Of a stretch of DNA of 64,000 nucleotides, positions 1 to 64,000 are shown piece after piece. Location: contig NZ_CP061721.1 in NCBI RefSeq assembly GCF_014764445.1, positions 558,001-622,000 on the forward strand, in the 5' to 3' direction. Within the stretch, counting starts at the first letter, position 1. Every line of letters starts with the position of its first letter. The notes beneath the pieces are model-generated. The model was not told the origin of the DNA, searched no databases, and was given only the letters and a program-made list of their open reading frames with translations. A program made the position numbers and the translations under genes. The DNA is from Pseudarthrobacter sp. BIM B-2242 (GTDB lineage: Bacteria > Actinomycetota > Actinomycetes > Actinomycetales > Micrococcaceae).

Positions 1-2
1 GC

Positions 3-533
3 TCGGGGATCATCAGCAGCGGCGAACTGCAACGCGGCGCCAACGGGACTGCGGGCGACGTCGGCCACGTGCGCGTTCCGCGGGGCGACGACGTGCTCTG
101 CCGGTGCGGGAACTACGGCTGCCTGGAAGCGCTCGCATCAGGGCCGGCGCTCGCCGCTGAATTGACGCGGCATGGTGTCCCCGCTCGCAAGGGCAGCGAT
201 GTGCTGCGGCTAGTGAGTGAGGGCAACGTGAAGGCCATCCACGCCCTGCGCCAGGCGGGTCGCGATGTGGGCGACGTGCTGGCCACCGTGGTAAACCTGC
301 TTAACCCGTCCGTCATCGTGATCGGCGGAAGCTTGGGGCAGGCTGGCGAACACCTGATGGCCGGCGTCCGCGAGGTGGTGTACCGGCGGTCGTTGCCGTT
401 GGCCACCAGCCACCTGCGCATAGCCCTGTCGTTGGCCGGGGACCAGGCGGCGATCCTTGGGGCAAGCCAGCTGGTCACGCAGTACGTGCTGTCGCCGGCT
501 GCCATTGAGGCAACCATCCAGGCGGCCGTCTAG
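3..533 (+). CDS. ROK-family protein (sugar kinase or ROK repressor), C-terminal part
   Basis: The reading frame is open from the first bases and ends at a TAG, so the start lies outside the window. The visible part contains the ROK signature: a G-x-x-GDVGH stretch followed by the zinc-binding CRCGNYGCLEA segment, and later the hydrophobic NPSVIVIGG strand that closes the ROK fold. ROK proteins are either cytoplasmic sugar kinases (glucokinase type) or transcription factors with an N-terminal winged helix. The part that would separate the two is missing. It converges on the hydroxyacid dehydrogenase that follows. Confidence 0.85.
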   Translation, partial: SGIISSGELQRGANGTAGDVGHVRVPRGDDVLCRCGNYGCLEALASGPALAAELTRHGVPARKGSDVLRLVSEGNVKAIHALRQAGRDVGDVLATVVNLLNPSVIVIGGSLGQAGEHLMAGVREVVYRRSLPLATSHLRIALSLAGDQAAILGASQLVTQYVLSPAAIEATIQAAV

Positions 534-561
534 GACTAGCCTTCGGCGCGCCGCCAGCAAA

Positions 562-1518
562 TCACCCGGCAGCGATCACCCGCACCGGCGACCCCTCAAG
601 CCAGGCTTTGACGTCTTCGAACGCCCCGCCGTAGAACTGCCGGTAGCTTTCTTCCGTGACGTAGCCAAGATGCGGGGAGAGCACCGTGTTGGGCGTGCTG
701 AGGAGCGGGTGGGCCGCCTGGATCGGTTCGGCATCGAACACGTCCAGGGCAGCCCCGCGGATCCAGCCCTCGTTCAGCGCGCGCACCAGGGCGTCCTGCT
801 CCACAAGGGGGCCGCGTGAAGTGTTTACCAGCAGGCCCTCGGGCCCAAGCTGCCGCAGCTCCCGTTCTCCCACGATCCCCTCGGAACGGGGAGACAGCCG
901 CAAATGCAGCGTGACGACGTCGGAATTCCTGAACAGGTCCTCTTTACTGACCCTCTGCACTCCGGCCTCGGCGGCGGCCTCTTCGGTGAGGTTCTGGCTC
1001 CAGGCCAGCACGTCCATCCCGAACGCCTGACCATACCCGGCAATCCGGCGTCCAATTTTGCCCAGGCCCACAACGCCCAGGGTCTTGCCGGACAGCTCCA
1101 TCCCCACGGTGGTCTGCCAGGTGCCGGCACGCAGCGAATTTTCCTCGGCCGGGAGATGCCGGGCCAGCGCCAGCAGCAGCCCCCACGTCAGTTCCGGGGC
1201 TGCGGTAGGCGAGCCGGGCGTGCCGCAGACGGTGATGCCGAATTCTTCTGCGGCGGCCACGTCGATCGCGGCGTTGGCCATGCCAGTGGTCACCAGAAGC
1301 TTGAGCCCGGGAAGCCGCTCCAGCACGGAGCGCGGGAACGGCGTCCGCTCCCGCATCGCCACCACGATCTGGACGTCGGCAAGTGCCGCAGCCAGGGCAT
1401 CCTCCGACTGGAACGGCTCCCGGAAGACGGACGTGGAGACCCCCTTCAGCGAGGCCCAGTCCGCGAAGCCATGCGCCACGTCCTGGTAATCGTCGAGGAT
1501 GGCAAGCCGATGCTGCAT
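562..1518 (-). CDS. D-2-hydroxyacid dehydrogenase family protein
   Basis: 318 aa, NAD(P)-dependent oxidoreductase of the D-isomer 2-hydroxyacid dehydrogenase (SerA/GhrA-like) family. The Rossmann motif GLGKIG is at about residues 151-156, and the catalytic set is visible: Arg235 in NTSRGPL, Glu264 in DVFDAEP and His283 in SPHLG. The ATG at 1518 was chosen because AAAGGA lies about 6 nt upstream; an in-frame TTG at 1536 has no such support. Substrate is unknown; glyoxylate/hydroxypyruvate or phosphoglycerate-like acids are typical of the family. It is divergent from the MFS permease at 1685, so the two may share regulation. Confidence 0.85.
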   Translation of the reverse strand: MQHRLAILDDYQDVAHGFADWASLKGVSTSVFREPFQSEDALAAALADVQIVVAMRERTPFPRSVLERLPGLKLLVTTGMANAAIDVAAAEEFGITVCGTPGSPTAAPELTWGLLLALARHLPAEENSLRAGTWQTTVGMELSGKTLGVVGLGKIGRRIAGYGQAFGMDVLAWSQNLTEEAAAEAGVQRVSKEDLFRNSDVVTLHLRLSPRSEGIVGERELRQLGPEGLLVNTSRGPLVEQDALVRALNEGWIRGAALDVFDAEPIQAAHPLLSTPNTVLSPHLGYVTEESYRQFYGGAFEDVKAWLEGSPVRVIAAG

Positions 1519-1620
1519 GTCTTTTCCTTTGTCCAACGGTTCGCGGGCACCTACCGAACCCGTGCGGGGCGGCGTGGGTTTATCGTATGCCAGGGCTGCC
1601 CGCCGCCGGCGGTGGTGTCC

Positions 1621-1656
1621 TGATCACCACGGCGTGATAGCAATATCGGGTGATCA
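1621..1656. promoter_or_regulatory. Inverted repeat between divergent genes, candidate operator
   Basis: TGATCACC (1621-1628) and GGTGATCA (1649-1656) form perfect 8-bp arms around a 20-bp spacer, between the dehydrogenase start and the permease start at 1685. Position and symmetry suit an operator for a regulator of one or both genes. No regulator gene is adjacent in the window. Confidence 0.35.
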
Positions 1657-1684
1657 AATCGTTTTTAACCCGCCAAGGTATCTC

Positions 1685-2881
1685 ATGAGCGGACGCTTCC
1701 TCGCGAAGGTTCCGCAGTCATGGATCCTGCTGGCCTGCATCGGACTGCTGGCGCTCAACCTGCGTGGTCCCTTCGTCGCGGTGGCCCCCGTGGTGGACCT
1801 GATCCAGGCGGATCTCGGACTCTCCCCGGTGATGCTTGGCCTGCTGACCAGCATCCCGGTGTTGTGTTTCGCCGTCGCCGCCCCGCTGGCGTCCCTGTCC
1901 ACCCGGAAGTTCGGTGCCGAGTTCGCCGTATCCCTCACCATCCTCGGTGTGCTGGCGGGCGTTATCGTCCGGTCTGCGGGCGGCCCGGGGCCGGTCGTGG
2001 CAGGCACTGTCATCATCGGCCTGGCAATCACCGTAGGTAACATCGCGGTGCCCTTGATCATCCGCCGCGACTTCTCCCCGTGGCGGCAGGGCACAGCCAT
2101 GGGCGTTTACACCGCAGCCCTCAACATCGGATCCTTTGCCACGTCCGTGGCCACGGCGCCGCTGGCAGAAGTGGCCGGCTGGCGTGTGGCACTCGCATCC
2201 GTCGGTGTCCTGGCGGTGGTGGCCATTGTTGTCTGGACGTTCGCAGTGGGACCCCGCACCGCGTTTGTGCCCTCCGGCGTTGTGACCAATGGCGGGCAGG
2301 AGCACGCTGCCGTCAGCGGTTCCGGCTGGATCACCGCCGGCCTGACCTTCGGTTTCGCCGGCCAGGCCTTTTCCTACTATGCCGTCACGGCGTGGCTGCC
2401 CAGCTACCTCAACGACGAGCTGGATATGTCCGCAGCGGCGGCCGGGGCGGGTTCGTCGCTGTTCCAGATCTTCGCCATCGTCGGAGGGCTCGGCGTCCCG
2501 TTCGCGGCCAAATACTTCAGTACGACGACGACGGCAGTCGCCTTGGGCGTCCTCTGGACGGCCGTTCCGGCCGGGCTGCTGCTGGCACCGGAGCTGTGGT
2601 GGCTGTGGTCTGTGTCCGGCGGCATCTCCCAGGGCGGCGGGATCACCATCATCTTCATCGCCATCATCAAGCTGGCCAAGGACCAGGTCTCCGCCGGCAA
2701 AATGTCCGCCACGGTGCAGGGCATCGGTTACTGCTTCGCCGCTGTGGCTCCGCCCCTTGTCGGTTTCGTGCACGACACCGCGGACTCCTGGACCCCGGCG
2801 TTGCTCGTTATCCTGGCCTCCACGCTCGTCTTCTTCGTCAGCACAACCCTCTCCGTGCGGCTGGTGCCGAAGGGGCGCTGA
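1685..2881 (+). CDS. MFS permease, CynX/NimT (cyanate/nitroimidazole) type
   Basis: 398-aa integral membrane protein with about 12 hydrophobic segments. The N-terminal LALNLRGPFVAVAPVVDLI segment and the following GLSPVMLGLLTSIPVLCFA are typical of the CynX/NimT branch of the major facilitator superfamily, whose members move anions such as cyanate or act as drug exporters. The ATG at 1685 has AAGG about 7 nt upstream; an ORF extending to 1499 would add a non-hydrophobic, out-of-family N-terminus. The substrate cannot be told from sequence. Divergent from the hydroxyacid dehydrogenase; the nested palindromic repeat starts 17 nt after its stop. Confidence 0.8.
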   Translation: MSGRFLAKVPQSWILLACIGLLALNLRGPFVAVAPVVDLIQADLGLSPVMLGLLTSIPVLCFAVAAPLASLSTRKFGAEFAVSLTILGVLAGVIVRSAGGPGPVVAGTVIIGLAITVGNIAVPLIIRRDFSPWRQGTAMGVYTAALNIGSFATSVATAPLAEVAGWRVALASVGVLAVVAIVVWTFAVGPRTAFVPSGVVTNGGQEHAAVSGSGWITAGLTFGFAGQAFSYYAVTAWLPSYLNDELDMSAAAAGAGSSLFQIFAIVGGLGVPFAAKYFSTTTTAVALGVLWTAVPAGLLLAPELWWLWSVSGGISQGGGITIIFIAIIKLAKDQVSAGKMSATVQGIGYCFAAVAPPLVGFVHDTADSWTPALLVILASTLVFFVSTTLSVRLVPKGR

Positions 2882-2898
2882 CGCGTCCCCCACCCCCC

Positions 2899-2920
2899 AA
2901 CGCTCTCTCACTTAATGTGG
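2899..2920. repeat. Left outer arm of nested palindromic repeat, copy 1 (split by IS)
   Basis: AACGCTCTCTCACTTAATG plus TGG is the left outer arm of the ~105-bp repeat found intact at 9489, 14468, 17895 and 41951. Here the expected spacer and inner hairpin do not follow; they appear about 1.5 kb downstream at 4445-4523, with an IS3-family element in between. Confidence 0.8.
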
Positions 2921-2981
2921 CTTCCCTCTACGTCAGGCTGGTTGTGAGTCAGCCAATGATTGATGAGGAGCAGGAGCAGAC

Positions 2982-3416
2982 ATGACTGTTGGTGCGCGAG
3001 GTATTAGCCGCGATGAGATTCGGGAGTTGGTGCATCAGTATTACGTGCAGCCGTACGGGACGAGGAAGGAATGGCTTGCCTCCCAGCCAGTGACTGAGTG
3101 GACGTTCCGGCGCTGGCGGAGGATGGTGCAAGAGGGTGACCTCGACCGGAATCTGATTCCACGAGAGCATGGGAACATGGCCCGCACGAATGGCGAGTGG
3201 TCCGCGTTTGAGAAAGCGCGCGCCAAAGAGATCGCTGAACACCAGTCCGAAGTCGAACAGCTCAAGGGCCGTATTCGTGATCTTGAAGGCACGAATACAG
3301 CCTTGGGAAAAGCTATCGGGCTCTTGCACGAGTTGAGCGTGCCAGAGCCCGATACGGCCCGGACGAAAGATCCGAAAGGTTCATCGAAGCCGAGAACATC
3401 CTCGTCCGGCAACTGA
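2982..3416 (+). CDS. IS3-family transposase OrfA
   Basis: 144 aa. The N-terminal half (about residues 8-60) looks like a helix-turn-helix (W-T-F-R-R-W-R-R segment). Residues about 75-115 form a leucine-zipper-like coiled coil (EVEQLKGRIRDLEGTNTAL), as in IS3 OrfA proteins, which bind the IS ends and dimerise. The ATG at 2982 has AGGAG 7 nt upstream. A -1 frameshift at G GGA AAA (3305-3311) would join it to OrfB and give a fused transposase of about 478 aa; without slipping, translation stops at 3416. Confidence 0.85.
   Translation: MTVGARGISRDEIRELVHQYYVQPYGTRKEWLASQPVTEWTFRRWRRMVQEGDLDRNLIPREHGNMARTNGEWSAFEKARAKEIAEHQSEVEQLKGRIRDLEGTNTALGKAIGLLHELSVPEPDTARTKDPKGSSKPRTSSSGN
3305..3311 (+). 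other. Candidate -1 programmed frameshift heptamer (G GGA AAA)
   Basis: In the OrfA frame the codons are GGA AAA preceded by G, matching the X XXY YYZ slippery pattern. Slipping back one base enters the OrfB frame, which is open from here to 4417. IS3-family elements are known to make their transposase by -1 frameshifting. No stimulatory pseudoknot was worked out. Confidence 0.55.
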
Positions 3417-4417
3417 CAACGCTCACCGGCTCGCAACGGCAAGCCCTCGAGTTCGCCGGCGTATCCCGCTCGACCTGGCACTACCGGCAGAATCCCCGCG
3501 CAGGGGTCCAGGACCCGCTCGGACAGTCTGAACGCGCTTACCAGTCACGTGTCAGCGCCAATGACCGCGACCGGATCTGCGAATACATCCTGGTGGGCTG
3601 GGCCAACCAGGTCTCCGTTGATCATTCCTACGCGGCTGCCTGGGACGCGGGGGTGATGCTCGCTTCCCGCCGCACATGGTGGCGGGTCGCGGCGCAGATC
3701 GAGGACCAGATGCTGCGCCCCGCGATCCCGACCAGGACAGGGAAGAACCGGCCCCCGCGGGAGAAGCCCGTGGTGATGGCCACGGGCCCGGGGCAGGTCT
3801 GGTCCTGGGACATCACCGATCTGTATTCACCCTGGCGGGGACGGTCGTTCAAGGCCTACTCGGTCCTTGATATCTACTCCCGCCGCATGGTGGCCTGGCG
3901 GGTCGAGGAACGGGAGGCGGACCATCTCGCTGTGGAGATGTTCGAAACCGCGATCGCCCGGTATGGCGCACCGCGCATAGTTCACGCCGACTCGGGGCCG
4001 GCGATGCGATCAAACCTGCTCCGCGAAGCTCTCACCGGCCACGGCGTGGAGCTCTCCCACAACCGGCCCTACGTCTCGAACGACAACCCCTTCTCCGAGT
4101 CCGGGTTCCGGACCATGAAGTACAGGCCCGGCTACCCCCGTGTGTTCAAAGAAGTCGAGGCCGCCCGGGCCTACCTTGCCGACTACGTGCCCTGGTATAA
4201 CACCCAACACAAACACTCGGGCATCGCACTGTTCTCGCCCGCCGAAGTCCATGACGGCTCATGGAAGGAAGTTTGGAAAACCCGGGACCAGGCACTACAG
4301 CGCTACTACAACAAACACCCCGAACGATTCCACCAGCGCCCAACGACACCAGCCCCAGCCAGCCATGCCGGAATCAACCTCCCGACAACAAAAACACCCA
4401 CACAACAAACCCAATGA
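3311..4417 (+). CDS. IS3-family transposase OrfB (DDE integrase domain)
   Basis: The frame is open from before 3311 to 4417 and has no convincing start of its own, consistent with translation by frameshift from OrfA; an internal ATG lies at 3593. After a short HTH-like region (SRSTWHY), the rve/DDE core is visible: first Asp in WSWDITDLYS, second Asp in IVHADSGPA and the Glu in NPFSESGFRTMKYRP, followed by the family's YNTQHKHSGI and SPAEVH motifs. The DDE triad is complete, so the enzyme should be active if produced. Confidence 0.85.
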   Translation, partial: SYRALARVERARARYGPDERSERFIEAENILVRQLTTLTGSQRQALEFAGVSRSTWHYRQNPRAGVQDPLGQSERAYQSRVSANDRDRICEYILVGWANQVSVDHSYAAAWDAGVMLASRRTWWRVAAQIEDQMLRPAIPTRTGKNRPPREKPVVMATGPGQVWSWDITDLYSPWRGRSFKAYSVLDIYSRRMVAWRVEEREADHLAVEMFETAIARYGAPRIVHADSGPAMRSNLLREALTGHGVELSHNRPYVSNDNPFSESGFRTMKYRPGYPRVFKEVEAARAYLADYVPWYNTQHKHSGIALFSPAEVHDGSWKEVWKTRDQALQRYYNKHPERFHQRPTTPAPASHAGINLPTTKTPTQQTQ

Positions 4418-4444
4418 CTCCACACAGCTTGACAACCTGCGCTT

Positions 4445-4523
4445 AACCGCCGACGCTCTCTCACTTTTTTGAAGAAAGTGAGAGAGCGTCGGCGGTTTTC
4501 CTGCATTAAGTGAGAGAGCGTCC
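4445..4523. repeat. Nested palindromic repeat copy 1, inner hairpin and right outer arm
   Basis: The inner palindrome spans 4445-4497, with arms AACCGCCGACGCTCTCTCAC / mirrored and a TTTTTTGAAGAAA centre. The right outer arm CCTGCATTAAGTGAGAGAGC plus GTCC follows at 4500-4523. The left outer arm is at 2899-2920 on the other side of the IS. It lies between the IS and the 3' end of malate synthase (convergent). Confidence 0.8.
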
Positions 4524-4627
4524 CGGGGGCGCCCAAGGGGTGTTCCGTCGCCGGGCCGGCGCCCCGGATCTCGGGGGTGCCTGTTGCGAAGGGCGTGCCT
4601 GCCCGGCGGACGGAAATCTGTGCGTCT

Positions 4628-6280
<1,653 letters not shown>

Positions 6281-6500
6281 TTCTGTCTCCTTAAAGACGA
6301 AAGGGAAGTTCGACGGCGGCCGGCGGCACTGCGCTGAGCGAGGTACAAGGCCGAAGGAGCCGGTAACGCGGCAGCCTGCGTAAAAGGGGCCCTGTGCCCG
6401 CCCCCGACCGAGTTCTACGAGGTCATGGGGCGGGCATGGGGAATAGCAGGCAGAGCGATGCCGGTCCGAAGGCCGGAGGTGAGCGCCGCCGTCGGGAGTT

Positions 6501-7817
<1,317 letters not shown>

Positions 7818-7926
7818 CGTTGATCTCCTTGGTTGAGCTCCGGGTTATCGCCGGCCGGGCTGCCTCGTTGCAGATCCGGCCGGCTGTCCCGGTGCGGTGT
7901 TTCTTTCCGTGATCACTACTTTTCAG

Positions 7927-7964
7927 CACTTCCAAACACTTCTCTAGGGGAAAAGTATGGAAAG
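7927..7964. promoter_or_regulatory. Imperfect inverted repeat upstream of the RamB-like gene
   Basis: CACTTCCAAACACTTCTC (7927-7944) and GAAAAGTATGGAAAG (7950-7964) are imperfect mirror images, both containing an AAGT-x-T/GGAA pattern. They sit in the aceA-ramB intergenic region, immediately before the regulator start. RamB of Corynebacterium is known to bind the promoters of glyoxylate-cycle genes and its own gene. Assigning this site to the local regulator is inference. Confidence 0.35.
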
Positions 7965-7966
7965 AA

Positions 7967-9481
7967 ATGCACTTCTTCGCGTATTCTCAAGAAATGTCAC
8001 CTGGAAGCTGGAATCGCGAAGCCGCACCGCCGCCGTCGTCCGCCATCGCACCGGAACTGGACGTCATCAGCCTGGGCCGCCGCGTGCGGCACCTGCGGAA
8101 GCAGGTTGGGTACACGCTCGATGACCTGAGTGCCGCCGTCGGGACTGCGCCGAGCCAGCTGAGCCTGATCGAAAACGGCAAGCGGGAACCCAAACTTTCG
8201 CTGCTGCAGGGACTCGCCGCGGCCCTCAACGTGAGCATCGACCAGCTGCTGGGTGCCGAGCCGCCGAGCCGCCGCGCGGCCCTGGAAATCGAGCTGGAAC
8301 GCTACCAGCGCGGGCCCCTTTACGAGTCGTTGAATCTGCCTAAGATCCGCATCAGCTCGCGGCTTCCGCTTGATGTGCTGGAGGCCCAGGTGGGGCTGCT
8401 GCACGAGCTGGAACGCAAGCTCAACGAGCAGGTGGCGACGCCCGAGGAGGCACGCCGCGCGAACGGTGAACTGCGTGCCATGATGCGCGAGCGCGGCAAC
8501 TATTTTCCGGAGTATGAGGCTGAGGCGCAGAAGGTGCTCGGGCTGGTGGGCTACACCGCAGGACCGCTCAGTCAGCACGTGATCGCCGACATCGCCGAGA
8601 AGCTCGGATTCAGCCTCCATCACGTGGGCGATCTGCCGCATTCCACCCGTTCCGTGACAGATTTGAAGAACCGAAGAATTTACCTGACGCAGAGCCAGCG
8701 GCAGGATCACGACCCCCGTTCGGTACTGCTCCAGGCCTTGGGCCATTACGTTTTGGGGCATGAGACGCCGCGCAGCTATGGGGATTTCCTGGCCCAGCGC
8801 GTTGCCACCAACTACTTCGCGGCGGCGCTGCTGCTGCCCGAACAGGCCACCGTTGACTTCCTGCAAAAGGCGAAGACGGCCAAGGAGATCGCTGTTGAGG
8901 ACATCCGCGACGCCTTCGCCGTGTCCTACGAAACCGCTGCGCACCGTTTCACCAACCTGGCCACGCAGCACCTCGGGATCACCACCCACTTCCAAAAAAC
9001 CCACCAGAGCGGCATCATCTACAAGGCCTATGAGAACGACGGCGTGACGTTCCCGATGGACCACACCGGCGCCATTGAGGGCCAACCGTCTTGCAAGTCG
9101 TGGACCTCGCGGGCCGTGTTCGATGTGCCGGACAAGTTCAGCGCCTACAGCCAGTACACGGACACACCGTCGGGGACATTCTGGTGCACGGCCCGGACCG
9201 AGCGCTCGGCAACCGGCGAGTTCTCGTTGTCGATCGGCGTTCCGTACCAGCATGTGAAATGGTTCCGCGGCCGGGAAACCACCGCCCGGGAGAAGTCCAC
9301 CTGCCCGGACCCCAACTGCTGCAAGCGGCCACCCGCGGCGCTGGCCTCTGAATGGGCCGGCAACGCGTGGCCCTCGGCCCGGGCCCACTCGCACCTGCTG
9401 GCCGCGATGCCGCCGGGCGCATTTCCCGGCGTGGACGAAACCGAGGTGTACAGCTTCCTGCAGGCCCACTCCGCCACCTGA
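7967..9481 (+). CDS. ramB: RamB-like XRE-family regulator of acetate metabolism
   Basis: 504 aa. A Cro/C1-type HTH lies at about residues 36-95 (LSAAVGTAPSQLSLIENGKREPKL). The middle has an ImmA/IrrE-like region in which the metalloprotease motif is degenerate (ALGHYVLGH), and the C-terminal half is the short-chain fatty acyl regulator domain (DUF2083) with a CPDPNCCKRPP cysteine cluster. This is the architecture of corynebacterial RamB, which controls aceA/aceB in response to acetate or carbon state. Divergence from aceA fits. The start is uncertain: ATG 7967 (GGAAAG just upstream) or ATG 7994. The 3' end abuts a palindromic repeat. Confidence 0.85.
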   Translation: MHFFAYSQEMSPGSWNREAAPPPSSAIAPELDVISLGRRVRHLRKQVGYTLDDLSAAVGTAPSQLSLIENGKREPKLSLLQGLAAALNVSIDQLLGAEPPSRRAALEIELERYQRGPLYESLNLPKIRISSRLPLDVLEAQVGLLHELERKLNEQVATPEEARRANGELRAMMRERGNYFPEYEAEAQKVLGLVGYTAGPLSQHVIADIAEKLGFSLHHVGDLPHSTRSVTDLKNRRIYLTQSQRQDHDPRSVLLQALGHYVLGHETPRSYGDFLAQRVATNYFAAALLLPEQATVDFLQKAKTAKEIAVEDIRDAFAVSYETAAHRFTNLATQHLGITTHFQKTHQSGIIYKAYENDGVTFPMDHTGAIEGQPSCKSWTSRAVFDVPDKFSAYSQYTDTPSGTFWCTARTERSATGEFSLSIGVPYQHVKWFRGRETTAREKSTCPDPNCCKRPPAALASEWAGNAWPSARAHSHLLAAMPPGAFPGVDETEVYSFLQAHSAT

Positions 9482-9488
9482 CCCCGGG

Positions 9489-9595
9489 CGGACGCTCTCT
9501 CACTTAATGCGGGTTTTACCGGGACGCTCTCTCACTTTCTTCAAGAAAGTGAGAGAGCGTCCTTGGTTTTTCCACATTAAGTGAGAGAGCGTCCG
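9489..9595. repeat. Nested palindromic repeat, copy 2
   Basis: Outer arms (GGACGCTCTCTCACTTAATG type) at the two ends enclose a perfect inner hairpin at 9522-9562, with 20-nt arms GGACGCTCTCTCACTTTCTT around a single-base centre. The element fills the gap between the convergent regulator (stop 9481) and TAXI gene (stop at 9598) almost exactly, so it may act as a bidirectional terminator. Confidence 0.9.
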
Positions 9596-9597
9596 GC

Positions 9598-10611
9598 TTA
9601 GCCGTGGAGCTCCCGGTACGCGGCGGCCGCGGCGGGGTGGAGCGGCAGGCCCGGGGTGTTGATCAATGAGTCGGGACTGAGGAACTGCACACCCAGGCTG
9701 GAGCGCGGGACCAGCTCCTCGGCATGGTCCACCAGAATCTCGACGGTCTTTTTCACAGTTTGGGCGTCCGCGTCGCTTCGGCACAGGAGGAGGTTCGCCA
9801 CGCCCACCGTCCAGACTGCCGGAATGCCCGGGTAGGCGCCCTCCGGGATCAGGACGCGGTCATAGAACAGGCCATGTTTGGCACGCAGCGCCGGTAGCAG
9901 CGGGGAGAGGTCCAGGAGCCCCAGCCCGGCGTCGGCGTGGGCCGCCGCGATGGCCGCGGTAGGCACGCCGCCGGACCAGAACAGGGCGTCAACGGACCCG
10001 TTCCGCAGGGCGGCGAGCCCGTCGTTGAGGCCAAGATTCAGGACACTGACGGTCCCGGCGTGTGCGGGGCCAGCGCCCAGAGCGGTGGAACTCAGCCCGG
10101 CAGCGTCAAGCAGGCGCGGAGTGGTCAGCGACGTTCCGGACCCGGGTTCGCCAACGGCTACCGTCCGTCCAGCCAGCCCCGCCACGTCCCGGATACTGCT
10201 GTCGCGCCGGACGACGCAGTGGACATAGTTCTCGTACACCTTCCCGACGGCGGAAATTCCGACGGCGGCTGCCTCACCTGCCGCTGCACGCCGGGCTGCC
10301 GAGTCAGAGAGTGCGACGGCTAACGTTGCCCTGCCTGAAAGCAGAAGGTCGAGGTTCTCCAGGCTGCCACCGGTGGTCAGGGCGGTGGCTTGTCCTGCTG
10401 CACCGTGGCGTTGCAGGGACTCCGCCAGTAGTCCGGCGAACTCCAGATAAAAGCCCCCCGGTTCGCCGCCGGCCACGGTCACGGTGTCCGGACGGCCCTC
10501 GGGTGTGCAGCCGCTTAGAGCCGGCAGCAGGAGTCCGGTCAGCCCGGCGGCAACGCCGGCTTTCAGGGCGGTTCGTCGCGGGAACGCGGTGGATCCGAAG
10601 CGGTCATTCAT
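9598..10611 (-). CDS. TAXI-family solute-binding lipoprotein
   Basis: 337 aa. N-terminal export signal with RR (FPRRTALKAG), hydrophobic core and lipobox LSGC near residue 34, so it should be anchored to the outer face of the membrane. The rest is a TAXI (TRAP-associated extracytoplasmic) binding protein: GGEPGGFYLEFAGLLAE, TTGGSLENL, YENYVHCVVRRDS and the GRTVAVGEPGSGTSLT segment. Its ATG overlaps the kinase stop by 4 nt (ATGA), so it is the third gene of a regulator-kinase-binding protein operon. No TRAP membrane subunits are nearby. A role as the extracellular sensing partner of the kinase is inferred. Substrates of the family are usually small acids or amino acids. Confidence 0.8.
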   Translation of the reverse strand: MNDRFGSTAFPRRTALKAGVAAGLTGLLLPALSGCTPEGRPDTVTVAGGEPGGFYLEFAGLLAESLQRHGAAGQATALTTGGSLENLDLLLSGRATLAVALSDSAARRAAAGEAAAVGISAVGKVYENYVHCVVRRDSSIRDVAGLAGRTVAVGEPGSGTSLTTPRLLDAAGLSSTALGAGPAHAGTVSVLNLGLNDGLAALRNGSVDALFWSGGVPTAAIAAAHADAGLGLLDLSPLLPALRAKHGLFYDRVLIPEGAYPGIPAVWTVGVANLLLCRSDADAQTVKKTVEILVDHAEELVPRSSLGVQFLSPDSLINTPGLPLHPAAAAAYRELHG

Positions 10612-12086
10612 TCGGATCCTCCCGCCCCGGCGTCCCGCCCCGTCCCGGCGTTCCGCGACGGCGCCAGCGGAAACTCGAGGCGCGCAACCAAACCGTGTGG
10701 CGAGGCGTCAGCCAGGACCAGGCGGCCGCCATTGGCCGCCGCCAATTTGTCCACAATGGTCATGCCCAGGCCGTTGCCGCGGATGCCATGGTTGCGCGGT
10801 GAGCGCCAGAACCGCCTCGTGGCTGCTGCCCGTTCGTCGGCGGAAAGCCCGGGGCCGTCGTCGGACACCTCGATCCATACCGCGCCCGGACGTAAGCGGG
10901 CACCGACCGAGATGTGGGCCCCTGGTCCTGCAGCAGGTCGGGCGTATTTTATGGCGTTGTTGATCAGTTCAGCTACCATCTGGGCCAGTTCGGCGGGGTT
11001 GCAGGCGATGTGCGCGGCCGGTTCCGGCGGGCTCTGCAGCAGGATTGTCGCTCCGTTGCGCCGTGCTGCGGGCTCGGCCCTTTCTGCCTCTTCCTGGAGA
11101 ATCGGGCAGGGATCGACGGGTGCCTGGACTCCGCCCACAGATGCGCGGGAAGCGTCCGCCGGGCTCCGGGCAGAGTCTTCACTCGCCCTGTGCTCGGCTG
11201 CTGCGAGTTTCAGGACCCCCTCCAGGATGTCTTCCACATGCTCGAGCTCTGCCAGGACTCCCGCCGCCGCATCCTTCTGGCGGGTGGTCTGCAGTTCCAG
11301 CTGGAGCAGATCGATCCTGAGCCGCAGGGCACCCACCGGATTTCGGAGCTCGTGCGACGTGTCCGCGATCAGCTGCCGCTGCGATTCCAGGCTGTTGCTG
11401 ACGGTCCGGGCCATGGCGGTGAAGGAACGGCTCAGTTCCCGCAGCTCCGGAGGTCCGTCTTCTGGAAGCTGACCGGTCCGTCCGGTTGCCTCAAGTTCCG
11501 TCACAGCCGAGTTCAGGCGATGGACCGGGCGCAGAACCCAGCGGGTCACCCGGGCAGCGGCCACGAGAAGCATGGCCGCGAGCGCGGTGGCTGCCAACCC
11601 GACGAAAAGCCAGCGTTCCCGCAGTTTCTGCCGGGCTGCGTTCAGGTCCACCTCCAGGACCACCTCGCCCAGCACCTGGCTGGCGCTGCCGAAAGAACGG
11701 GACAGCACCTCGGAGTCCGCCCCGAACGGCTGAAGAGGGGTAATGGTGGTGTCGCTGAGGTTCAGGTTCGCCCTGGCCACGGCGTCCCGGACCTCTGCCC
11801 GATCTTCACCCAGGCCGCCGGACCGCAGCGTCCCGTCCTGGAGCCGGATCAGGACTCCTTCGCCATAGAGGTCGGAGTATCTGTCCATCTCCGTCTGCAG
11901 CCCCGCGGACTCGCCGGCCGTTGCGGCGTCGAAGGCCACCTGGGCAAACCGGTTCAGCGCGGTGACCCGTTTGATCTGGAGTTCCTGGGTCAGCTCCCGG
12001 CTGACGGACGCCAGGATGGCCGTGGAGCCAAAGATCACCAGCAGGACGGACAGCACACTCAGGATGCCCAGGACGCGCAGCTTCAC
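10608..12086 (-). CDS. Two-component sensor histidine kinase
   Basis: 492 aa from the GTG at 12086, which overlaps the response-regulator stop by 4 nt (GTGA). Layout: TM1 at about residues 4-28, extracellular sensor of about 130 residues, TM2 (LFVGLAATALAAMLLVAAA), HAMP linker, then the HisKA H-box SHELRNPVGALRLR, N-box ELINNAIKYA, G1 DDGPGL and G2 GNGLGM. All key catalytic motifs are present. Similar in layout to TctE-type kinases that control carboxylate uptake. The TAXI protein follows directly, and a KgtP-like carboxylate permease is divergent from the operon. Confidence 0.88.
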   Translation of the reverse strand: MKLRVLGILSVLSVLLVIFGSTAILASVSRELTQELQIKRVTALNRFAQVAFDAATAGESAGLQTEMDRYSDLYGEGVLIRLQDGTLRSGGLGEDRAEVRDAVARANLNLSDTTITPLQPFGADSEVLSRSFGSASQVLGEVVLEVDLNAARQKLRERWLFVGLAATALAAMLLVAAARVTRWVLRPVHRLNSAVTELEATGRTGQLPEDGPPELRELSRSFTAMARTVSNSLESQRQLIADTSHELRNPVGALRLRIDLLQLELQTTRQKDAAAGVLAELEHVEDILEGVLKLAAAEHRASEDSARSPADASRASVGGVQAPVDPCPILQEEAERAEPAARRNGATILLQSPPEPAAHIACNPAELAQMVAELINNAIKYARPAAGPGAHISVGARLRPGAVWIEVSDDGPGLSADERAAATRRFWRSPRNHGIRGNGLGMTIVDKLAAANGGRLVLADASPHGLVARLEFPLAPSRNAGTGRDAGAGGSE

Positions 12087-12751
12087 TCCGGGTCCGCCTC
12101 GATCCGGTAGCCCACGCCGCGGACATTGATGATGAATCCCGGCAGCTGGAGCTTGGAACGCAGCCCTGTGAGATGCACGTCGAGGGCGCGGGAGGAGGCC
12201 ACGAAAGCGTCTCCCCACAGGGCGTCGAGGATCTGTTCCCTGGTCACCACCGAACCGGCATGGCCGGCCAGCAGGGCGAGCAGGTCGAACTCCGTGGCGG
12301 TCAGCGGCAACGCCCCGGCGCCACGGGTTGCCACGCGTCGTTCGAGATCGATCTCGAGGTCTCCCAGGACGATGTTCCGCTGCGGCGTGTCGAAGTGGCG
12401 GCCCGCGCGGCGGGTGACCGCTTCGATGCGGGCAAGCAGCTCGACCAGCTTTACGGGCTTGACGAGATAGTCGTCCGCTCCGGACCGCAGCCCGAGCACC
12501 ACGCTGCGTTCGTCGTCGCGCGCTGTCAGGATAAGGATGGGCACCGGGGTGACCTGGCGCAGCTTCCTCAGGACGTCGAGCCCATCCATGTCCGGGAGCC
12601 CCAGGTCCAGCAGGATCACACCGAACTTCCGGTGGACCAGGAGGGCATCGGCCCCGCGGGCAACCCTGGTGGGATTGTGGCCCGCGGTCACCACCGCGGC
12701 GGCGAGCGCGGAAGCCATGGCGTCGTCGTCCTCGACGATCAGCAATTCCAT
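12083..12751 (-). CDS. OmpR-family response regulator (TctD/QseB type)
   Basis: 222 aa. Receiver domain at residues 1-115 with acidic pocket VEDDD, phospho-acceptor Asp49 (LLDLGLPDMDG) and conserved Lys in YLVKP. The C-terminal winged helix (about 125-218) contains the trans_reg signature LTATEFDLLALL and VREQ-like VTREQILDALWG. ATG 12751 is chosen over an in-frame TTG at 12772. First gene of an operon with the kinase and TAXI protein. A direct-repeat site at 12828-12846 lies in the region it shares with the divergent kgtP-like gene. Confidence 0.9.
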   Translation of the reverse strand: MELLIVEDDDAMASALAAAVVTAGHNPTRVARGADALLVHRKFGVILLDLGLPDMDGLDVLRKLRQVTPVPILILTARDDERSVVLGLRSGADDYLVKPVKLVELLARIEAVTRRAGRHFDTPQRNIVLGDLEIDLERRVATRGAGALPLTATEFDLLALLAGHAGSVVTREQILDALWGDAFVASSRALDVHLTGLRSKLQLPGFIINVRGVGYRIEADPE

Positions 12752-12827
12752 GGTCCGGTCTCTTTTCCTCAAGCGGGCACCAAGATCTGCCCGCTTTGGA
12801 GATTACCCCCAGGCCCCGGCGAAACCT

Positions 12828-12846
12828 AAGGAAGTGTTAGGAAATG
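12828..12846. promoter_or_regulatory. 10-bp-spaced direct repeat, candidate response-regulator site
   Basis: AAGGAAGTG (12828-12836) and TAGGAAATG (12838-12846) match at 7 of 9 positions and start exactly 10 bp apart, one helical turn. That is the usual tandem geometry of OmpR-family binding sites. Location between the regulator start (12751) and the kgtP leader ORF (12936) suits control of both directions. Confidence 0.45.
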
Positions 12847-12935
12847 GCCTGCCGCGTAGGTTGTGCCGTGCATCACCCATACCGTGGATGAGGCCCTCGG
12901 CGTGTGCGGGGGACCGTCAATGTCGAGGAGGAACC

Positions 12936-13013
12936 ATGGGCAATGTTGCCATGGACAGCAGGAAATTAAGCCAGGAAGCCGCGGCGCCGCAGCTTAGGAA
13001 GGTTCAGCGATGA
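12936..13013 (+). CDS. 25-codon leader ORF coupled to the kgtP-like gene
   Basis: ATG at 12936 follows a strong Shine-Dalgarno (GAGGAGGAA, 12925-12933). The 25-aa frame (starts MGNVAMDSRK, ends QLRKVQR) stops in a TGA that overlaps the permease ATG by 4 nt. Such an arrangement suggests translational coupling or a regulatory leader peptide. No family is recognised. It could also be a chance ORF, but the ribosome site is better than that of the permease itself. Confidence 0.5.
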   Translation: MGNVAMDSRKLSQEAAAPQLRKVQR

Positions 13014-14395
13014 GCACCCAGCAGACCGAAGTGCAGAGCGAGGCAGCCCAGACGCGCAAGGCCGTGGGCAACATCCTCAAGGGTTCCGCGGGCAACCTCG
13101 TGGAGTGGTTTGACGTCTACATCTACACGGCGTTTTCGGCGTACTTCGCGTCCCACTTCTTCAGCTCCGCAGACCCCCTGCAGAGCAATCTGGAGGCCAT
13201 GGCCGTTTTCGCCGTGACCTTCCTGATGCGCCCGATCGGCAGCTGGTTCTTCGGCCGCTACGCGGACAGGAACGGCCGCAAGGCGGCACTGACCCTCAGC
13301 GTGACCATGATGTCCGCAGGCTCGTTTGCCATTGCCGTGCTTCCCACCAAAGACGTCATCGGGACCTGGGCGCTGATCCTGCTGGTGCTGATCCGTCTGA
13401 TCCAGGGATTCTCGGTAGGCGGCGAATACGGCACCAGTGCCACCTACATGTCCGAAGCGGCCACGGCAAAGCGCCGCGGCTTCTTCTCGAGCTTCCAGTA
13501 CGTCACGCTGATCGGCGGACAGATGCTGGCGCTGCTTACCCTGGTGATCCTGGAAAGCACACTCGGCAAGGAAGCACTGGGTGAATGGGGCTGGCGTATT
13601 CCGTTCGCCATCGGCGGCGTCGCAGCCCTGGTGGTCCTGTGGCTCCGGCGCTCCATGGAGGAGACCATCTCCGCAGAGCAGACCGCGGCCGCCCACGTCC
13701 GCGTGGACGGCGAGGCCCAGCCGGGCACCCTGAAGCTCCTCTTCACCAAGCACTGGAAGGCGCTGCTGATCTGCATCGGCGTCACCCTGGGCGGCACCAT
13801 GGCGTTCTACACGTACACCAACTTCACGCTGTCCTTCATGCAGAACACCAGCGGAATCCCCAAGGAGCAGACCTCGGTCATCAGCTTCTGGGCACTGTTC
13901 ATCTTTATGCTGCTGCAGCCTGTCTACGGCATTATTTCGGACAAGGTGGGCCGCAAGCCGCTGCTCCTGTGGTTCGGCATCACGGGCGTCCTCTTCACCT
14001 GGCCGCTGCTCTCCACGCTGGCCGGCACGAAGGACCCCTTCATGGCATTCCTGCTGATGATGGGTGGCCTGCTGATCGTCGGCGGCTACACGTCCATCAA
14101 CGCCCTGGTGAAGGCCGAGCTGTTCCCTGCCTCCATCCGCGCCCTCGGCGTCGGCCTGGGTTACGCCATCGCCAACTCGCTCTTCGGCGGCACCACGCCG
14201 CTGGTGGGTGCCGCCCTCCAGAAGGCCGGGCAGGTTGAGGTGCTGTTCACCTACATCACGGTGGGCATCGGCATCTCGCTTCTGGTCTACATCTTCGCGC
14301 TGAAGAACAAGAAGGCCACCCACCTGGACCGCGAGCAGGGCGACGCCTGGAATCGCCCCGCCAAGGATGACGACAAGGATCTCATCAACGCTTAA
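13010..14395 (+). CDS. MHS-family MFS permease, alpha-ketoglutarate/dicarboxylate type (KgtP-like)
   Basis: 461 aa, about 12 membrane segments. The metabolite:H+ symporter features are clear: NLVEWFDVYIYTAFSAYF near the N-terminus, the RPIGSWFFGRYADRNGRK loop between TM2 and TM3, and RLIQGFSVGGEYGTSATYM. KgtP-type members import alpha-ketoglutarate or related acids with protons. ATG 13010 has GGAAGG 7 nt upstream and overlaps the stop of the 25-codon leader ORF. Divergent from the TAXI/two-component operon, which is its likely regulator. Exact substrate is inferred from family only. Confidence 0.85.
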   Translation: MSTQQTEVQSEAAQTRKAVGNILKGSAGNLVEWFDVYIYTAFSAYFASHFFSSADPLQSNLEAMAVFAVTFLMRPIGSWFFGRYADRNGRKAALTLSVTMMSAGSFAIAVLPTKDVIGTWALILLVLIRLIQGFSVGGEYGTSATYMSEAATAKRRGFFSSFQYVTLIGGQMLALLTLVILESTLGKEALGEWGWRIPFAIGGVAALVVLWLRRSMEETISAEQTAAAHVRVDGEAQPGTLKLLFTKHWKALLICIGVTLGGTMAFYTYTNFTLSFMQNTSGIPKEQTSVISFWALFIFMLLQPVYGIISDKVGRKPLLLWFGITGVLFTWPLLSTLAGTKDPFMAFLLMMGGLLIVGGYTSINALVKAELFPASIRALGVGLGYAIANSLFGGTTPLVGAALQKAGQVEVLFTYITVGIGISLLVYIFALKNKKATHLDREQGDAWNRPAKDDDKDLINA

Positions 14396-14467
14396 GGATC
14401 CGCGGGGGCGCCTCCGGTGACGTACGACGGCGGGCGCCCACCCGCCGTCGTCCGCCCACCACCCAGC

Positions 14468-14571
14468 AACGCTCTCTCAGTTAATGCGGGTTTTCCCGGA
14501 ACGCTCTCTCACTTTCTTGAGGAAAGTGAGAGAGCGTTCCGGATTTTCCTGCGTTAAGTGAGAGAGCGTCC
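14468..14571. repeat. Nested palindromic repeat, copy 3
   Basis: Outer arms AACGCTCTCTCAGTTAATGC (left) and GCGTTAAGTGAGAGAGCGTC (right) enclose an inner hairpin at 14498-14540 whose GGAACGCTCTCTCACTTTC arm mirrors its partner. Lies between the permease stop (14395) and the pyruvate oxidase start (14671), both on the plus strand. Confidence 0.9.
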
Positions 14572-14670
14572 GGGTGGGGTCCTGACGGGCGTTCAGGCGG
14601 CGGGGCTATATTGGCCCTGTCGGCTCATCAACCAGTCAGCCCATCAACCTGATCGCGGGAGTGTGCACTC

Positions 14671-16419
14671 ATGGCCAAGGAACTCGCCACCCAGCTCATC
14701 GAACAGCTTCAGGCTGCCGGCGTCCAGCGGATCTACGGGATTGTAGGCGACAGCCTGAACCCGATCGTCGATGCTGTCCGGCAAACCGGCGGCGCCAAGG
14801 CGGGCGGAATTGACTGGGTCCATGTCCGGCATGAAGAGGCCGCCGCCTTCGCCGCGGCCGCGGAAGCCCAGCTGACCGGAAAGCTGGCGGTCTGCGCAGG
14901 CTCCTGCGGCCCGGGCAACCTCCACCTGATCAACGGGTTGTACGACGCGAACCGGTCCGGGGCCCCCGTGCTGGCCATCGCCTCCCACATCCCCAGCAAG
15001 CAGATCGGTAGCAGCTTCTTCCAGGAAACCCACCCGGACCGGCTGTTCAACGAATGCTCGGTCTACTCGGAACTGGTCAGCACGGCCGAGCAGGCACCGC
15101 GCGTGATGCATAGCGCCATCCAGCATGCCCTCGGGCTCGGGGGAGTCGCCGTCGTCACGCTCCCCGGTGATATTGCAGGGCTGGAAGCGACGGCCGAAAC
15201 GCCGCTGCCCGCCACGTTCCGGCGCGCCACGCTCACCCCTGATCCCGCCAGCGTCCGGGAATTGGCGGATGCAATCAACGGCGCCGGGAAGGTGGCCATC
15301 TTCGCCGGGGCCGGCGTGGAAGGTGCCCATGACGAACTGATCTCACTTGCCGAACTGATCAACGCGCCCATTGGCCATTCACTCCGCGGCAAGGACTTCG
15401 TCCAGTACAACAACCCGTACGACATCGGGATGACGGGCCTGCTGGGCTACGGCGCCGCCGCCGAGGGGATCGAGGATGCTGACCTGCTGATCCTGCTGGG
15501 CACCGACTTCCCCTACGATCAGTTCCTGCCGGAAACCCGTACCGCGCAGGTGGATCGTGCCGCCCACCGGCTGGGCAGGCGGACCGACGTCGACATTGCA
15601 GTCCACGGCGACGTGCTGCCCACCCTTGCCGCGCTGATGCCGCTGCTGAAGCCCAAGAAGAGCCGCCGGTTCCTGGACCAGATGCTCAAGAAGCACGACC
15701 GGCTGATGAACAAATCTGTCCGCGCCTATACCCGCAAGGTGGAGAAGAAACAGCCGATCCACCCCGAATACGCGGCGTCCCTGCTGGACCAGGTGGCGGC
15801 CGAGGACGCCATCTTCACGGCGGACACCGGCATGTGCAACGTCTGGACGGCCCGGTACATCAACCCCCTGGGCACGCGCCGGCTGATCGGCTCCTACCTG
15901 CACGGTTCAATGGCCAACGCCCTCCCGCACGCCATCGGCGCGCAGCTGGCCTATCCGGAACGCCAGGTGGTCTCCGTCTCCGGCGACGGCGGGCTGTCGA
16001 TGCTGCTGGGCGAACTCATCACCGTGGCCGCCCACAAACTGCCTGTCAACGTGGTGGTCTTCAACAATTCCACGCTGGGCATGGTCAAGCTCGAAATGCT
16101 GGTGGACGGGCTGCCCGATTTCGGCGTGGACGTGCCCGACGCCGATTATGCCGCCGTCGCGCGGGCGCTGGGTTTCCATGCCGTGCGGGTCACGGATCCG
16201 GCGCGGATCGAGGGGGCGTACCGCGCAGCCTTCGCCCACCCCGGCCCGTCGCTGGTGGAACTGATCACGGATCCGCAGGCCCTGTCGCTTCCGCCCAAGA
16301 TCTCCGGCACGCAGGTGCTGGGATTCGCAACCGCCATGTCCAAGGTGGTGCTGAACCGCGGTGCCGGTGAGGCGGTCAGCATGGCCCGGAGCAACCTGCG
16401 GAACATTCCGCGGCGCTAG
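14671..16419 (+). CDS. poxB: Pyruvate oxidase / pyruvate:quinone dehydrogenase, ThDP-dependent
   Basis: 582 aa. Three-domain ThDP enzyme: the N-terminal PYR domain has the essential Glu in VRHEEAAAFAA, the middle domain binds FAD, and the C-terminal PP domain has the ThDP/Mg motif GDGGLSMLLGE ending in NN(S). PoxB-type enzymes decarboxylate pyruvate to acetate and pass electrons to the quinone pool at the membrane. Acetate so formed could be reassimilated through the glyoxylate shunt 7 kb away. Other ThDP enzymes of similar build (acetolactate synthase) are less likely from the YGIVGDSLNPIVDA start. Confidence 0.88.
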   Translation: MAKELATQLIEQLQAAGVQRIYGIVGDSLNPIVDAVRQTGGAKAGGIDWVHVRHEEAAAFAAAAEAQLTGKLAVCAGSCGPGNLHLINGLYDANRSGAPVLAIASHIPSKQIGSSFFQETHPDRLFNECSVYSELVSTAEQAPRVMHSAIQHALGLGGVAVVTLPGDIAGLEATAETPLPATFRRATLTPDPASVRELADAINGAGKVAIFAGAGVEGAHDELISLAELINAPIGHSLRGKDFVQYNNPYDIGMTGLLGYGAAAEGIEDADLLILLGTDFPYDQFLPETRTAQVDRAAHRLGRRTDVDIAVHGDVLPTLAALMPLLKPKKSRRFLDQMLKKHDRLMNKSVRAYTRKVEKKQPIHPEYAASLLDQVAAEDAIFTADTGMCNVWTARYINPLGTRRLIGSYLHGSMANALPHAIGAQLAYPERQVVSVSGDGGLSMLLGELITVAAHKLPVNVVVFNNSTLGMVKLEMLVDGLPDFGVDVPDADYAAVARALGFHAVRVTDPARIEGAYRAAFAHPGPSLVELITDPQALSLPPKISGTQVLGFATAMSKVVLNRGAGEAVSMARSNLRNIPRR

Positions 16420-16566
16420 CGAAAGGCCGACCGGGCGTATCACTCCCCGCGCGAGATCAAAACGAGTGCAAAGCGTGACCCTGCCGGCATCGTCTCGGGC
16501 CGCCGTCGCTGTTTGACTGGGAGGAGGCGGATTCCCGCCCTTCGTGCGCCGCAGGAGGCAACTGAC

Positions 16567-17865
16567 ATGTTTCGTTTACAGCGGATGGTGGCGCTCGGTG
16601 CGGTGTTGGCTGTGGCTGGGTGCGCGGCGCCTGCCCCTGCCCCGGCGCCGCCGGAACTCCTCACGGCCGACGGCGTCGAACGGGTTTCGGTGGACCGCAC
16701 GGCGTATGCCGCCGAGCTGCGTTCCTTCCGGGCTTCCGCCCTCATCCTCGGTGAGGCCCTGCTGACCGACGGCGGCGACGGTTCCGGCGGGAACGTGGTG
16801 TCCTCGCCCGGGAGCCTCCTGATTGCCCTCGCCATGCTTCGGGCGGGTGCATCCGGCGGGACAGCGGCGGAGATGGACAGTGTTCTGAGGTTTCCCGCGG
16901 AAAAAGGCGATGAGGCCATGAACTCTGTTCTCCGCTCGCTCGAAACCTTCGACGGCGACCCCGGCGCTGTGGACGAAGAGAATCCGCCGCGCAAACCGGT
17001 TATGCATGCCGCCAACGGGCTGTTTGTGGACAAGGATGTGCCCACTGGGGAGTTCTTCCTCGCCACACTGGCCCGGCACTATGGAGCCGGAGTGTATCCC
17101 GTGGATTTCAGCGATGAGGGAACAACGAAGCCTGCCATTGACGCCTGGGTGAACCGGAACACCGGCGGCCGGGTCAAGGAAGCGCCCGCAAAATACGATC
17201 CGGACAACACGTTCAGCCTGCTCAATTCCCTGTACTTCGCCGCGGCCTGGAGTGCACCGTTCGACCCTAACGACACCTCAGACCTGCCCTTCAGCACAGC
17301 CGCGGGCGAGGAAATCGAGGCACCGGCGATGCATAACGAACTCACGATGAAGTATGCGGAAGGGGCCGGCTGGAAGGGTGTGGACCTTCCCTACGCCGAC
17401 GGCTTTGTCATGCGTTTGGTTCTGCCCGATGACATGACCGATCCTGCAGCCGGCCCTGCTTCTGCGGCATTCGGTGCGGACAAACTGACGGAAATTGCCG
17501 ACATCTTTGATGCCGCCGGGCCCGTGTCTGTGCGGATCAAGCTACCCCGCTGGGACCACAAGAGCAGCTTTGACCTGCGCAAAGTCTTCGAGTCACTGGG
17601 CCTGAAGAAGATGCTCGCCACCACGGAGGACTTCAACAACATTCAGCCGCAGATGATGATCACCCAGGCTGCCCAGGCCGCCAACATCACGGTGGCCGAA
17701 AAGGGCACCATCGCCGCCGCCGTAACGCAGATCAACGGAGAGGCCACCAGCGCCCCGCCGCAGCCCGAACGGACCATCGATTTCGACCGGCCGTTCCACT
17801 ACCAGATCGTGCACGCTGAAACCGGACTGCCGCTGTTCATGGGAACGGTGGCCGACCCGCGTTAG
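16567..17865 (+). CDS. Serpin-family lipoprotein (serine protease inhibitor)
   Basis: 432 aa. The signal peptide ends in a lipobox (VLAVAGCA, Cys near residue 19), followed by a Pro/Ala-rich linker and a full serpin fold: NVVSSPGSLLIALAML, NGLFVDKD, NSLYFAAAWSAPF and, near the C-terminus, the reactive-loop hinge EKGTIAAAVT. The small-residue hinge is that of inhibitory serpins, which trap a protease by loop insertion. ATG 16567 has AGGAGG 8 nt upstream; a longer frame from 16513 has no signal peptide logic. Outward-facing location suggests defence against external proteases. Target protease unknown. Confidence 0.9.
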   Translation: MFRLQRMVALGAVLAVAGCAAPAPAPAPPELLTADGVERVSVDRTAYAAELRSFRASALILGEALLTDGGDGSGGNVVSSPGSLLIALAMLRAGASGGTAAEMDSVLRFPAEKGDEAMNSVLRSLETFDGDPGAVDEENPPRKPVMHAANGLFVDKDVPTGEFFLATLARHYGAGVYPVDFSDEGTTKPAIDAWVNRNTGGRVKEAPAKYDPDNTFSLLNSLYFAAAWSAPFDPNDTSDLPFSTAAGEEIEAPAMHNELTMKYAEGAGWKGVDLPYADGFVMRLVLPDDMTDPAAGPASAAFGADKLTEIADIFDAAGPVSVRIKLPRWDHKSSFDLRKVFESLGLKKMLATTEDFNNIQPQMMITQAAQAANITVAEKGTIAAAVTQINGEATSAPPQPERTIDFDRPFHYQIVHAETGLPLFMGTVADPR

Positions 17866-17894
17866 CGGCGCGGCCGCCGTCGTCCGTTACTTCA

Positions 17895-17997
17895 GACGCT
17901 CTCTCACTTAATGCAGGAAAATCGACAACGCTCTCTCACTTTCTTGAAGAAAGTGAGAGAGGGTTGCCGGAAAACCCGCATTAAGTGAGAGAGCGTC
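17895..17997. repeat. Nested palindromic repeat, copy 4
   Basis: Outer arms GACGCTCTCTCACTTAATGC and GCATTAAGTGAGAGAGCGTC enclose the inner hairpin 17926-17966, which has one mismatch (GAGGG where the mirror predicts GAGCG). Sits between the convergent serpin (stop 17865) and kinase (stop at 18031) genes. Confidence 0.9.
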
Positions 17998-18030
17998 CCG
18001 GGGGTTGGGGGTTGGGGGTGGGGCAGCGGG

Positions 18031-18891
18031 TTAGCGCGCGCCGCCCTGCCAGAGAGCGTCGAACGGGGCGCCCGAGGCTACCCGGTTGCGGATGCCCGCC
18101 GTGACGAATTCCTTGGCCGTCCGCGCAGCCGCCAGAGGGGTGGCGCCCTTGGCGAGTTCCGCGGTCACCGCGGCGGCCAGGGAGCAGCCGGCGCCCGAAA
18201 CGGCCACCTCGCCCACCTTGGGAGAACTGAGGACTTCGAGGGTGTCGCCGTCGTAGTAAACGTCGACGGCGTCCGGGCCTGCCAGCCGCACGCCGCCCTT
18301 GGCAAGCACCGCCGCGCCGCTGAGCTCATGGATGCGGATGGCCGCGGCCTTGAGGGACTCGACGTCGGTGATCGCCAGGCCGGACAGCGATTCGGCTTCG
18401 AAGTGGTTCGGCGTGACGAACGTAGCCAGGGGCAGGATCTGAACCTTCAGGGCCTGGTCGGTGTCCAGCGCGTGGCCTGGCTCCTGGCCCTTGCAGATCA
18501 GTACGGGATCCAGCACCACGTTCCGGTAATTGCCCGCACCCAGTGCTGCTGCCACCGTGCCGATAGTCGCCGGGCTCCCCAGCATGCCGATCTTTACGGT
18601 GTCCAGCACGGGCCTGCCGGGGTGCGTAACCGCGTCCGACGCCGGACCGTACGCCGCCGTTGTGGCTTCCAGCTGGTGGGCGATCACCTGCTGGTCCACC
18701 GGCGTGAACCGGTGGTTCCAGCTGTCGTTCGGGTCGAAGGACACGATGCACGTGAGGTTGGCGATGCCGAACACACCGAGTTCCTGGAAGGTCCTCAAAT
18801 CAGCCTGGGCGCCGGCGCCGCCGGTGGACTCGGAGCCCGCAATCGTCAGGACAACGGCGGGGGACTGGGCAGCGGTTGTAGCAAAAGTCAT
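18031..18891 (-). CDS. Pyridoxal/pyridoxine kinase or hydroxymethylpyrimidine kinase
   Basis: 286 aa ribokinase-like vitamin kinase. Seen: [23 protein letters not shown] at the N-terminus (substrate/ThiD signature), [10 protein letters not shown] in the middle, and the anion hole/catalytic segment [12 protein letters not shown] near residue 235. ThiD phosphorylates HMP for thiamine synthesis; PdxK members of the same fold phosphorylate pyridoxal. The [14 protein letters not shown]...NHRFTP region resembles the ThiD-like PdxK group, but I cannot separate the two reactions by eye. ATG 18891 has AGGA upstream. Same strand as eda and kdgK, 41 bp downstream of eda. Confidence 0.8.
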
Positions 18892-18932
18892 GGATCTATC
18901 CTGCCATTCCGCGGCCGGTCTCCGCGCTCGGA

Positions 18933-19562
18933 CTAGTCCCGGCTGAGTCCAGCCGCTTCGCGCGCGAGCCTGGTGATCTGGTCCCAATCATTGCTTTCCA
19001 CAACTGCGCGCGGGGTGAGCCAGCTGCCACCCACGCAGGAGACATTCGGGAGCTTCAGATACGCGGGTGCGGAGTCCAGGCTGATCCCGCCGGTCGGGCA
19101 GAACTGCACCTGCGGGATGGGTGCTCCGATGGCGGCGAGATAGTCCGGGCCACCGGCGGGTCCTGCCGGGAAGAACTTCATGGCCGTGATGCCCCGTTCA
19201 AGGAGCGCCATGACCTCGCCCACGGTGGCAACCCCGGGGAGGACGGGAACGTCGAGGGTCAGCATGTGGTCCAGCAATGCCGGCGTGACGCCGGGGCTCA
19301 CCAGGAACTGCGCGCCGACTCCCACCGCGGCGTCTGCCTGGGCGGGTGTGAGGATAGTGCCGGCGCCCACCAGGATGTCCGGGACTTCGTTCGCGATGCG
19401 TTTCAGCGATTCGAGGGCGCTGTCGGTCCGGAGCGTGAGTTCGATGATCCGCACGCCGCCGTCGGCCAGCGCCCTGGCCACGGGAACGGCATGCTGTGGG
19501 TCGGCTATGGTGACGACGGGAATTACGGGGGAAACGTGCAGGACGCTGGTTGCGTCAGCCAT
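18933..19562 (-). CDS. eda: 2-dehydro-3-deoxyphosphogluconate aldolase
   Basis: 209 aa class I aldolase that splits KDPG into pyruvate and glyceraldehyde 3-phosphate. The Schiff-base Lys is in [10 protein letters not shown] (about residue 130), the general-base Glu in RIIELTLRT (about residue 41), and the phosphate-binding PTGGIS loop follows. Length is standard. It starts 16 nt after the KDG kinase stop, so the two form an operon that would convert KDG to KDPG to pyruvate plus G3P. Confidence 0.93.
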
Positions 19563-19578
19563 GGGGTGTTCTCTTTTC

Positions 19579-20565
19579 TTAGGCCGTCCAGCCTGTCGGT
19601 GTCGATGATGCGGTACCAGCCGTTGCTGCATGGGCCCGGGTCTGCTCCAAGCTGGGGATGAAGCCGGTGCCGCCCTTGCCGCCAACCACCAGCGAAGCCG
19701 CCGCTGCACCCAATCGGGCGGCCACGGGAAGGCTGTCGCCGAGGACCAGCCGGGCAGTCAGGGTGCCCACGAACGCATCGCCGGCCCCCGTCTGGTCCAC
19801 CACGGACGGGGCCGGGACGGAGTCCATCCACGCGCTGTCCCGTCCCTCGCCCTCGAGCTGGATGCCCTCCGCTCCGCAGGTCACGGCGACGTTGGCAGCG
19901 CCGAGGCTCCGGAGCTTCGCCGCCGCCTCGGCCGCCGTGGAGCAGCCCAGGAGCGCGGACGTTTCGCCGGGAAACGACGGCGTCACCAGGAAGGTGCGCG
20001 GCGCGAGTTGCAGGAGTGCCTCCGTCGCGTCCTCCACGGACGTGAGCCGCGGGCGGAAGTTGGGGTCGAAGACGAAACGCCGGGCAAGCGCGGCGGCCTT
20101 CACCACCGCTGCGCGGGTGGATGCCGAAATGGCGCAGGCGATGCCGCCTGCCACTACTGACCCGGCGGCCGCGAAGACTGCCGGGTCGACGTCGTCGGGG
20201 CCCAGGCTGGAGCCGACGCTGCCGCTGCGGGCGTAGGAGAATTCGCGCTGCCCGTCGGGGTCGCAGTGAACCAGGTAGACGCCCTGCTGTCCGGCACGGA
20301 ATGTCAGGAGCCCGGGGGAGATGCCTAGTTCAACAATCCGGGCGGCGATGGCCTTGCCCAGGTCGTCGTCGGTCAGCACCGATAGCAGGCCAACGCGGGC
20401 ACCGGCTGCTGCCGCGGCCGCTGCGACGTTCAGGGCGTCACCGGAAATGCCGAGCTGAGCCGGGACACCGTGGGCGAACGCGACGTCGGTGGCTACCTCA
20501 ACGAGGATCTCGCCCATCACGACGACGTCGAAGGGCGCGGCGGTCAGTCGGGTTGAATTGTTCAC
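19579..20565 (-). CDS. kdgK: 2-keto-3-deoxygluconate kinase, PfkB family
   Basis: 328 aa PfkB carbohydrate kinase. N-terminal FDVVVMGEILVE, central VFDPNFRP and the C-terminal PfkB signature DQTGAGDAFVGTL with the catalytic Asp. Pairing with eda supports KDG as substrate. GTG 20565 is the first available start and has no strong Shine-Dalgarno; an internal ATG (MGEILVE) at 20517 is possible. No dehydratase or permease gene for the upstream part of a hexuronate or gluconate route is in the window. Confidence 0.85.
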   Translation of the reverse strand: MNNSTRLTAAPFDVVVMGEILVEVATDVAFAHGVPAQLGISGDALNVAAAAAAAGARVGLLSVLTDDDLGKAIAARIVELGISPGLLTFRAGQQGVYLVHCDPDGQREFSYARSGSVGSSLGPDDVDPAVFAAAGSVVAGGIACAISASTRAAVVKAAALARRFVFDPNFRPRLTSVEDATEALLQLAPRTFLVTPSFPGETSALLGCSTAAEAAAKLRSLGAANVAVTCGAEGIQLEGEGRDSAWMDSVPAPSVVDQTGAGDAFVGTLTARLVLGDSLPVAARLGAAAASLVVGGKGGTGFIPSLEQTRAHAATAGTASSTPTGWTA

Positions 20566-20620
20566 CAGTCATGTGCCGATCCGTCGAGCCGCCGGTTGAT
20601 CGGCAGGTATTGGGGTCAAG

Positions 20621-20644
20621 GGGGAAGCGGGCGGCGGCTTCCCC
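20621..20644. terminator. Hairpin between kdgK and the TetR operon
   Basis: GGGGAAGC (20621-20628) and GCTTCCCC (20637-20644) form a perfect 8-bp stem with an 8-nt loop, 65 bp past the membrane-protein stop. There is only a weak T run, so efficiency is uncertain. Confidence 0.4.
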
Positions 20645-20708
20645 GTTGAACTTTACGCCTATTCGGGGTGCCGGCGCCGTGCCTGGTTTCCACCTCGGAA
20701 GGGTGTGC

Positions 20709-21077
20709 CTACGGGGCCACGTCATCATGCGTTGTGACGAGGCGAACCACCGCCAACCGTCCGATTGCGGCGCAGACTCCAGTCCAGGGGATCAGTCCCC
20801 ACATGGTGAGCCACCCGCCACCTGCCATGAAAAGAAGCGTGAGCAGGCCCGTGGCTAGCCCCACCCCGGCGATGGCTGCAATGTGCAGCACCTGGTCGCG
20901 GACAGGCCGCATCATGATGCCGACGGCCAGGGCCAGCGGCATCCCGAGCAGGAGCGCCGCAGCAATTCCGAAAACGTAGCCCGTCGCACCGAGGGGCACG
21001 CCAAAAAGCACCACGGTGATGCCGGCACTAAGAAGGAACGCGCCGGGGCCGAACGTCACGCGGTGGGCCCGGCTCAC
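20709..21077 (-). CDS. Small four-helix membrane protein, unknown
   Basis: 122 aa, mostly hydrophobic. Four probable membrane segments: about residues 11-30, 33-52, 64-82 and 88-106. No family recognised. The ATG overlaps the stop of the epimerase gene by 4 nt (ATGA), so it is the last gene of the TetR-epimerase operon and translationally coupled. The C-terminus (RLVTTHDDVAP) is hydrophilic. Confidence 0.7.
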   Translation of the reverse strand: MSRAHRVTFGPGAFLLSAGITVVLFGVPLGATGYVFGIAAALLLGMPLALAVGIMMRPVRDQVLHIAAIAGVGLATGLLTLLFMAGGGWLTMWGLIPWTGVCAAIGRLAVVRLVTTHDDVAP

Positions 21078-21985
21078 CGCTTGGCGATGCTAAGAAGCGC
21101 GCGCCCCAGCTCCGGCTGACGGAAGATGAACCCGGCATCGATCAGCTTCTGCGGCTGCACCCACCGGCTCTTCAGCACCAGCTCGGTGTCCGTGCGGATC
21201 AGGACGGCGCCCAGCCTGAGCAGCCAGGCCGGGGTGGGAAGGCCAAGCCTGGCGCCGTACGCCCGCCGGACGAAGTGCATCAGTTCGCGGTTGTCCACCA
21301 CGTCCGGGGAAGCCACATTCACCGGACCGGAGATGTCGGTCCGGGCGTGCAGGAAGCGGACGGTGCGGTAGAGGTCCTCCAGATGGATCCAGCTGAACTT
21401 CTGGCCGCCGCGGCCCATAGGCCCGCCCAGGCCGAGCCGAGCCAGGGTGGCGAAGGGGCGCAGCGCGCCGCCGCCCGGCCCGAGGACGATGGCGATCCGC
21501 AACGCAACCTTCCTGGTCCGGGGAGTGTCTGCGGCCTCCAGGGCGGCTTCCCAGGCGCGCGCGACGTCCACGGAAAAACCGCTGCCGAGGTCGCCGTCGG
21601 ACTCCGTTTGGGGACGGTCGTCCGCATTCCGGTAGATGGTGCCCGTGCTCGCGTTGAGCCAGGTCGACGGCGGCACCCGGCACCCTTCCAGGGCGCGGCC
21701 GAGCGCGGTGGTGGTGGCGACGCGGGAATCGAGGATGGCGGCTCTGTTCCGCGCGTTATAGCGGCAGTTGACCGATCGTCCGGCGAGGTTGACCAGCAGG
21801 TCGGCACCGTCCAGCACCCGGGTGATGGCGGCGTCGTCGTCCCAGCGTGCGGACTCAGCCGAACCCTTGGCTGTCCGGCGGCCGATAGTGCGCACTGACC
21901 ACCCCGCCTGCTCGAAGCGCGCCCGGAGATAAGTGCCGATGAAGCCCGAGGCTCCGGCGACCACTACGGTTTTTGCCTTGTTCAT
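21074..21985 (-). CDS. TIGR01777-family epimerase (SDR superfamily)
   Basis: 303 aa. An extended-SDR Rossmann motif VVAGASGFIGTYL is at the N-terminus, LVNLAGRSVNCRY follows, and the C-terminal DUF1731-type tail (PAWLLRLGAVLIRTDTELVLKSRWVQPQKLIDAGFIF) is diagnostic of the YfcH/SulA-like TIGR01777 group. The substrate of the family is not known. ATG 21985 (GGGAAAAGAA upstream) is preferred to ATG 21997, which has no ribosome site. Lies 17 nt after the TetR gene and overlaps the membrane-protein gene, so all three are one operon. Confidence 0.85.
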   Translation of the reverse strand: MNKAKTVVVAGASGFIGTYLRARFEQAGWSVRTIGRRTAKGSAESARWDDDAAITRVLDGADLLVNLAGRSVNCRYNARNRAAILDSRVATTTALGRALEGCRVPPSTWLNASTGTIYRNADDRPQTESDGDLGSGFSVDVARAWEAALEAADTPRTRKVALRIAIVLGPGGGALRPFATLARLGLGGPMGRGGQKFSWIHLEDLYRTVRFLHARTDISGPVNVASPDVVDNRELMHFVRRAYGARLGLPTPAWLLRLGAVLIRTDTELVLKSRWVQPQKLIDAGFIFRQPELGRALLSIAKR

Positions 21986-22002
21986 TTCTTTTCCCATGAT
22001 GT

Positions 22003-22662
22003 TCAGGTGCGGATGCTGCGGCTCAGGCTAAGGACGTCGTCCATGACCTTATTGACCCCCGGAATCCTGGCCAGCGACAGTCCCCGGGCGATCAGCGGGA
22101 CGGCCCCGTCCACGAGTTTCCGGGTGCGGCGCTGGCCTTCCGAGGTGTCGTACACCCAAAACAGGGCGATCCCCATGTAGCCCAGCCACAGGAGCTCGGG
22201 CAGATCGGCGCGCAACTTCTTGGGTGGGAGAGGGCTGGCGCCGTCAACCGCGGTCCGGAAGATGCCCAGCGAGGCTTCGCGGGCCGCCGTCGATTCTCCT
22301 GCGAAGGGGTTGACTGGCGACGTCGGCCGGATGGCCGTGGCCACGAAGTCGGCGCCGAACCGGTGGTAGGGCGCCATGACGTCGAGGCCCGTGTGGAGGG
22401 TGGCTTTCAGGCGGCTGGCCAGGTCCTTCAGGCCGTCGAGCGCTTCGTCCGCCTTTGCGGCATGCTCGGCCTGGACCTGGACGTAGAGTTCCTGGACCAG
22501 GTCATCCTTGGACGCAAAGTAGTAATAGGCGTTGCCTACTGAAACCCCGGCCTCGGCAGCGATGGCCCGCATGGTGGTCTTCTCGAAGCCGATCTCGCGG
22601 AACATGCGCAGCGCGATGTCCGCCAGGTGTTGCCGCGTGTGCTCGCTCTTGGTGGTTGCCAC
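22003..22662 (-). CDS. TetR-family transcriptional repressor
   Basis: 219 aa. The N-terminal HTH (about residues 8-55: ALRMFREIGFEKTTMRAIAAEAGVSVGNAYYYFASKDDL, shown here by its spaced elements) is typical TetR. The C-terminal half is a helical ligand-binding domain with no recognisable ligand. GTG 22662 has AGGA 7 nt upstream. It heads the operon with the epimerase and membrane protein. Two TGAAC-NN-GTTCA palindromes in its own promoter indicate autoregulation. Confidence 0.92.
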   Translation of the reverse strand: MATTKSEHTRQHLADIALRMFREIGFEKTTMRAIAAEAGVSVGNAYYYFASKDDLVQELYVQVQAEHAAKADEALDGLKDLASRLKATLHTGLDVMAPYHRFGADFVATAIRPTSPVNPFAGESTAAREASLGIFRTAVDGASPLPPKKLRADLPELLWLGYMGIALFWVYDTSEGQRRTRKLVDGAVPLIARGLSLARIPGVNKVMDDVLSLSRSIRT

Positions 22663-22674
22663 TGTTTCCTTTTT

Positions 22675-22719
22675 TGAACGTGTTCAGAAATGAGTATGAC
22701 ACGGAACTGAACGTGTTCA
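22675..22719 (-). promoter_or_regulatory. tetR promoter with two identical operator palindromes
   Basis: TGAACGTGTTCA occurs at 22675-22686 and at 22708-22719, 33 bp apart (about three helical turns). On the minus strand TTGAAC (-35) and CATACT (-10), 16 bp apart, lie so that one operator overlaps -35 and the other lies just downstream of -10 before the GTG start. This is a strong candidate for TetR autorepression; binding by this particular protein is inferred. Confidence 0.7.
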
Positions 22720-22838
22720 AAACTTTCGCGCCCCGGAGTGGTGGGACAATGGCGTGACAGTGCTAATACAGCCGGCGCACCGCCCAGCCCCCGTTGAGGG
22801 GGCAGGCGCCGAGCGAACCACTATGAACGGACACCTCC

Positions 22839-23552
22839 ATGCCTTCCCCCTCAGGCCGCGACGCCCTGCCCATGGCAAACCCCGCAGGCACAGCAAAATT
22901 CGCCTCCATCGGCTCGCCCTACTTCGGCATCATGCTCGCCGGGATGGCCGTGGTGCTGATCCTGTCCAACATCGGCGCGTCCAAGGGCGTGGCCATCGGC
23001 CCGATCATTACCGACGGCGGCTTCTTCCTCTTCCCGCTGGCCTACATCCTGGGCGATGTAATCAGCGAGGTATACGGCTTCAAAGTGGCGCGCAAGGCCA
23101 TTTTCACCACCTTCGCCCTATCCGTCTTCGCCTCGATCTGCTACTGGGTGATCATCGCGCTGCCGGGCTTTGACGACGAATTTGGCACCTCCAAGCAGGC
23201 CGCCCTCGAAGGTGCGCTGGGCCCGGTCCCGCAGATTGTGCTGGCCTCGCTGCTGGCGTTCCTGGCCGGCCAGACCATCAACTCCTGGATCCTGGTGAAG
23301 ATGAAGGCCCGCTCCGGGGAGAAGTCTCTCTGGGCGCGCCTCATGGGCTCCTCCGGCGCCGGCGAGTTCGTGGACACCCTGATCTTCTGCAGCATCGCGG
23401 CCTCCGTCATCGGCATCACCGATTTCGGCACGTTCGTGAACTACGTCGTGGTGGGTTTCGTCTACAAAACCCTGGTGGAGTTCCTGTTCGTCCCGGTGAC
23501 GTCCCTGGTGATCGGCTGGATCAAGAAGCGCGAACCGAGCTACGGGGCGTAA
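22839..23552 (+). CDS. yhhQ: Queuosine precursor transporter
   Basis: 237 aa, about six hydrophobic segments. YhhQ/QPTR features: LSNIGASKG, LAYILGDVISEVYGF, the NSW region after LLAFLAGQTI, and DTLIFCSIA. The family imports preQ0/preQ1 (or queuine in some bacteria) across the cytoplasmic membrane for queuosine tRNA modification. tgt lies 2 kb downstream on the other strand, which supports a salvage role. Start uncertain: ATG 22839 or ATG 22872; neither has a good Shine-Dalgarno. I looked for a preQ1 riboswitch in 22740-22838 and saw none I could support. Confidence 0.85.
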   Translation: MPSPSGRDALPMANPAGTAKFASIGSPYFGIMLAGMAVVLILSNIGASKGVAIGPIITDGGFFLFPLAYILGDVISEVYGFKVARKAIFTTFALSVFASICYWVIIALPGFDDEFGTSKQAALEGALGPVPQIVLASLLAFLAGQTINSWILVKMKARSGEKSLWARLMGSSGAGEFVDTLIFCSIAASVIGITDFGTFVNYVVVGFVYKTLVEFLFVPVTSLVIGWIKKREPSYGA

Positions 23553-23690
23553 GTCGCCGCGATGGCACCGGTGACGAACGCCGCGTAGCCGCCGCCCGGC
23601 GTCGGACTTTGTAGCCCCATCCTTTGATCCCCACCGGCACCCTAACCTCGCAAGCTCGGCCAGGGAACCCTGCCGGCGTGGGCCCTCGGC

Positions 23691-23711
23691 CGTTTTGAGC
23701 CTTCAAAAGGG
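23691..23711. terminator. Hairpin between convergent yhhQ and dienelactone hydrolase genes
   Basis: TTTTGA (23693-23698) and TCAAAA (23703-23708) around GCCT, with partly pairing GC flanks, lie between two convergent stops. The T and A tracts on both sides would allow bidirectional termination. Its core resembles that of the hairpin at 29907-29970. Confidence 0.4.
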
Positions 23712-23742
23712 CGGTTACGGAGCAATGGATGGGTTTGGCCGG

Positions 23743-24492
23743 TCAGGCCTTCAGTGTCCCGTCGAGGAGGGTGCGGAGCTCGGCGAAGTGCCGCTCCGAG
23801 GCCTCGGCATGGAACATGGACGTGTCCGCCATCGTGTAGCCGTGCGGCGCCCCGGGGTAGACCTCGTTGGACGCCTCAAGCCCTGCAGCAGCCAGCGCCT
23901 CGCCCAAGCGTGCGACGGCGTCGGAATCCATGCTCTTGTCATGGTCCGCGTGGCCGAAGACGAACCGCGCCCTGGCTTTGCCGAGCTCCAGGTGGGGGCT
24001 GTCCGGGGCATCGCTGGCGAGCCCGCCGCCGTGGAATCCGCCGCACGCTGCCACCACATCGGGGTAGGCGGTGGCGGTCCGCACCGCGAGCCGGGCGCCC
24101 ATGCAGTAGCCGAACGTGCCGATGGGACCCGGTGCGACGCCGTCGAGCGTTCCCAGTGCCGCAACCCACGCATCAATGTCCGGCAGCGCCTTGTCCGTGG
24201 TCAGGCGCCCCACGCGCGCGAACGCCGCCTTGCCGGCGGCAGCCCGGCCGTCAGGGGTGGTCATGTCCACGTTTGGTGCGAGCTGCGCGGCCGTCCCTTC
24301 CCGGTAGAAGACGTTCGGTGCCAGGACCACATAGCCCCAGTCGGCGATGCGCTGCGCCATCTCCTCGATGCGCGGGCGCAGGCCAAAAGCATCCATGTAG
24401 AGGATGACGCCCGGGAACGGCCCGGCGCCTGTGGACGGACGGGTGACCAGGGCCTCGGCAACGCCGTCAGCGGCAGGGATCTCGATGAGCAT
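23743..24492 (-). CDS. Dienelactone hydrolase family protein
   Basis: 249 aa alpha/beta hydrolase. The catalytic triad of the DLH family is visible: Cys130 in FGYCMGAR, an Asp around 183-185 (HADHD) and His217 in APHGYTM. DLH enzymes hydrolyse dienelactones in chlorocatechol breakdown, but many homologues act on unrelated esters or lactones. ATG 24492 starts the family-type LIEIPAADG. The frame continues upstream without a stop, but that part has no DLH similarity and overlaps tgt. Confidence 0.88.
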   Translation of the reverse strand: MLIEIPAADGVAEALVTRPSTGAGPFPGVILYMDAFGLRPRIEEMAQRIADWGYVVLAPNVFYREGTAAQLAPNVDMTTPDGRAAAGKAAFARVGRLTTDKALPDIDAWVAALGTLDGVAPGPIGTFGYCMGARLAVRTATAYPDVVAACGGFHGGGLASDAPDSPHLELGKARARFVFGHADHDKSMDSDAVARLGEALAAAGLEASNEVYPGAPHGYTMADTSMFHAEASERHFAELRTLLDGTLKA

Positions 24493-24578
24493 TCGGTCAG
24501 GATATCGGAGCGCGACGGCGGGACGTGCCTTTGGGCGCGCGGCGCCACCCGGGATCCGGGTCCCGGGAGGGAACGGGC

Positions 24579-25907
<1,329 letters not shown>

Positions 25908-26633
25908 TCAGTTGGCGGCCTTCTCTGTGGGGTAGTTCTCAGCCCGCCACCCGTCCCAGGACGACTGGATGGACTCCAGCTTGTGGGCACCCAGGTCGTA
26001 GGTGGAGGCAATAACCATCGCGCCGCCGTCGGGCCTTACATCCTCGATGACGGGCTGATCCGCGACGATCAGCAGGCCGTCGCCGTGCTCGGCGTATCCG
26101 TGGACGGTGAGCCCCACCTGGTGGTTGCTGCGGTACCAGACCTTGCCGGAGATATCCTCCCCGGTGGGCAGCGTCAGCTGGTACGGCTCGCCCGGCTTGG
26201 GAACATCAGACAGTCCCAGCTTCTCGATCGCCGAACCGTGGCCGCCCGGGAACTCGAAGAAAAGGGTGTGCCGCTTGCCGTGCGGATGATGTTCCAGGGC
26301 GAACCGGAGCTGCTGGAGGAACGTCAGCCAGCCCTGGGTGATGTCCTCATCCCACGCCGCCCACTCGGAGTTGTGGTCCAGGGCAGCCCGGGTGATGCTG
26401 ACCTGGGTCCCGCCCGGCACAGGCTTCAGATCAAAGACGTCGCCGCCGTTGACGGTCAGACTCGTGTGGTCCGGTGCTTCGACGACGTTGCTGCCAAAGT
26501 AGATCTCGTTGATTTCGGCCGGCAGTTCGTCAGTGTCCCAGCCGTGCCACTGGGCCACCTTGGCCGGTTCGCGCAGCATGATCCAGACCTGCGGCGCATC
26601 AGCATTAATCACTACGCTCAGATTGTTCGTCAT
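25908..26633 (-). CDS. SRPBCC (START-like) domain protein
   Basis: 241 aa. The N-terminal half is typical of the AHSA1/polyketide-cyclase-like SRPBCC fold: NLSVVINADAPQVWIMLREPAKVAQWHGWD at the start, TSLTVNGGDVF and the closing helix DITQGWLTFLQQLRFALEHH. A C-terminal stretch of about 90 residues is not recognised. SRPBCC domains bind hydrophobic ligands; the function here is unknown. ATG 26633, upstream of tgt by 34 bp on the same strand. Confidence 0.75.
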   Translation of the reverse strand: MTNNLSVVINADAPQVWIMLREPAKVAQWHGWDTDELPAEINEIYFGSNVVEAPDHTSLTVNGGDVFDLKPVPGGTQVSITRAALDHNSEWAAWDEDITQGWLTFLQQLRFALEHHPHGKRHTLFFEFPGGHGSAIEKLGLSDVPKPGEPYQLTLPTGEDISGKVWYRSNHQVGLTVHGYAEHGDGLLIVADQPVIEDVRPDGGAMVIASTYDLGAHKLESIQSSWDGWRAENYPTEKAAN

Positions 26634-26682
26634 AGCCCCGAATCTACAACTCGGGCGCAGCCCCGGGTAGGGGGCATTTTCT

Positions 26683-27759
26683 TCAGGCCCGGACGGCCTC
26701 GAGCTCGTTGCTGATCCGGCGCTGCAGTTCGCCGAGCCCGATGGTCTCAGACCCGCCGTGGGCCCGCAGGAAGAGCAGGGATTCCAGACGCAGCAGCCGC
26801 CACTCCCGCTCGGCCTCGTGGTTGGAATTGTCGATGGAGCGGAAGATCTCTTTGTCGTACAGGTTGGGTTCGTTCAGGGAACGCTGGCGGACCTTGGCGT
26901 TCATGCGTGCCTTGAAAGGATCCGTTTCCTGGCTCTCCGGAGTCCGCAGCAGCTTCTCATACACCTCGGCGCGGTCGTCCTGCCGGTCCTGGCGGCAGAT
27001 GTAGCTGGACAGCGCCAGTGACGCTTCGACGGAGGCCCACCTGCCCGGATTGCCGTCGAAGGGCAGGACGTTGAGCAGGTCCGCCACAGCCAGGGCGCCG
27101 TCGGGATCCTTCAGCGTGATGAACAGCTCGTGGGCGAGGTCGCTCAGGTCCTTCAGGCAGCTGCCCGACTTGAAGTTGATGCCCTTTGCCAGCTTGTCCG
27201 CCAGCAGCAGGACACCCACGGCGTCCGGATGTTCCTCGGCGGCAGCCGCCACTACGGACTCCGGGGTGCCCTGCGGCTCGGGGATGCGCGCGAGTTCCTC
27301 CGCGGACGGGCCGCTCACCGCGGGCGGGATGGCAGGCAGGGGAGGCACGACGACGGCGGGAGCCGCCGGGGCTGCCTCCGCCGCTGCGGGGGGCTGCTTT
27401 TCCAACGGTTCCGCGCCGCGCTGTTCGTCCCGGGACGGGTGCGCTGCCGCCGGAAGCCGGGTAACGGCGTCGGACGCCGGGTTCTCGTTTGCTTCGTCTT
27501 CGAGCATGAGGTCCTGGAGGCTGACATCGTGGACAACGCTGTGAGCGACCCTCACCGTGGAGCCCGCCGCGATGCGGATGGTGCCGCCGCCGGTGAGGCT
27601 TGCCAGAACCACGGCAGGGGTCCCGAAATCATCCGGCTCAAGCTCCACTCGCTGGATTTCGGCGGTGCGTTCACCGTCGGGAAGGAGGAGATGATCGCCG
27701 GACGTCAGAGATCCAGCCTGCTGTTCGCTGTAGTGCCGGGCGGCTGGGGTTTCGGTCAT
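26683..27759 (-). CDS. Hypothetical protein with Ala/Pro-rich linker
   Basis: 358 aa, not recognised. An N-terminal region of about 85 residues (SGDHLLLPDGERTAEIQRVELEPDD) looks beta-rich. A Pro/Ala/Glu-rich linker spans about 95-165. The C-terminal 190 residues are helical, TPR/solenoid-like in appearance (HPDAVGVLLLADKLAKGINF, NEPNLYDKEIF, EREWRLLRLESLLFL). No signal peptide or membrane segment. Composition and codon use match the neighbours, so it is a real gene. Confidence 0.65.
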   Translation of the reverse strand: MTETPAARHYSEQQAGSLTSGDHLLLPDGERTAEIQRVELEPDDFGTPAVVLASLTGGGTIRIAAGSTVRVAHSVVHDVSLQDLMLEDEANENPASDAVTRLPAAAHPSRDEQRGAEPLEKQPPAAAEAAPAAPAVVVPPLPAIPPAVSGPSAEELARIPEPQGTPESVVAAAAEEHPDAVGVLLLADKLAKGINFKSGSCLKDLSDLAHELFITLKDPDGALAVADLLNVLPFDGNPGRWASVEASLALSSYICRQDRQDDRAEVYEKLLRTPESQETDPFKARMNAKVRQRSLNEPNLYDKEIFRSIDNSNHEAEREWRLLRLESLLFLRAHGGSETIGLGELQRRISNELEAVRA

Positions 27760-27845
27760 GGGGGTCCTTAAATTCTCTTGCGGTCCGCCCTACAGTCTAC
27801 AAAGGAGGGCTCTCCAAATCCGGGACGCCGGGGATCCCGCGGGCG

Positions 27846-28385
27846 TCAGAAGCCCACTCCAGCGAAGGCCAGCGCCTGGCGGACCAAGGCTCCGCGACCG
27901 CCGCTGAATTCGAGTTGCACGCCCGGGCTCAGCACTTCTTCCGGGGTCATCCAGGTCAGTTCCAGGGCGTCCTGGCGCGGCTCGCACTCGCCCGTCACAG
28001 GGATGACGTAGGCCAGGGACACGGCGTGTTGGCGGTCATCGGTGAAGCCGGTGTGGGACGGGGCGGGGAAGTATTCGGCCACCGTGAACGGCACGGGGCT
28101 GATGGGCAGCTGCGGGAAGGCGAGCGGTCCCAGGTCCTTCTCCATGTGGCGCAGGAGCGCGCCGCGGATGGTCTCGCGGTAGATGACCCTGCCTGACACC
28201 AGCGAGCGGATCATGTTGCCGTCTTCATCGGCCTGCAGCAGCGTGCCAACCTCGTTCACGAACCCCAGCGGATCCAGCCTGACCGGAACAGCCTCTACGT
28301 AGATCATGGGCAGCCTCCCGCGGGCCTCAAAGAGGTCTTCCTCGGAGAGCCAGCCGGGATTGGGGTCAGGAGTGCGAACGTTCAT
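27846..28385 (-). CDS. NUDIX-like DUF4916 family protein
   Basis: 179 aa. Matches by eye the actinobacterial DUF4916 group of NUDIX-fold proteins: GWLSEEDLFEARGRLPMIYVEAVPVR at the start, LPISPVPFTVAEYFPAP and DDRQHAVSLAYVIPVTGECEPRQDALELTWMTP in the second half (segments listed separately). The classic NUDIX box GX5EX7REUXEEXGU is not evident, so catalytic activity is doubtful. Flanked by the unknown 26683 gene and a VOC protein, all on the minus strand. Confidence 0.75.
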   Translation of the reverse strand: MNVRTPDPNPGWLSEEDLFEARGRLPMIYVEAVPVRLDPLGFVNEVGTLLQADEDGNMIRSLVSGRVIYRETIRGALLRHMEKDLGPLAFPQLPISPVPFTVAEYFPAPSHTGFTDDRQHAVSLAYVIPVTGECEPRQDALELTWMTPEEVLSPGVQLEFSGGRGALVRQALAFAGVGF

Positions 28386-28481
28386 GGTTAAGTTCTACCC
28401 CATCGGACGCGTCCGGGCCGGTGAGAGGTGAGCTCTCAGCGTAAAGGACGGCTTTTAGCGCCGGGAAGTCGCCTCTGGATC

Positions 28482-29231
28482 TCAGTTTTCCCGGTGCCGC
28501 TGCGAAATCCACAGTGTGGGCGGGATGCTGGGTGCCGGGTTCGCCGTGCTTGCGCCCTCGGCGTCGGGGTTGGCCACGTGGAGGGTCCGGCCGAAGGCCT
28601 CTTCCGTTTCGCTGACCTCCAGTCCGGCCGCGGCGAGCCGGTCGCGCAGGGTGCCCACATCGCCGTCGTACTCAAATCCCAGGCCCGACCGCGAGGGGCC
28701 GGACGCCGGCCGGACCATCAGCACCCCGCCGTTCTTGGCGGTAAAGTCCGCGGTTTCGTCGGCGTCGGGGACAGGACGGAACCTGGCGCCGATGTCCTGC
28801 AGCGTCATGGCGGCCGGACCGGGATCGGCCGTGAACCAGACGCCGACGACCGTCACCGCAGCATCAGCACCGCTGCCGTTCACCTCGCGGGCACCGGGGT
28901 CCGCTAGGAAGGTGAAGCCGTCCCGGCCCGTGATGCGGCAGGATTCGCCGTGGTCCGCGGTGATGAGCTCGGCAGTGGTGCTGCCGGATTCGTCCCCGGC
29001 CAGGCTGGTGCGGCGGGCAAACTCGGCGAGGTCGCCCACTTCGACGCCGAACGACGTCGTCCCGTCGTCCGGTGAGCCGGCCTCGGTGACGTGGAGGGCC
29101 AGCCTGCCCGAACCGGCGTCGAACTCCCGCCACGGACCGTGGTCTACGGTCTTGGCGAGGCCCAGGGCCGCCAGGAGCTCCTCCCATTTTTCCGGGCGGG
29201 ACGTGAAGTGGACGGGCCTGACACGCAGCAT
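28482..29231 (-). CDS. VOC-superfamily (glyoxalase-like) protein
   Basis: 249 aa, two tandem beta-alpha-beta-beta-beta modules as in vicinal-oxygen-chelate proteins: module 1 begins LRVRPVHFTSRPEKWEELLAALGL and module 2 VVGVWFTADPGPAAMTLQDIGARFRPV (separate segments). Family members include glyoxalases, dioxygenases and drug-binding proteins. The metal-ligand pattern is not clear enough to name a reaction. ATG 29231 starts divergent from the YdeI-like gene at 29309. Confidence 0.75.
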   Translation of the reverse strand: MLRVRPVHFTSRPEKWEELLAALGLAKTVDHGPWREFDAGSGRLALHVTEAGSPDDGTTSFGVEVGDLAEFARRTSLAGDESGSTTAELITADHGESCRITGRDGFTFLADPGAREVNGSGADAAVTVVGVWFTADPGPAAMTLQDIGARFRPVPDADETADFTAKNGGVLMVRPASGPSRSGLGFEYDGDVGTLRDRLAAAGLEVSETEEAFGRTLHVANPDAEGASTANPAPSIPPTLWISQRHREN

Positions 29232-29308
29232 GGCTTCTCCTCGAATCCGGGACAGTTACCGCCATCATGCCACCACTTTTACCGGCCGGCACCGTGCAGA
29301 ATAGGGCC

Positions 29309-29914
29309 ATGGCCATTGAACTTGAGGAACTGCTGGTTAAGGATGCGGCCGCATGGCGGGCCTGGCTGGAAGAGCACCACGCGGACAGCCCCGGCGTGTG
29401 GCTTGTCCTCCACAAGAAGGGCGGCAATGTCACGGAACTGGACTACGACGCCGCGCTTGATGAGGCGTTGTGTTTCGGGTGGATCGATGGACAGGTCAAT
29501 AAGCGCGACGCGGAGACCTACAGCCAGCGCATGACCCGCCGCACCCCGAAGAGCCCCTGGTCAGCCCGGAATGTGGGGCACGTTGCCCGGCTGGAAGCCG
29601 CGGGCAGGATGACCGACGCCGGGCGGGCCGCCGTCGAAAGCGCCAAGGCGGACGGCCGCTGGGAGATCGCTTATGGCGGACAGGCAACCGCAGAGGTTCC
29701 GCCCGATCTGGCGGCGGCGATCGCAGCCGTCCCGGCGGCGCAGGCGATGTTCGATGTCCTCACATCCGTCAACCGATACGCCCTGATTTACAGGACGATT
29801 TCGGTGAAGCAGGCGGCCACGCGCGAACGGAAAATCGCAGGTTTTGTGGAGATGCTGGCCCGTGGCGAGACACCGTTCCCGCAGAAGCGGAAGCCCGCCG
29901 CCCCGCCCAACTAA
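29309..29914 (+). CDS. YdeI/OmdA family protein
   Basis: 201 aa. Family features: AWRAWLEEHHADSPGVWLVLHKKG, LCFGWIDGQVNKRD, RRTPKSPWSARNV and the C-terminal RTISVKQAATRERKIAGFVEML (separate segments). This family is annotated as bacteriocin-protection or OmpD-associated, but its biochemical role is unknown. ATG 29309 starts just after AGGG; an upstream ATG at 29267 is less likely. Its stop codon lies inside the long inverted repeat 29907-29970. Confidence 0.8.
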   Translation: MAIELEELLVKDAAAWRAWLEEHHADSPGVWLVLHKKGGNVTELDYDAALDEALCFGWIDGQVNKRDAETYSQRMTRRTPKSPWSARNVGHVARLEAAGRMTDAGRAAVESAKADGRWEIAYGGQATAEVPPDLAAAIAAVPAAQAMFDVLTSVNRYALIYRTISVKQAATRERKIAGFVEMLARGETPFPQKRKPAAPPN

Positions 29915-29970
29915 GTAGCGCTAACTGTCGTTTTGAGGGCTCAAAACGACAGTTGGCGCTACTTAGTTGG
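29907..29970. repeat. 64-bp near-perfect inverted repeat between convergent genes
   Basis: Two 31-nt arms (29907-29937 and 29940-29970) pair with a single mismatch around a 2-nt centre; the arms contain CCAACTAAGTAGCG and ACTGTCGTTTTGAG. The repeat includes the YdeI stop codon and ends 2 nt before the fbpC stop. Could be a bidirectional terminator, or a member of a dispersed palindrome family; the unusual arm length favours the latter. Confidence 0.8.
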
Positions 29971-29972
29971 GA

Positions 29973-31145
29973 TCAGTCGTCCAGCGGAAACGCCACGCCT
30001 TCCCCCACCACCCGCAGGCAGAGCTCCATGCCGGGCCGGGCGATCGAGGCGTTCCAGTGCCGGATGGTGATGATCTCGCCGCCACCGGGATAGCGGTGGT
30101 CCTTGCCGCCGGCCAGTTCGGGCGGAACAGCCAGCTTCAGCCGCACGGTGGTTTCCGGGCCGAAGTAGTCGGTGTCCACCACGACGCCGCGGATGGGGCC
30201 GCCTTCGGCGATCCTGATCTGTTCGGGCCGCAGCATCAGCTGCACGCGGCCCTGTGCCGGCGGGCGGCGGACGGGGATTCCGCCGAGCGAGCAGTTGGCC
30301 AGCGAGCCTTCCATCCAGGCGTCCAGGATGACGGCGTCGCCCAGGAATTCGGCCGTGGCACGATCGGCAGGGCGCGTGTAGACCACAAACGGGTTGCCGA
30401 TCTGCGCCAGCCTGCCGCCCCGCATCACGGCCACCTGGTCGGCGAAGGACAAAGCCTCGGCCTGGTCGTGGGTGACCAGGATGGTGGTCACCCCGGCGGC
30501 AGCCAGGACCTTGGCCACGGCCCGCCGGGTGGCCACCCGGAGTCCGGCGTCGAGGGCCGAGAACGGCTCGTCCAGCAGCATCAGTTCCGGTTCACGGGCC
30601 AGGGCGCGGGCCAGGGCAACACGCTGCTGCTGGCCGCCGGAGAGCTGGTGGGGCCGCCGTTTTGCCATGGATGAGTCCAGGGAGACCATCTCCAGCAGTT
30701 CGCTGATCCGGGCAGTGACAGCACCGCGTCCGCCGGGGAGCTTGCGTGCATCCAGGCCGAACGCGATGTTCTGGCCCACGGTCAGGTGCGGGAACAGGGC
30801 ACCGTCCTGGGCCACGTACCCCACGTGGCGTTTATGCGCCGGCAGCCACACGCCGTCGCCGGCCACCTTGGTGCCATTGAGCGAAATGCTGCCCGTGGCC
30901 GGGTGTTCAAAGCCTGCGATCAGCCGCAGGAGCGTGGTCTTGCCCGAGCCGGACGGGCCCACAATGGCCGTGGTGCCGCCCTTGGCCACCGACAGGTTGA
31001 CACCCCTGAGCACAGCCTGGGACGCGAAATTCTTGGTGACGTCGGTAATCTGCAGGTGGCTGTTGGTCGACGACTCCACTGATGCTGAGATCCGCGGTTC
31101 GGGGAGCCTGGAAGGGGCATCGCTCGGAGTGTAAAAATCGGTCAC
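29973..31145 (-). CDS. fbpC: Ferric-iron ABC transporter ATP-binding protein (FbpC-like)
   Basis: 390 aa. Walker A GPSGSGKTT near residue 64, Q-loop VAQDGALFP, signature LSGGQQQR, Walker B LMLLDEPFSALD and H-loop VTHDQAEA are all present. A C-terminal TOBE-type regulatory domain follows (about 270-390), as in FbpC/FutC. GTG 31145 overlaps the permease stop by 4 nt (GTGA). It energises the FbpB permease for iron uptake. Last gene of the fbpABC operon. Confidence 0.88.
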   Translation of the reverse strand: MTDFYTPSDAPSRLPEPRISASVESSTNSHLQITDVTKNFASQAVLRGVNLSVAKGGTTAIVGPSGSGKTTLLRLIAGFEHPATGSISLNGTKVAGDGVWLPAHKRHVGYVAQDGALFPHLTVGQNIAFGLDARKLPGGRGAVTARISELLEMVSLDSSMAKRRPHQLSGGQQQRVALARALAREPELMLLDEPFSALDAGLRVATRRAVAKVLAAAGVTTILVTHDQAEALSFADQVAVMRGGRLAQIGNPFVVYTRPADRATAEFLGDAVILDAWMEGSLANCSLGGIPVRRPPAQGRVQLMLRPEQIRIAEGGPIRGVVVDTDYFGPETTVRLKLAVPPELAGGKDHRYPGGGEIITIRHWNASIARPGMELCLRVVGEGVAFPLDD

Positions 31146-32680
31146 TGTCCGGCCACTTTCTTGGACTGCTGGAAGAGAAGGTATGTCATGGGTGCCGAGA
31201 GCAGGATCATCAGCAGTGCGTAGGGGGCGGCGCCGGCGTAGTCGATCTCGCTGCTCTTGGACCAGAATGCGGTGGCCAGGGTGGTTGTCCCGTTGGGGGA
31301 CAGCAGCAGCGTGGCAGTCAGTTCGGTCACCACGGCGAGGAACACAAGCGCCGCGCCGCCGGCGGCCGCCGGAGCCGTGAGGCGCAACGTGATCTTCAGG
31401 AAGGCATTGAGCGGCGACCTGCCCAGGGCACGCGCCGCTTCGTCCAGCTCTTTGGGAGCCTGCGCCAGCCCGGCACGGATGTTCACCAGCGCGCGCGGAA
31501 TGAACAGCAGCACGTACGCCGCCACCAACAGCGCGGTGGTTTGGTAGATGTCCGGGGCAACGTTGATGGCCACGGTGACGAAGGCCAGGCCCACCACAAT
31601 GCCGGGCATGGAGCTTGTGATGTAGTTGGAGAGCTCCAGGGACTTGCTGAACCAGCCCGGATGCCGGACCGCCAGGTACGCCATGGGGAAGGCCACAACG
31701 GTCGCGGCCACAGCGCCCGCCAGGCCCAAGCCCAGCGTCTGCAGCAGCGCGGGGACAAACTCCGCAACATCCCAGATCTCTGCCCCGCCTGCCACGATCC
31801 ACCGGATGACAAACCACAGCGGCAGGCCGAATGCCAGGCCGGTGAGCGCCAGCAGTCCCAGCTGGGCAGGAATCTGGTAGCGGTGCAGCGCCAGGCGCAG
31901 GGGTTTGGACTGGGCACCGGACCCGATCCGCGCGTAGCGGGCCGTGCCGCGGCTGCGGGCTTCCAGGACCAGCAGGATCAGGCAGAAAAACACCAGGACG
32001 CTGGCCAGCATGTTTCCGGCCGTGCCGTTGAACGTAGAAGCGTACTGCTGCATGATCGCCGTCGTAAACGTCTCAAAGCGGATCATCGCGAAGGCGCCGT
32101 ACTCGGCCAGCAGGTGCAGGCCCACCAGCAGGCCGCCGCCGGTGACGGCGATGCGCAGCTGGGGCAGCACGACGCGGAAGAAGACCCGCCACGGACCCAG
32201 GCCCAAGGACGCCGCTGACTGCTCGATGGCCGGATCCAGCCGGCTGAGCGTGGCCGCGGCCGGAATGTAGACCAGCGGAAAGTACGACAGCGTGGCGATC
32301 AGCGCGCCGGACCAGACGCCTTCCAGGGAGGGGATGGCGGACACCCAGCCATAGCTGTTCACAAACGCGGGAATGGCCAGCGGCGCCGCCAGGAGCACGG
32401 CCCACCACTTGTGGCCCCGCAGCTTGGTGCGTTCCACCAGCCAGGCGCCGCCCACGCCGACCACCAGGGTCGCGGGCACCACGATGAGCATCAGCAGGAG
32501 GGTGTTGGCCAACAGTTCGCCCACCCGGGGGCGGAAGATCAGCTCAATGCTCGTGTCCCAGCCGGTGACCGCTGTCATGTAGATGACATAGCCCAACGGG
32601 ATGAGGCCGAACAGAGCCAGCAGGGTGGCAAGGAGCGCAACCGCCAATGGCGGGCGAGGGCTGTTGCCCTTGCCCGCCAT
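31142..32680 (-). CDS. fbpB: Ferric-iron ABC transporter permease (FbpB-like)
   Basis: About 512 aa with some 12 membrane segments, a tandem fusion of two permease units as is usual for FbpB. Two EAA loops that contact the ATPase are visible: EQSAASLGLGPWRVFFRVVL and DEAARALGRSPLNAFLKITL. The start is uncertain: ATG 32680 has AAGGCGG 8 nt upstream; a TTG at 32722, only 3 nt after the binding-protein stop, would add 14 residues. Middle gene of the iron uptake operon. Confidence 0.88.
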   Translation of the reverse strand: MAGKGNSPRPPLAVALLATLLALFGLIPLGYVIYMTAVTGWDTSIELIFRPRVGELLANTLLLMLIVVPATLVVGVGGAWLVERTKLRGHKWWAVLLAAPLAIPAFVNSYGWVSAIPSLEGVWSGALIATLSYFPLVYIPAAATLSRLDPAIEQSAASLGLGPWRVFFRVVLPQLRIAVTGGGLLVGLHLLAEYGAFAMIRFETFTTAIMQQYASTFNGTAGNMLASVLVFFCLILLVLEARSRGTARYARIGSGAQSKPLRLALHRYQIPAQLGLLALTGLAFGLPLWFVIRWIVAGGAEIWDVAEFVPALLQTLGLGLAGAVAATVVAFPMAYLAVRHPGWFSKSLELSNYITSSMPGIVVGLAFVTVAINVAPDIYQTTALLVAAYVLLFIPRALVNIRAGLAQAPKELDEAARALGRSPLNAFLKITLRLTAPAAAGGAALVFLAVVTELTATLLLSPNGTTTLATAFWSKSSEIDYAGAAPYALLMILLSAPMTYLLFQQSKKVAGQ

Positions 32681-32725
32681 CGCTGAAGCCGCCTTGGCGG
32701 TTAGTTCTGGGGTTGAAACCAAGTG

Positions 32726-33790
32726 TTAGAGCAGACCAGCCTTGGTCATCAGCTCCGTGACCTTCTTGGAGTTCAGCTTGGAGGAGTCAACAGTCGGTGC
32801 CTGCAGTTCTGCCAGCGGAACCAGCTTCTCGTTCGAGGCAACACCGGAGCCCACGGTGTATTCGAAGTCCTTGCCAGTCTGGAGCTGCTCCTGGCCCTTC
32901 TTGCCCGTGATGAAGGCGAGGAACGCGTCTGCAGCGGCCTTGTTCTTGGAGGACTTCAGCACGCCACCGCCGGAGATGGAGACGAACGCGCCCGGATCCT
33001 GGTTCTTGAAGTAGTGGCTGGCGACGTTGTTGGAGTTCTCGCCGGTCTTGGCCTGATCACCGAAGTAGTAGTAGTGGTAGATCACGCCACCTTCGATCTC
33101 ACCGGCGTTCACGGCCTTCAAAACAGCGCCGTTGCCCTGGTAGCCCTTGAAGTTTTCCTTCATGGCTGTGAGCCACTCTTCGGTTTCGGCCTCGCCCTTG
33201 AGCTCCAGGTAGGCGGAAACGATCGCCTGGAAGTCGGCGCCGGACGGCGATGCGCCCCAGCGGCCCTTCCATTCGGAGCCGGCCAGGTCTGAGAGGGACT
33301 TGGGCAGCTTGTCTTCGGTGAGCTTTTCCTTGTTGTACACAAACACGGTGGAGCGGGCTGCGACACCGGTCCACTTGTTGGTGGAGGGCCGGTACTCGGC
33401 CGGGACCTGGTTCTTGACCTCGTCAGTGAGATCGGCGAACAGGCCTGCGTTTTCCACCTGGGTCATGGCGGGGGAGTTTTCGGTGATGAAAACATCTGCG
33501 GGGGACTTGTCGCCCTCCTGGATGATCTGGTTGGACATCTCGGTGTCCTTGCCCTGGCGCAGGGTCACCTTGACGCCGGTCTCCTTGGTGAACTCCTCCA
33601 CCCAGGCCTTAGTCATGGATTCGTGCTGGGCGTTGTACACCGTGATTTCGCCGGAAACGGCTTCGGCGGAAGCGGAAGCGGAAGGGGAAGTGGTGGCTGC
33701 CGGGGTGGTGCTGCCGCCGCAGGCGGTCAGTCCGAGGGCTGCCGTGGCGGCGAGTGCGATGCCGGCCAGGGCGCTGGAGCGGATCTTCAT
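32726..33790 (-). CDS. fbpA: Ferric-iron ABC transporter substrate-binding lipoprotein (FbpA-like)
   Basis: 354 aa. Signal peptide with lipobox LTACGG (Cys near residue 24), a Ser/Ala/Thr linker, then the extracellular iron-binding fold: GEITVYNAQHESMTKAW, DVFITENSPAM and the tyrosine cluster GVIYHYYYFGDQ (about residue 240), which in FbpA-type proteins supplies the Fe(III)-ligating tyrosines. First gene of the operon with fbpB and fbpC. A near-consensus DtxR/IdeR box lies 86 bp upstream of the start, so expression should rise on iron limitation. Confidence 0.92.
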   Translation of the reverse strand: MKIRSSALAGIALAATAALGLTACGGSTTPAATTSPSASASAEAVSGEITVYNAQHESMTKAWVEEFTKETGVKVTLRQGKDTEMSNQIIQEGDKSPADVFITENSPAMTQVENAGLFADLTDEVKNQVPAEYRPSTNKWTGVAARSTVFVYNKEKLTEDKLPKSLSDLAGSEWKGRWGASPSGADFQAIVSAYLELKGEAETEEWLTAMKENFKGYQGNGAVLKAVNAGEIEGGVIYHYYYFGDQAKTGENSNNVASHYFKNQDPGAFVSISGGGVLKSSKNKAAADAFLAFITGKKGQEQLQTGKDFEYTVGSGVASNEKLVPLAELQAPTVDSSKLNSKKVTELMTKAGLL

Positions 33791-33875
33791 TGAAGGCTAC
33801 TTTCTGGGGAAAAGTGTTGTGGGCCGTAGGGTCCGTGTGAGCGCGGGGAGTTGGGATTGCTCACTCGTGAAAACT

Positions 33876-33894
33876 GTAGGTTAGCCAAACCTAA
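33876..33894 (-). promoter_or_regulatory. DtxR/IdeR iron box upstream of fbpA
   Basis: GTAGGTTAGCCAAACCTAA matches the known 19-bp DtxR/IdeR consensus (TTAGGTTAGCCTAACCTAA) at 17 of 19 positions. It lies 86 bp upstream of the fbpA ATG in the only intergenic space of the operon. DtxR-type proteins repress with Fe(II), so this predicts iron-dependent repression of the transporter. Confidence 0.85.
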
Positions 33895-33957
33895 GACACC
33901 AAGCGCCGCGGGGCTTAAGTGATCAGGATCACATGCATTACGAAACTGTTGCGTGAC

Positions 33958-35136
33958 CTAATTCGTTGAGGGTCCCTGCTGAACCGAGGCGGCAGCCTCC
34001 AATACCATCCAGGCCTGCAGCTGGGTGGAAAGTTCGACGCCGGCGCCCGGGGGATACGTGGCGTCCGCCGGCTGCGCTGCGTGGATGGAAAAGACCGGCC
34101 CGCCTTGGGTGCGCCGGCCCGCCCAGAATGCTCCCGCGGTAGCGGTCACGAGCTCGCCGGCGGTGGTGCGGGCGCCCTCCGGAAGCCTGGCATCGGCGGC
34201 GGCGAGCGCCAGGTAACGGCAGAGGATCCCGGTGAAGAGTCCGCCGTCGCCCGTCCCGTCGCAGCGGAGGATGCTGGTGCGGCTGTCCGGGGGGCTCCCC
34301 GGCACCACCGCGTGCGCAGGTACCGTCAGGTGCTTGTCCACGGCGCGGATGAGCGTAGCGGCCCGGGCCAGGTTGGCCTCGCCGCCGAGCTCCAGGAGGG
34401 CTCCCAGTACCGGGCCCTGGTTGTACGTATAGATGGTGTTCTCCACCGTGATCTCACCGGCCGCGTTGAGGCGCGCCCCGTCGACATAGAGCCCCTGTGC
34501 CTGATCGAACAGGACCGTGTTGAGCCAGTCCACAAGGCGCTGCGCCTTGGCCTGCTGGCCGGTGCGGGCGTAGTAGAGAGCCACGGGAGCGGTGGCCGGC
34601 GTGTTCTTGAAGTCCCGCTTTGTGCTCCAGAACGTCCCGCCGCCCAGATGGTCGGTGGAGGCGGAATCAAACTGCAGGGTCAGTGTCTTGTGGATCCTGG
34701 CATTGCGCCGGCGGCCCGGTTTGCGCGTCTCCCTGGCCAGGGCCTCCAATCGAAGGGTGGCGAGTGCCAGCCAGGCCATGTCGTCGTAATAGCTGTTGAC
34801 AAACGTGAAGGCGTTCCGCAGCCGGATGCCCGTGACCAGCCTGGACGCCAGCTTGCCGGCGCTGGGGCTGCCCGGGCCGTTGAACCGTGCCGCCGGGGTT
34901 GCTCCGTTGCCCAGTTCGCGGCGCCCCGCGTCCACCAGGCAGTCCACGTAGTGCGCCTGCCACCAGTAGTGCCAGGGGTGGAGGAGGCTATCAAGCACCT
35001 TTGATGGCCAGCGGACCGCCGCGAGGTGGGTTCCAGGCAGGAACAGCAGCCGCCGGCCGAAACGCTGCGTCACCGAACGCGCGGCCTGGTTGGCCCGGCC
35101 CGGCCAGTCTGCGGGCTCCACATCCGGCATTGTCAT
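33958..35136 (-). CDS. Glycoside hydrolase family 76 protein (alpha-1,6-mannanase type)
   Basis: 392 aa. The GH76 (alpha/alpha)6-barrel is suggested by HYWWQAHYVDCLVDA, the twin-Asp catalytic motif SYYDDMAWLALATLRL, TFWSTKRDFKNTPATAPVAL and YTYNQGPVLGALLEL (separate segments). GH76 enzymes cut alpha-1,6-mannan. No signal peptide is seen, so the enzyme appears cytoplasmic or exported in another way, which is unusual for a mannan-degrading role. It may act on internal mannosyl glycans or lipomannan precursors. Confidence 0.8.
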   Translation of the reverse strand: MTMPDVEPADWPGRANQAARSVTQRFGRRLLFLPGTHLAAVRWPSKVLDSLLHPWHYWWQAHYVDCLVDAGRRELGNGATPAARFNGPGSPSAGKLASRLVTGIRLRNAFTFVNSYYDDMAWLALATLRLEALARETRKPGRRRNARIHKTLTLQFDSASTDHLGGGTFWSTKRDFKNTPATAPVALYYARTGQQAKAQRLVDWLNTVLFDQAQGLYVDGARLNAAGEITVENTIYTYNQGPVLGALLELGGEANLARAATLIRAVDKHLTVPAHAVVPGSPPDSRTSILRCDGTGDGGLFTGILCRYLALAAADARLPEGARTTAGELVTATAGAFWAGRRTQGGPVFSIHAAQPADATYPPGAGVELSTQLQAWMVLEAAASVQQGPSTN

Positions 35137-35172
35137 GCATGTAGCCTAGCGGGTGCAGCGGGCCGGCATTTC

Positions 35173-35190
35173 AGTTAACATGCACTAACT
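35173..35190. promoter_or_regulatory. Short inverted repeat upstream of the SDR/acyl-CoA dehydrogenase operon
   Basis: AGTTA (35173-35177) and TAACT (35186-35190) flank ACATGCAC, 47 bp before the SDR start. Size and position suit a TetR-type operator, a common control for fatty-acid operons. No regulator gene is adjacent. Confidence 0.3.
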
Positions 35191-35236
35191 AACAGTCTGC
35201 GCGCCGGGTTGCGTGGGGCCACATCAAGGAGGATGT

Positions 35237-36046
35237 ATGGACGTCAACGGTACGGTCGCGCTGATTACGGGCGGGGCGTCCGGTTTGGGCGCCGCGACGG
35301 CAAAACGCCTGTTCGACGCCGGCGCCTCGGTGGTGTTGATCGACCTGCCTTCGTCCGCCGGTGCGGCTTTCGCCGCGGAGCTGAACGCCGGCGGGGGTGC
35401 TGCCGCGGGTGCCGGCTACCCGCAGGCGGTCTTTGTCCCCGCTGACGTCACCAGCGAAGCGGAGGTGCAGGCCGCCGTCGATACCGCTGTAACCCTGGGG
35501 CCGCTCCGGATCGTGGTGAACTGCGCAGGGATCGCCACGCCCGGCAAGGTGCTGGGCCGGGACGGCGTCCTCCCGCTGGAGACGTTCAACCGGGTCATCC
35601 AGGTGAACCTCGTCGGGACCTTCAACGTTCTGCGCCTGGCTGCCGCCGCCATGGCTGCCACAGAGCCGGTCAGTACGGAGCTGGGCGGCCCCGAGCGCGG
35701 CGTCATCGTGAATACGGCATCCGTGGCGGCCTTCGACGGGCAGATCGGGCAGCCTGCCTACGCCGCCTCAAAAGGTGCCGTCGCTGCAATGACGCTCCCG
35801 CTGGCACGGGAACTGGCGCGCTCGCTGGTGCGGGTGGTGACCATCGCCCCCGGAATTTTCGAAACCCCCATGATGGCGGGCCTTCCGCAGGACGCGCAGG
35901 ACTCGCTGGGCCGGCAGGTTCCGCACCCCTCGCGCCTCGGCAAGCCTGCAGAGTATGCCAATCTGGTGGCCCACATCGTGGAGAACGCGATGCTCAACGG
36001 CGAAACCATCCGGCTCGACGGCGCCATCCGGATGGGCCCGAAGTGA
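35237..36046 (+). CDS. Short-chain dehydrogenase, 3-hydroxyacyl-CoA dehydrogenase type II-like
   Basis: 269 aa classical SDR. NAD-binding [11 protein letters not shown] near residue 12, the NCAG motif, catalytic Ser in [11 protein letters not shown] and Tyr/Lys in YAASK. The HSD17B10-like core ([35 protein letters not shown]) suggests oxidation of 3-hydroxyacyl-CoA, including branched-chain ones. ATG 35237 follows AGGAGG. It overlaps the acyl-CoA dehydrogenase gene by 4 nt (GTGA), so both act in one beta-oxidation-type operon. Confidence 0.88.
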
Positions 36047-37248
36047 ACGGGCTCCCAACGGCCGACTTCTTCGCATTCGAGTCGCTCCTCAGTCCGAAGG
36101 AGCGGGCCAAGCTGGCCGGGCTGCGCGAATTCCTCGCCGCGGAGATCGCCCCCTATGCCTCGGACTGGTGGAACAAGGCCGAGTTTCCGGCGCATATCCT
36201 GCCCAAACTCGCCGCCCTGGAACTGAGTACACCGGCCCAGCGCGGCTACAGCAACCTGTTCGCGGGACTCGTCATTGCCGAAATGACGCGCGTGGACACC
36301 TCCATAGCCACGTTCTTCCTGGTCCACCACGACCTGTTTGTGGAGTCGCTCTACGGCTTTGGCTCGGCCGGCCAGAAAGACCGGCTGCTGGCTGACGCGT
36401 CAAGCCTGCGCATCACCGGAGCCTTCGCCCTCACCGAGCCCGGGCACGGTTCCGATGTGGCCGGCGGGATGGAAACGCGGGCGCGCCGGATCTCCAGCCG
36501 CACCGGAGAGCCCGACGACGACGGCGACACCTGGGTGCTTAACGGCGCCAAGCGCTGGATCGGTAACGGGACGTTCTGCGACTACATGCTTGTGTGGGCC
36601 AGGGACGAATCCGCAGGCGCCGACGCTCCGGGCGCGGTCCGCGGGTTCATTGTTGATGCTTCCCTGCCGGGGGTAAGCCGGAGCCGGATCGAAAATAAGA
36701 TCGCGCTGCGGACCGTGCAGAATGCCGACATTGTCTTCAAGGACGTCCGGGTGGCAGAAGCTGACCGGTTTGCCGGGATCAACAGCTTCGAGGACACCAA
36801 CCAGCTCCTGCGCGGCTCACGGATCATGGTGGCCTGGCAGGCGGTGGGGCAGCAGCTGGCGGCATTCGACGTGGCCCGGCAGTACGCCGTCGAACGCCAA
36901 CAGTTCGGGCGGCCGCTGGCGAAGTTCCAGCTCATCCAGCAGCAGCTCGTGACCATGCTGGGGAACACCGTGGCGAGCATGGGGATGATGGCGCGGCTCG
37001 CACAGCTGCAGGACGACGGCGCGGCGGACATGCCGCAGGTGGCCCTTGCCAAGTCCTACACAAGCGCCCGGATGCGCGAAACCGTGGCGCTGGGCCGGTC
37101 CATCCTCGGTGGCAACGGCATCGTGACCGACTACCGGATGGCCAAGATTTTCGCCGACGCCGAGGCGATCTACACCTACGAGGGCTCGTTCGAGATCAAC
37201 ACCCTCATTGTGGGCCGTGCGGTCACGGGGGTCTCGGCGATCGTCTGA
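36043..37248 (+). CDS. Acyl-CoA dehydrogenase (glutaryl-CoA dehydrogenase-like)
   Basis: 401 aa FAD enzyme. Visible: [12 protein letters not shown] (FAD/substrate loop), [26 protein letters not shown] segment and, near residue 380, the catalytic Glu in [12 protein letters not shown]. The [10 protein letters not shown] and IGNG motifs put it near the glutaryl-CoA dehydrogenase branch; the exact acyl chain is unknown. GTG start inside the SDR stop. Codon use matches its partner. Confidence 0.88.
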
Positions 37249-37271
37249 CGGCCCAATCACCGGGGCGGACC

Positions 37272-38108
37272 TCAGTCCGCCAGCGTGGGTTGCTTCTCGC
37301 CGGCTTCGATCCTCGCGTCCAGGCTGTTGTTTTTCACCGGCATGGGGCATGTGCCGAATGGCGTGAATGCGCTGGGGTAGTTGATGGCGCGGTTGAAATC
37401 CAGGACCACGGTGGCGTTGCCTTCCTTGTCAACGCGGGGCCGGGCCGTGGAGACCTTCCGCCACTCGTCTGTTGTGTCCCCGTTGGTGCCGTCGTGGAAG
37501 GTGATGGTCAGTGCGCCGAGCTTCTCCTCTTCGGCATGCAGGCGGTATTCATGGTCGATCCCCGGCAGCCGAAAAACCACCTCGCCCACCGAAAAGTGCA
37601 GGCCGTCCACCAGCGGATTGGCCGTTCCGATGGGGACGGCCACCGGCTCCGGATACGGCTCGTAGGCCGCCTCGATCACCAGGTCCGGGTTGTAGCCGAA
37701 GGTGGGGACGCCGTCGAACTCCGTCAACACAGGTGAGGCAGAATCCCGGGTGCGGATGGCGTACCGGTCCGCGCGCATGGCCAGTTCAACCACCACCTGC
37801 TGCCCGTCAGCGCCGCCGTACTGCACCCACATCAGCGAGTCCTCGTTGGTAAGGGCGGCGCTGATGGTGCCCACAACCGGCTCCCCGGTGGCCACCAGCG
37901 TCAGTCCGTCCTGCGCGGCGGCGGTGAGTGCCGCCGTCGTACCGTCCGTTGACCACAGGCCGGGGGCGAGGTCGACGGCGGACGGTTCGGATTCCAGCCA
38001 CTGGAAGGAAGTGAGGGTCAGCCAGCCGTGGCGGGTGGCGAGGGCCTTGTGGCGGTTGGTGCGGAAGCGCTGCCAGCGTTCCAGCTGCGCGGGTGCGGCG
38101 ATGCTCAT
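37272..38108 (-). CDS. DUF1684 family protein
   Basis: 278 aa. The family is recognised by RHGWLTLTSFQWLE near the N-terminus and by the C-terminal VVLDFNRAINYPSAFTPFGTCPMP plus LDARIEAGEK (separate segments). Function unknown. No signal peptide. Converges on the acyl-CoA dehydrogenase (24 bp between stops) and is divergent from the F420-reductase-like gene at 38255. Confidence 0.85.
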   Translation of the reverse strand: MSIAAPAQLERWQRFRTNRHKALATRHGWLTLTSFQWLESEPSAVDLAPGLWSTDGTTAALTAAAQDGLTLVATGEPVVGTISAALTNEDSLMWVQYGGADGQQVVVELAMRADRYAIRTRDSASPVLTEFDGVPTFGYNPDLVIEAAYEPYPEPVAVPIGTANPLVDGLHFSVGEVVFRLPGIDHEYRLHAEEEKLGALTITFHDGTNGDTTDEWRKVSTARPRVDKEGNATVVLDFNRAINYPSAFTPFGTCPMPVKNNSLDARIEAGEKQPTLAD

Positions 38109-38254
38109 GGGTTCCTCCGGACGGTTCTGGTTCGCCCCCTACAACCACGCTGGCAGGGCCTTCATTCCGGCGGGGTATTCCGCCAGGGGTATTCGTTGCA
38201 CGGGGCGAGTAACGTCTGACGTATTGGACCACCGCGGGACGGACTGGAGTGATC

Positions 38255-38935
38255 ATGAAGATTGCAGTACTTGGCACCGGAAGCGTGGGTCCGGCCCTCG
38301 CCGCGGCCTTCGCACGGCTCGGCCACGATGTGGCGATTGGAACCCGTGACCCGCAGGCAACGCTGGCACGCACCGAACCCGGTGCCACGGGAGGCCCGCC
38401 GTTTACCCAGTGGCATGCAGCCCACCAGGAGATAGCCGTACGCACGTTCGCCGACGCCGCAGCCGCCAGCGAACTGGTGGTCAACGCCACCAACGGCGCG
38501 GCGTCGCTCGCAGCTCTGGCCGAGGCCGGTGCGGAGAACCTGGCGGGGAAGATCGTGGTGGACGTGTCGAACGCCCTCGATTTCTCCCAGGGCTTTCCGC
38601 CGTCGCTGAATCCCGTCAATACAGACAGCATCGGCGAGCAGATCCAGCGGGCCTACCCGGAAGCCCGCGTCGTCAAGACGCTGAACACCATGGCTAACAG
38701 CGTGATGGTTGATCCCCGGCACGTAGCCGGCGGCGATCACACCGTGTTTGTGTCCGGCAACGACGCCGGGGCGAAGGCGGCAGTCACTGACATCCTGACG
38801 GCGCTTGGCCACACGGACGTTCTTGACCTCGGCGATATCACCACCGCCCGCGGTGTGGAAATGATCCTGCCCCTCTGGCTGCGGATCTGGGGTGCGCTGG
38901 GGACGGCAGACTTCAATTTCAAAGTGGCCCGCTGA
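38255..38935 (+). CDS. NAD(P)-binding protein, F420:NADPH oxidoreductase-like
   Basis: 226 aa. N-terminal dinucleotide fold MKIAVLGTGSVGPALAAAF with the NADP-type GTRDP loop, then VVNATNGAASL, VVDVSNALDFS and VKTLNTMANSVMVDP, as in NpdG/FNO and related reductases. Whether it uses F420 is not settled by sequence; several actinobacterial relatives only bind NADP. ATG 38255 has GGAG 5 nt upstream; a GTG at 38249 would add two residues. Confidence 0.8.
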   Translation: MKIAVLGTGSVGPALAAAFARLGHDVAIGTRDPQATLARTEPGATGGPPFTQWHAAHQEIAVRTFADAAAASELVVNATNGAASLAALAEAGAENLAGKIVVDVSNALDFSQGFPPSLNPVNTDSIGEQIQRAYPEARVVKTLNTMANSVMVDPRHVAGGDHTVFVSGNDAGAKAAVTDILTALGHTDVLDLGDITTARGVEMILPLWLRIWGALGTADFNFKVAR

Positions 38936-39102
38936 GGCGCCCGCCGGGGCACCCCTGCGGCGGAGGTCAAATGCACGGACATGATCTGAGACGGATTCCC
39001 CCTTCGCCGTGCGGGACGGGTAGCATCGGTAGGTAGTAACGCGGCTCACAGTATCCAGCGCAGTGTACGAGCCAGGTCCCGAACCCTCGAAAGACAGTTT
39101 CC

Positions 39103-41934
<2,832 letters not shown>

Positions 41935-41950
41935 CGCCCCACCACCCCCG

Positions 41951-42055
41951 GGACGCTCTCTCACTTGATGTGGGTTTTTCCCGGTCGCTCTCTCACTTTC
42001 TTAGAGAAAGTGAGAGAGCGACTGCCGAAAAGGCGCATTAAGTGAGAGAGCGTCC
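41951..42055. repeat. Nested palindromic repeat, copy 5
   Basis: Outer arms GGACGCTCTCTCACTTGATG (left) and GCATTAAGTGAGAGAGCGTC plus C (right) enclose the inner hairpin 41984-42022 (18-nt arms GTCGCTCTCTCACTTTCT, loop TAG). The inner stem carries GTCG/CGAC in place of the GACG/CGTC of other copies; both sides changed together, so pairing is kept. Confidence 0.9.
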
Positions 42056-42102
42056 ATAGGTGGTCGGCCAGCCGGTGCCTGACGATGGGTAGGGTTGAGG
42101 GC

Positions 42103-42408
42103 ATGCCTTCGTTCCAGACCCGCCTGAAGATCACCGGCCTGAAACCCGGCAACCCGCCGGAGGCGGTGATGGCCGCGGCCGTGGAGGCCTTGGAGACCCG
42201 CCACCATGTGGAGGCCAACCAGATCGAGCTCGCCGGGGGCGTCCCGCAGCTGAACCTCCGGTTCCTCGTGGAGGCGACCGAATACTCCGGTGAGAACCAG
42301 CAGGCGCGCGAATCGGCAGCGATGATGCGCGACGCCGTCGAACGCGTTGCGCTGACCGGCTCACTGATGGTGCTGCGCCGCAACCGCGGCCGCTGGGCAC
42401 CTGTGTAG
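42103..42408 (+). CDS. Hypothetical protein
   Basis: 101 aa, not recognised. The alternating pattern (FQTRLKITGLKP, AVMAAAVEALE, LNLRFLVEATEY, AAMMRDAVERVALTGSLMVLRR) suggests an alpha/beta ferredoxin-like fold: strand-helix-strand-helix-strand. ATG 42103; an upstream ATG at 42085 is also in frame. No Shine-Dalgarno stands out. Follows the palindromic repeat after ppc, convergent with DedA. Confidence 0.6.
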   Translation: MPSFQTRLKITGLKPGNPPEAVMAAAVEALETRHHVEANQIELAGGVPQLNLRFLVEATEYSGENQQARESAAMMRDAVERVALTGSLMVLRRNRGRWAPV

Positions 42409-42426
42409 CCCTGCCGTACTTGTCAC

Positions 42427-43062
42427 TTAGTCGCCGGGCGCGGGCTCAATCACCGGCGGGGGTTCGTCGACCGGGGAACGGGTGCCGCGGCGGCGCGTGA
42501 CGATGACTCCGACGACGGCGCCGATCACCAGGCCCAGCCCCACCCCGATGAGGGAACTGGCCCAAAACGGCAGCCTGGTTGCCGATCCCGTGAAGTAGCC
42601 CAGGCCCACAAGCCAGCTGGCCCACAAAACCGCACCAAGCCCGGCGCAGAGGCTGAAGCCGCGGACGGACACATCGGCAATACCTGCTGCGGCCGACGTC
42701 GCCAGCCGTCCGCCCGGGATGAAACGGGCGCCGATGATGGCCCCATAAGTGGAGGAGCGGCCTGCCTTGGCGATCGCATCGTGGATGCCGTGGTGGATTT
42801 TCCTGCCCCAGCGCCACCGGTCAAGGACGTGGCTGAGCCGCCGCTTGAAGAGCTGGAAAACCACCATGTCGCCGATCCACGACGCCGCCGCGGACAGGGC
42901 TGCGACGAGGAAGTAGTTTGCCTTTCCCTCAGCAGAGAGCGCGCCGCCGGTGATTACCACCATCTCGGACGGGACGGGAGGAAAAATGGCGTCACCGAGC
43001 ACCACGGGGATGATCCAAAAATAGATCGCCGCCCCCCAGCTGTCCGCGTTGCCGAAGTCCAT
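42427..43062 (-). CDS. DedA-family membrane protein
   Basis: 211 aa, about five hydrophobic segments. DedA/VTT family features: FPPVPSEMVVITGGAL near the N-terminus and the GARFIPGGRLATSAAAGIADVS segment, equivalent to the conserved RFxPxxR motif (here RFIPGGR). DedA proteins are linked to lipid carrier (undecaprenyl phosphate or phospholipid) flipping. The C-terminal tail is Pro/Glu-rich and cytoplasmic. 55 bp downstream of the SARP-type regulator on the same strand, so possibly co-transcribed. Confidence 0.85.
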   Translation of the reverse strand: MDFGNADSWGAAIYFWIIPVVLGDAIFPPVPSEMVVITGGALSAEGKANYFLVAALSAAASWIGDMVVFQLFKRRLSHVLDRWRWGRKIHHGIHDAIAKAGRSSTYGAIIGARFIPGGRLATSAAAGIADVSVRGFSLCAGLGAVLWASWLVGLGYFTGSATRLPFWASSLIGVGLGLVIGAVVGVIVTRRRGTRSPVDEPPPVIEPAPGD

Positions 43063-43117
43063 GGCCACAAAGTACCGCACTTTGGGTGGCGGGACGGCCC
43101 GGGGGTCCCTGCCCTCC

Positions 43118-43855
43118 TTACATGCCGCCGGAAACCAGCCCGACGCGGGGACGGAATTCCGAAACAAGCCCGCTTAGCTGGTTTGAGGGCAGGACGCCAA
43201 GTTCACTTTCCAACCGGCTGGCAAACATCGTGAAGGCTCGGACTGCAGCTGCCCTGTTTCCCGCGGCAAGATGGGCCTTAACCAGCAGGAAGTGCGCCGA
43301 TTCCCTGAGGGGCTCGATGCTCGCCGCCGACAGCGCCGCGATGACTGCGTTGTCCGCTTCACCCGCCGCCAGATGCTGCCGTGCCATTCGTTCGAGGGCG
43401 CTGAGGCGCATTTGCCGGAGCCGCTCCTGCTCGAAGATCACCCAGTCGTCATACCAGCCGGGCAGTAGCTCGGCCTTGCTCAGATGGTCCAGGTAGTTAT
43501 CGGGGATCCGGGCCTCAGGCTGCGCGTACATCTGCGCGACGCGCCGCTGCAGGGCTGCGACATCCACACAGACCGATTCCTCCAGTTCCAGCGTGTCGGG
43601 CCCGGTCTGCAGGAGGTGCGGGAACGCATGGGAGATGCACCAGACTGTGGTGCGAAGGTTTCCCGCTGCCTGCGTTTCGCTGCTCTTCGGCCACAAAAGG
43701 CCTGCCAAAAAACTCCGATGGCGGCAGCCCAGCAGCCCCACGCATGCGATGAGCCGCTGCTCACGGGTGGCTACCGTCACTGTATTGCTGCCGCAGCGCA
43801 ACCGCCAAGCCCCCAGCAGACTCAAGTGCCAATCCTGTGCGAGAGCAACGGTCAT
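43118..43855 (-). CDS. SARP-type transcriptional activator (winged helix + BTAD)
   Basis: 245 aa. The N-terminal 95 residues fit the OmpR-like winged helix of SARPs (LSLLGAWRLRCGSNTVTVATREQRLIACVGLL, LWPKSSETQAAGNLRTTVWCI as separate parts). Residues about 100-240 form the helical bacterial transcriptional activator domain (GWYDDWVIFEQERLRQMRLSALERMA, HFLLVKAHLAAGNRAAAVRAF). ATG 43855 has GAGAGGGAT upstream. SARPs usually bind heptamer repeats at 11- or 22-bp spacing; three GGGGTAGGGC repeats at exact 22-bp spacing lie 90 bp upstream. It lacks any attached NB-ARC or TPR domain and is not beside a biosynthetic cluster in this window. Confidence 0.8.
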   Translation of the reverse strand: MTVALAQDWHLSLLGAWRLRCGSNTVTVATREQRLIACVGLLGCRHRSFLAGLLWPKSSETQAAGNLRTTVWCISHAFPHLLQTGPDTLELEESVCVDVAALQRRVAQMYAQPEARIPDNYLDHLSKAELLPGWYDDWVIFEQERLRQMRLSALERMARQHLAAGEADNAVIAALSAASIEPLRESAHFLLVKAHLAAGNRAAAVRAFTMFASRLESELGVLPSNQLSGLVSEFRPRVGLVSGGM

Positions 43856-43944
43856 GCTTATCCCTCTCAAGCGGCCGGATTCCACGCATCCCCCAGCTAC
43901 CATCGTGGCACTTGCCCAAGTCATGTCAAGTCATTTTAGTAACG

Positions 43945-43998
43945 GGGGTAGGGCCATCTATCAAGTGGGGTAGGGCCCAATTCTGCGTGGGGTAGGGC
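43945..43998. promoter_or_regulatory. Three GGGGTAGGGC direct repeats at 22-bp spacing upstream of the SARP gene
   Basis: GGGGTAGGGC occurs at 43945-43954, 43967-43976 and 43989-43998, each exactly 22 bp from the next, in the 145 bp between the small gene at 44001 and the SARP start at 43855. The spacing equals two helical turns and matches the known SARP site geometry, so autoregulation is likely. Confidence 0.65.
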
Positions 43999-44000
43999 GG

Positions 44001-44204
44001 CTAGGCATTGGCCCTGCTGTCTTCCGGTTGCAGCGAATCGAGCCAGCGCTGGACAGCCTTCAAAACCTCGTCTGAATCGCCTGCAGCCTCAACGAACTCC
44101 CCGGTCTGGCCGGGCCTGCTGGAGATCAGACGTGCGCGAATCCGGTTATTTGATGCCGGCTCGGCCCATGCGCGGATAACCATCGTGCCTTCAATGTCCG
44201 CCAT
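44001..44204 (-). CDS. Small hypothetical protein
   Basis: 67 aa, not recognised. Reads like a small folded domain: MVIRAWAEP strand, RIRARLISSRPGQ strand, then a helix EVLKAVQRWLDSLQ. Codon use is GC-rich at third positions as in neighbours. ATG 44204; an internal ATG at 44183 (MVIRAW) is also possible. No strong ribosome site. It lies upstream of the SARP repeats on the same strand. Confidence 0.5.
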   Translation of the reverse strand: MADIEGTMVIRAWAEPASNNRIRARLISSRPGQTGEFVEAAGDSDEVLKAVQRWLDSLQPEDSRANA

Positions 44205-44637
44205 GAGCGGGCGCCCTGCTTTCCTGTCTGCAATTCACAAAGTATCTACGGATATTACTGCCTGGTATCACCATCCTAGGCATAGTTTATTGAGCTCCCA
44301 ACTCAAAGGCTGTCACACCATAATTTCCAAAAACAACGCAAAATAACATGTTTAGTAACGAGGTGCCACGGCGGGTGGCGCTGACTGATCGGGAGCATCT
44401 GCTGGTAGTTCGACGGTCTGTATTTCAGGATCTGTTAAACGGCGGGCATGCTCCAATGCAGGGATGATTCCCAGCGTCTTTAGTGGCAGGGTGCGGAAGC
44501 AGGGATAGTGACAACCTAGCGGGCAAAGTGACAATCGCTCCGGATGCGGTGCTTGCCGCGGCGCTGGGCCCTTCACCGGGGATGGTTTTCATTCAGGCCC
44601 CGTTTATCAGGAACTCTGAACGTGCGAAACTGGCGGC
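44205..44637. other. 433-bp intergenic region with an AT-rich core
   Basis: The stretch 44225-44350 is clearly richer in A and T than the surroundings (runs such as CACCATAATTTCCAAAAAC and CATAGTTTATTGAGC), and the rest returns to high GC. It lies between the small minus-strand gene and the plus-strand macrodomain gene, so promoters for both could be here. A 74-codon minus ORF at 44352-44576 has no support. No tRNA, repeat or hairpin recognised. Confidence 0.5.
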
Positions 44638-45171
44638 ATGCGGATCGATATTCTCCAGGCCGACATCACCACCCGGGCCGTGGACGCGATTGTGAACGCG
44701 GCCAATTCCTCGCTGCTGGGCGGCGGCGGGGTGGACGGCGCCATCCACCGGGCAGCCGGGCCTGAGCTGTTGGCAGCCTGCCGCGCACTCCGCGAGACCG
44801 AGCTGCCGCACGGGCTCGGAGTGGGTGCCGCCGTAGCCACTCCCGCGTTCCGGCTCCCGGCCCGCTGGATCATCCACACTGTGGGGCCGAACCGGCGTGC
44901 CGGGCAGACCAACCGTGCGCTGCTCGTCTCGTGCTTCAGTGAAAGCCTGCGGCTGGCGGATTCGCTCAGCGCCGCGTCGGTCGCGTTTCCGGCGGTGGGC
45001 GGCGGCGTTTACGGCTGGGCCGGCCGGCAGGTGGCAGAGGCCGCGTACGACGCCGTTAACGGCTTTGGTGCCTCGCATCCTTCCAGCGCACTCGAGGCGG
45101 TGGAGTTCGTGCTGTTCAGTGCCGGGATGGAGGAAGACTTCAGCGCGGTGTTTGATCAGGGCGGCGTTTGA
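44638..45171 (+). CDS. Macrodomain protein (ADP-ribose / O-acetyl-ADP-ribose hydrolase type)
   Basis: 177 aa, a single macrodomain. Ligand-binding loop 1 IVNAANSSLLGGGGVDGAIH, including the catalytic-type Asn and the GGGGVDGAIH segment, and loop 2 FPAVGGGVYGW are intact. This MacroD-type pattern goes with removal of ADP-ribose from proteins or deacetylation of O-acetyl-ADP-ribose. ATG 44638. It overlaps the convergent pseudouridine synthase by 16 nt at the 3' ends. Confidence 0.9.
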   Translation: MRIDILQADITTRAVDAIVNAANSSLLGGGGVDGAIHRAAGPELLAACRALRETELPHGLGVGAAVATPAFRLPARWIIHTVGPNRRAGQTNRALLVSCFSESLRLADSLSAASVAFPAVGGGVYGWAGRQVAEAAYDAVNGFGASHPSSALEAVEFVLFSAGMEEDFSAVFDQGGV

Positions 45172-46124
45172 GCCGCCTCGCTGAGCTCCAGCCGACTGCG
45201 GTATTCCACGGGCTGTTTGCTGATCGGGTCCACGAAACGGATGCCGCGGGCCAGGAGCTGCAGCGGTTTGGTGTAGTCGTCCGGCGCCTTGTCCAACAGG
45301 TCGGGATAAAAGGAATCGTTGACGATGCCAAGGCCCAGCGAGGCCATGTGCACCCTCAGCTGGTGTGTCTTTCCGGAGTGCGGCTCCAGCCGGTACCGCG
45401 CGAGCCGGGAAGCAGCATTGGTGACACCGGCACCCCCGGACGCGCTGCCGTCGAAAGTTTCCAGCCGTTCAATGCGGGTCTCTGCGTTCGGTTCCCCGTC
45501 AATGACCTCGGCCAGCAGGTAGCTGCGCGACTTGGTCATCCGGTTGCGGACCACTACGGGGTAGTCGACCGCCGGGTAGCCGTCAGCGGGCTCGGCTGCG
45601 GAAACGCATTCGTATTCCTTCTGCACCTGCCGCTTTTCGAAGAGCACCTGGTACTTGCCGCGGGTTTCGGGGTTGGTGGACAGCAGCAGGACACCGGCGG
45701 TCATCCGGTCCAGGCGGTGCATGGGAATGAGGTCCGGCAGGTCCAGCTGGTTCCGCAGCCGGACCAGGGCGGATTCCTGGATGTAGGTGCCGCCGGGGGT
45801 GGTGGGCAGGAAGTGCGGCTTGTCCACCACCAGCAGGTGCTCGTCCTGGTGGAGGATGCTGATGTCCACGGGGATGCGGGTCTCCGGCGGCAGCGTGCGG
45901 TAGTACCAGATGAAGGTGTGGTCATCGAGCTTCGTGGCACGGTCCAAGGGGATGCCGCCCTCGCCAACGATCTCGCCGGCGTCGAACCTGTCCTCGATGC
46001 CCTGCGGATCGATGTGCCCCCAGCGGTGCATCATGTAGTCCATCGCGGTGGTCCACGGCCCCTCGTCCGGGAGGCGCAGGCGGGTGGCGTTGACGCCGTC
46101 GCGCACGGGGAGGGGGGATTGCAT
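45156..46124 (-). CDS. RluA-family pseudouridine synthase
   Basis: 322 aa. The catalytic Asp is in MHRLDRMTAGVLLL (about residue 140), preceded by the VVDKPHFLPTTPGG strand and followed by the KEYECVS and GKTHQLRVHMASLGLGIVND motifs of the family. These enzymes isomerise specific uridines in rRNA or tRNA; target unknown. The N-terminal 90 residues do not look like a clear S4 domain. ATG 46124 is preferred to the GTG at 46127. Confidence 0.9.
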   Translation of the reverse strand: MQSPLPVRDGVNATRLRLPDEGPWTTAMDYMMHRWGHIDPQGIEDRFDAGEIVGEGGIPLDRATKLDDHTFIWYYRTLPPETRIPVDISILHQDEHLLVVDKPHFLPTTPGGTYIQESALVRLRNQLDLPDLIPMHRLDRMTAGVLLLSTNPETRGKYQVLFEKRQVQKEYECVSAAEPADGYPAVDYPVVVRNRMTKSRSYLLAEVIDGEPNAETRIERLETFDGSASGGAGVTNAASRLARYRLEPHSGKTHQLRVHMASLGLGIVNDSFYPDLLDKAPDDYTKPLQLLARGIRFVDPISKQPVEYRSRLELSEAAQTPP

Positions 46125-46212
46125 CACCGGTCCATTCTACTTTGCGGTGCGGGGCCTGCTCTGCACCCCGGGCGGACCCGCGACGTAGAGCGGGCCTCCC
46201 CGATAAGATTCC

Positions 46213-46252
46213 ACCGACGGGAAAAAAGTTCTTGACAAGAAAAGTTGTCGGT
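46213..46252. promoter_or_regulatory. Promoter and inverted repeat before the ArsR-like gene
   Basis: A TTGACA box (46232-46237) lies about 30 bp before the ATG. GACAA (46234-46238) and TTGTC (46245-46249) form an inverted repeat over it, nested inside CCGAC (46213-46217) and GTCGG (46248-46252). Overlap with the -35 suggests repression, probably by the downstream regulator. Confidence 0.45.
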
Positions 46253-46267
46253 CGGCATGATGGAGGC

Positions 46268-46903
46268 ATGTTGGACATCGAAGTGATCGAGGACCCGGCC
46301 GCGGCGGAAGCGTCGCTGGATCCGATCCGCACCCGCATCCTCCGGGAGCTGGCGGAGCCGGGATCGGCCACACAGCTTGCGGCCAAGGCGGGACTGCCGC
46401 GGCAGAAGGTCAACTATCACCTGAAGGCCCTCGAACGGCACGGGCTGGTGGAGCTGGTGGAGGAGCGCCGCAAGGGCAACGTCACCGAACGCGTCCTCCA
46501 GGCGACGGCGGCCTCCTACCTGATCTCACCCGTGGCCCTCGCATCGGTGGCACCGGACCCGCACCGGTTCTCCGACCGCTTCTCCGCCTTCTGGCTGCTG
46601 GCACTCGCCGGCCGGATGGTCCAGGAGGTGGGCAAGCTGATCGCCGGTGCCGCAGTGGCCCGGCAAAAGCTCGCCACGTTCGCTATCGACGGCGAGATTA
46701 CGTTCCGCACCGCCGCAGACAGGGCCGCTTTTGCCGAGGAGCTCGGCGTTGCGGTGACCCGGCTGGTGGACAAATATCACGAGGGCGGCGCCCCGCGGGG
46801 GAGCGCGGGCGGCGGGCGGAAGCACCGGCTCGTCGTCGCGCTTCACCCCGCACTCAAGACCCCTACCAAAACCCTTTCAGCGAAGGAGCAGGACAATGAC
46901 TGA
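46268..46903 (+). CDS. ArsR-like winged-helix regulator
   Basis: 211 aa. The N-terminal 80 residues are an ArsR-type winged helix: LDPIRTRILRELAEPGSATQLAAKAGLPRQKVNYHLKALERHGLVEL is visible as consecutive helices and wing (positions about 17-63). The C-terminal 130 residues are helical with no metal-site cysteines, so it is not a metal sensor of the classic type. ATG 46268 has GGAGG 4-5 nt upstream. It overlaps the SRPBCC gene by 8 nt, the common ArsR/AHSA1 pair arrangement. Confidence 0.85.
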   Translation: MLDIEVIEDPAAAEASLDPIRTRILRELAEPGSATQLAAKAGLPRQKVNYHLKALERHGLVELVEERRKGNVTERVLQATAASYLISPVALASVAPDPHRFSDRFSAFWLLALAGRMVQEVGKLIAGAAVARQKLATFAIDGEITFRTAADRAAFAEELGVAVTRLVDKYHEGGAPRGSAGGGRKHRLVVALHPALKTPTKTLSAKEQDND

Positions 46904-47588
46904 CAAACGCGAATTTGAGATCGTCTACGACACCGAGCTGCCGGGCACTCCCGAGCGCGTCTGGGAGGCGGTGACCAGCGGCACGCCGGCCTGGATGTTC
47001 CCCACCGACCAGTGGCCGGACGTCAAGACCGTGAAGGAATTCCCCACCCACCTCGTTTCCCGGATGGACGGCCCGGATGGCTGGTTCAACCAGCTGGAGC
47101 ATGTCCTCGAGCCGCTCGAGGGTGGCCGCGCCAAGCTCCACTATGTGCACAGCGGGATCTTCGCCGACAACTGGGACGGGCAGTACGACGGCGCCAGCAA
47201 GCACACCGCGTTCTACCTGCACACCCTCGGCCAGTATCTGGCTCACTTCGACGGCAAACCGGTGGTGTTCACGGACATTCAGGCGCCGGCGGCCTTGCAG
47301 ACCCCGGACGGGTTTGAGCGGCTGAAGAAGGCGATCGGCGTTGAGGCTGCGGCCCAGGGTTCGCCAGTGGATGTGACGCTCGACGGCGTGGGGCGGCTTA
47401 CCGGGGAAGTGGACTTCGCCAATGAGAACTTCCTGGGGCTGCGGACCGCGGACACGATGTATCGGTTCTTCGGCCGTAACGCCTTCGGTGCGCCGGTGGG
47501 CATGACGGTGCACGACTTCAGCGGCAGCGGCGACTCCGAGACCACGGCCAAGGCCTGGGGCGGGTTCCTTGCGAAGGTCTACGCGTAG
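46896..47588 (+). CDS. SRPBCC/AHSA1-like protein paired with ArsR regulator
   Basis: 230 aa. START-like fold elements: FEIVYDTELPGTPERVWEAVTSGTPAWMFP at the N-terminus (strand and helix typical of AHSA1 domains), the WFNQLEHVLEPLEGGRAKLHYVHSG strands, and a C-terminal helix. ATG 46896 lies within the end of the regulator gene. Such ArsR-SRPBCC pairs are common in actinobacteria, with the SRPBCC protein thought to bind a small ligand. Ligand unknown. Confidence 0.8.
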   Translation: MTDKREFEIVYDTELPGTPERVWEAVTSGTPAWMFPTDQWPDVKTVKEFPTHLVSRMDGPDGWFNQLEHVLEPLEGGRAKLHYVHSGIFADNWDGQYDGASKHTAFYLHTLGQYLAHFDGKPVVFTDIQAPAALQTPDGFERLKKAIGVEAAAQGSPVDVTLDGVGRLTGEVDFANENFLGLRTADTMYRFFGRNAFGAPVGMTVHDFSGSGDSETTAKAWGGFLAKVYA

Positions 47589-47640
47589 GCGGTTTCGCTT
47601 AGGACGCGCATCTTCCCCGGTGACGCGCAAGCGGCTTGGG

Positions 47641-47660
47641 GACACCCGAATTTGGGTGTC
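47641..47660. terminator. Hairpin between convergent SRPBCC and yczR genes
   Basis: GACACCC (47641-47647) and GGGTGTC (47654-47660) form a perfect 7-bp stem around GAATTT, between two convergent stops (47588 and 47728). No long T tract follows, so the strength is uncertain. Confidence 0.4.
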
Positions 47661-47727
47661 GTCAGGCCGTTCCTGTGTCACTGGGCCGTTGCCGTGTCGC
47701 AGGCCCGGCGTCCGCTCGGTCGCATGC

Positions 47728-49212
47728 TCAGGCGATGGCGACAGCCGGGGCGTTTGTCAGGGTCCGGCGGAGCTGCGGGGCGGCGTCGAGCCTGTCCTGG
47801 GCTGAGCGCAGCGCCCGGACCGCCTTCTCAAGCTTGTCCGGCGGCAGCGTAAACGGCACCCGCAGATACTGCTCAAATGCCCCGCCCGCGCCGAACCGGG
47901 GTCCGGCGGCCAGGCGGATGCCGAACTCGGGTGCGATGACGGTGAGCGCTGTGCTCGAAGCGGCGGGCAGCCGGCACCAGACCGTGAGGCCACCGGCCGG
48001 CCGCTCGGGCTGCCAGTCCGGTAGATGGTCGGCCAGCAGGTCCAGCAGAACCGCCCGGTTCCCGCGCAGCGTGGCAAGCCGTGCGCCGAGCGGCTCGTCC
48101 AGGGACCGCACCATCCCTGCCGCGGCCAACTGTTCAACCACGGGCCCGCCCAGGTCCATGGTGGTCCGGGTGGCAATAAAGCGGCCCAGGAGGTCTTCCT
48201 CGGCCCGGATCCAGCCGGTGCGCAGCCCCGCCCAATGCGACTTGCTGAGCGATCCGATGGACACCACGGCGGGACTGAACGCTGCCAGTGGGGAGGTGGT
48301 GGCGCCGTCGAGGTTTAACTCCCGCAGTGTTTCGTCCACCACCAGCACCGTCCCGGCGGCCGCGGCGGCGCGCACCAGGCGGCGGCGCTGGAGATCGGAC
48401 ATCAGCCGGCCTGTGGGGTTGTGGAAGTCCGGGACCACGTATGCCATGGCGGGGCGTTGTTCCTGCAGCGCGGCCACCATCATGTCCATGTCCCAACCCG
48501 GGGTTGCCGCCTCCACGGCAGCCGACGGCGCCCCCGCACTAGTGGCCGGCGGAAGCGGCACCGGGATGATCCGCGAGCCGGAGGCGCGGATGGCGTCGAG
48601 CGCGTTGGGGTAGGTGGGATGGTCCACCAGGACTTTGTGCTGCCGGCCGGCAAGGGTCCGCAACACGATGTTCAGGGCGTGCTGCGCGCCGGAGGTCACC
48701 AGGATCTGGCTGGGCGTTGTGGGCACACCCGCGGCGGTGTAGCGGTCCGCGATGGCTTCCCGGAGTGCGGGAAACCCCACCGCGTCGTAGCCGAAGCCGG
48801 GCAGCAAGGCCGGCAGGTCCGACAAGGCATCCGCAAAAGCGCGATGCACCACCTCGCCGGCGGCGGGAAGCGAGGCGTAGGCCAGGTCCAGGATTCCGTC
48901 AGGCAGGGCAACTCCGGGCGCGCTGACCGGCACTGTGCGGTGCGGAATGCCGGTCCGGCCGCGGCTGCCTTGGCCCCCGCTGAGGAATCCTTGCTCCCGC
49001 AGCGCCGCATAAGCGGCGGTGACAGTTGTCCGGCTCAGGCCCAAAGCCTCGGCCAGTGCGCGCTCGCTTGGCAGCGCGACCTCCAGCGGGATGCGGCCGT
49101 CCATGATCAAAAGGCGTACGACGTCGGCAAGCTCGCGGTAGGCCGGTGCGGCGCCGAGGTGCCACGCGCCCAGGAGGCGGGCCAGAGCAGGCGGACTCAG
49201 TGAAGCGGACAC
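47728..49212 (-). CDS. yczR: MocR/GntR-family regulator with aminotransferase domain (YczR-like)
   Basis: 494 aa. Residues about 20-90 are a GntR winged helix (LPSERALAEALGLSRTTVTAAYAALREQGFL). After a linker, a fold-type I aminotransferase domain follows with HPTYPNAL, VPDFHNPTGR, the PLP-lysine segment IGSLSKSHWAGLRTGWI and a C-terminal part. MocR proteins bind PLP as effector and do not transaminate. Divergence from yczE is the arrangement known for YczR. GTG 49212 follows a -10-like GATACT by 6 nt with no Shine-Dalgarno, so a leaderless mRNA is likely. Confidence 0.85.
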   Translation of the reverse strand: MSASLSPPALARLLGAWHLGAAPAYRELADVVRLLIMDGRIPLEVALPSERALAEALGLSRTTVTAAYAALREQGFLSGGQGSRGRTGIPHRTVPVSAPGVALPDGILDLAYASLPAAGEVVHRAFADALSDLPALLPGFGYDAVGFPALREAIADRYTAAGVPTTPSQILVTSGAQHALNIVLRTLAGRQHKVLVDHPTYPNALDAIRASGSRIIPVPLPPATSAGAPSAAVEAATPGWDMDMMVAALQEQRPAMAYVVPDFHNPTGRLMSDLQRRRLVRAAAAAGTVLVVDETLRELNLDGATTSPLAAFSPAVVSIGSLSKSHWAGLRTGWIRAEEDLLGRFIATRTTMDLGGPVVEQLAAAGMVRSLDEPLGARLATLRGNRAVLLDLLADHLPDWQPERPAGGLTVWCRLPAASSTALTVIAPEFGIRLAAGPRFGAGGAFEQYLRVPFTLPPDKLEKAVRALRSAQDRLDAAPQLRRTLTNAPAVAIA

Positions 49213-49262
49213 ATAGCCAGTATCTCAGACTGGCTATGTAATTCAATGCCAGTTTCCTGGCA
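49211..49262. promoter_or_regulatory. yczR promoter with MocR-type inverted repeats
   Basis: ACATAGCCAGT (49211-49221) and ACTGGCTATGT (49229-49239) are perfect 11-bp arms 7 bp apart. A second repeat TGCCAG (49247-49252) / CTGGCA (49257-49262) shares the CCAG core. On the minus strand TTGAAT and GATACT (16 bp apart) fall in the same DNA, so YczR bound here would control its own gene and yczE. Confidence 0.65.
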
Positions 49263-49273
49263 AAGTGATCGCT

Positions 49274-49951
49274 ATGTTATCCCGCAGACTCCTACAGCTT
49301 TTTGTCGGCCTGGCCATCTATGGCATCTCTCTGGCCATGTTCATCCGCGCCGGCCTCGGGCTGGACCCTTGGGATGTCTTCCACCAGGGACTGGCCGGTT
49401 TGAGCGGGTTCAGTATCGGCACGGTCGTTGTGGCCGTGAGTTTCCTCGTGTTGTTGCTGTGGATTCCGCTGCGGCAGAAGCCCGGTTTCGGAACACTGGC
49501 CAACGCTGTCCTGGTGGGGGTGTTCGCCGACGTCGGGCTGGCGCTGATCCCCGCGTTCTCACACCTTGGTGGCCAGATTGCGATGCTCGCCGGGGCCGTG
49601 GTCCTCAATGGCATCGCGTCGGCCTGCTACATCGGCGCCCGCTTCGGTCCAGGCCCGCGCGACGGGCTGATGACAGGTCTGGCGCGGCGCACGGGCTGGT
49701 CAGTGCGGCTGTCCCGAACCCTGATCGAAGTGGTGGTGCTCGGCATCGGATGGCTGCTGGGCGGATCCGTCGGGGTGGGAACGGTGGTCTATGCCCTGGC
49801 CATTGGGCCGCTGGTCCAGCTGATGCTGCCGTGGTTTATGGTTCCGGCCGCAGTCCAGGACGGCGTTGTGGCGCCTGAGTCGGTGAAGGGCGCAGGCGAG
49901 CCACAGTCCCTGGAGTCCGAGCCGCTGGAGCCAACCGCCCTTCGCCCTTAG
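49274..49951 (+). CDS. yczE: YczE/YitT-like membrane protein
   Basis: 225 aa from ATG 49274 (a GTG at 49265 is also in frame), about five membrane segments. YczE family traits: RLLQLFVGLAIYGISLAMFIRAGLGLDPWDVFHQGL at the N-terminus (a segment of several shorter motifs), GARFGPGPRDGLMTGL and the TRTLIE-like SRTLIEVVVLGIGWLLGG. Function of the family is not known, though in Bacillus the homologue affects surfactin production. Divergent from yczR across the repeat region. The 3' end overlaps the nei-like gene by 4 nt (convergent). Confidence 0.85.
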   Translation: MLSRRLLQLFVGLAIYGISLAMFIRAGLGLDPWDVFHQGLAGLSGFSIGTVVVAVSFLVLLLWIPLRQKPGFGTLANAVLVGVFADVGLALIPAFSHLGGQIAMLAGAVVLNGIASACYIGARFGPGPRDGLMTGLARRTGWSVRLSRTLIEVVVLGIGWLLGGSVGVGTVVYALAIGPLVQLMLPWFMVPAAVQDGVVAPESVKGAGEPQSLESEPLEPTALRP

Positions 49952-50778
49952 TCCAGCAGCGGCTGGCACTGGGGGCAGAAGTAGATGTCCCGCTCTTCGT
50001 CGCCGTTGAGCTTCCCCAGCGCAGCCCGCCGGATGGGTGTGCCGCATTTCAGGCAGGGTTGGTGTTCGCGCCGGTACACCCAGTAACCGGGGCGCCCTGC
50101 CATCCTTCCCACGGGCATCCCGCGCGGGTTCAGGATGGTGACCCGCCTGCCCGGGCCGAGGTTGGCTTCCAGCAGTTGCTTCGCATCGTTCATCATCGTT
50201 TGAAGATCGGCGACGGCCGAGCTGGGTGACGCCGGATGGACGCCTGACAGGAAACAGGTCTCGCAGCGGTAGATGTTGCCGATGCCCGCGAGGTTGCGCT
50301 GGTCGAGCAGAGCGACGCCGATGGGGACGTCGGGGGCCGAACGGATCCTTCGTTCCGCTTCGTCCGGATTCCAGTCCGGACCGAGCAGGTCCGGGCCCAG
50401 ATGACCCACGATCGTGTCCTCGTCTTCGGTGCGGACCACCTCCACAATTCCCAACGAGAATCCGACGGCGTCCGCCACCGCGGTCCGCAGCACGCACCGT
50501 GCCGTAAATCCTGGCTTCCGCCAGCGTCCGCCGGGTGGATAGACCTGCCAGGCGCCCTCCATTTTCAGGTGCGAATGGATGGTGAGTTTACGCTGATCAG
50601 GTCCCTCGACCCGCATGAGGAGGTGTTTGCCGCGCGGCACAACCTCGGTCATGGTCCAGCCGGCAAGGTTGAGGGTGGCAAAACGGGGCACCCTGAAATC
50701 CGAGCCGGTGAGCGTTTGCCCTGCCAGCGCCTTGTGCAGTTGCGATGCGGCGCGCCAGACTGAGTCCCCCTCAGGCAC
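49948..50778 (-). CDS. nei: Fpg/Nei-family DNA glycosylase (endonuclease VIII type)
   Basis: 276 aa. MPEGDSVWR at the N-terminus gives the catalytic Pro2-Glu3 pair and the PEGD variant of Nei enzymes. The helix-two-turn-helix DQRNLAGIGNIYRCE is in the middle, and the C-terminal zinc finger is C-x2-C (CLKC) with a second CPQC pair. Removes oxidised pyrimidines and nicks the strand. Next to lhr, as in mycobacteria, which suggests a shared repair role. Confidence 0.9.
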   Translation of the reverse strand: MPEGDSVWRAASQLHKALAGQTLTGSDFRVPRFATLNLAGWTMTEVVPRGKHLLMRVEGPDQRKLTIHSHLKMEGAWQVYPPGGRWRKPGFTARCVLRTAVADAVGFSLGIVEVVRTEDEDTIVGHLGPDLLGPDWNPDEAERRIRSAPDVPIGVALLDQRNLAGIGNIYRCETCFLSGVHPASPSSAVADLQTMMNDAKQLLEANLGPGRRVTILNPRGMPVGRMAGRPGYWVYRREHQPCLKCGTPIRRAALGKLNGDEERDIYFCPQCQPLLD

Positions 50779-50813
50779 GGACCCCCGCTTTCCTCGAGGT
50801 GGTCATGTGTCGC

Positions 50814-53800
50814 TTAGGCACGGATCCTCAGCCCCTTCGGAGTGGAGTAGGCGCCGGCGGCCGCCAGGGCTTTGGCCACAGGGGTGTCGAGGATGTCGTG
50901 GCCGTTGACCTTCTCCATGATCAGCTTGTCCACGGCCCCGCGGGTGACCACACCCACCAGCGCGGCGCCGGCGGCCGACAGGATGGCCTCGTCCCCGCTG
51001 AAGGCCAGCAACGTCTTGCCGCCACGTTCCACATAGAGGATCAAGGCACCGTCCACGAGCACCACCAGGGCACCTGCCTTCCGTCCCGGGCGGTGGCCGG
51101 TGCCGGCCTCCTCGTTGAGGGCCGGCCAGGGAAGTGCCGCACCGTATGGGTTCGCCGGATCGGTGGCCGCGAGGGCCAGTGCAACGGGCTCGGGCTTCGC
51201 GAGCTGGCTGTCCTCGGAGTAGGACCGCAGCCGGTCCACGGTGGCCGGGACGGCGAACTGGGCCGCGCCTAGATGCTCGATAAAATACCCGCGGCGGCAC
51301 CGGCCCGCTTCCTCCAGCCGGGCCAGGACCTTGTACATCAGCCCGAAGCCCCCCAGGATCTGTTCTGCCATGACCGATCCCCGGGTCACCACGCCGTAGC
51401 GGTCCAACAGCAATTCCGCGGTGGCACGCGCATGAATGGTGGCATCCAGCTCCGGCAAGGGCAGTGCCGACCACCGCCCGGCAGCCATCGGCGGAGTGGC
51501 CGCCGCACCCGAAGACGAGCCGTACCGTCCGCCGCTGAGCCCCGGTGAGCCCGAACCCGACGATCCCAGGAGCCCGGTGCTGTGGGAACGGCCAAGCCTG
51601 CTCAACCTGGGCGCCCGCGACCGTGGCGCGCGTGCCACCTGGCGGTGGGCAGTGTGGCCGCCGGCGATAAGTGCGCGTACCGGGGCGAACGTATCCCCGG
51701 TAATCCGCCCCGCCCAGGCCAGATCCCACAACGCGGAGACCACGTCCTGGTCACTCAGCACTGAGTCCATCCCGCCGGCGACGTCCGTCAGCTGCCGGAA
51801 GAAGTATCCGCCGCCGTTGTTCCGGAGGTGGTCGAGGAGCCGTTGCTGGGCATCCCCAGGCTCGTACTCGATGGCGGGATTCAAGGTCAGGTCGGCAGAA
51901 TCGGCCAGGTGCATGCTGACCCAGCCATCGTTGCCGGGAAGTGCGCCGGCCCCGGACCACAGGACTTCGCCGGCGGCCATGAGCTCGTCCAGCATGGCGG
52001 GCTGGTAGTTGGAAACGCGGCTTGCCAGCACCAGCGGCTCCCAGGCCGAGGCCGGCACAGGAACACCGGACAGTTGGTCGATCGCTGTGACAATTCCGTC
52101 CAGCCCGCGCAACGACGGCTGGCCGCGCCCCGAACCGGGAGTCCGGACATTCTGCCAGGCGGGGAGGAAACGGCCATAGGCGGCCGCATCCACCGGTTCC
52201 ACTTCGGCGCGCAGAGCCGCCAGCGAACGACGGCGGAGCTTGCGAAGAACGTCGGCGTCACACCATTCGCTGGTGGTTGCGGGCTGCTGGTCCTGGAGGC
52301 GGGGTTCCCGGGGGACCGGCTGTGGTGGTTCGTGGTCCGTTCCGGTTCCCATTCCCGATGCCGGGCTTTCGGGCGCCTGACTTTCGGGCGGTACGACGTG
52401 CGGCCGGAACTCGCCCTCCACCACGCGGCCGTCCGCCGCGAGCCGCTTCAATGCAGTGCCGACCACCGCGACGCCCAGGCCCAGCCGTGCAGCGGCTTCC
52501 GCTGCTGTGAACGGTCCGTGCGTGCGTGCATAGCGGGAAACGAGGTCGCCAAGGGGATCCGCCACCGGTTCGATAAAGGCGAGCGGTACGCCCATAGGCA
52601 GCGGTACACCGATGGCATCCCGCAGCCGTGCGGCGTCCTCCACGGCGGCATAGCGCTCAGCGCCGCCGATGTTGACCTTGATGGCGCGGTTGGCCCGCTG
52701 CAGTGCAGTCAGATGGGCCGCGGCCAGGGCGGTATCAGCATGCGGGGTTTCGACCGGAACAGCCGGCTCTCCCGCCTCGGGCTCGGGCGGCGCAACCGCT
52801 CGCCCGGGCTCAGCCACGTGCCCGGGCGAGTCCGCCGTCGCAGATTCAACCACTGCCGGGTCCAGCCGGGCGGCGGCTTCGTCGGGCGTCAGCGGACCCA
52901 GCAGCCGGAGCAGGTCCGCCACGCCTTCCATCCCGCGGGCACGGCGGTCCGGCGCAAGCCGCTGCAATTCAAGCTCCGTGGCGTCGATGACTTTCGCGTC
53001 GAGCAGCTCGCGGAGCTCCACACGCCCCAGCAGCTCATTCAGCAGCGTCGAATCCAGGGCCAGGGCAGCGGCCCGGCGTTCGGCCAGCGGCGAGTCGCCT
53101 TCGTACAGGAACTGCGCCACATACCCGAACAGCAGGGACTTGGCGAACGGCGACGGCTGCTGCGTTGTGGTCTCGACGATCCTCAGCTCGCGGCGTTCCA
53201 CCGATGCTGCAATATCCTTCAGCGCCGGAAGGTCATACACGTCCTGGAGGCATTCACGGACTGTCTCCAGCACAATCGGGAACGTAGGGTACTTCCGCGC
53301 GACATCGAGCAGCTGGGCAGACCGCTGGCGTTGCTGCCACAACGGCTGCCGCTTGCCCGGAGTCTGGCGGGGCAGCAGCAGGGCACGCGCCGCGCACTCC
53401 CGGAACCGCGAAGCAAACAGGGCGCTGCCGCCCACTTCCGCGGTGACTATCTGCTCAAGTTCCTCCGGATCGAACAGGAACAGCTCGGCTCCCGGCGGTT
53501 CGTCTTCCATCATGGGCACCCGCAGCACGATGCCGTCGTCCGCCGCCATGGCGGAGCCGTCCAGGCCGTACCGCTGGTGCAGGCGCTGTCCGACGGCGAG
53601 TGCCCACGGGGCGTGCACGGGCATGCCGAACGGGCTGTGGAGGATCACCCGCCAGTCGCCGAGTTCGTCGTGGAACCGTTCCACCACCAGGGTGGTGTCG
53701 CTGGGGACCACCTCGGTGGCGAGCTTCTGCTCGCCGAGGTACTGGATGAGGTTGTTCGCGGCGAAGGTGTCCAGCCCGCTGGCCGTACAGCGTTCGGTGG

Positions 53801-55913
53801 CAGGCCCGACGTCGGACGCTGACAGTTCGCGGACGAACGCACCCAGGGCGCGGCCCAGGTCCACCGGCCTGCCCAGGGAGTCGCCCTTCCAGAACGGCAG
53901 CTTGCCGGGCTGGCCGAAGGCGGGGGAGACCAGGACGCGGTCATGGGTAATGTCCTCAATTTTCCAGCTGGTGGCGCCGAGGGCGAAAACATCACCCACC
54001 CGGGACTCGTAGACCATTTCCTCGTCCAGCTCACCCACCCGTCGGCCGCCCTTGGCAGGGGACGCGGCAGGTTTGCCGTCAGCGGATGGCGACGCCGAGC
54101 CCTCAGCTTCGGTGCCGATGATGTAGACCCCGAATAACCCGCGGTCCGGAATGGTGCCGCCGGAGGTGACAGCCAGGCGCTGGGCCCCGGGCCGGCCCTC
54201 AATGGTGCCCGCATTGCGGTCCCAGATGATCCGTGGCCGCAGTTCGGCGAATTCGTCGGAAGGGTAACGGCCGGCCAGCAGGTCCAGGGTTGCCTCGAAC
54301 GCGGACCGGGGTAGCGAGGCGAAGGGCGCGGACCGCCGGACCGTTGCGAACCATTCCTCCACATCGATGCTGCCCAGGGCTGTTGCGGCTACGGTCTGCT
54401 GGGCGAGGATATCCAGTGGATTGGCCGGGACAAAGAGCCGCTCGATCTTCCCTTCCAGCATCCGCTCAACGGTGATGGCCGTGTGTACAAGGTCCGCCCG
54501 GTGTTTGGGGAACAACACACCCTGCGAAATCTCGCCCACCTGGTGACCGGCACGGCCCACGCGCTGAAGGCCGCTGGCCACCGACGGCGGGGATTCCACC
54601 TGCACCACCAGATCCACGGCGCCCATGTCGATGCCGAGTTCCAGGGAAGACGTGGCCACAACACACCGCAGCCGGCCCGACTTCAGGTCATCCTCGATCA
54701 TTGCCCGCTGGTCCTTGGACACCGATCCATGGTGGGCGCGGGCCAGCAACGGATCGGCTCCCGAGGTGCTGCCCGCCTGAGCCATCATGTGGGCCGGTGT
54801 GGCCGTGGATGCGGGGACACCAGTCAAGCCCGGTTCCGGTCCCTCAGCGCCCGGTGCGTCCCAGCCCCCGCCCACAGCCACAAGCTGCCGCTCCGCGTAG
54901 ATCTCATTCAGCCGGGCCGTCAGCCGCTCGGCAAGACGGCGCGAGTTGGCGAACACGATGGTGGACTGGTTGGCCAGCACCAGGTCGACGATCTTCTCTT
55001 CCACGTGCGGCCAGATCGAGGCCTGCGGCTGCAGCCCGGATGCCGGACCCGAATCGAAGGCGCCCGCAGCACCCTGGAGGTCTGACATGTCCTCCACAGG
55101 CACGGAAACGGTCAGGTCCCAGGTCTTCCGCGACGGGGGCGCCACGATCTCTACCGGCGCGGAACCCGCCAGGAACTGGGCTACCAGCTCGCGGGGCTCC
55201 ACCGTGGCAGACAGTCCAATCCGCTGGGCGGGTTTCGGCAGCAGCGCGTCGAGCCGTTCCAGCGAAACCGCCAGGTGCGCGCCGCGCTTGGTGCCTGCGA
55301 CGGCGTGGACTTCGTCCACGATGATGGTGTCCACCTCGGTGAGCGTTTCCCGTGCCCTGGAGGTGAGCATCAGGAACAGCGACTCCGGTGTGGTGATAAG
55401 GATGTCCGGCGGGTTGCTGAGCAGCGAGCGGCGGTCCGCCGCCGTGGTGTCACCGGACCGGACGCCCACGGTGATGAGCGGGGCGGGCAGGTCCAGCCGT
55501 TTGGCCGTCTGGGTGATGCCGATCAGCGGCGCACGCAGGTTTCGCTCGACGTCAACGCCCAGGGCTTTCAACGGGGAGATGTACAGAACACGGGTCTTGC
55601 GTTTCGGTTCCCGCGGCCGGCGGCCTTTTGCCGGCGGTGCATCCAGCCCCGGCAGTTCAGGCGCAGGGGCGGGCGCCGAAACCAGCAGCCGGTCAAGGGC
55701 CCACAGGAAGGCAGCGAGCGTTTTGCCGGAACCGGTGGGCGCGACAACCAGGGCATGGGAACCGGAGGAAATGGCGTTCCAGGCGCCGTCCTGGGCCGGA
55801 GTCGGCTCGGAAAAGGCACCCAGGAACCAGTCGCGCGTGGGCCGGCTGAACCGTCCCATGCCGGTGCCGGGAAGGGCGTCCGGACCCGCTCCCGGCGGTA
55901 GCTTCTCCTGCAT
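50814..55913 (-). CDS. lhr: Lhr-type ATP-dependent DNA helicase
   Basis: About 1,700 aa, the full actinobacterial Lhr length. N-terminal superfamily 2 helicase core: Walker A APTGSGKTLAAF, DEVH box (IIVDEVHAVAGTKRGAHLA), SAT motif GLSATVEP and motif VI QRVGRAGHQ. Lhr-specific winged-helix and large C-terminal regions follow (about residues 870-1700). A 3'-5' ssDNA translocase involved in the DNA-damage response. The start is uncertain: ATG 55913, ATG 55859 (GMGRFSRPTRDWF) or TTG 55997, which would touch the upstream gene. No frameshift seen over 5 kb. Confidence 0.93.
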   Translation of the reverse strand: MQEKLPPGAGPDALPGTGMGRFSRPTRDWFLGAFSEPTPAQDGAWNAISSGSHALVVAPTGSGKTLAAFLWALDRLLVSAPAPAPELPGLDAPPAKGRRPREPKRKTRVLYISPLKALGVDVERNLRAPLIGITQTAKRLDLPAPLITVGVRSGDTTAADRRSLLSNPPDILITTPESLFLMLTSRARETLTEVDTIIVDEVHAVAGTKRGAHLAVSLERLDALLPKPAQRIGLSATVEPRELVAQFLAGSAPVEIVAPPSRKTWDLTVSVPVEDMSDLQGAAGAFDSGPASGLQPQASIWPHVEEKIVDLVLANQSTIVFANSRRLAERLTARLNEIYAERQLVAVGGGWDAPGAEGPEPGLTGVPASTATPAHMMAQAGSTSGADPLLARAHHGSVSKDQRAMIEDDLKSGRLRCVVATSSLELGIDMGAVDLVVQVESPPSVASGLQRVGRAGHQVGEISQGVLFPKHRADLVHTAITVERMLEGKIERLFVPANPLDILAQQTVAATALGSIDVEEWFATVRRSAPFASLPRSAFEATLDLLAGRYPSDEFAELRPRIIWDRNAGTIEGRPGAQRLAVTSGGTIPDRGLFGVYIIGTEAEGSASPSADGKPAASPAKGGRRVGELDEEMVYESRVGDVFALGATSWKIEDITHDRVLVSPAFGQPGKLPFWKGDSLGRPVDLGRALGAFVRELSASDVGPATERCTASGLDTFAANNLIQYLGEQKLATEVVPSDTTLVVERFHDELGDWRVILHSPFGMPVHAPWALAVGQRLHQRYGLDGSAMAADDGIVLRVPMMEDEPPGAELFLFDPEELEQIVTAEVGGSALFASRFRECAARALLLPRQTPGKRQPLWQQRQRSAQLLDVARKYPTFPIVLETVRECLQDVYDLPALKDIAASVERRELRIVETTTQQPSPFAKSLLFGYVAQFLYEGDSPLAERRAAALALDSTLLNELLGRVELRELLDAKVIDATELELQRLAPDRRARGMEGVADLLRLLGPLTPDEAAARLDPAVVESATADSPGHVAEPGRAVAPPEPEAGEPAVPVETPHADTALAAAHLTALQRANRAIKVNIGGAERYAAVEDAARLRDAIGVPLPMGVPLAFIEPVADPLGDLVSRYARTHGPFTAAEAAARLGLGVAVVGTALKRLAADGRVVEGEFRPHVVPPESQAPESPASGMGTGTDHEPPQPVPREPRLQDQQPATTSEWCDADVLRKLRRRSLAALRAEVEPVDAAAYGRFLPAWQNVRTPGSGRGQPSLRGLDGIVTAIDQLSGVPVPASAWEPLVLASRVSNYQPAMLDELMAAGEVLWSGAGALPGNDGWVSMHLADSADLTLNPAIEYEPGDAQQRLLDHLRNNGGGYFFRQLTDVAGGMDSVLSDQDVVSALWDLAWAGRITGDTFAPVRALIAGGHTAHRQVARAPRSRAPRLSRLGRSHSTGLLGSSGSGSPGLSGGRYGSSSGAAATPPMAAGRWSALPLPELDATIHARATAELLLDRYGVVTRGSVMAEQILGGFGLMYKVLARLEEAGRCRRGYFIEHLGAAQFAVPATVDRLRSYSEDSQLAKPEPVALALAATDPANPYGAALPWPALNEEAGTGHRPGRKAGALVVLVDGALILYVERGGKTLLAFSGDEAILSAAGAALVGVVTRGAVDKLIMEKVNGHDILDTPVAKALAAAGAYSTPKGLRIRA

Positions 55914-55993
55914 TCCTCCATCATGCCCTACCCCACTGACAGCGCTGCCGGGCGCATCACCGGGCCCGGGATTGCCGGTCCCGTCCGGACAGA

Positions 55994-57481
55994 TCAACCC
56001 TTCGCTGCCGGCGGGAGGTTCTTCGTGGCGGGGCCTTCGAGGAGCTGCCCGTCACTGCCGAACCGGGAGCCGTGGAGCGGGCAGTCCCAGGTGAGTTCGC
56101 TGTCGTTCCAGCGGACGATTCCGCCCAGGTGCGTGCAGACGGCGGAGAGCCTGCACGTGGTGCCGCCGACTGTGGACACCGCCACAGGCCGGGCGCCGTC
56201 GCGATACACCTTACCGGCGCCGTCGGGCGGTGGCGTGGTGCCATCCGACGCCAGCTTTCCCCATCCGGTGGCAAGAGTCGCGGCCACACCGGCGTTGAGC
56301 GCCACGGCTGACAACGCGCCCGCTGGCGAGGTAATGCGATGGCGGATGGTGTCCGCCCAGGGGATCTGTCCGCCCAGAATGTCAGCTGACATTCCGAGCG
56401 CAACCGCGACGGCGTTGGTCATGCCCCATTTGTTGTAGCCCGTGCCGAATAGTATCCGTCCCCGTCCCCGCGGCAGCTTGCCGAAGAACGGCATGAGGTT
56501 GGTGGCCTGATAGTCCTGGGCCGACCAGGTGTGCGTGGTTGAGGCGCCGGGGAAGTGTGTTCCCGCCCAGTCGAGCAGGCCGGTGAGGTGGGACTTTTCC
56601 GAGGCAGTGCGCCCCACGTGATGCCCGTGTCCGCCTACCAGCAGCAGCCTGCGCCCGGAGGCCTCGTAGTCCCGCAGCGAATGCGTGGGCTGCTCTGCCG
56701 AGAGGTACATGCCCGGCGGCGGCGTCAGCCCGCCTGGCAGTTCCAGTGCTGCCGCGTAGGAGCGCTGCGGCTTGAGTTTCGCGAAGTACAGGCCGCGGTC
56801 CAGCACCGGGATCCCGGTTGCCAGCACCAGGTGGTCAGCCGTGACATCGCCATGGTCGGTCTTGATCGTGAGGGGTCCCCTCCCGGCGGCGTCCCGGAGC
56901 CTGACCCCGCTCACCACGCTGCCGCCGCGGGCACGGAGGTCACCCAGCAGCGTGTCCAGCACGTCCATCGGGTTGATCTGGGCCTGGCCGGCAAGCATCA
57001 GGGCGCCCTGGATGGTGAAGGGGAGGCCGGCGTCGCGCACGTACTCCACGTTGAGCCCCGCGGTGGTTGCCGCGATCAGTTCCTCGCGGAGCCGCTCGGC
57101 ACCGTCACCGGTGGTGGCGTAGGTATACGCAGTGCGGCGCTGGTACGGCACCCCGTTCTCGTCGAGGTAGCGCAGCAGCCAGGCCTGCCCCTCCCGGTTC
57201 GCCTCGACGTAGGCTTTCACCTGCTTGTCCGGATACTGCCGGGACAACGAGGCCAAAACAGTTCCCTGCAGCAGGCTGACCTTGGCTGTGGTGTTCCCGG
57301 TGGTCACCGCGCCCGGGTAGCGGGCTTCCAGCACGAGCACCTGCTGCCCGGAGCGTGCCAGCAACAGCGCTGTGACCAGTCCGGTGAGCCCGGCCCCGGC
57401 CACCACGGTGTCGTATTTCGCTCCTGCCTGAAAAGGGTCAGGGCTAAAGGTACTCTCGCGGTCCAGCCAGAGGGACGTCAT
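55994..57481 (-). CDS. FAD-dependent oxidoreductase with C-terminal Rieske domain
   Basis: 495 aa. The N-terminal FAD-binding fold (VVAGAGLTGLVTALLLARSG) continues into a DAO-type oxidase domain to about residue 380. The final 90 residues are a Rieske [2Fe-2S] domain with both ligand motifs: CTHLGG and CPLHGS. Fused DAO-Rieske proteins are known but not well characterised; electrons would pass between FAD and the iron-sulfur cluster. Ends at the start of the lhr frame, so the two may be in one transcript. Confidence 0.88.
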   Translation of the reverse strand: MTSLWLDRESTFSPDPFQAGAKYDTVVAGAGLTGLVTALLLARSGQQVLVLEARYPGAVTTGNTTAKVSLLQGTVLASLSRQYPDKQVKAYVEANREGQAWLLRYLDENGVPYQRRTAYTYATTGDGAERLREELIAATTAGLNVEYVRDAGLPFTIQGALMLAGQAQINPMDVLDTLLGDLRARGGSVVSGVRLRDAAGRGPLTIKTDHGDVTADHLVLATGIPVLDRGLYFAKLKPQRSYAAALELPGGLTPPPGMYLSAEQPTHSLRDYEASGRRLLLVGGHGHHVGRTASEKSHLTGLLDWAGTHFPGASTTHTWSAQDYQATNLMPFFGKLPRGRGRILFGTGYNKWGMTNAVAVALGMSADILGGQIPWADTIRHRITSPAGALSAVALNAGVAATLATGWGKLASDGTTPPPDGAGKVYRDGARPVAVSTVGGTTCRLSAVCTHLGGIVRWNDSELTWDCPLHGSRFGSDGQLLEGPATKNLPPAAKG

Positions 57482-57530
57482 GGAAGCTAAGTGTACTTAT
57501 CATTGCTGCCTTCGCCCAGAGCCTGGGCTG

Positions 57531-58163
57531 CTAGGCCGCCTGGAAGGCCCCGATGGTCAGGAGTTCGATGTTTGCATTGCTGCAGGCCTGGGTGGGCTGG
57601 GCCAGGAACAGGGAGGCCGTATCTTCCGGCGGGTAGATCCGGTACCCGGCGGCGGGCGTCAGCGTGCAGTCGGAGTAGTTGGCTGCCTGCGTATAGCGGA
57701 GCACGGCATTGCCGCCCTGGCCGGGGGCCAGGAGCACATCCGCAACAGGTGTTGATTCGTCGCGTTTCGCGGCGGCGCCGATGGGAGCGCCGTTGGCGTC
57801 CGCGGCCAGGGATACGCCCGGGTACCCCTTCAACAGGCACGGCTCGGCACCGGTGTTCGTCAAAGTGAGCGTCATGTAGACGCTGCCCGCGGCCCCGCCG
57901 CCTGTGGCGTCAGTGGCGGCGGACAATGTGGCAGCCTTGCAAAGGAGCGGCCCGGCTGTTGCGTCAGTGGTCGACGACGGCTGGGGCGTCGCGCTGGGCG
58001 GCGGCGCCGGGGATGCGGAGGGGCTGGGGGAGTTCGTTCCCGGTTCCGTGGTTCCCTGCGGTTGCGGCTGCGCCTGGCCCGGACCGCAGGCGGTGAGCAG
58101 CAGCGCGGCCGCAGCGGCCGCCATCGTAATAACAAAGCCCTGTGAAATGCGCTGAGACGTCAT
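57531..58163 (-). CDS. DUF4232 lipoprotein
   Basis: 210 aa. Signal peptide with lipobox LLTACGP (Cys near residue 26), a Pro/Ser/Thr-rich linker (about 30-70), then the DUF4232 domain: MTLTLTNTGAEPCLLKGYPGVSL, and the closing SDCTLTPAAGYRIYPP with Cys pairs that may form a disulfide. Outer-face lipoprotein of unknown role. ATG 58163 has AAGG 9 nt upstream; the longer frame has no signal peptide at its start. Confidence 0.85.
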   Translation of the reverse strand: MTSQRISQGFVITMAAAAAALLLTACGPGQAQPQPQGTTEPGTNSPSPSASPAPPPSATPQPSSTTDATAGPLLCKAATLSAATDATGGGAAGSVYMTLTLTNTGAEPCLLKGYPGVSLAADANGAPIGAAAKRDESTPVADVLLAPGQGGNAVLRYTQAANYSDCTLTPAAGYRIYPPEDTASLFLAQPTQACSNANIELLTIGAFQAA

Positions 58164-58220
58164 GGCATAACCTTTGTTGCTGCTGTGACCTGAGTCAACG
58201 ATGCCACGGGGTGCCAAGAG

Positions 58221-58259
58221 GATTTGATGCCCGGATCGTGATGATCCGGGCATCAAATC
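58221..58259. terminator. Perfect 17-bp-stem hairpin after the YcnI-like gene
   Basis: GATTTGATGCCCGGATC (58221-58237) and its exact reverse complement (58243-58259) form a 17-bp stem with a 5-nt loop, 15 bp past the YcnI stop and before the DUF4232 start. Likely a transcription terminator on the minus strand, though no long T run follows. Confidence 0.65.
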
Positions 58260-58274
58260 GAGTGGTCGGAACCG

Positions 58275-59039
58275 TTACTGGCTGGCCGTCCCGGCCTCCT
58301 GCCTGCGCTTGGCGCCGCTGCGGACGAACGCCGCACCGCCGAGGGCCAGCCCGCCGAGGCCGGCCACCAGGCCTGCCCAGCCGCGGGCGTCCGCGCCGCT
58401 GTCAGTCACGGCAGCTGCCTGTTCGGTATCGGCATGCGCTGTCCCGGCGGCAGCCGTGGTGGCCGCGTGGCCGGCGGTTCCGTGGGCTTCGGCGGCATCG
58501 GTAATGGTGATTGACGGCGCCGGGGCCTTCAGGGAATGCGGGTCCTGGCCGTCCTTGGCGATTTCCGACCAGTCCGTCTGGCCCGTTTCGCAGGACTGCA
58601 GGGTGGGGAAGTGGAGCGTGGTCCCGGCTGCATCGGGCAGCTTCACGGACAGCACCAGGGCATCGCGCAGACCGTCAGGCAGGGGCGCCTTGGCGGTGTA
58701 GACAATCTGGCTGGTGCGTTTGGTGATGGATGAGCCGTCGGCCAGTTTCTTGGGCTCGGCCAGCTCCTCGGTCACCTTTTCCACAGTCCAGTTGGGGTTC
58801 ACCGTTGGTGTGGCATCGTTCAGTTCGGCGGGCAGCGTGATGGCGATTTTGGTGGTGCCGGACTCCTCGCAGCCGTGCGGGACGCCGAAGGTCAGCAGGG
58901 CATAGGAGTTGGCGGCGGTCTTGTCCGGGCTGACACCAACATGGGCCGCTGCGCCGCTGGCGGCTGTCAGCAGGAGGGCGGCGGCGCCGGCAGTGGCGGA
59001 TGCGGAGGTGAGGGTACGGCGAAGTGTTGAGGTTTTCAT
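58275..59039 (-). CDS. ycnI: YcnI-family (DUF1775) copper-associated membrane protein
   Basis: 254 aa. The signal peptide ends at about residue 32 (SGAAA), which makes His33 the first residue of the mature protein; YcnI is known to bind Cu(II) through its N-terminal His. The DUF1775 domain follows (HVGVSPDKTAANSYALLTFGVPHGCE), then an Ala/Thr linker and a C-terminal membrane helix (GLVAGLGGLALGGAAFV). ATG 59039 has AAAGG 8 nt upstream. A membrane protein gene ends 84 bp upstream, so they may form an operon. Confidence 0.88.
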   Translation of the reverse strand: MKTSTLRRTLTSASATAGAAALLLTAASGAAAHVGVSPDKTAANSYALLTFGVPHGCEESGTTKIAITLPAELNDATPTVNPNWTVEKVTEELAEPKKLADGSSITKRTSQIVYTAKAPLPDGLRDALVLSVKLPDAAGTTLHFPTLQSCETGQTDWSEIAKDGQDPHSLKAPAPSITITDAAEAHGTAGHAATTAAAGTAHADTEQAAAVTDSGADARGWAGLVAGLGGLALGGAAFVRSGAKRRQEAGTASQ

Positions 59040-59123
59040 GGGGATGCCTTTCAGACGCACGCCCGTTTCGGGCGCGCGGAGGTACAGGAATTACGCCCGC
59101 TTACCGGGTCCGGTACGGGCTGG

Positions 59124-59744
59124 TCAGGGAAGCACGACGGCGGAAGGCGGGCCGCGCCGACTGTGTTGCCGAAGGTTCCGCCAGGGGCGGAGGGGAAGAA
59201 CCGCTGGCGGGCCGGGCACCCAAGGGGGCGGGCCGGCGTCGGGCGTTACTGCTTCGGGGAGCCTGACGAGCGGCCGCAGCCACGCCGCGAGGGACCAGAG
59301 CGCGGCTTCACCTTTGGTAAGCAGAAGGGCGCACGCGGCAGTTGCCACGGTGTGCGTCACCAGCATGACCAGGCCGCCGGTGGTACCCGTGGCGTGGAGG
59401 TGTGCGGCGGCTTCCAGTGCGGGCAGTGCCGTGCCGGAAAGGTGGTGGGTTCCCGTCGGGGCCGGGCCTGCCGCAATGACCGGAGTGCTGAACACGGTAA
59501 AGACTTCGTGCAGGGCCAGTTGCCCGGCGCCCAGGAGGGCGGTCATAGCGGCGAAATTCAGTTTCAGGCGGGTGGCGGTGGTGGCTGCCAGGACTGTGAG
59601 GGCCAGGACTGCCAGCAGGATGCCGGCCGCAGGCAGCTCGCCGCCACCCAGCACGTGGGCTCCGGCCGCGAGGCTCAGGATCCCGGTGGAGAGCAGGGCG
59701 GCGCGGAGGAAATGGAAGGGCGCCCGAACATGGTCTGTACGCAC
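59124..59744 (-). CDS. Predicted membrane protein upstream of ycnI
   Basis: 206 aa, not assigned to a family. Four or so membrane segments (about residues 14-33, 39-60, 65-85, 122-142), with His and Met residues in and near them (HVLGGG, HLHATGTTGGLVMLVTHTV). A basic/proline-rich tail (VPGPPAVLPLRPWRNLRQHSRR) follows. Position before the copper-related ycnI hints at a copper role; this is inference. Confidence 0.6.
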   Translation of the reverse strand: MRTDHVRAPFHFLRAALLSTGILSLAAGAHVLGGGELPAAGILLAVLALTVLAATTATRLKLNFAAMTALLGAGQLALHEVFTVFSTPVIAAGPAPTGTHHLSGTALPALEAAAHLHATGTTGGLVMLVTHTVATAACALLLTKGEAALWSLAAWLRPLVRLPEAVTPDAGPPPWVPGPPAVLPLRPWRNLRQHSRRGPPSAVVLP

Positions 59745-59847
59745 GGATCCTCCCTTGCTTCAGCGCTGCCGACGGTGTGCCGCCGCGCTGGTGGGCCCTG
59801 CGCGGCATTGCAGGATCTTACAGGCGCCACCCGGCGATGACCAGATC

Positions 59848-61197
59848 CTACCGGTCCTTGGACGGCCGGCCGGTCCGGGACGGGGCGTGCAGGGCCACCA
59901 CGTTGGACTCGGGTTCCTCGGCGCCGGACAGCTCATCGGCTGTGTCCAGGTAGCCCGCGGCCAGGTCCACGCACTGGACGGCTACCGGGGGAACGCGATA
60001 ATGCGTGTCGGCGTCCACCAGCCCCAGTTCGGCAAGCAGGCCGAGACTGCGCCGGGCTTCCATAGCTGCGTACGACGCGTAGATCGCTTCAAGGCGGGCC
60101 TCATCCTGGCTGGCGTCGGACAGGTCCGGATCGTCGACGATGCCGTGGTCCGGGAAGGCCTCGCCTAATTCCATCGATGCCAGGGCTTCGAGCTGCGCGA
60201 CGGGCACGGGGTCTTCCGTCGTGCCGTACGTGAGGACGGCGAGAACCGTCCCACCCACCGATTCCACGTCCCACACGGCATCCGATGAACTGAGGACGCC
60301 TACCAAGAGCACCACGGCCAGCATCCGCCGGGCTTTGAGCCGTTCCCCGACTTCCGCACTGTTCCAGGCAGCAGCCTCGGGGCCGGGTACGGCGCGGGTG
60401 GATCCGAGCCGTATCAGGCCCGCGCCGACCAAGGCCGACCAGACTTCGTTGAGCACCGGTACGTCGAACATGCTGCCGACTTCCAAAGGGCCGTCCGGCC
60501 GTTCCCCGGCGGACTCCGTGGCTGGCCGCTTGGCGCCACGTTTTCCACGGGCAAGGACTTCGACGGCCGCAGCAGCCGGCTCGATGTCCTTGAGCCGCAA
60601 AGCGCCGGTTGCGGTGACTTCCTTGCCCGCGCCCACCCATTCCAGGAGCGCCGACGCCCGCCGGATCAGGGGCATGGCGTCGAACGCCGATTCCTGCTCC
60701 TCGTCGCTGAGGCGGGGCACCACAATGTCCGGGTGGTCCGGGGCAGCCGCGGCAGGGCCGCTGCCGAGCACCGCTTGAAGCTCAGCGTAGGCGCCCTCAG
60801 TACCTGTCCACCGGCCGGTCCCTTTGAGGAACCGGACATAGGATTCCAAGGCGAAGTAAAGGTCGTCGAAGGCATCATCGGCATGTTCCGGGTCCAATGC
60901 TGAGGCAATTGATTCAACCGCGGCCTCAACGCCTTCTCCGGCGATAGCCGTGGCCGAGCTCGATCCCTCAATGGCATGCTGGGCGGAGAGGAAAACCTTG
61001 ACAAGTTCGAGGCACTCGAAGGCCTCGGCAGGGTCGCGGAACTCAGCCGCGCTCCACTGAATAAACTCGACAGCCATCGAATCAACCACCCGATGGTTCA
61101 GGACCAGCTGCAGGGGCATCTTCGGGGCAGACGGTACTGCCTTCAGGTGCCGCTGGTTCTTGTTCCTGGTCTTGGACCTGCCGGTCTTTTTAGCCAA
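59848..61197 (-). CDS. Hypothetical protein
   Basis: 449 aa, not recognised. Lys/Arg-rich N-terminus (AKKTGRSKTRNKNQRHLKAV), then acidic helical sequence. The middle (about 175-290) has two winged-helix-like stretches, one beginning ALLEWVGAGKEVTATGALRLKDIEPA and one at VPVLNEVWSALVGAGLIRLG. No signal peptide, membrane segment or catalytic motif. Codon use is normal for the region, so it is a real gene; a nucleic-acid role is a guess from the basic tail and winged-helix look. Confidence 0.65.
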   Translation of the reverse strand: MAKKTGRSKTRNKNQRHLKAVPSAPKMPLQLVLNHRVVDSMAVEFIQWSAAEFRDPAEAFECLELVKVFLSAQHAIEGSSSATAIAGEGVEAAVESIASALDPEHADDAFDDLYFALESYVRFLKGTGRWTGTEGAYAELQAVLGSGPAAAAPDHPDIVVPRLSDEEQESAFDAMPLIRRASALLEWVGAGKEVTATGALRLKDIEPAAAAVEVLARGKRGAKRPATESAGERPDGPLEVGSMFDVPVLNEVWSALVGAGLIRLGSTRAVPGPEAAAWNSAEVGERLKARRMLAVVLLVGVLSSSDAVWDVESVGGTVLAVLTYGTTEDPVPVAQLEALASMELGEAFPDHGIVDDPDLSDASQDEARLEAIYASYAAMEARRSLGLLAELGLVDADTHYRVPPVAVQCVDLAAGYLDTADELSGAEEPESNVVALHAPSRTGRPSKDR

Positions 61198-61269
61198 GGA
61201 TTGCCTCCAGTTCCAGGGGCGACTTCACCACCTGCATTGTCACGTTCGATTGCATCCGGATATACGAGC

Positions 61270-62352
61270 TTACAAAACAGGGCCGCCGGCGAGCAGTTCG
61301 GCCAGAACGTCTGCGGCCGCGTCATGCCGGATCAGTGACGCCGCCTGGCCCGCCCAGAGCGACATCAGCGCGGTGTTTTCCTGGGCGGCTGCCTCTGGCC
61401 GGAAACGGCCGGTCAGCCAATTCTGGACAGGGAACGGTGCCGTCCCTGCCGTTAGTGAGAGTTCAGTGATGATGCGGTTAGGAATGCCCCGGGCAAGCCG
61501 TCCGCTCAACGTCCGGGTCAGCACCGTTTCCTGCGCGGCCGGGCTGTGGAGGATATCGCGGTACGCCGGCACGGCCGCGGATTCCCGTGTGGCCAGGAAG
61601 GCGGAACCGACCTGGACCGCGTCCGCGCCGAGCGCCCGTGCAGCCGCGTAACCGCGGCGGTCCACGATGCCGCCGGCGGCGATCACGGGAATGCTAACGG
61701 CGTCCGCCACCTGCGGGACCAGGGCAAACGTACCGACGAGCGACTCTTCCGCGGGTTTCAGGAAGGAGACCCTGTGGCCGCCGGACTCCGAACCGCTGGC
61801 CACCACGGCATCCACGCCGCCGGCCTCCAGCGCAACGGCCTCGTCCACCGTGGTGGCGGTACCCACCAGCACGATACCCCGCCGGTGTGCCGCCTCCACG
61901 AGGTCCGGCGCCGGGACGCCGAAGACAAAACTGACGACGGCGGGACGCGCCTCCAGGGTGGCGGCCACCTGCTCGTCGAAGTCCGGCATGTAGCGGTCGG
62001 GCATTTCCGGGAGAGGCAGGCCCACTTCGTCAAAGTAGGGCTTCAGCGCCTGGACGTAGTGCTCGAAGTCCGTTTGGGGGATCTCGGTGGTTTCGTCGCC
62101 GGTGGGAACCCAGAGGTTGAGGGCGAACGGCTTGGGTGTGGCCTTCCTGAGTTGCGCGGCCGTGGTGCGGATGGCGTCCGCACCGTAGCCGTACAGGCCG
62201 TAGGAACCCAGCCCGCCGCCGTCGCTCACTGCCGCCGTCAGTTCCACGGAGGAAACTCCGCCGAAGGGGCCCAGGACCACCGGCACGTCCGTACCGAAGA
62301 GCTCCGTGATCCGGTTTTTCTGCGGGGCGGAGGTGCTGGGAACGGGCGTCAT
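61270..62352 (-). CDS. Nitronate monooxygenase (NMO/2-nitropropane dioxygenase family)
   Basis: 360 aa FMN-dependent TIM barrel. VVLGPFGGVSSVELTAAVSDGGGLG at the N-terminus holds the FMN-binding Gly, SESGGHR near residue 200 contains the catalytic-type His, and VIAAGGIVDRRGYAAARALGADAVQVGSAFL is the phosphate-binding end (motifs listed separately). Oxidises nitronates such as propionate-3-nitronate. ATG 62352. Gap to the next gene has nothing notable. Confidence 0.88.
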   Translation of the reverse strand: MTPVPSTSAPQKNRITELFGTDVPVVLGPFGGVSSVELTAAVSDGGGLGSYGLYGYGADAIRTTAAQLRKATPKPFALNLWVPTGDETTEIPQTDFEHYVQALKPYFDEVGLPLPEMPDRYMPDFDEQVAATLEARPAVVSFVFGVPAPDLVEAAHRRGIVLVGTATTVDEAVALEAGGVDAVVASGSESGGHRVSFLKPAEESLVGTFALVPQVADAVSIPVIAAGGIVDRRGYAAARALGADAVQVGSAFLATRESAAVPAYRDILHSPAAQETVLTRTLSGRLARGIPNRIITELSLTAGTAPFPVQNWLTGRFRPEAAAQENTALMSLWAGQAASLIRHDAAADVLAELLAGGPVL

Positions 62353-62528
62353 AAGGGCTCCTGCGGGTCACGGGTGGTTTTCGCGACCAGTCTCGCAGGC
62401 CCTGCTGCTCGGCCCAAGTCTGCACGGTCCGGATACGCGTCTCCGACGGGTCCAGGGGGCTATGTACCGTGACATTGGCCAGGGCTAGACTGCTGGCGTA
62501 AGTCGCCAACTACCTCAGGGAGCACATG

Positions 62529-62873
62529 ATGAACTACTCAGGCACTGGCAACGAGAAATCGGTTCTGGCCAGCGAGCTCAACCGGACCCATGTGGGCCAG
62601 ACCGTCAGCTTCGAACCGGACGAATTCACGTTGGTGTTCGGCAAGATTGCTGCCATTGCCCGGAAGGAGGGCGGCGTCACCATCGCATTGCAGGGTGTCG
62701 AAACAAGCGGCGGCCTGCAGTCCAGCTACAGCCTCCCCGGCAGCAAGCATGTCTACCTCCAGCCGGACATGCTGACGAACACCGAGTCCACCATCAAAGA
62801 CCTTTTCGGCAAGGTCCAGGAAAACCTCCGCGGTGGCGGGCACAAGGGAGATGACAGGACGGACAAGCTGTGA
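62529..62873 (+). CDS. Hypothetical protein
   Basis: 114 aa, not recognised. Looks like a small beta-rich domain (VGQTVSFEPDEFTLVFGKIAAIARKEGGVTIALQGV, two parts) with a hydrophilic C-terminal tail (GGGHKGDDRTDKL). ATG 62529, with AGGGAG 6 nt upstream; another ATG lies directly before it at 62526. Divergent from nitronate monooxygenase. Confidence 0.6.
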   Translation: MNYSGTGNEKSVLASELNRTHVGQTVSFEPDEFTLVFGKIAAIARKEGGVTIALQGVETSGGLQSSYSLPGSKHVYLQPDMLTNTESTIKDLFGKVQENLRGGGHKGDDRTDKL

Positions 62874-62917
62874 CGGTCCTGTCGTGACTGTTGGACTCCG
62901 AATCTGACTAGGCGAAC

Positions 62918-62954
62918 GCCCCGGTTTCCCTTCTTTGAGGGAGCGAACCGGGGC
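62918..62954 (+). terminator. Hairpin after the 62529 gene
   Basis: GCCCCGGTT (62918-62926) pairs with AACCGGGGC (62946-62954), and TCCC/GGGA pair inside it, giving a long stem 45 bp after the stop. GC-rich and stable; no T run follows. Confidence 0.5.
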
Positions 62955-63046
62955 CCTGCTGCGTTGAGCGAGGTGTGGGTTTACCTTCGCCACAGGGCGC
63001 GAATCGGGCTGGGCGTAGGGTGGAACCCGGACGAAAGGAATATCTC

Positions 63047-63826
63047 ATGAAGAAAATCCTCATGGTACTGACCAGCGTTTCCGAGATCGGCGATACCGGA
63101 GAGAAGACCGGCTACAACGTGGCCGAGGCTGCACACCCCTGGAAGGTTTTCAAGGATTCCGGGCATTTCGTCGACTTTGCGTCTATCAAGGGCGGCCAGC
63201 CCCCGCGCGACGAAGTGGACTCCCACGATCCCATCCAGGTCTCCTTCACGGAGGACGAGACCACGCGGGCCGGCCTCTACAACACTGCCCGCGTCGACGT
63301 CGTTGATCCAGAGCAGTACGACGCGGTGTTCCTCGTGGGCGGCCACGGCACCATGTGGGACTTCCCGGACAGTAAGGGCCTGCAGAACCTGGTGGCCAGC
63401 GTCTACAACGCCGGCGGCTTGGTGGGGGCGGTCTGCCACGGACCGGCCGGCCTGCTGAACGTGGAACTGGCGAACGGGCTCCGCCTCGTCGAGGGCCGGA
63501 AGGTGGCCGCCTTCACCAATGACGAGGAAGTTGCCGCAGGGAAGGACAAAGTCATCCCGTTCTTCCTGGCAGACCGACTTGAAGAACAGGGTGCCACCCA
63601 CGTCTCCGCTGGTCTCTTTGAGGAGATGGTGGTGGTCGACGAGAGGCTGGTGACCGGTCAGAACCCGGCCTCCGCCGCTGGCGTGGCCAAGGAGATGGAG
63701 AAGCTCTTCGCGGAAGTTATCCACCAGGAAAAGGCCGACGAGCAGCACGACGCGGAGGCAGTGCGCGCAGCGAAGGACGCCGAGAAGAACGCCAAGAAGG
63801 CAGCAGCGGCAGAAGCCGGGCACTAG
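63047..63826 (+). CDS. DJ-1/PfpI-superfamily protein (Hsp31-like)
   Basis: 259 aa. Glu27 (YNVAEAAHP), Cys130 and His131 (VGAVCHGPAGLL) match the Hsp31-type class of the DJ-1/PfpI superfamily, which includes glyoxalase III and deglycase-like enzymes. A Lys/Ala/Glu-rich C-terminal tail (about 232-259) is not part of the usual fold. ATG 63047 has AAAGGAA 7 nt upstream. A strong terminator follows. Confidence 0.88.
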   Translation: MKKILMVLTSVSEIGDTGEKTGYNVAEAAHPWKVFKDSGHFVDFASIKGGQPPRDEVDSHDPIQVSFTEDETTRAGLYNTARVDVVDPEQYDAVFLVGGHGTMWDFPDSKGLQNLVASVYNAGGLVGAVCHGPAGLLNVELANGLRLVEGRKVAAFTNDEEVAAGKDKVIPFFLADRLEEQGATHVSAGLFEEMVVVDERLVTGQNPASAAGVAKEMEKLFAEVIHQEKADEQHDAEAVRAAKDAEKNAKKAAAAEAGH

Positions 63827-63856
63827 CGCCGCAGGGTTCTTCGGCAGAGCACAAGG

Positions 63857-63894
63857 CACTACTTCCTTGAGTTATCAGGGAGGTAGTGTTTTTT
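63857..63894 (+). terminator. Rho-independent terminator after the DJ-1/PfpI gene
   Basis: CACTACTTCCTTGA (63857-63870) pairs with TCAGGGAGGTAGTG (63875-63888), all positions paired when two G-U pairs are allowed, loop GTTA. A run of six T follows (63889-63894). This is the clearest intrinsic terminator in the window. Confidence 0.85.
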
Positions 63895-63901
63895 GTGTGC
63901 T

Positions 63902-64000
63902 CTAGGGGCGCTCTCCGGGTTGAGCTGCATCGAAGAACCGGAATTCCTCGCTGACAGGCTCCGTCACGCCTCTTCCCTTGTCCCGGATGAAATCGAGGTC
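63902..64000 (-). CDS. Possible C-terminal end of a minus-strand gene
   Basis: An open frame with GC-rich codons reaches the window end and stops at TAG (63902-63904). The last residues read ...GRGVTEPVSEEFRFFDAAQPGERP. Position convergent with the DJ-1 gene, just after its terminator, supports a real gene. Too short to identify. Confidence 0.35.
   Translation of the reverse strand, partial: DLDFIRDKGRGVTEPVSEEFRFFDAAQPGERP

Follow-up and report, generated by a model that had tools for sequence, protein, structure and literature searches.

A stretch of 64,000 nucleotides from the chromosome of Pseudarthrobacter sp. BIM B-2242, here called the window, contains several long palindromes between its genes. 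These raise the question of what such elements are and which enzyme, if any, they belong to. In the following, G numbers designate genomes and L numbers designate loci; G000 is the strain itself (4.78 Mb in 2 contigs, with a chromosome of 4.36 Mb).

Palindromic elements in the window

Five nested palindromes that an earlier note had listed from the letters of the window were all confirmed at their positions by sequence and by a repeat-family search of the window (Table 1). The nested hairpin plan proved real as well, the element at 9489-9595 folding as a single nested hairpin (z of -16.2 as DNA and -17.2 as RNA). Twenty matches to the core CTCTCTCACTT with at most one mismatch were found in the window compared with 0.61 expected, and 100 shuffles of the window never gave more than 2. 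The plan of about 105 bp was upheld, but the layout of core positions revised the basic repeat to a 32-bp unit (typically GGACGCTCTCTCACTTAATGCGGGTTTTCCGG), which recurs head to tail every 32 bp and faces a mirror array. Each side holds 1 to 5 units, the innermost opposed cores are separated by a step of 20 bp in regular copies, and half arrays and degenerate copies are common.

Table 1 Features of the window, with the evidence or context for each
Feature	Position in window	Strand	Evidence or context
Element 1, left piece: one outer unit	2899..2923	.	Sequence, repeat family; IS boundary at 2924
IS of 1518 bp with rve (integrase core) transposase	2924..4441	+	Pfam rve on ORF 3593-4417
Element 1, right piece: central hairpin and right array	4442..4523	.	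Sequence, repeats, core matches
Complete solo element, >><<	9489..9595	.	Convergent genes either side; covariance model, fold
Complete solo element, >><<	14468..14571	.	Tandem genes either side; covariance model
Complete solo element, >><<	17895..17997	.	Convergent genes either side; covariance model
Second-family solo palindrome	29906..29971	.	Convergent genes either side; repeat search, paralog bracket match
Complete solo element, >><<	41951..42055	.	Tandem genes either side; covariance model

The first element had been described as two pieces, 2899-2920 and 4445-4523. These do form one element, and the gap between them is now explained by an insertion sequence (IS) that sits in the spacer, lies outside the repeat family and is flanked by a 3-bp duplication (CTT). 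An identical 1518-bp copy (L082, 857-2374) splits another element, with the duplication TTC. The palindromes may be preferred IS targets. IS1397 of E. coli, an IS3-type insertion sequence, targets REP palindromes, and the rve-type ISs described here resemble it in that they also occupy spacers of palindromic elements; they use the palindromes and do not move them. Another rve-type IS adjoins half elements in L075, and what seems to be a third IS, recognized by ORF and end sequence only, was observed in L062 and L080.

Mirrored positions of the arms co-vary. Across 19 complete elements, 61 cells were changed on both sides versus a shuffled mean of 42.2, and mirrored cells were paired in 85.6% of cases compared with 36-51% after sliding by 1-3 columns. 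Pairing in the inner hairpin was 0.939 within a copy versus 0.884 between copies, and immediately outside it 0.624 versus 0.444; over the whole spacer the two values were 0.585 and 0.580, and co-variation centres on the inner hairpin. This pattern fits a process in which one arm serves as template for the other, and it also fits selection acting on the palindrome; either is compatible with an enzyme acting on hairpins. In the same 19 elements, which often lie soon after a stop codon, C makes up 46% of the 10 bases before the element and G 53% of the 10 bases behind it; this bias may reflect a preferred target or an eroded outer arm.

Copy number and placement in the genome and genus

The earlier note had named two results that would refute it, a genome with no more than these few copies and a match to a named repeat family, and neither was obtained. 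Genome-wide, 144 exact CTCTCTCACTT cores were found (73 and 71 by strand; reversed-pattern control, 0), and a covariance model of four window copies gave 56 matches corresponding to 28 distinct sites. No named repeat family was found in the literature search or with Rfam, whose gathering search of the window returned 0 matches.

The same note had placed every element at a gene 3' end, with none between divergent genes, which holds in the window and nearly holds in the genome stretches examined. These stretches surround the first 100 of the 144 cores plus ten further model matches; of the remaining ~44 cores, the analysis covered those to which the covariance model pointed. By a rough gene caller, and with the halves of split elements counted separately, 53 clusters comprised 21 at convergent, 28 at tandem and 2 at divergent junctions, with 2 unclassified; element-free junctions in the same stretches were 22 convergent, 100 tandem and 38 divergent.

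The 15-mer GACGCTCTCTCACTT was detected in 42 of 91 genus genomes (G000 included), at copy numbers from 0 to 83 across them, and in 0 of 58 genomes from other families of the order. Elements occupy corresponding junctions in Pseudarthrobacter sulfonivorans RIT817 (L098). The junction at 14468-14571 holds a degenerate copy there, and none was seen in L094. Other relatives display the same architecture with a different sequence, for example GACGCTCCCTCACGTCGGGCGGGTTTTCGGGT in L092. Differently spelled facing arrays at gene 3' ends were observed in L086, L092, L095, L096 and L099, and in L096 the repeats flank a TPP enzyme gene on both sides. A bacterial serpin gene (window 16513-17865; Pfam Serpin, E 1.4e-71) lies between the TPP enzyme gene and thiD, and no serpin match was found at the corresponding junction of L098. 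A separate GC-rich hairpin (window 14425-14451) follows an MFS gene and precedes the element at 14468-14571; counterparts follow the same MFS gene in L098, L094 and L086, and it is perhaps the real terminator at that junction.

A nuclease gene enclosed by the arrays

Outside the window, at about 136.27-137.44 kb of the same contig (G000:C1; L050), the facing arrays enclose a gene instead of meeting. This gene-bearing unit begins with two 32-bp units, followed by the gene and by two to three mirror-oriented units. The encoded protein of 323 residues contains an AbiEi-fold domain, with a match to the AbiEi antitoxin domain at the N-terminus, followed by a DUF559 nuclease domain whose match is barely above the Pfam cut-off (22.1 versus 20.6 bits). 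The DUF559 domain resembles the homing endonuclease I-Bth0305I and Vsr, and has a homing-endonuclease fold; in a second fold comparison the top Z score of the nuclease domain was to I-Bth0305I (12.2 over 96 residues). Residues D244, Y256, G258, H261 and D270 of this domain are invariant across 45 homologs.

The locus shares two features with I-Bth0305I, an EDxHD/Vsr-fold homing endonuclease: the nuclease fold, and a gene placed centrally in a palindrome of which gene-less versions exist. It differs in that no intron or interrupted host gene was present at the loci examined, sites lacking the gene are scattered in many copies, the nuclease follows an AbiEi-fold domain, and its cleavage activity is putative. 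The AbiE type IV toxin-antitoxin (abortive infection) system is also distinct: here AbiEi is fused to a nuclease domain, the neighbours read by eye from translations (a pucR-type regulator and purU) are housekeeping-like, and no AbiEii-like toxin gene was noticed by eye in the translations beside the nuclease gene.

Three further homologs in G000 are flanked by palindromes of other sequences, which are clear for two of the three; the bracket of the third (L169) is the least regular. The near-perfect palindrome at 29906-29971 of the window, with ACTGTCGTTTTGA at contig positions 587924 and 587941, has the bracket sequence of one of these DUF559 paralogs (G000:C1:1109815-1110738; L167), and the core of this second family recurs in nine further places of the genome. 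The pattern ACTGYCGTTTTGA gave 16 matches in G000, 13 to the second family and 3 to a third, compared with none for its reversed control, which produced scattered single matches in the genus.

The 9-mer TGTGGATAA was observed within 150 bp upstream of 87 of 93 genus homologs (in L166, for example, about 33 bp before the gene match), compared with 4 of 26 homologs from other genera and none of 150 control genes. It is the reverse of the DnaA box TTATCCACA and could also belong to a promoter.

Pairing of repeat and nuclease

A flank score was defined as the best ungapped match between the upstream flank and the reverse complement of the downstream flank. The 93 loci comprised 4 from G000, the 29 best listed from other genomes and 60 from further down the list, among the matches listed and with fragments skipped; 92 were scored, L185 being dropped for its short flank. 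Scores of at least 15 were obtained for 71 of 92 genus homologs, 28 of 276 mismatched up- and downstream pairs and 14 of 300 control genes. Scores of at least 20 were obtained for 59, 12 and 11, respectively. The mismatched-pair control demonstrates that arms match within a locus far more than between loci. The control genes came from the rough gene caller, and their rate is not purely chance because some of them carry repeats of this family.

The earlier note had proposed looking for a RAYT-like or other transposase that tracks with copy number. An enzyme does track it, namely the AbiEi-DUF559 nuclease and not a RAYT. All 15 genomes with an ortholog of at least 75% identity hold 12 to 69 repeat copies (14 of 14 without G062), while at least 10 copies were found in only 3 of the 69 others (G028, 23; G030, 21; G042, 20); in two of these, G030 and G042, the ortholog (68-69%) has CTCTCTCAC units on its own flanks. 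Among genomes with at least 89% fhs identity, the 11 with an ortholog hold 19-66 copies and the 17 without hold 0-7. Copy number correlated with DUF559 identity (Spearman 0.50) more than with fhs identity (0.17), and the partial correlation was 0.49 (permutation p 2e-4; computed across species and adjusted by fhs identity alone, with no tree). The test used 84 of 91 genus genomes, with partial-match identities for G062 (75%), G022 (72%) and G075 (69%). Set aside were G000 itself and six genomes with no usable identity, among which G027 (68% complete) holds 11 copies and G009, G019, G038, G041 and G088 hold 0.

The bracket core of G070 and G035, ACGCSCCATCACTT, served as a second test and was present in 33 copies in G035, 15 in G026, and 14 each in G070 and G003, followed by G009 (7), G001 (6) and G056 (5). 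Twelve genomes had 1 to 3 copies and 77 of 96 had none; the reversed control gave 4 matches in the 96. G026 and G003 are misfits unless their copies are relics.

Across the order, homologs were identified in 86 of 119 sampled genomes, four of which belong to the genus itself. Outside the genus, the best locus had matched arms in 18 of 26 genomes compared with 4 of 150 controls. The bracket core of G168, at up to 2 mismatches, had 20 matches in that genome at 11 places, compared with one in nine other genomes and none in the control; this bracket sequence is dispersed almost exclusively in its own genome. Seven paired places in G168 differ from the query; the same change was present in both arms at four of these and not at three. 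Four of five plasmid records with homologs are bracketed, one being from Tsukamurella, a member of another order. The sole phage record with a protein homolog was MT837503.1 (4962-5972; 31% identity).

Gene and repeat are specific partners and diverge together, and among the sampled Micrococcales relatives of the gene this pairing is common. In other actinobacteria, too, most sampled homologs have a palindromic bracket of their own, and this suggests a repeat-enzyme pairing that seems to have gone undescribed.

Junctions with and without the gene

Two junctions, with genes named by eye from translations, were compared across genomes. At the fhs-ino1 junction (20 genomes fetched, plus G000), the gene lies between CTCTCTCACTT arrays in G089, G016, G042, G058 and G020. 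Arrays with no gene are present in G076, G013, G073, G068 and G040, with MerR gene scraps in G013 and G073, and the arrays hold DUF2306 and MerR genes in G000, G015 (where the contig ends), G063 and G021. A 64-66% homolog occurs in G086, which has right-side cores only, and in G011 and G017, which have no such cores; another DUF559 type (56%) occurs in G004, with one core, and in G057, with none. G151 has nothing at this junction, and the G028 sequence was too short.

At the pucR-purU junction, 10 genomes with a close purU were compared with G000; six of the 16 searched had only distant purU paralogs and were left out. The gene lies between arrays in G000, G015, G076, G021 and G040, while a solo palindrome with no gene is present in G081, G058 and G020, whose gene adjoins fhs. 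The junction is rearranged in G068, and G017 and G011 have neither arrays nor pucR. No genome among those examined at both sites carries the CTCTCTCACTT-bracketed gene at both. At both junctions, then, some genomes have the gene between the arrays and others lack it. Each of the two sites thus alternates between a filled and a gene-less palindrome, with boundaries resolved more coarsely than one base.

Alternative explanations

The elements could act as bidirectional transcription terminators or could stabilise mRNA 3' ends, with ordinary recombination accounting for their spread; the nuclease gene would then be a passenger with the same type of terminator. Placement at gene 3' ends with enrichment at convergent junctions agrees with such a role, as do very stable hairpins and, for two of the three scanned elements, a T-rich tail following the inner stem, although that tail is on the + strand only and absent from the third. 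The separate hairpin at 14425-14451 persists in relatives in which the element is degenerate or missing. Neither a copy number that follows one protein's identity nor the different bracket sequences of the nuclease paralogs is predicted by this explanation, which we consider unlikely.

Rather less probable is that the repeats are operators of an AbiEi-like autorepressor, forming a regulon of binding sites to which the nuclease domain is secondary. AbiEi proteins bind inverted repeats and repress their own promoters, and the N-terminal fold of the enclosed protein is of this kind. The sites are nevertheless at 3' ends, with only 2 of 51 classified clusters between divergent genes; the arrays stand on both sides of the gene, and the nuclease-domain residues are invariant in the homologs compared.

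Resemblance to REP/BIME elements had also been pointed out in the earlier note, and it stands as far as the dispersed, extragenic, palindromic, many-copy repeats at gene 3' ends are concerned; the RAYT expected with them does not. RAYT genes are bracketed by their REP repeat, and REP sequences are lineage-specific. The present family is likewise dispersed outside genes in tens of palindromic copies, has an enzyme gene bracketed by the repeat and has a lineage-specific sequence, so that copy number, placement and plan would all suit classical REP/BIME/REPIN elements moved by a RAYT. A search for RAYT (Y1 HUH transposase, PF01797) gave 0 matches in G000 while 5 of 14 control genomes matched, the bracketed gene encodes an unrelated AbiEi-DUF559 nuclease-like protein, and the repeats are 32-bp tandem units in facing arrays. 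For G000 this explanation is refuted, barring a RAYT too diverged for the model, and we judge it highly improbable.

That a DDE transposon, perhaps the IS in element 1, gave rise to the elements as its MITEs is scarcely credible: rve-transposase IS copies do lie inside elements, but both copies of the element-1 IS were inserted there with 3-bp duplications of their own, and MITEs have target duplications and REP elements lack them, while the 19 complete solo elements have none at their ends (mean best direct repeat 1.21 versus 1.29 in shuffled pairs).

Discussion

We infer, with a probability of roughly 0.7, that each 105-bp element is a 'solo' copy of the nuclease-gene bracket, empty of the gene, and that the nuclease would bind, cut and spread these copies in a homing-like manner. 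The enzyme is best read as a nuclease, selfish or domesticated, that has recognition palindromes to itself; in its working it would be similar to REP/RAYT or to a homing endonuclease, and it is filed under neither. The pairing itself is well supported; cleavage and movement are our inference. The AbiEi-like domain would bind the 32-bp unit, and the nuclease would nick or cut the extruded palindrome. Repair or replication of the broken hairpin would then spread solo palindromes, and repair would let the gene leave or re-enter them, much as the gene of a homing endonuclease interrupts its own target site.

The system is counted as a new repeat-enzyme partnership because the RAYT test failed and homing-type cutting is a proposal; the protein folds themselves are known. 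No description of the pairing was found in a literature search with most subscription papers outside its scope. For Arthrobacter and repetitive extragenic palindromic sequences, none was apparent by title or abstract except possibly PMC12306157, a passage of which gives repeat counts for Arthrobacter livingstonensis with no sequences and whose main text has no mention of the word RAYT. Matches listed for the CTCTCTCACTT string look unrelated by title and by the start of the abstract.

On a wider scale, the odds somewhat favour the view that solitary AbiEi-Vsr nuclease genes form a large class in Actinobacteria, each sitting inside its own palindrome and seeding it across the genome. Such genes would be selfish, of an origin independent of REP/RAYT and moved by homing-like cut and repair, and the DnaA-box-like upstream sequence of the Arthrobacter group may couple them to replication.

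Proteins of this kind are common and bear only a DUF name, and their cognate palindromes give the family a testable job. The pairing also explains where some of the intergenic palindromes of high-GC Gram-positives come from. As a second case similar to RAYT/REP and not homologous to it, it makes the general logic comparable across two arrangements invented independently: why hairpins, why 3' ends, and why one enzyme per repeat. A nuclease whose recognition sequence might be readable from its own flanks would, in addition, be a useful specificity tool.
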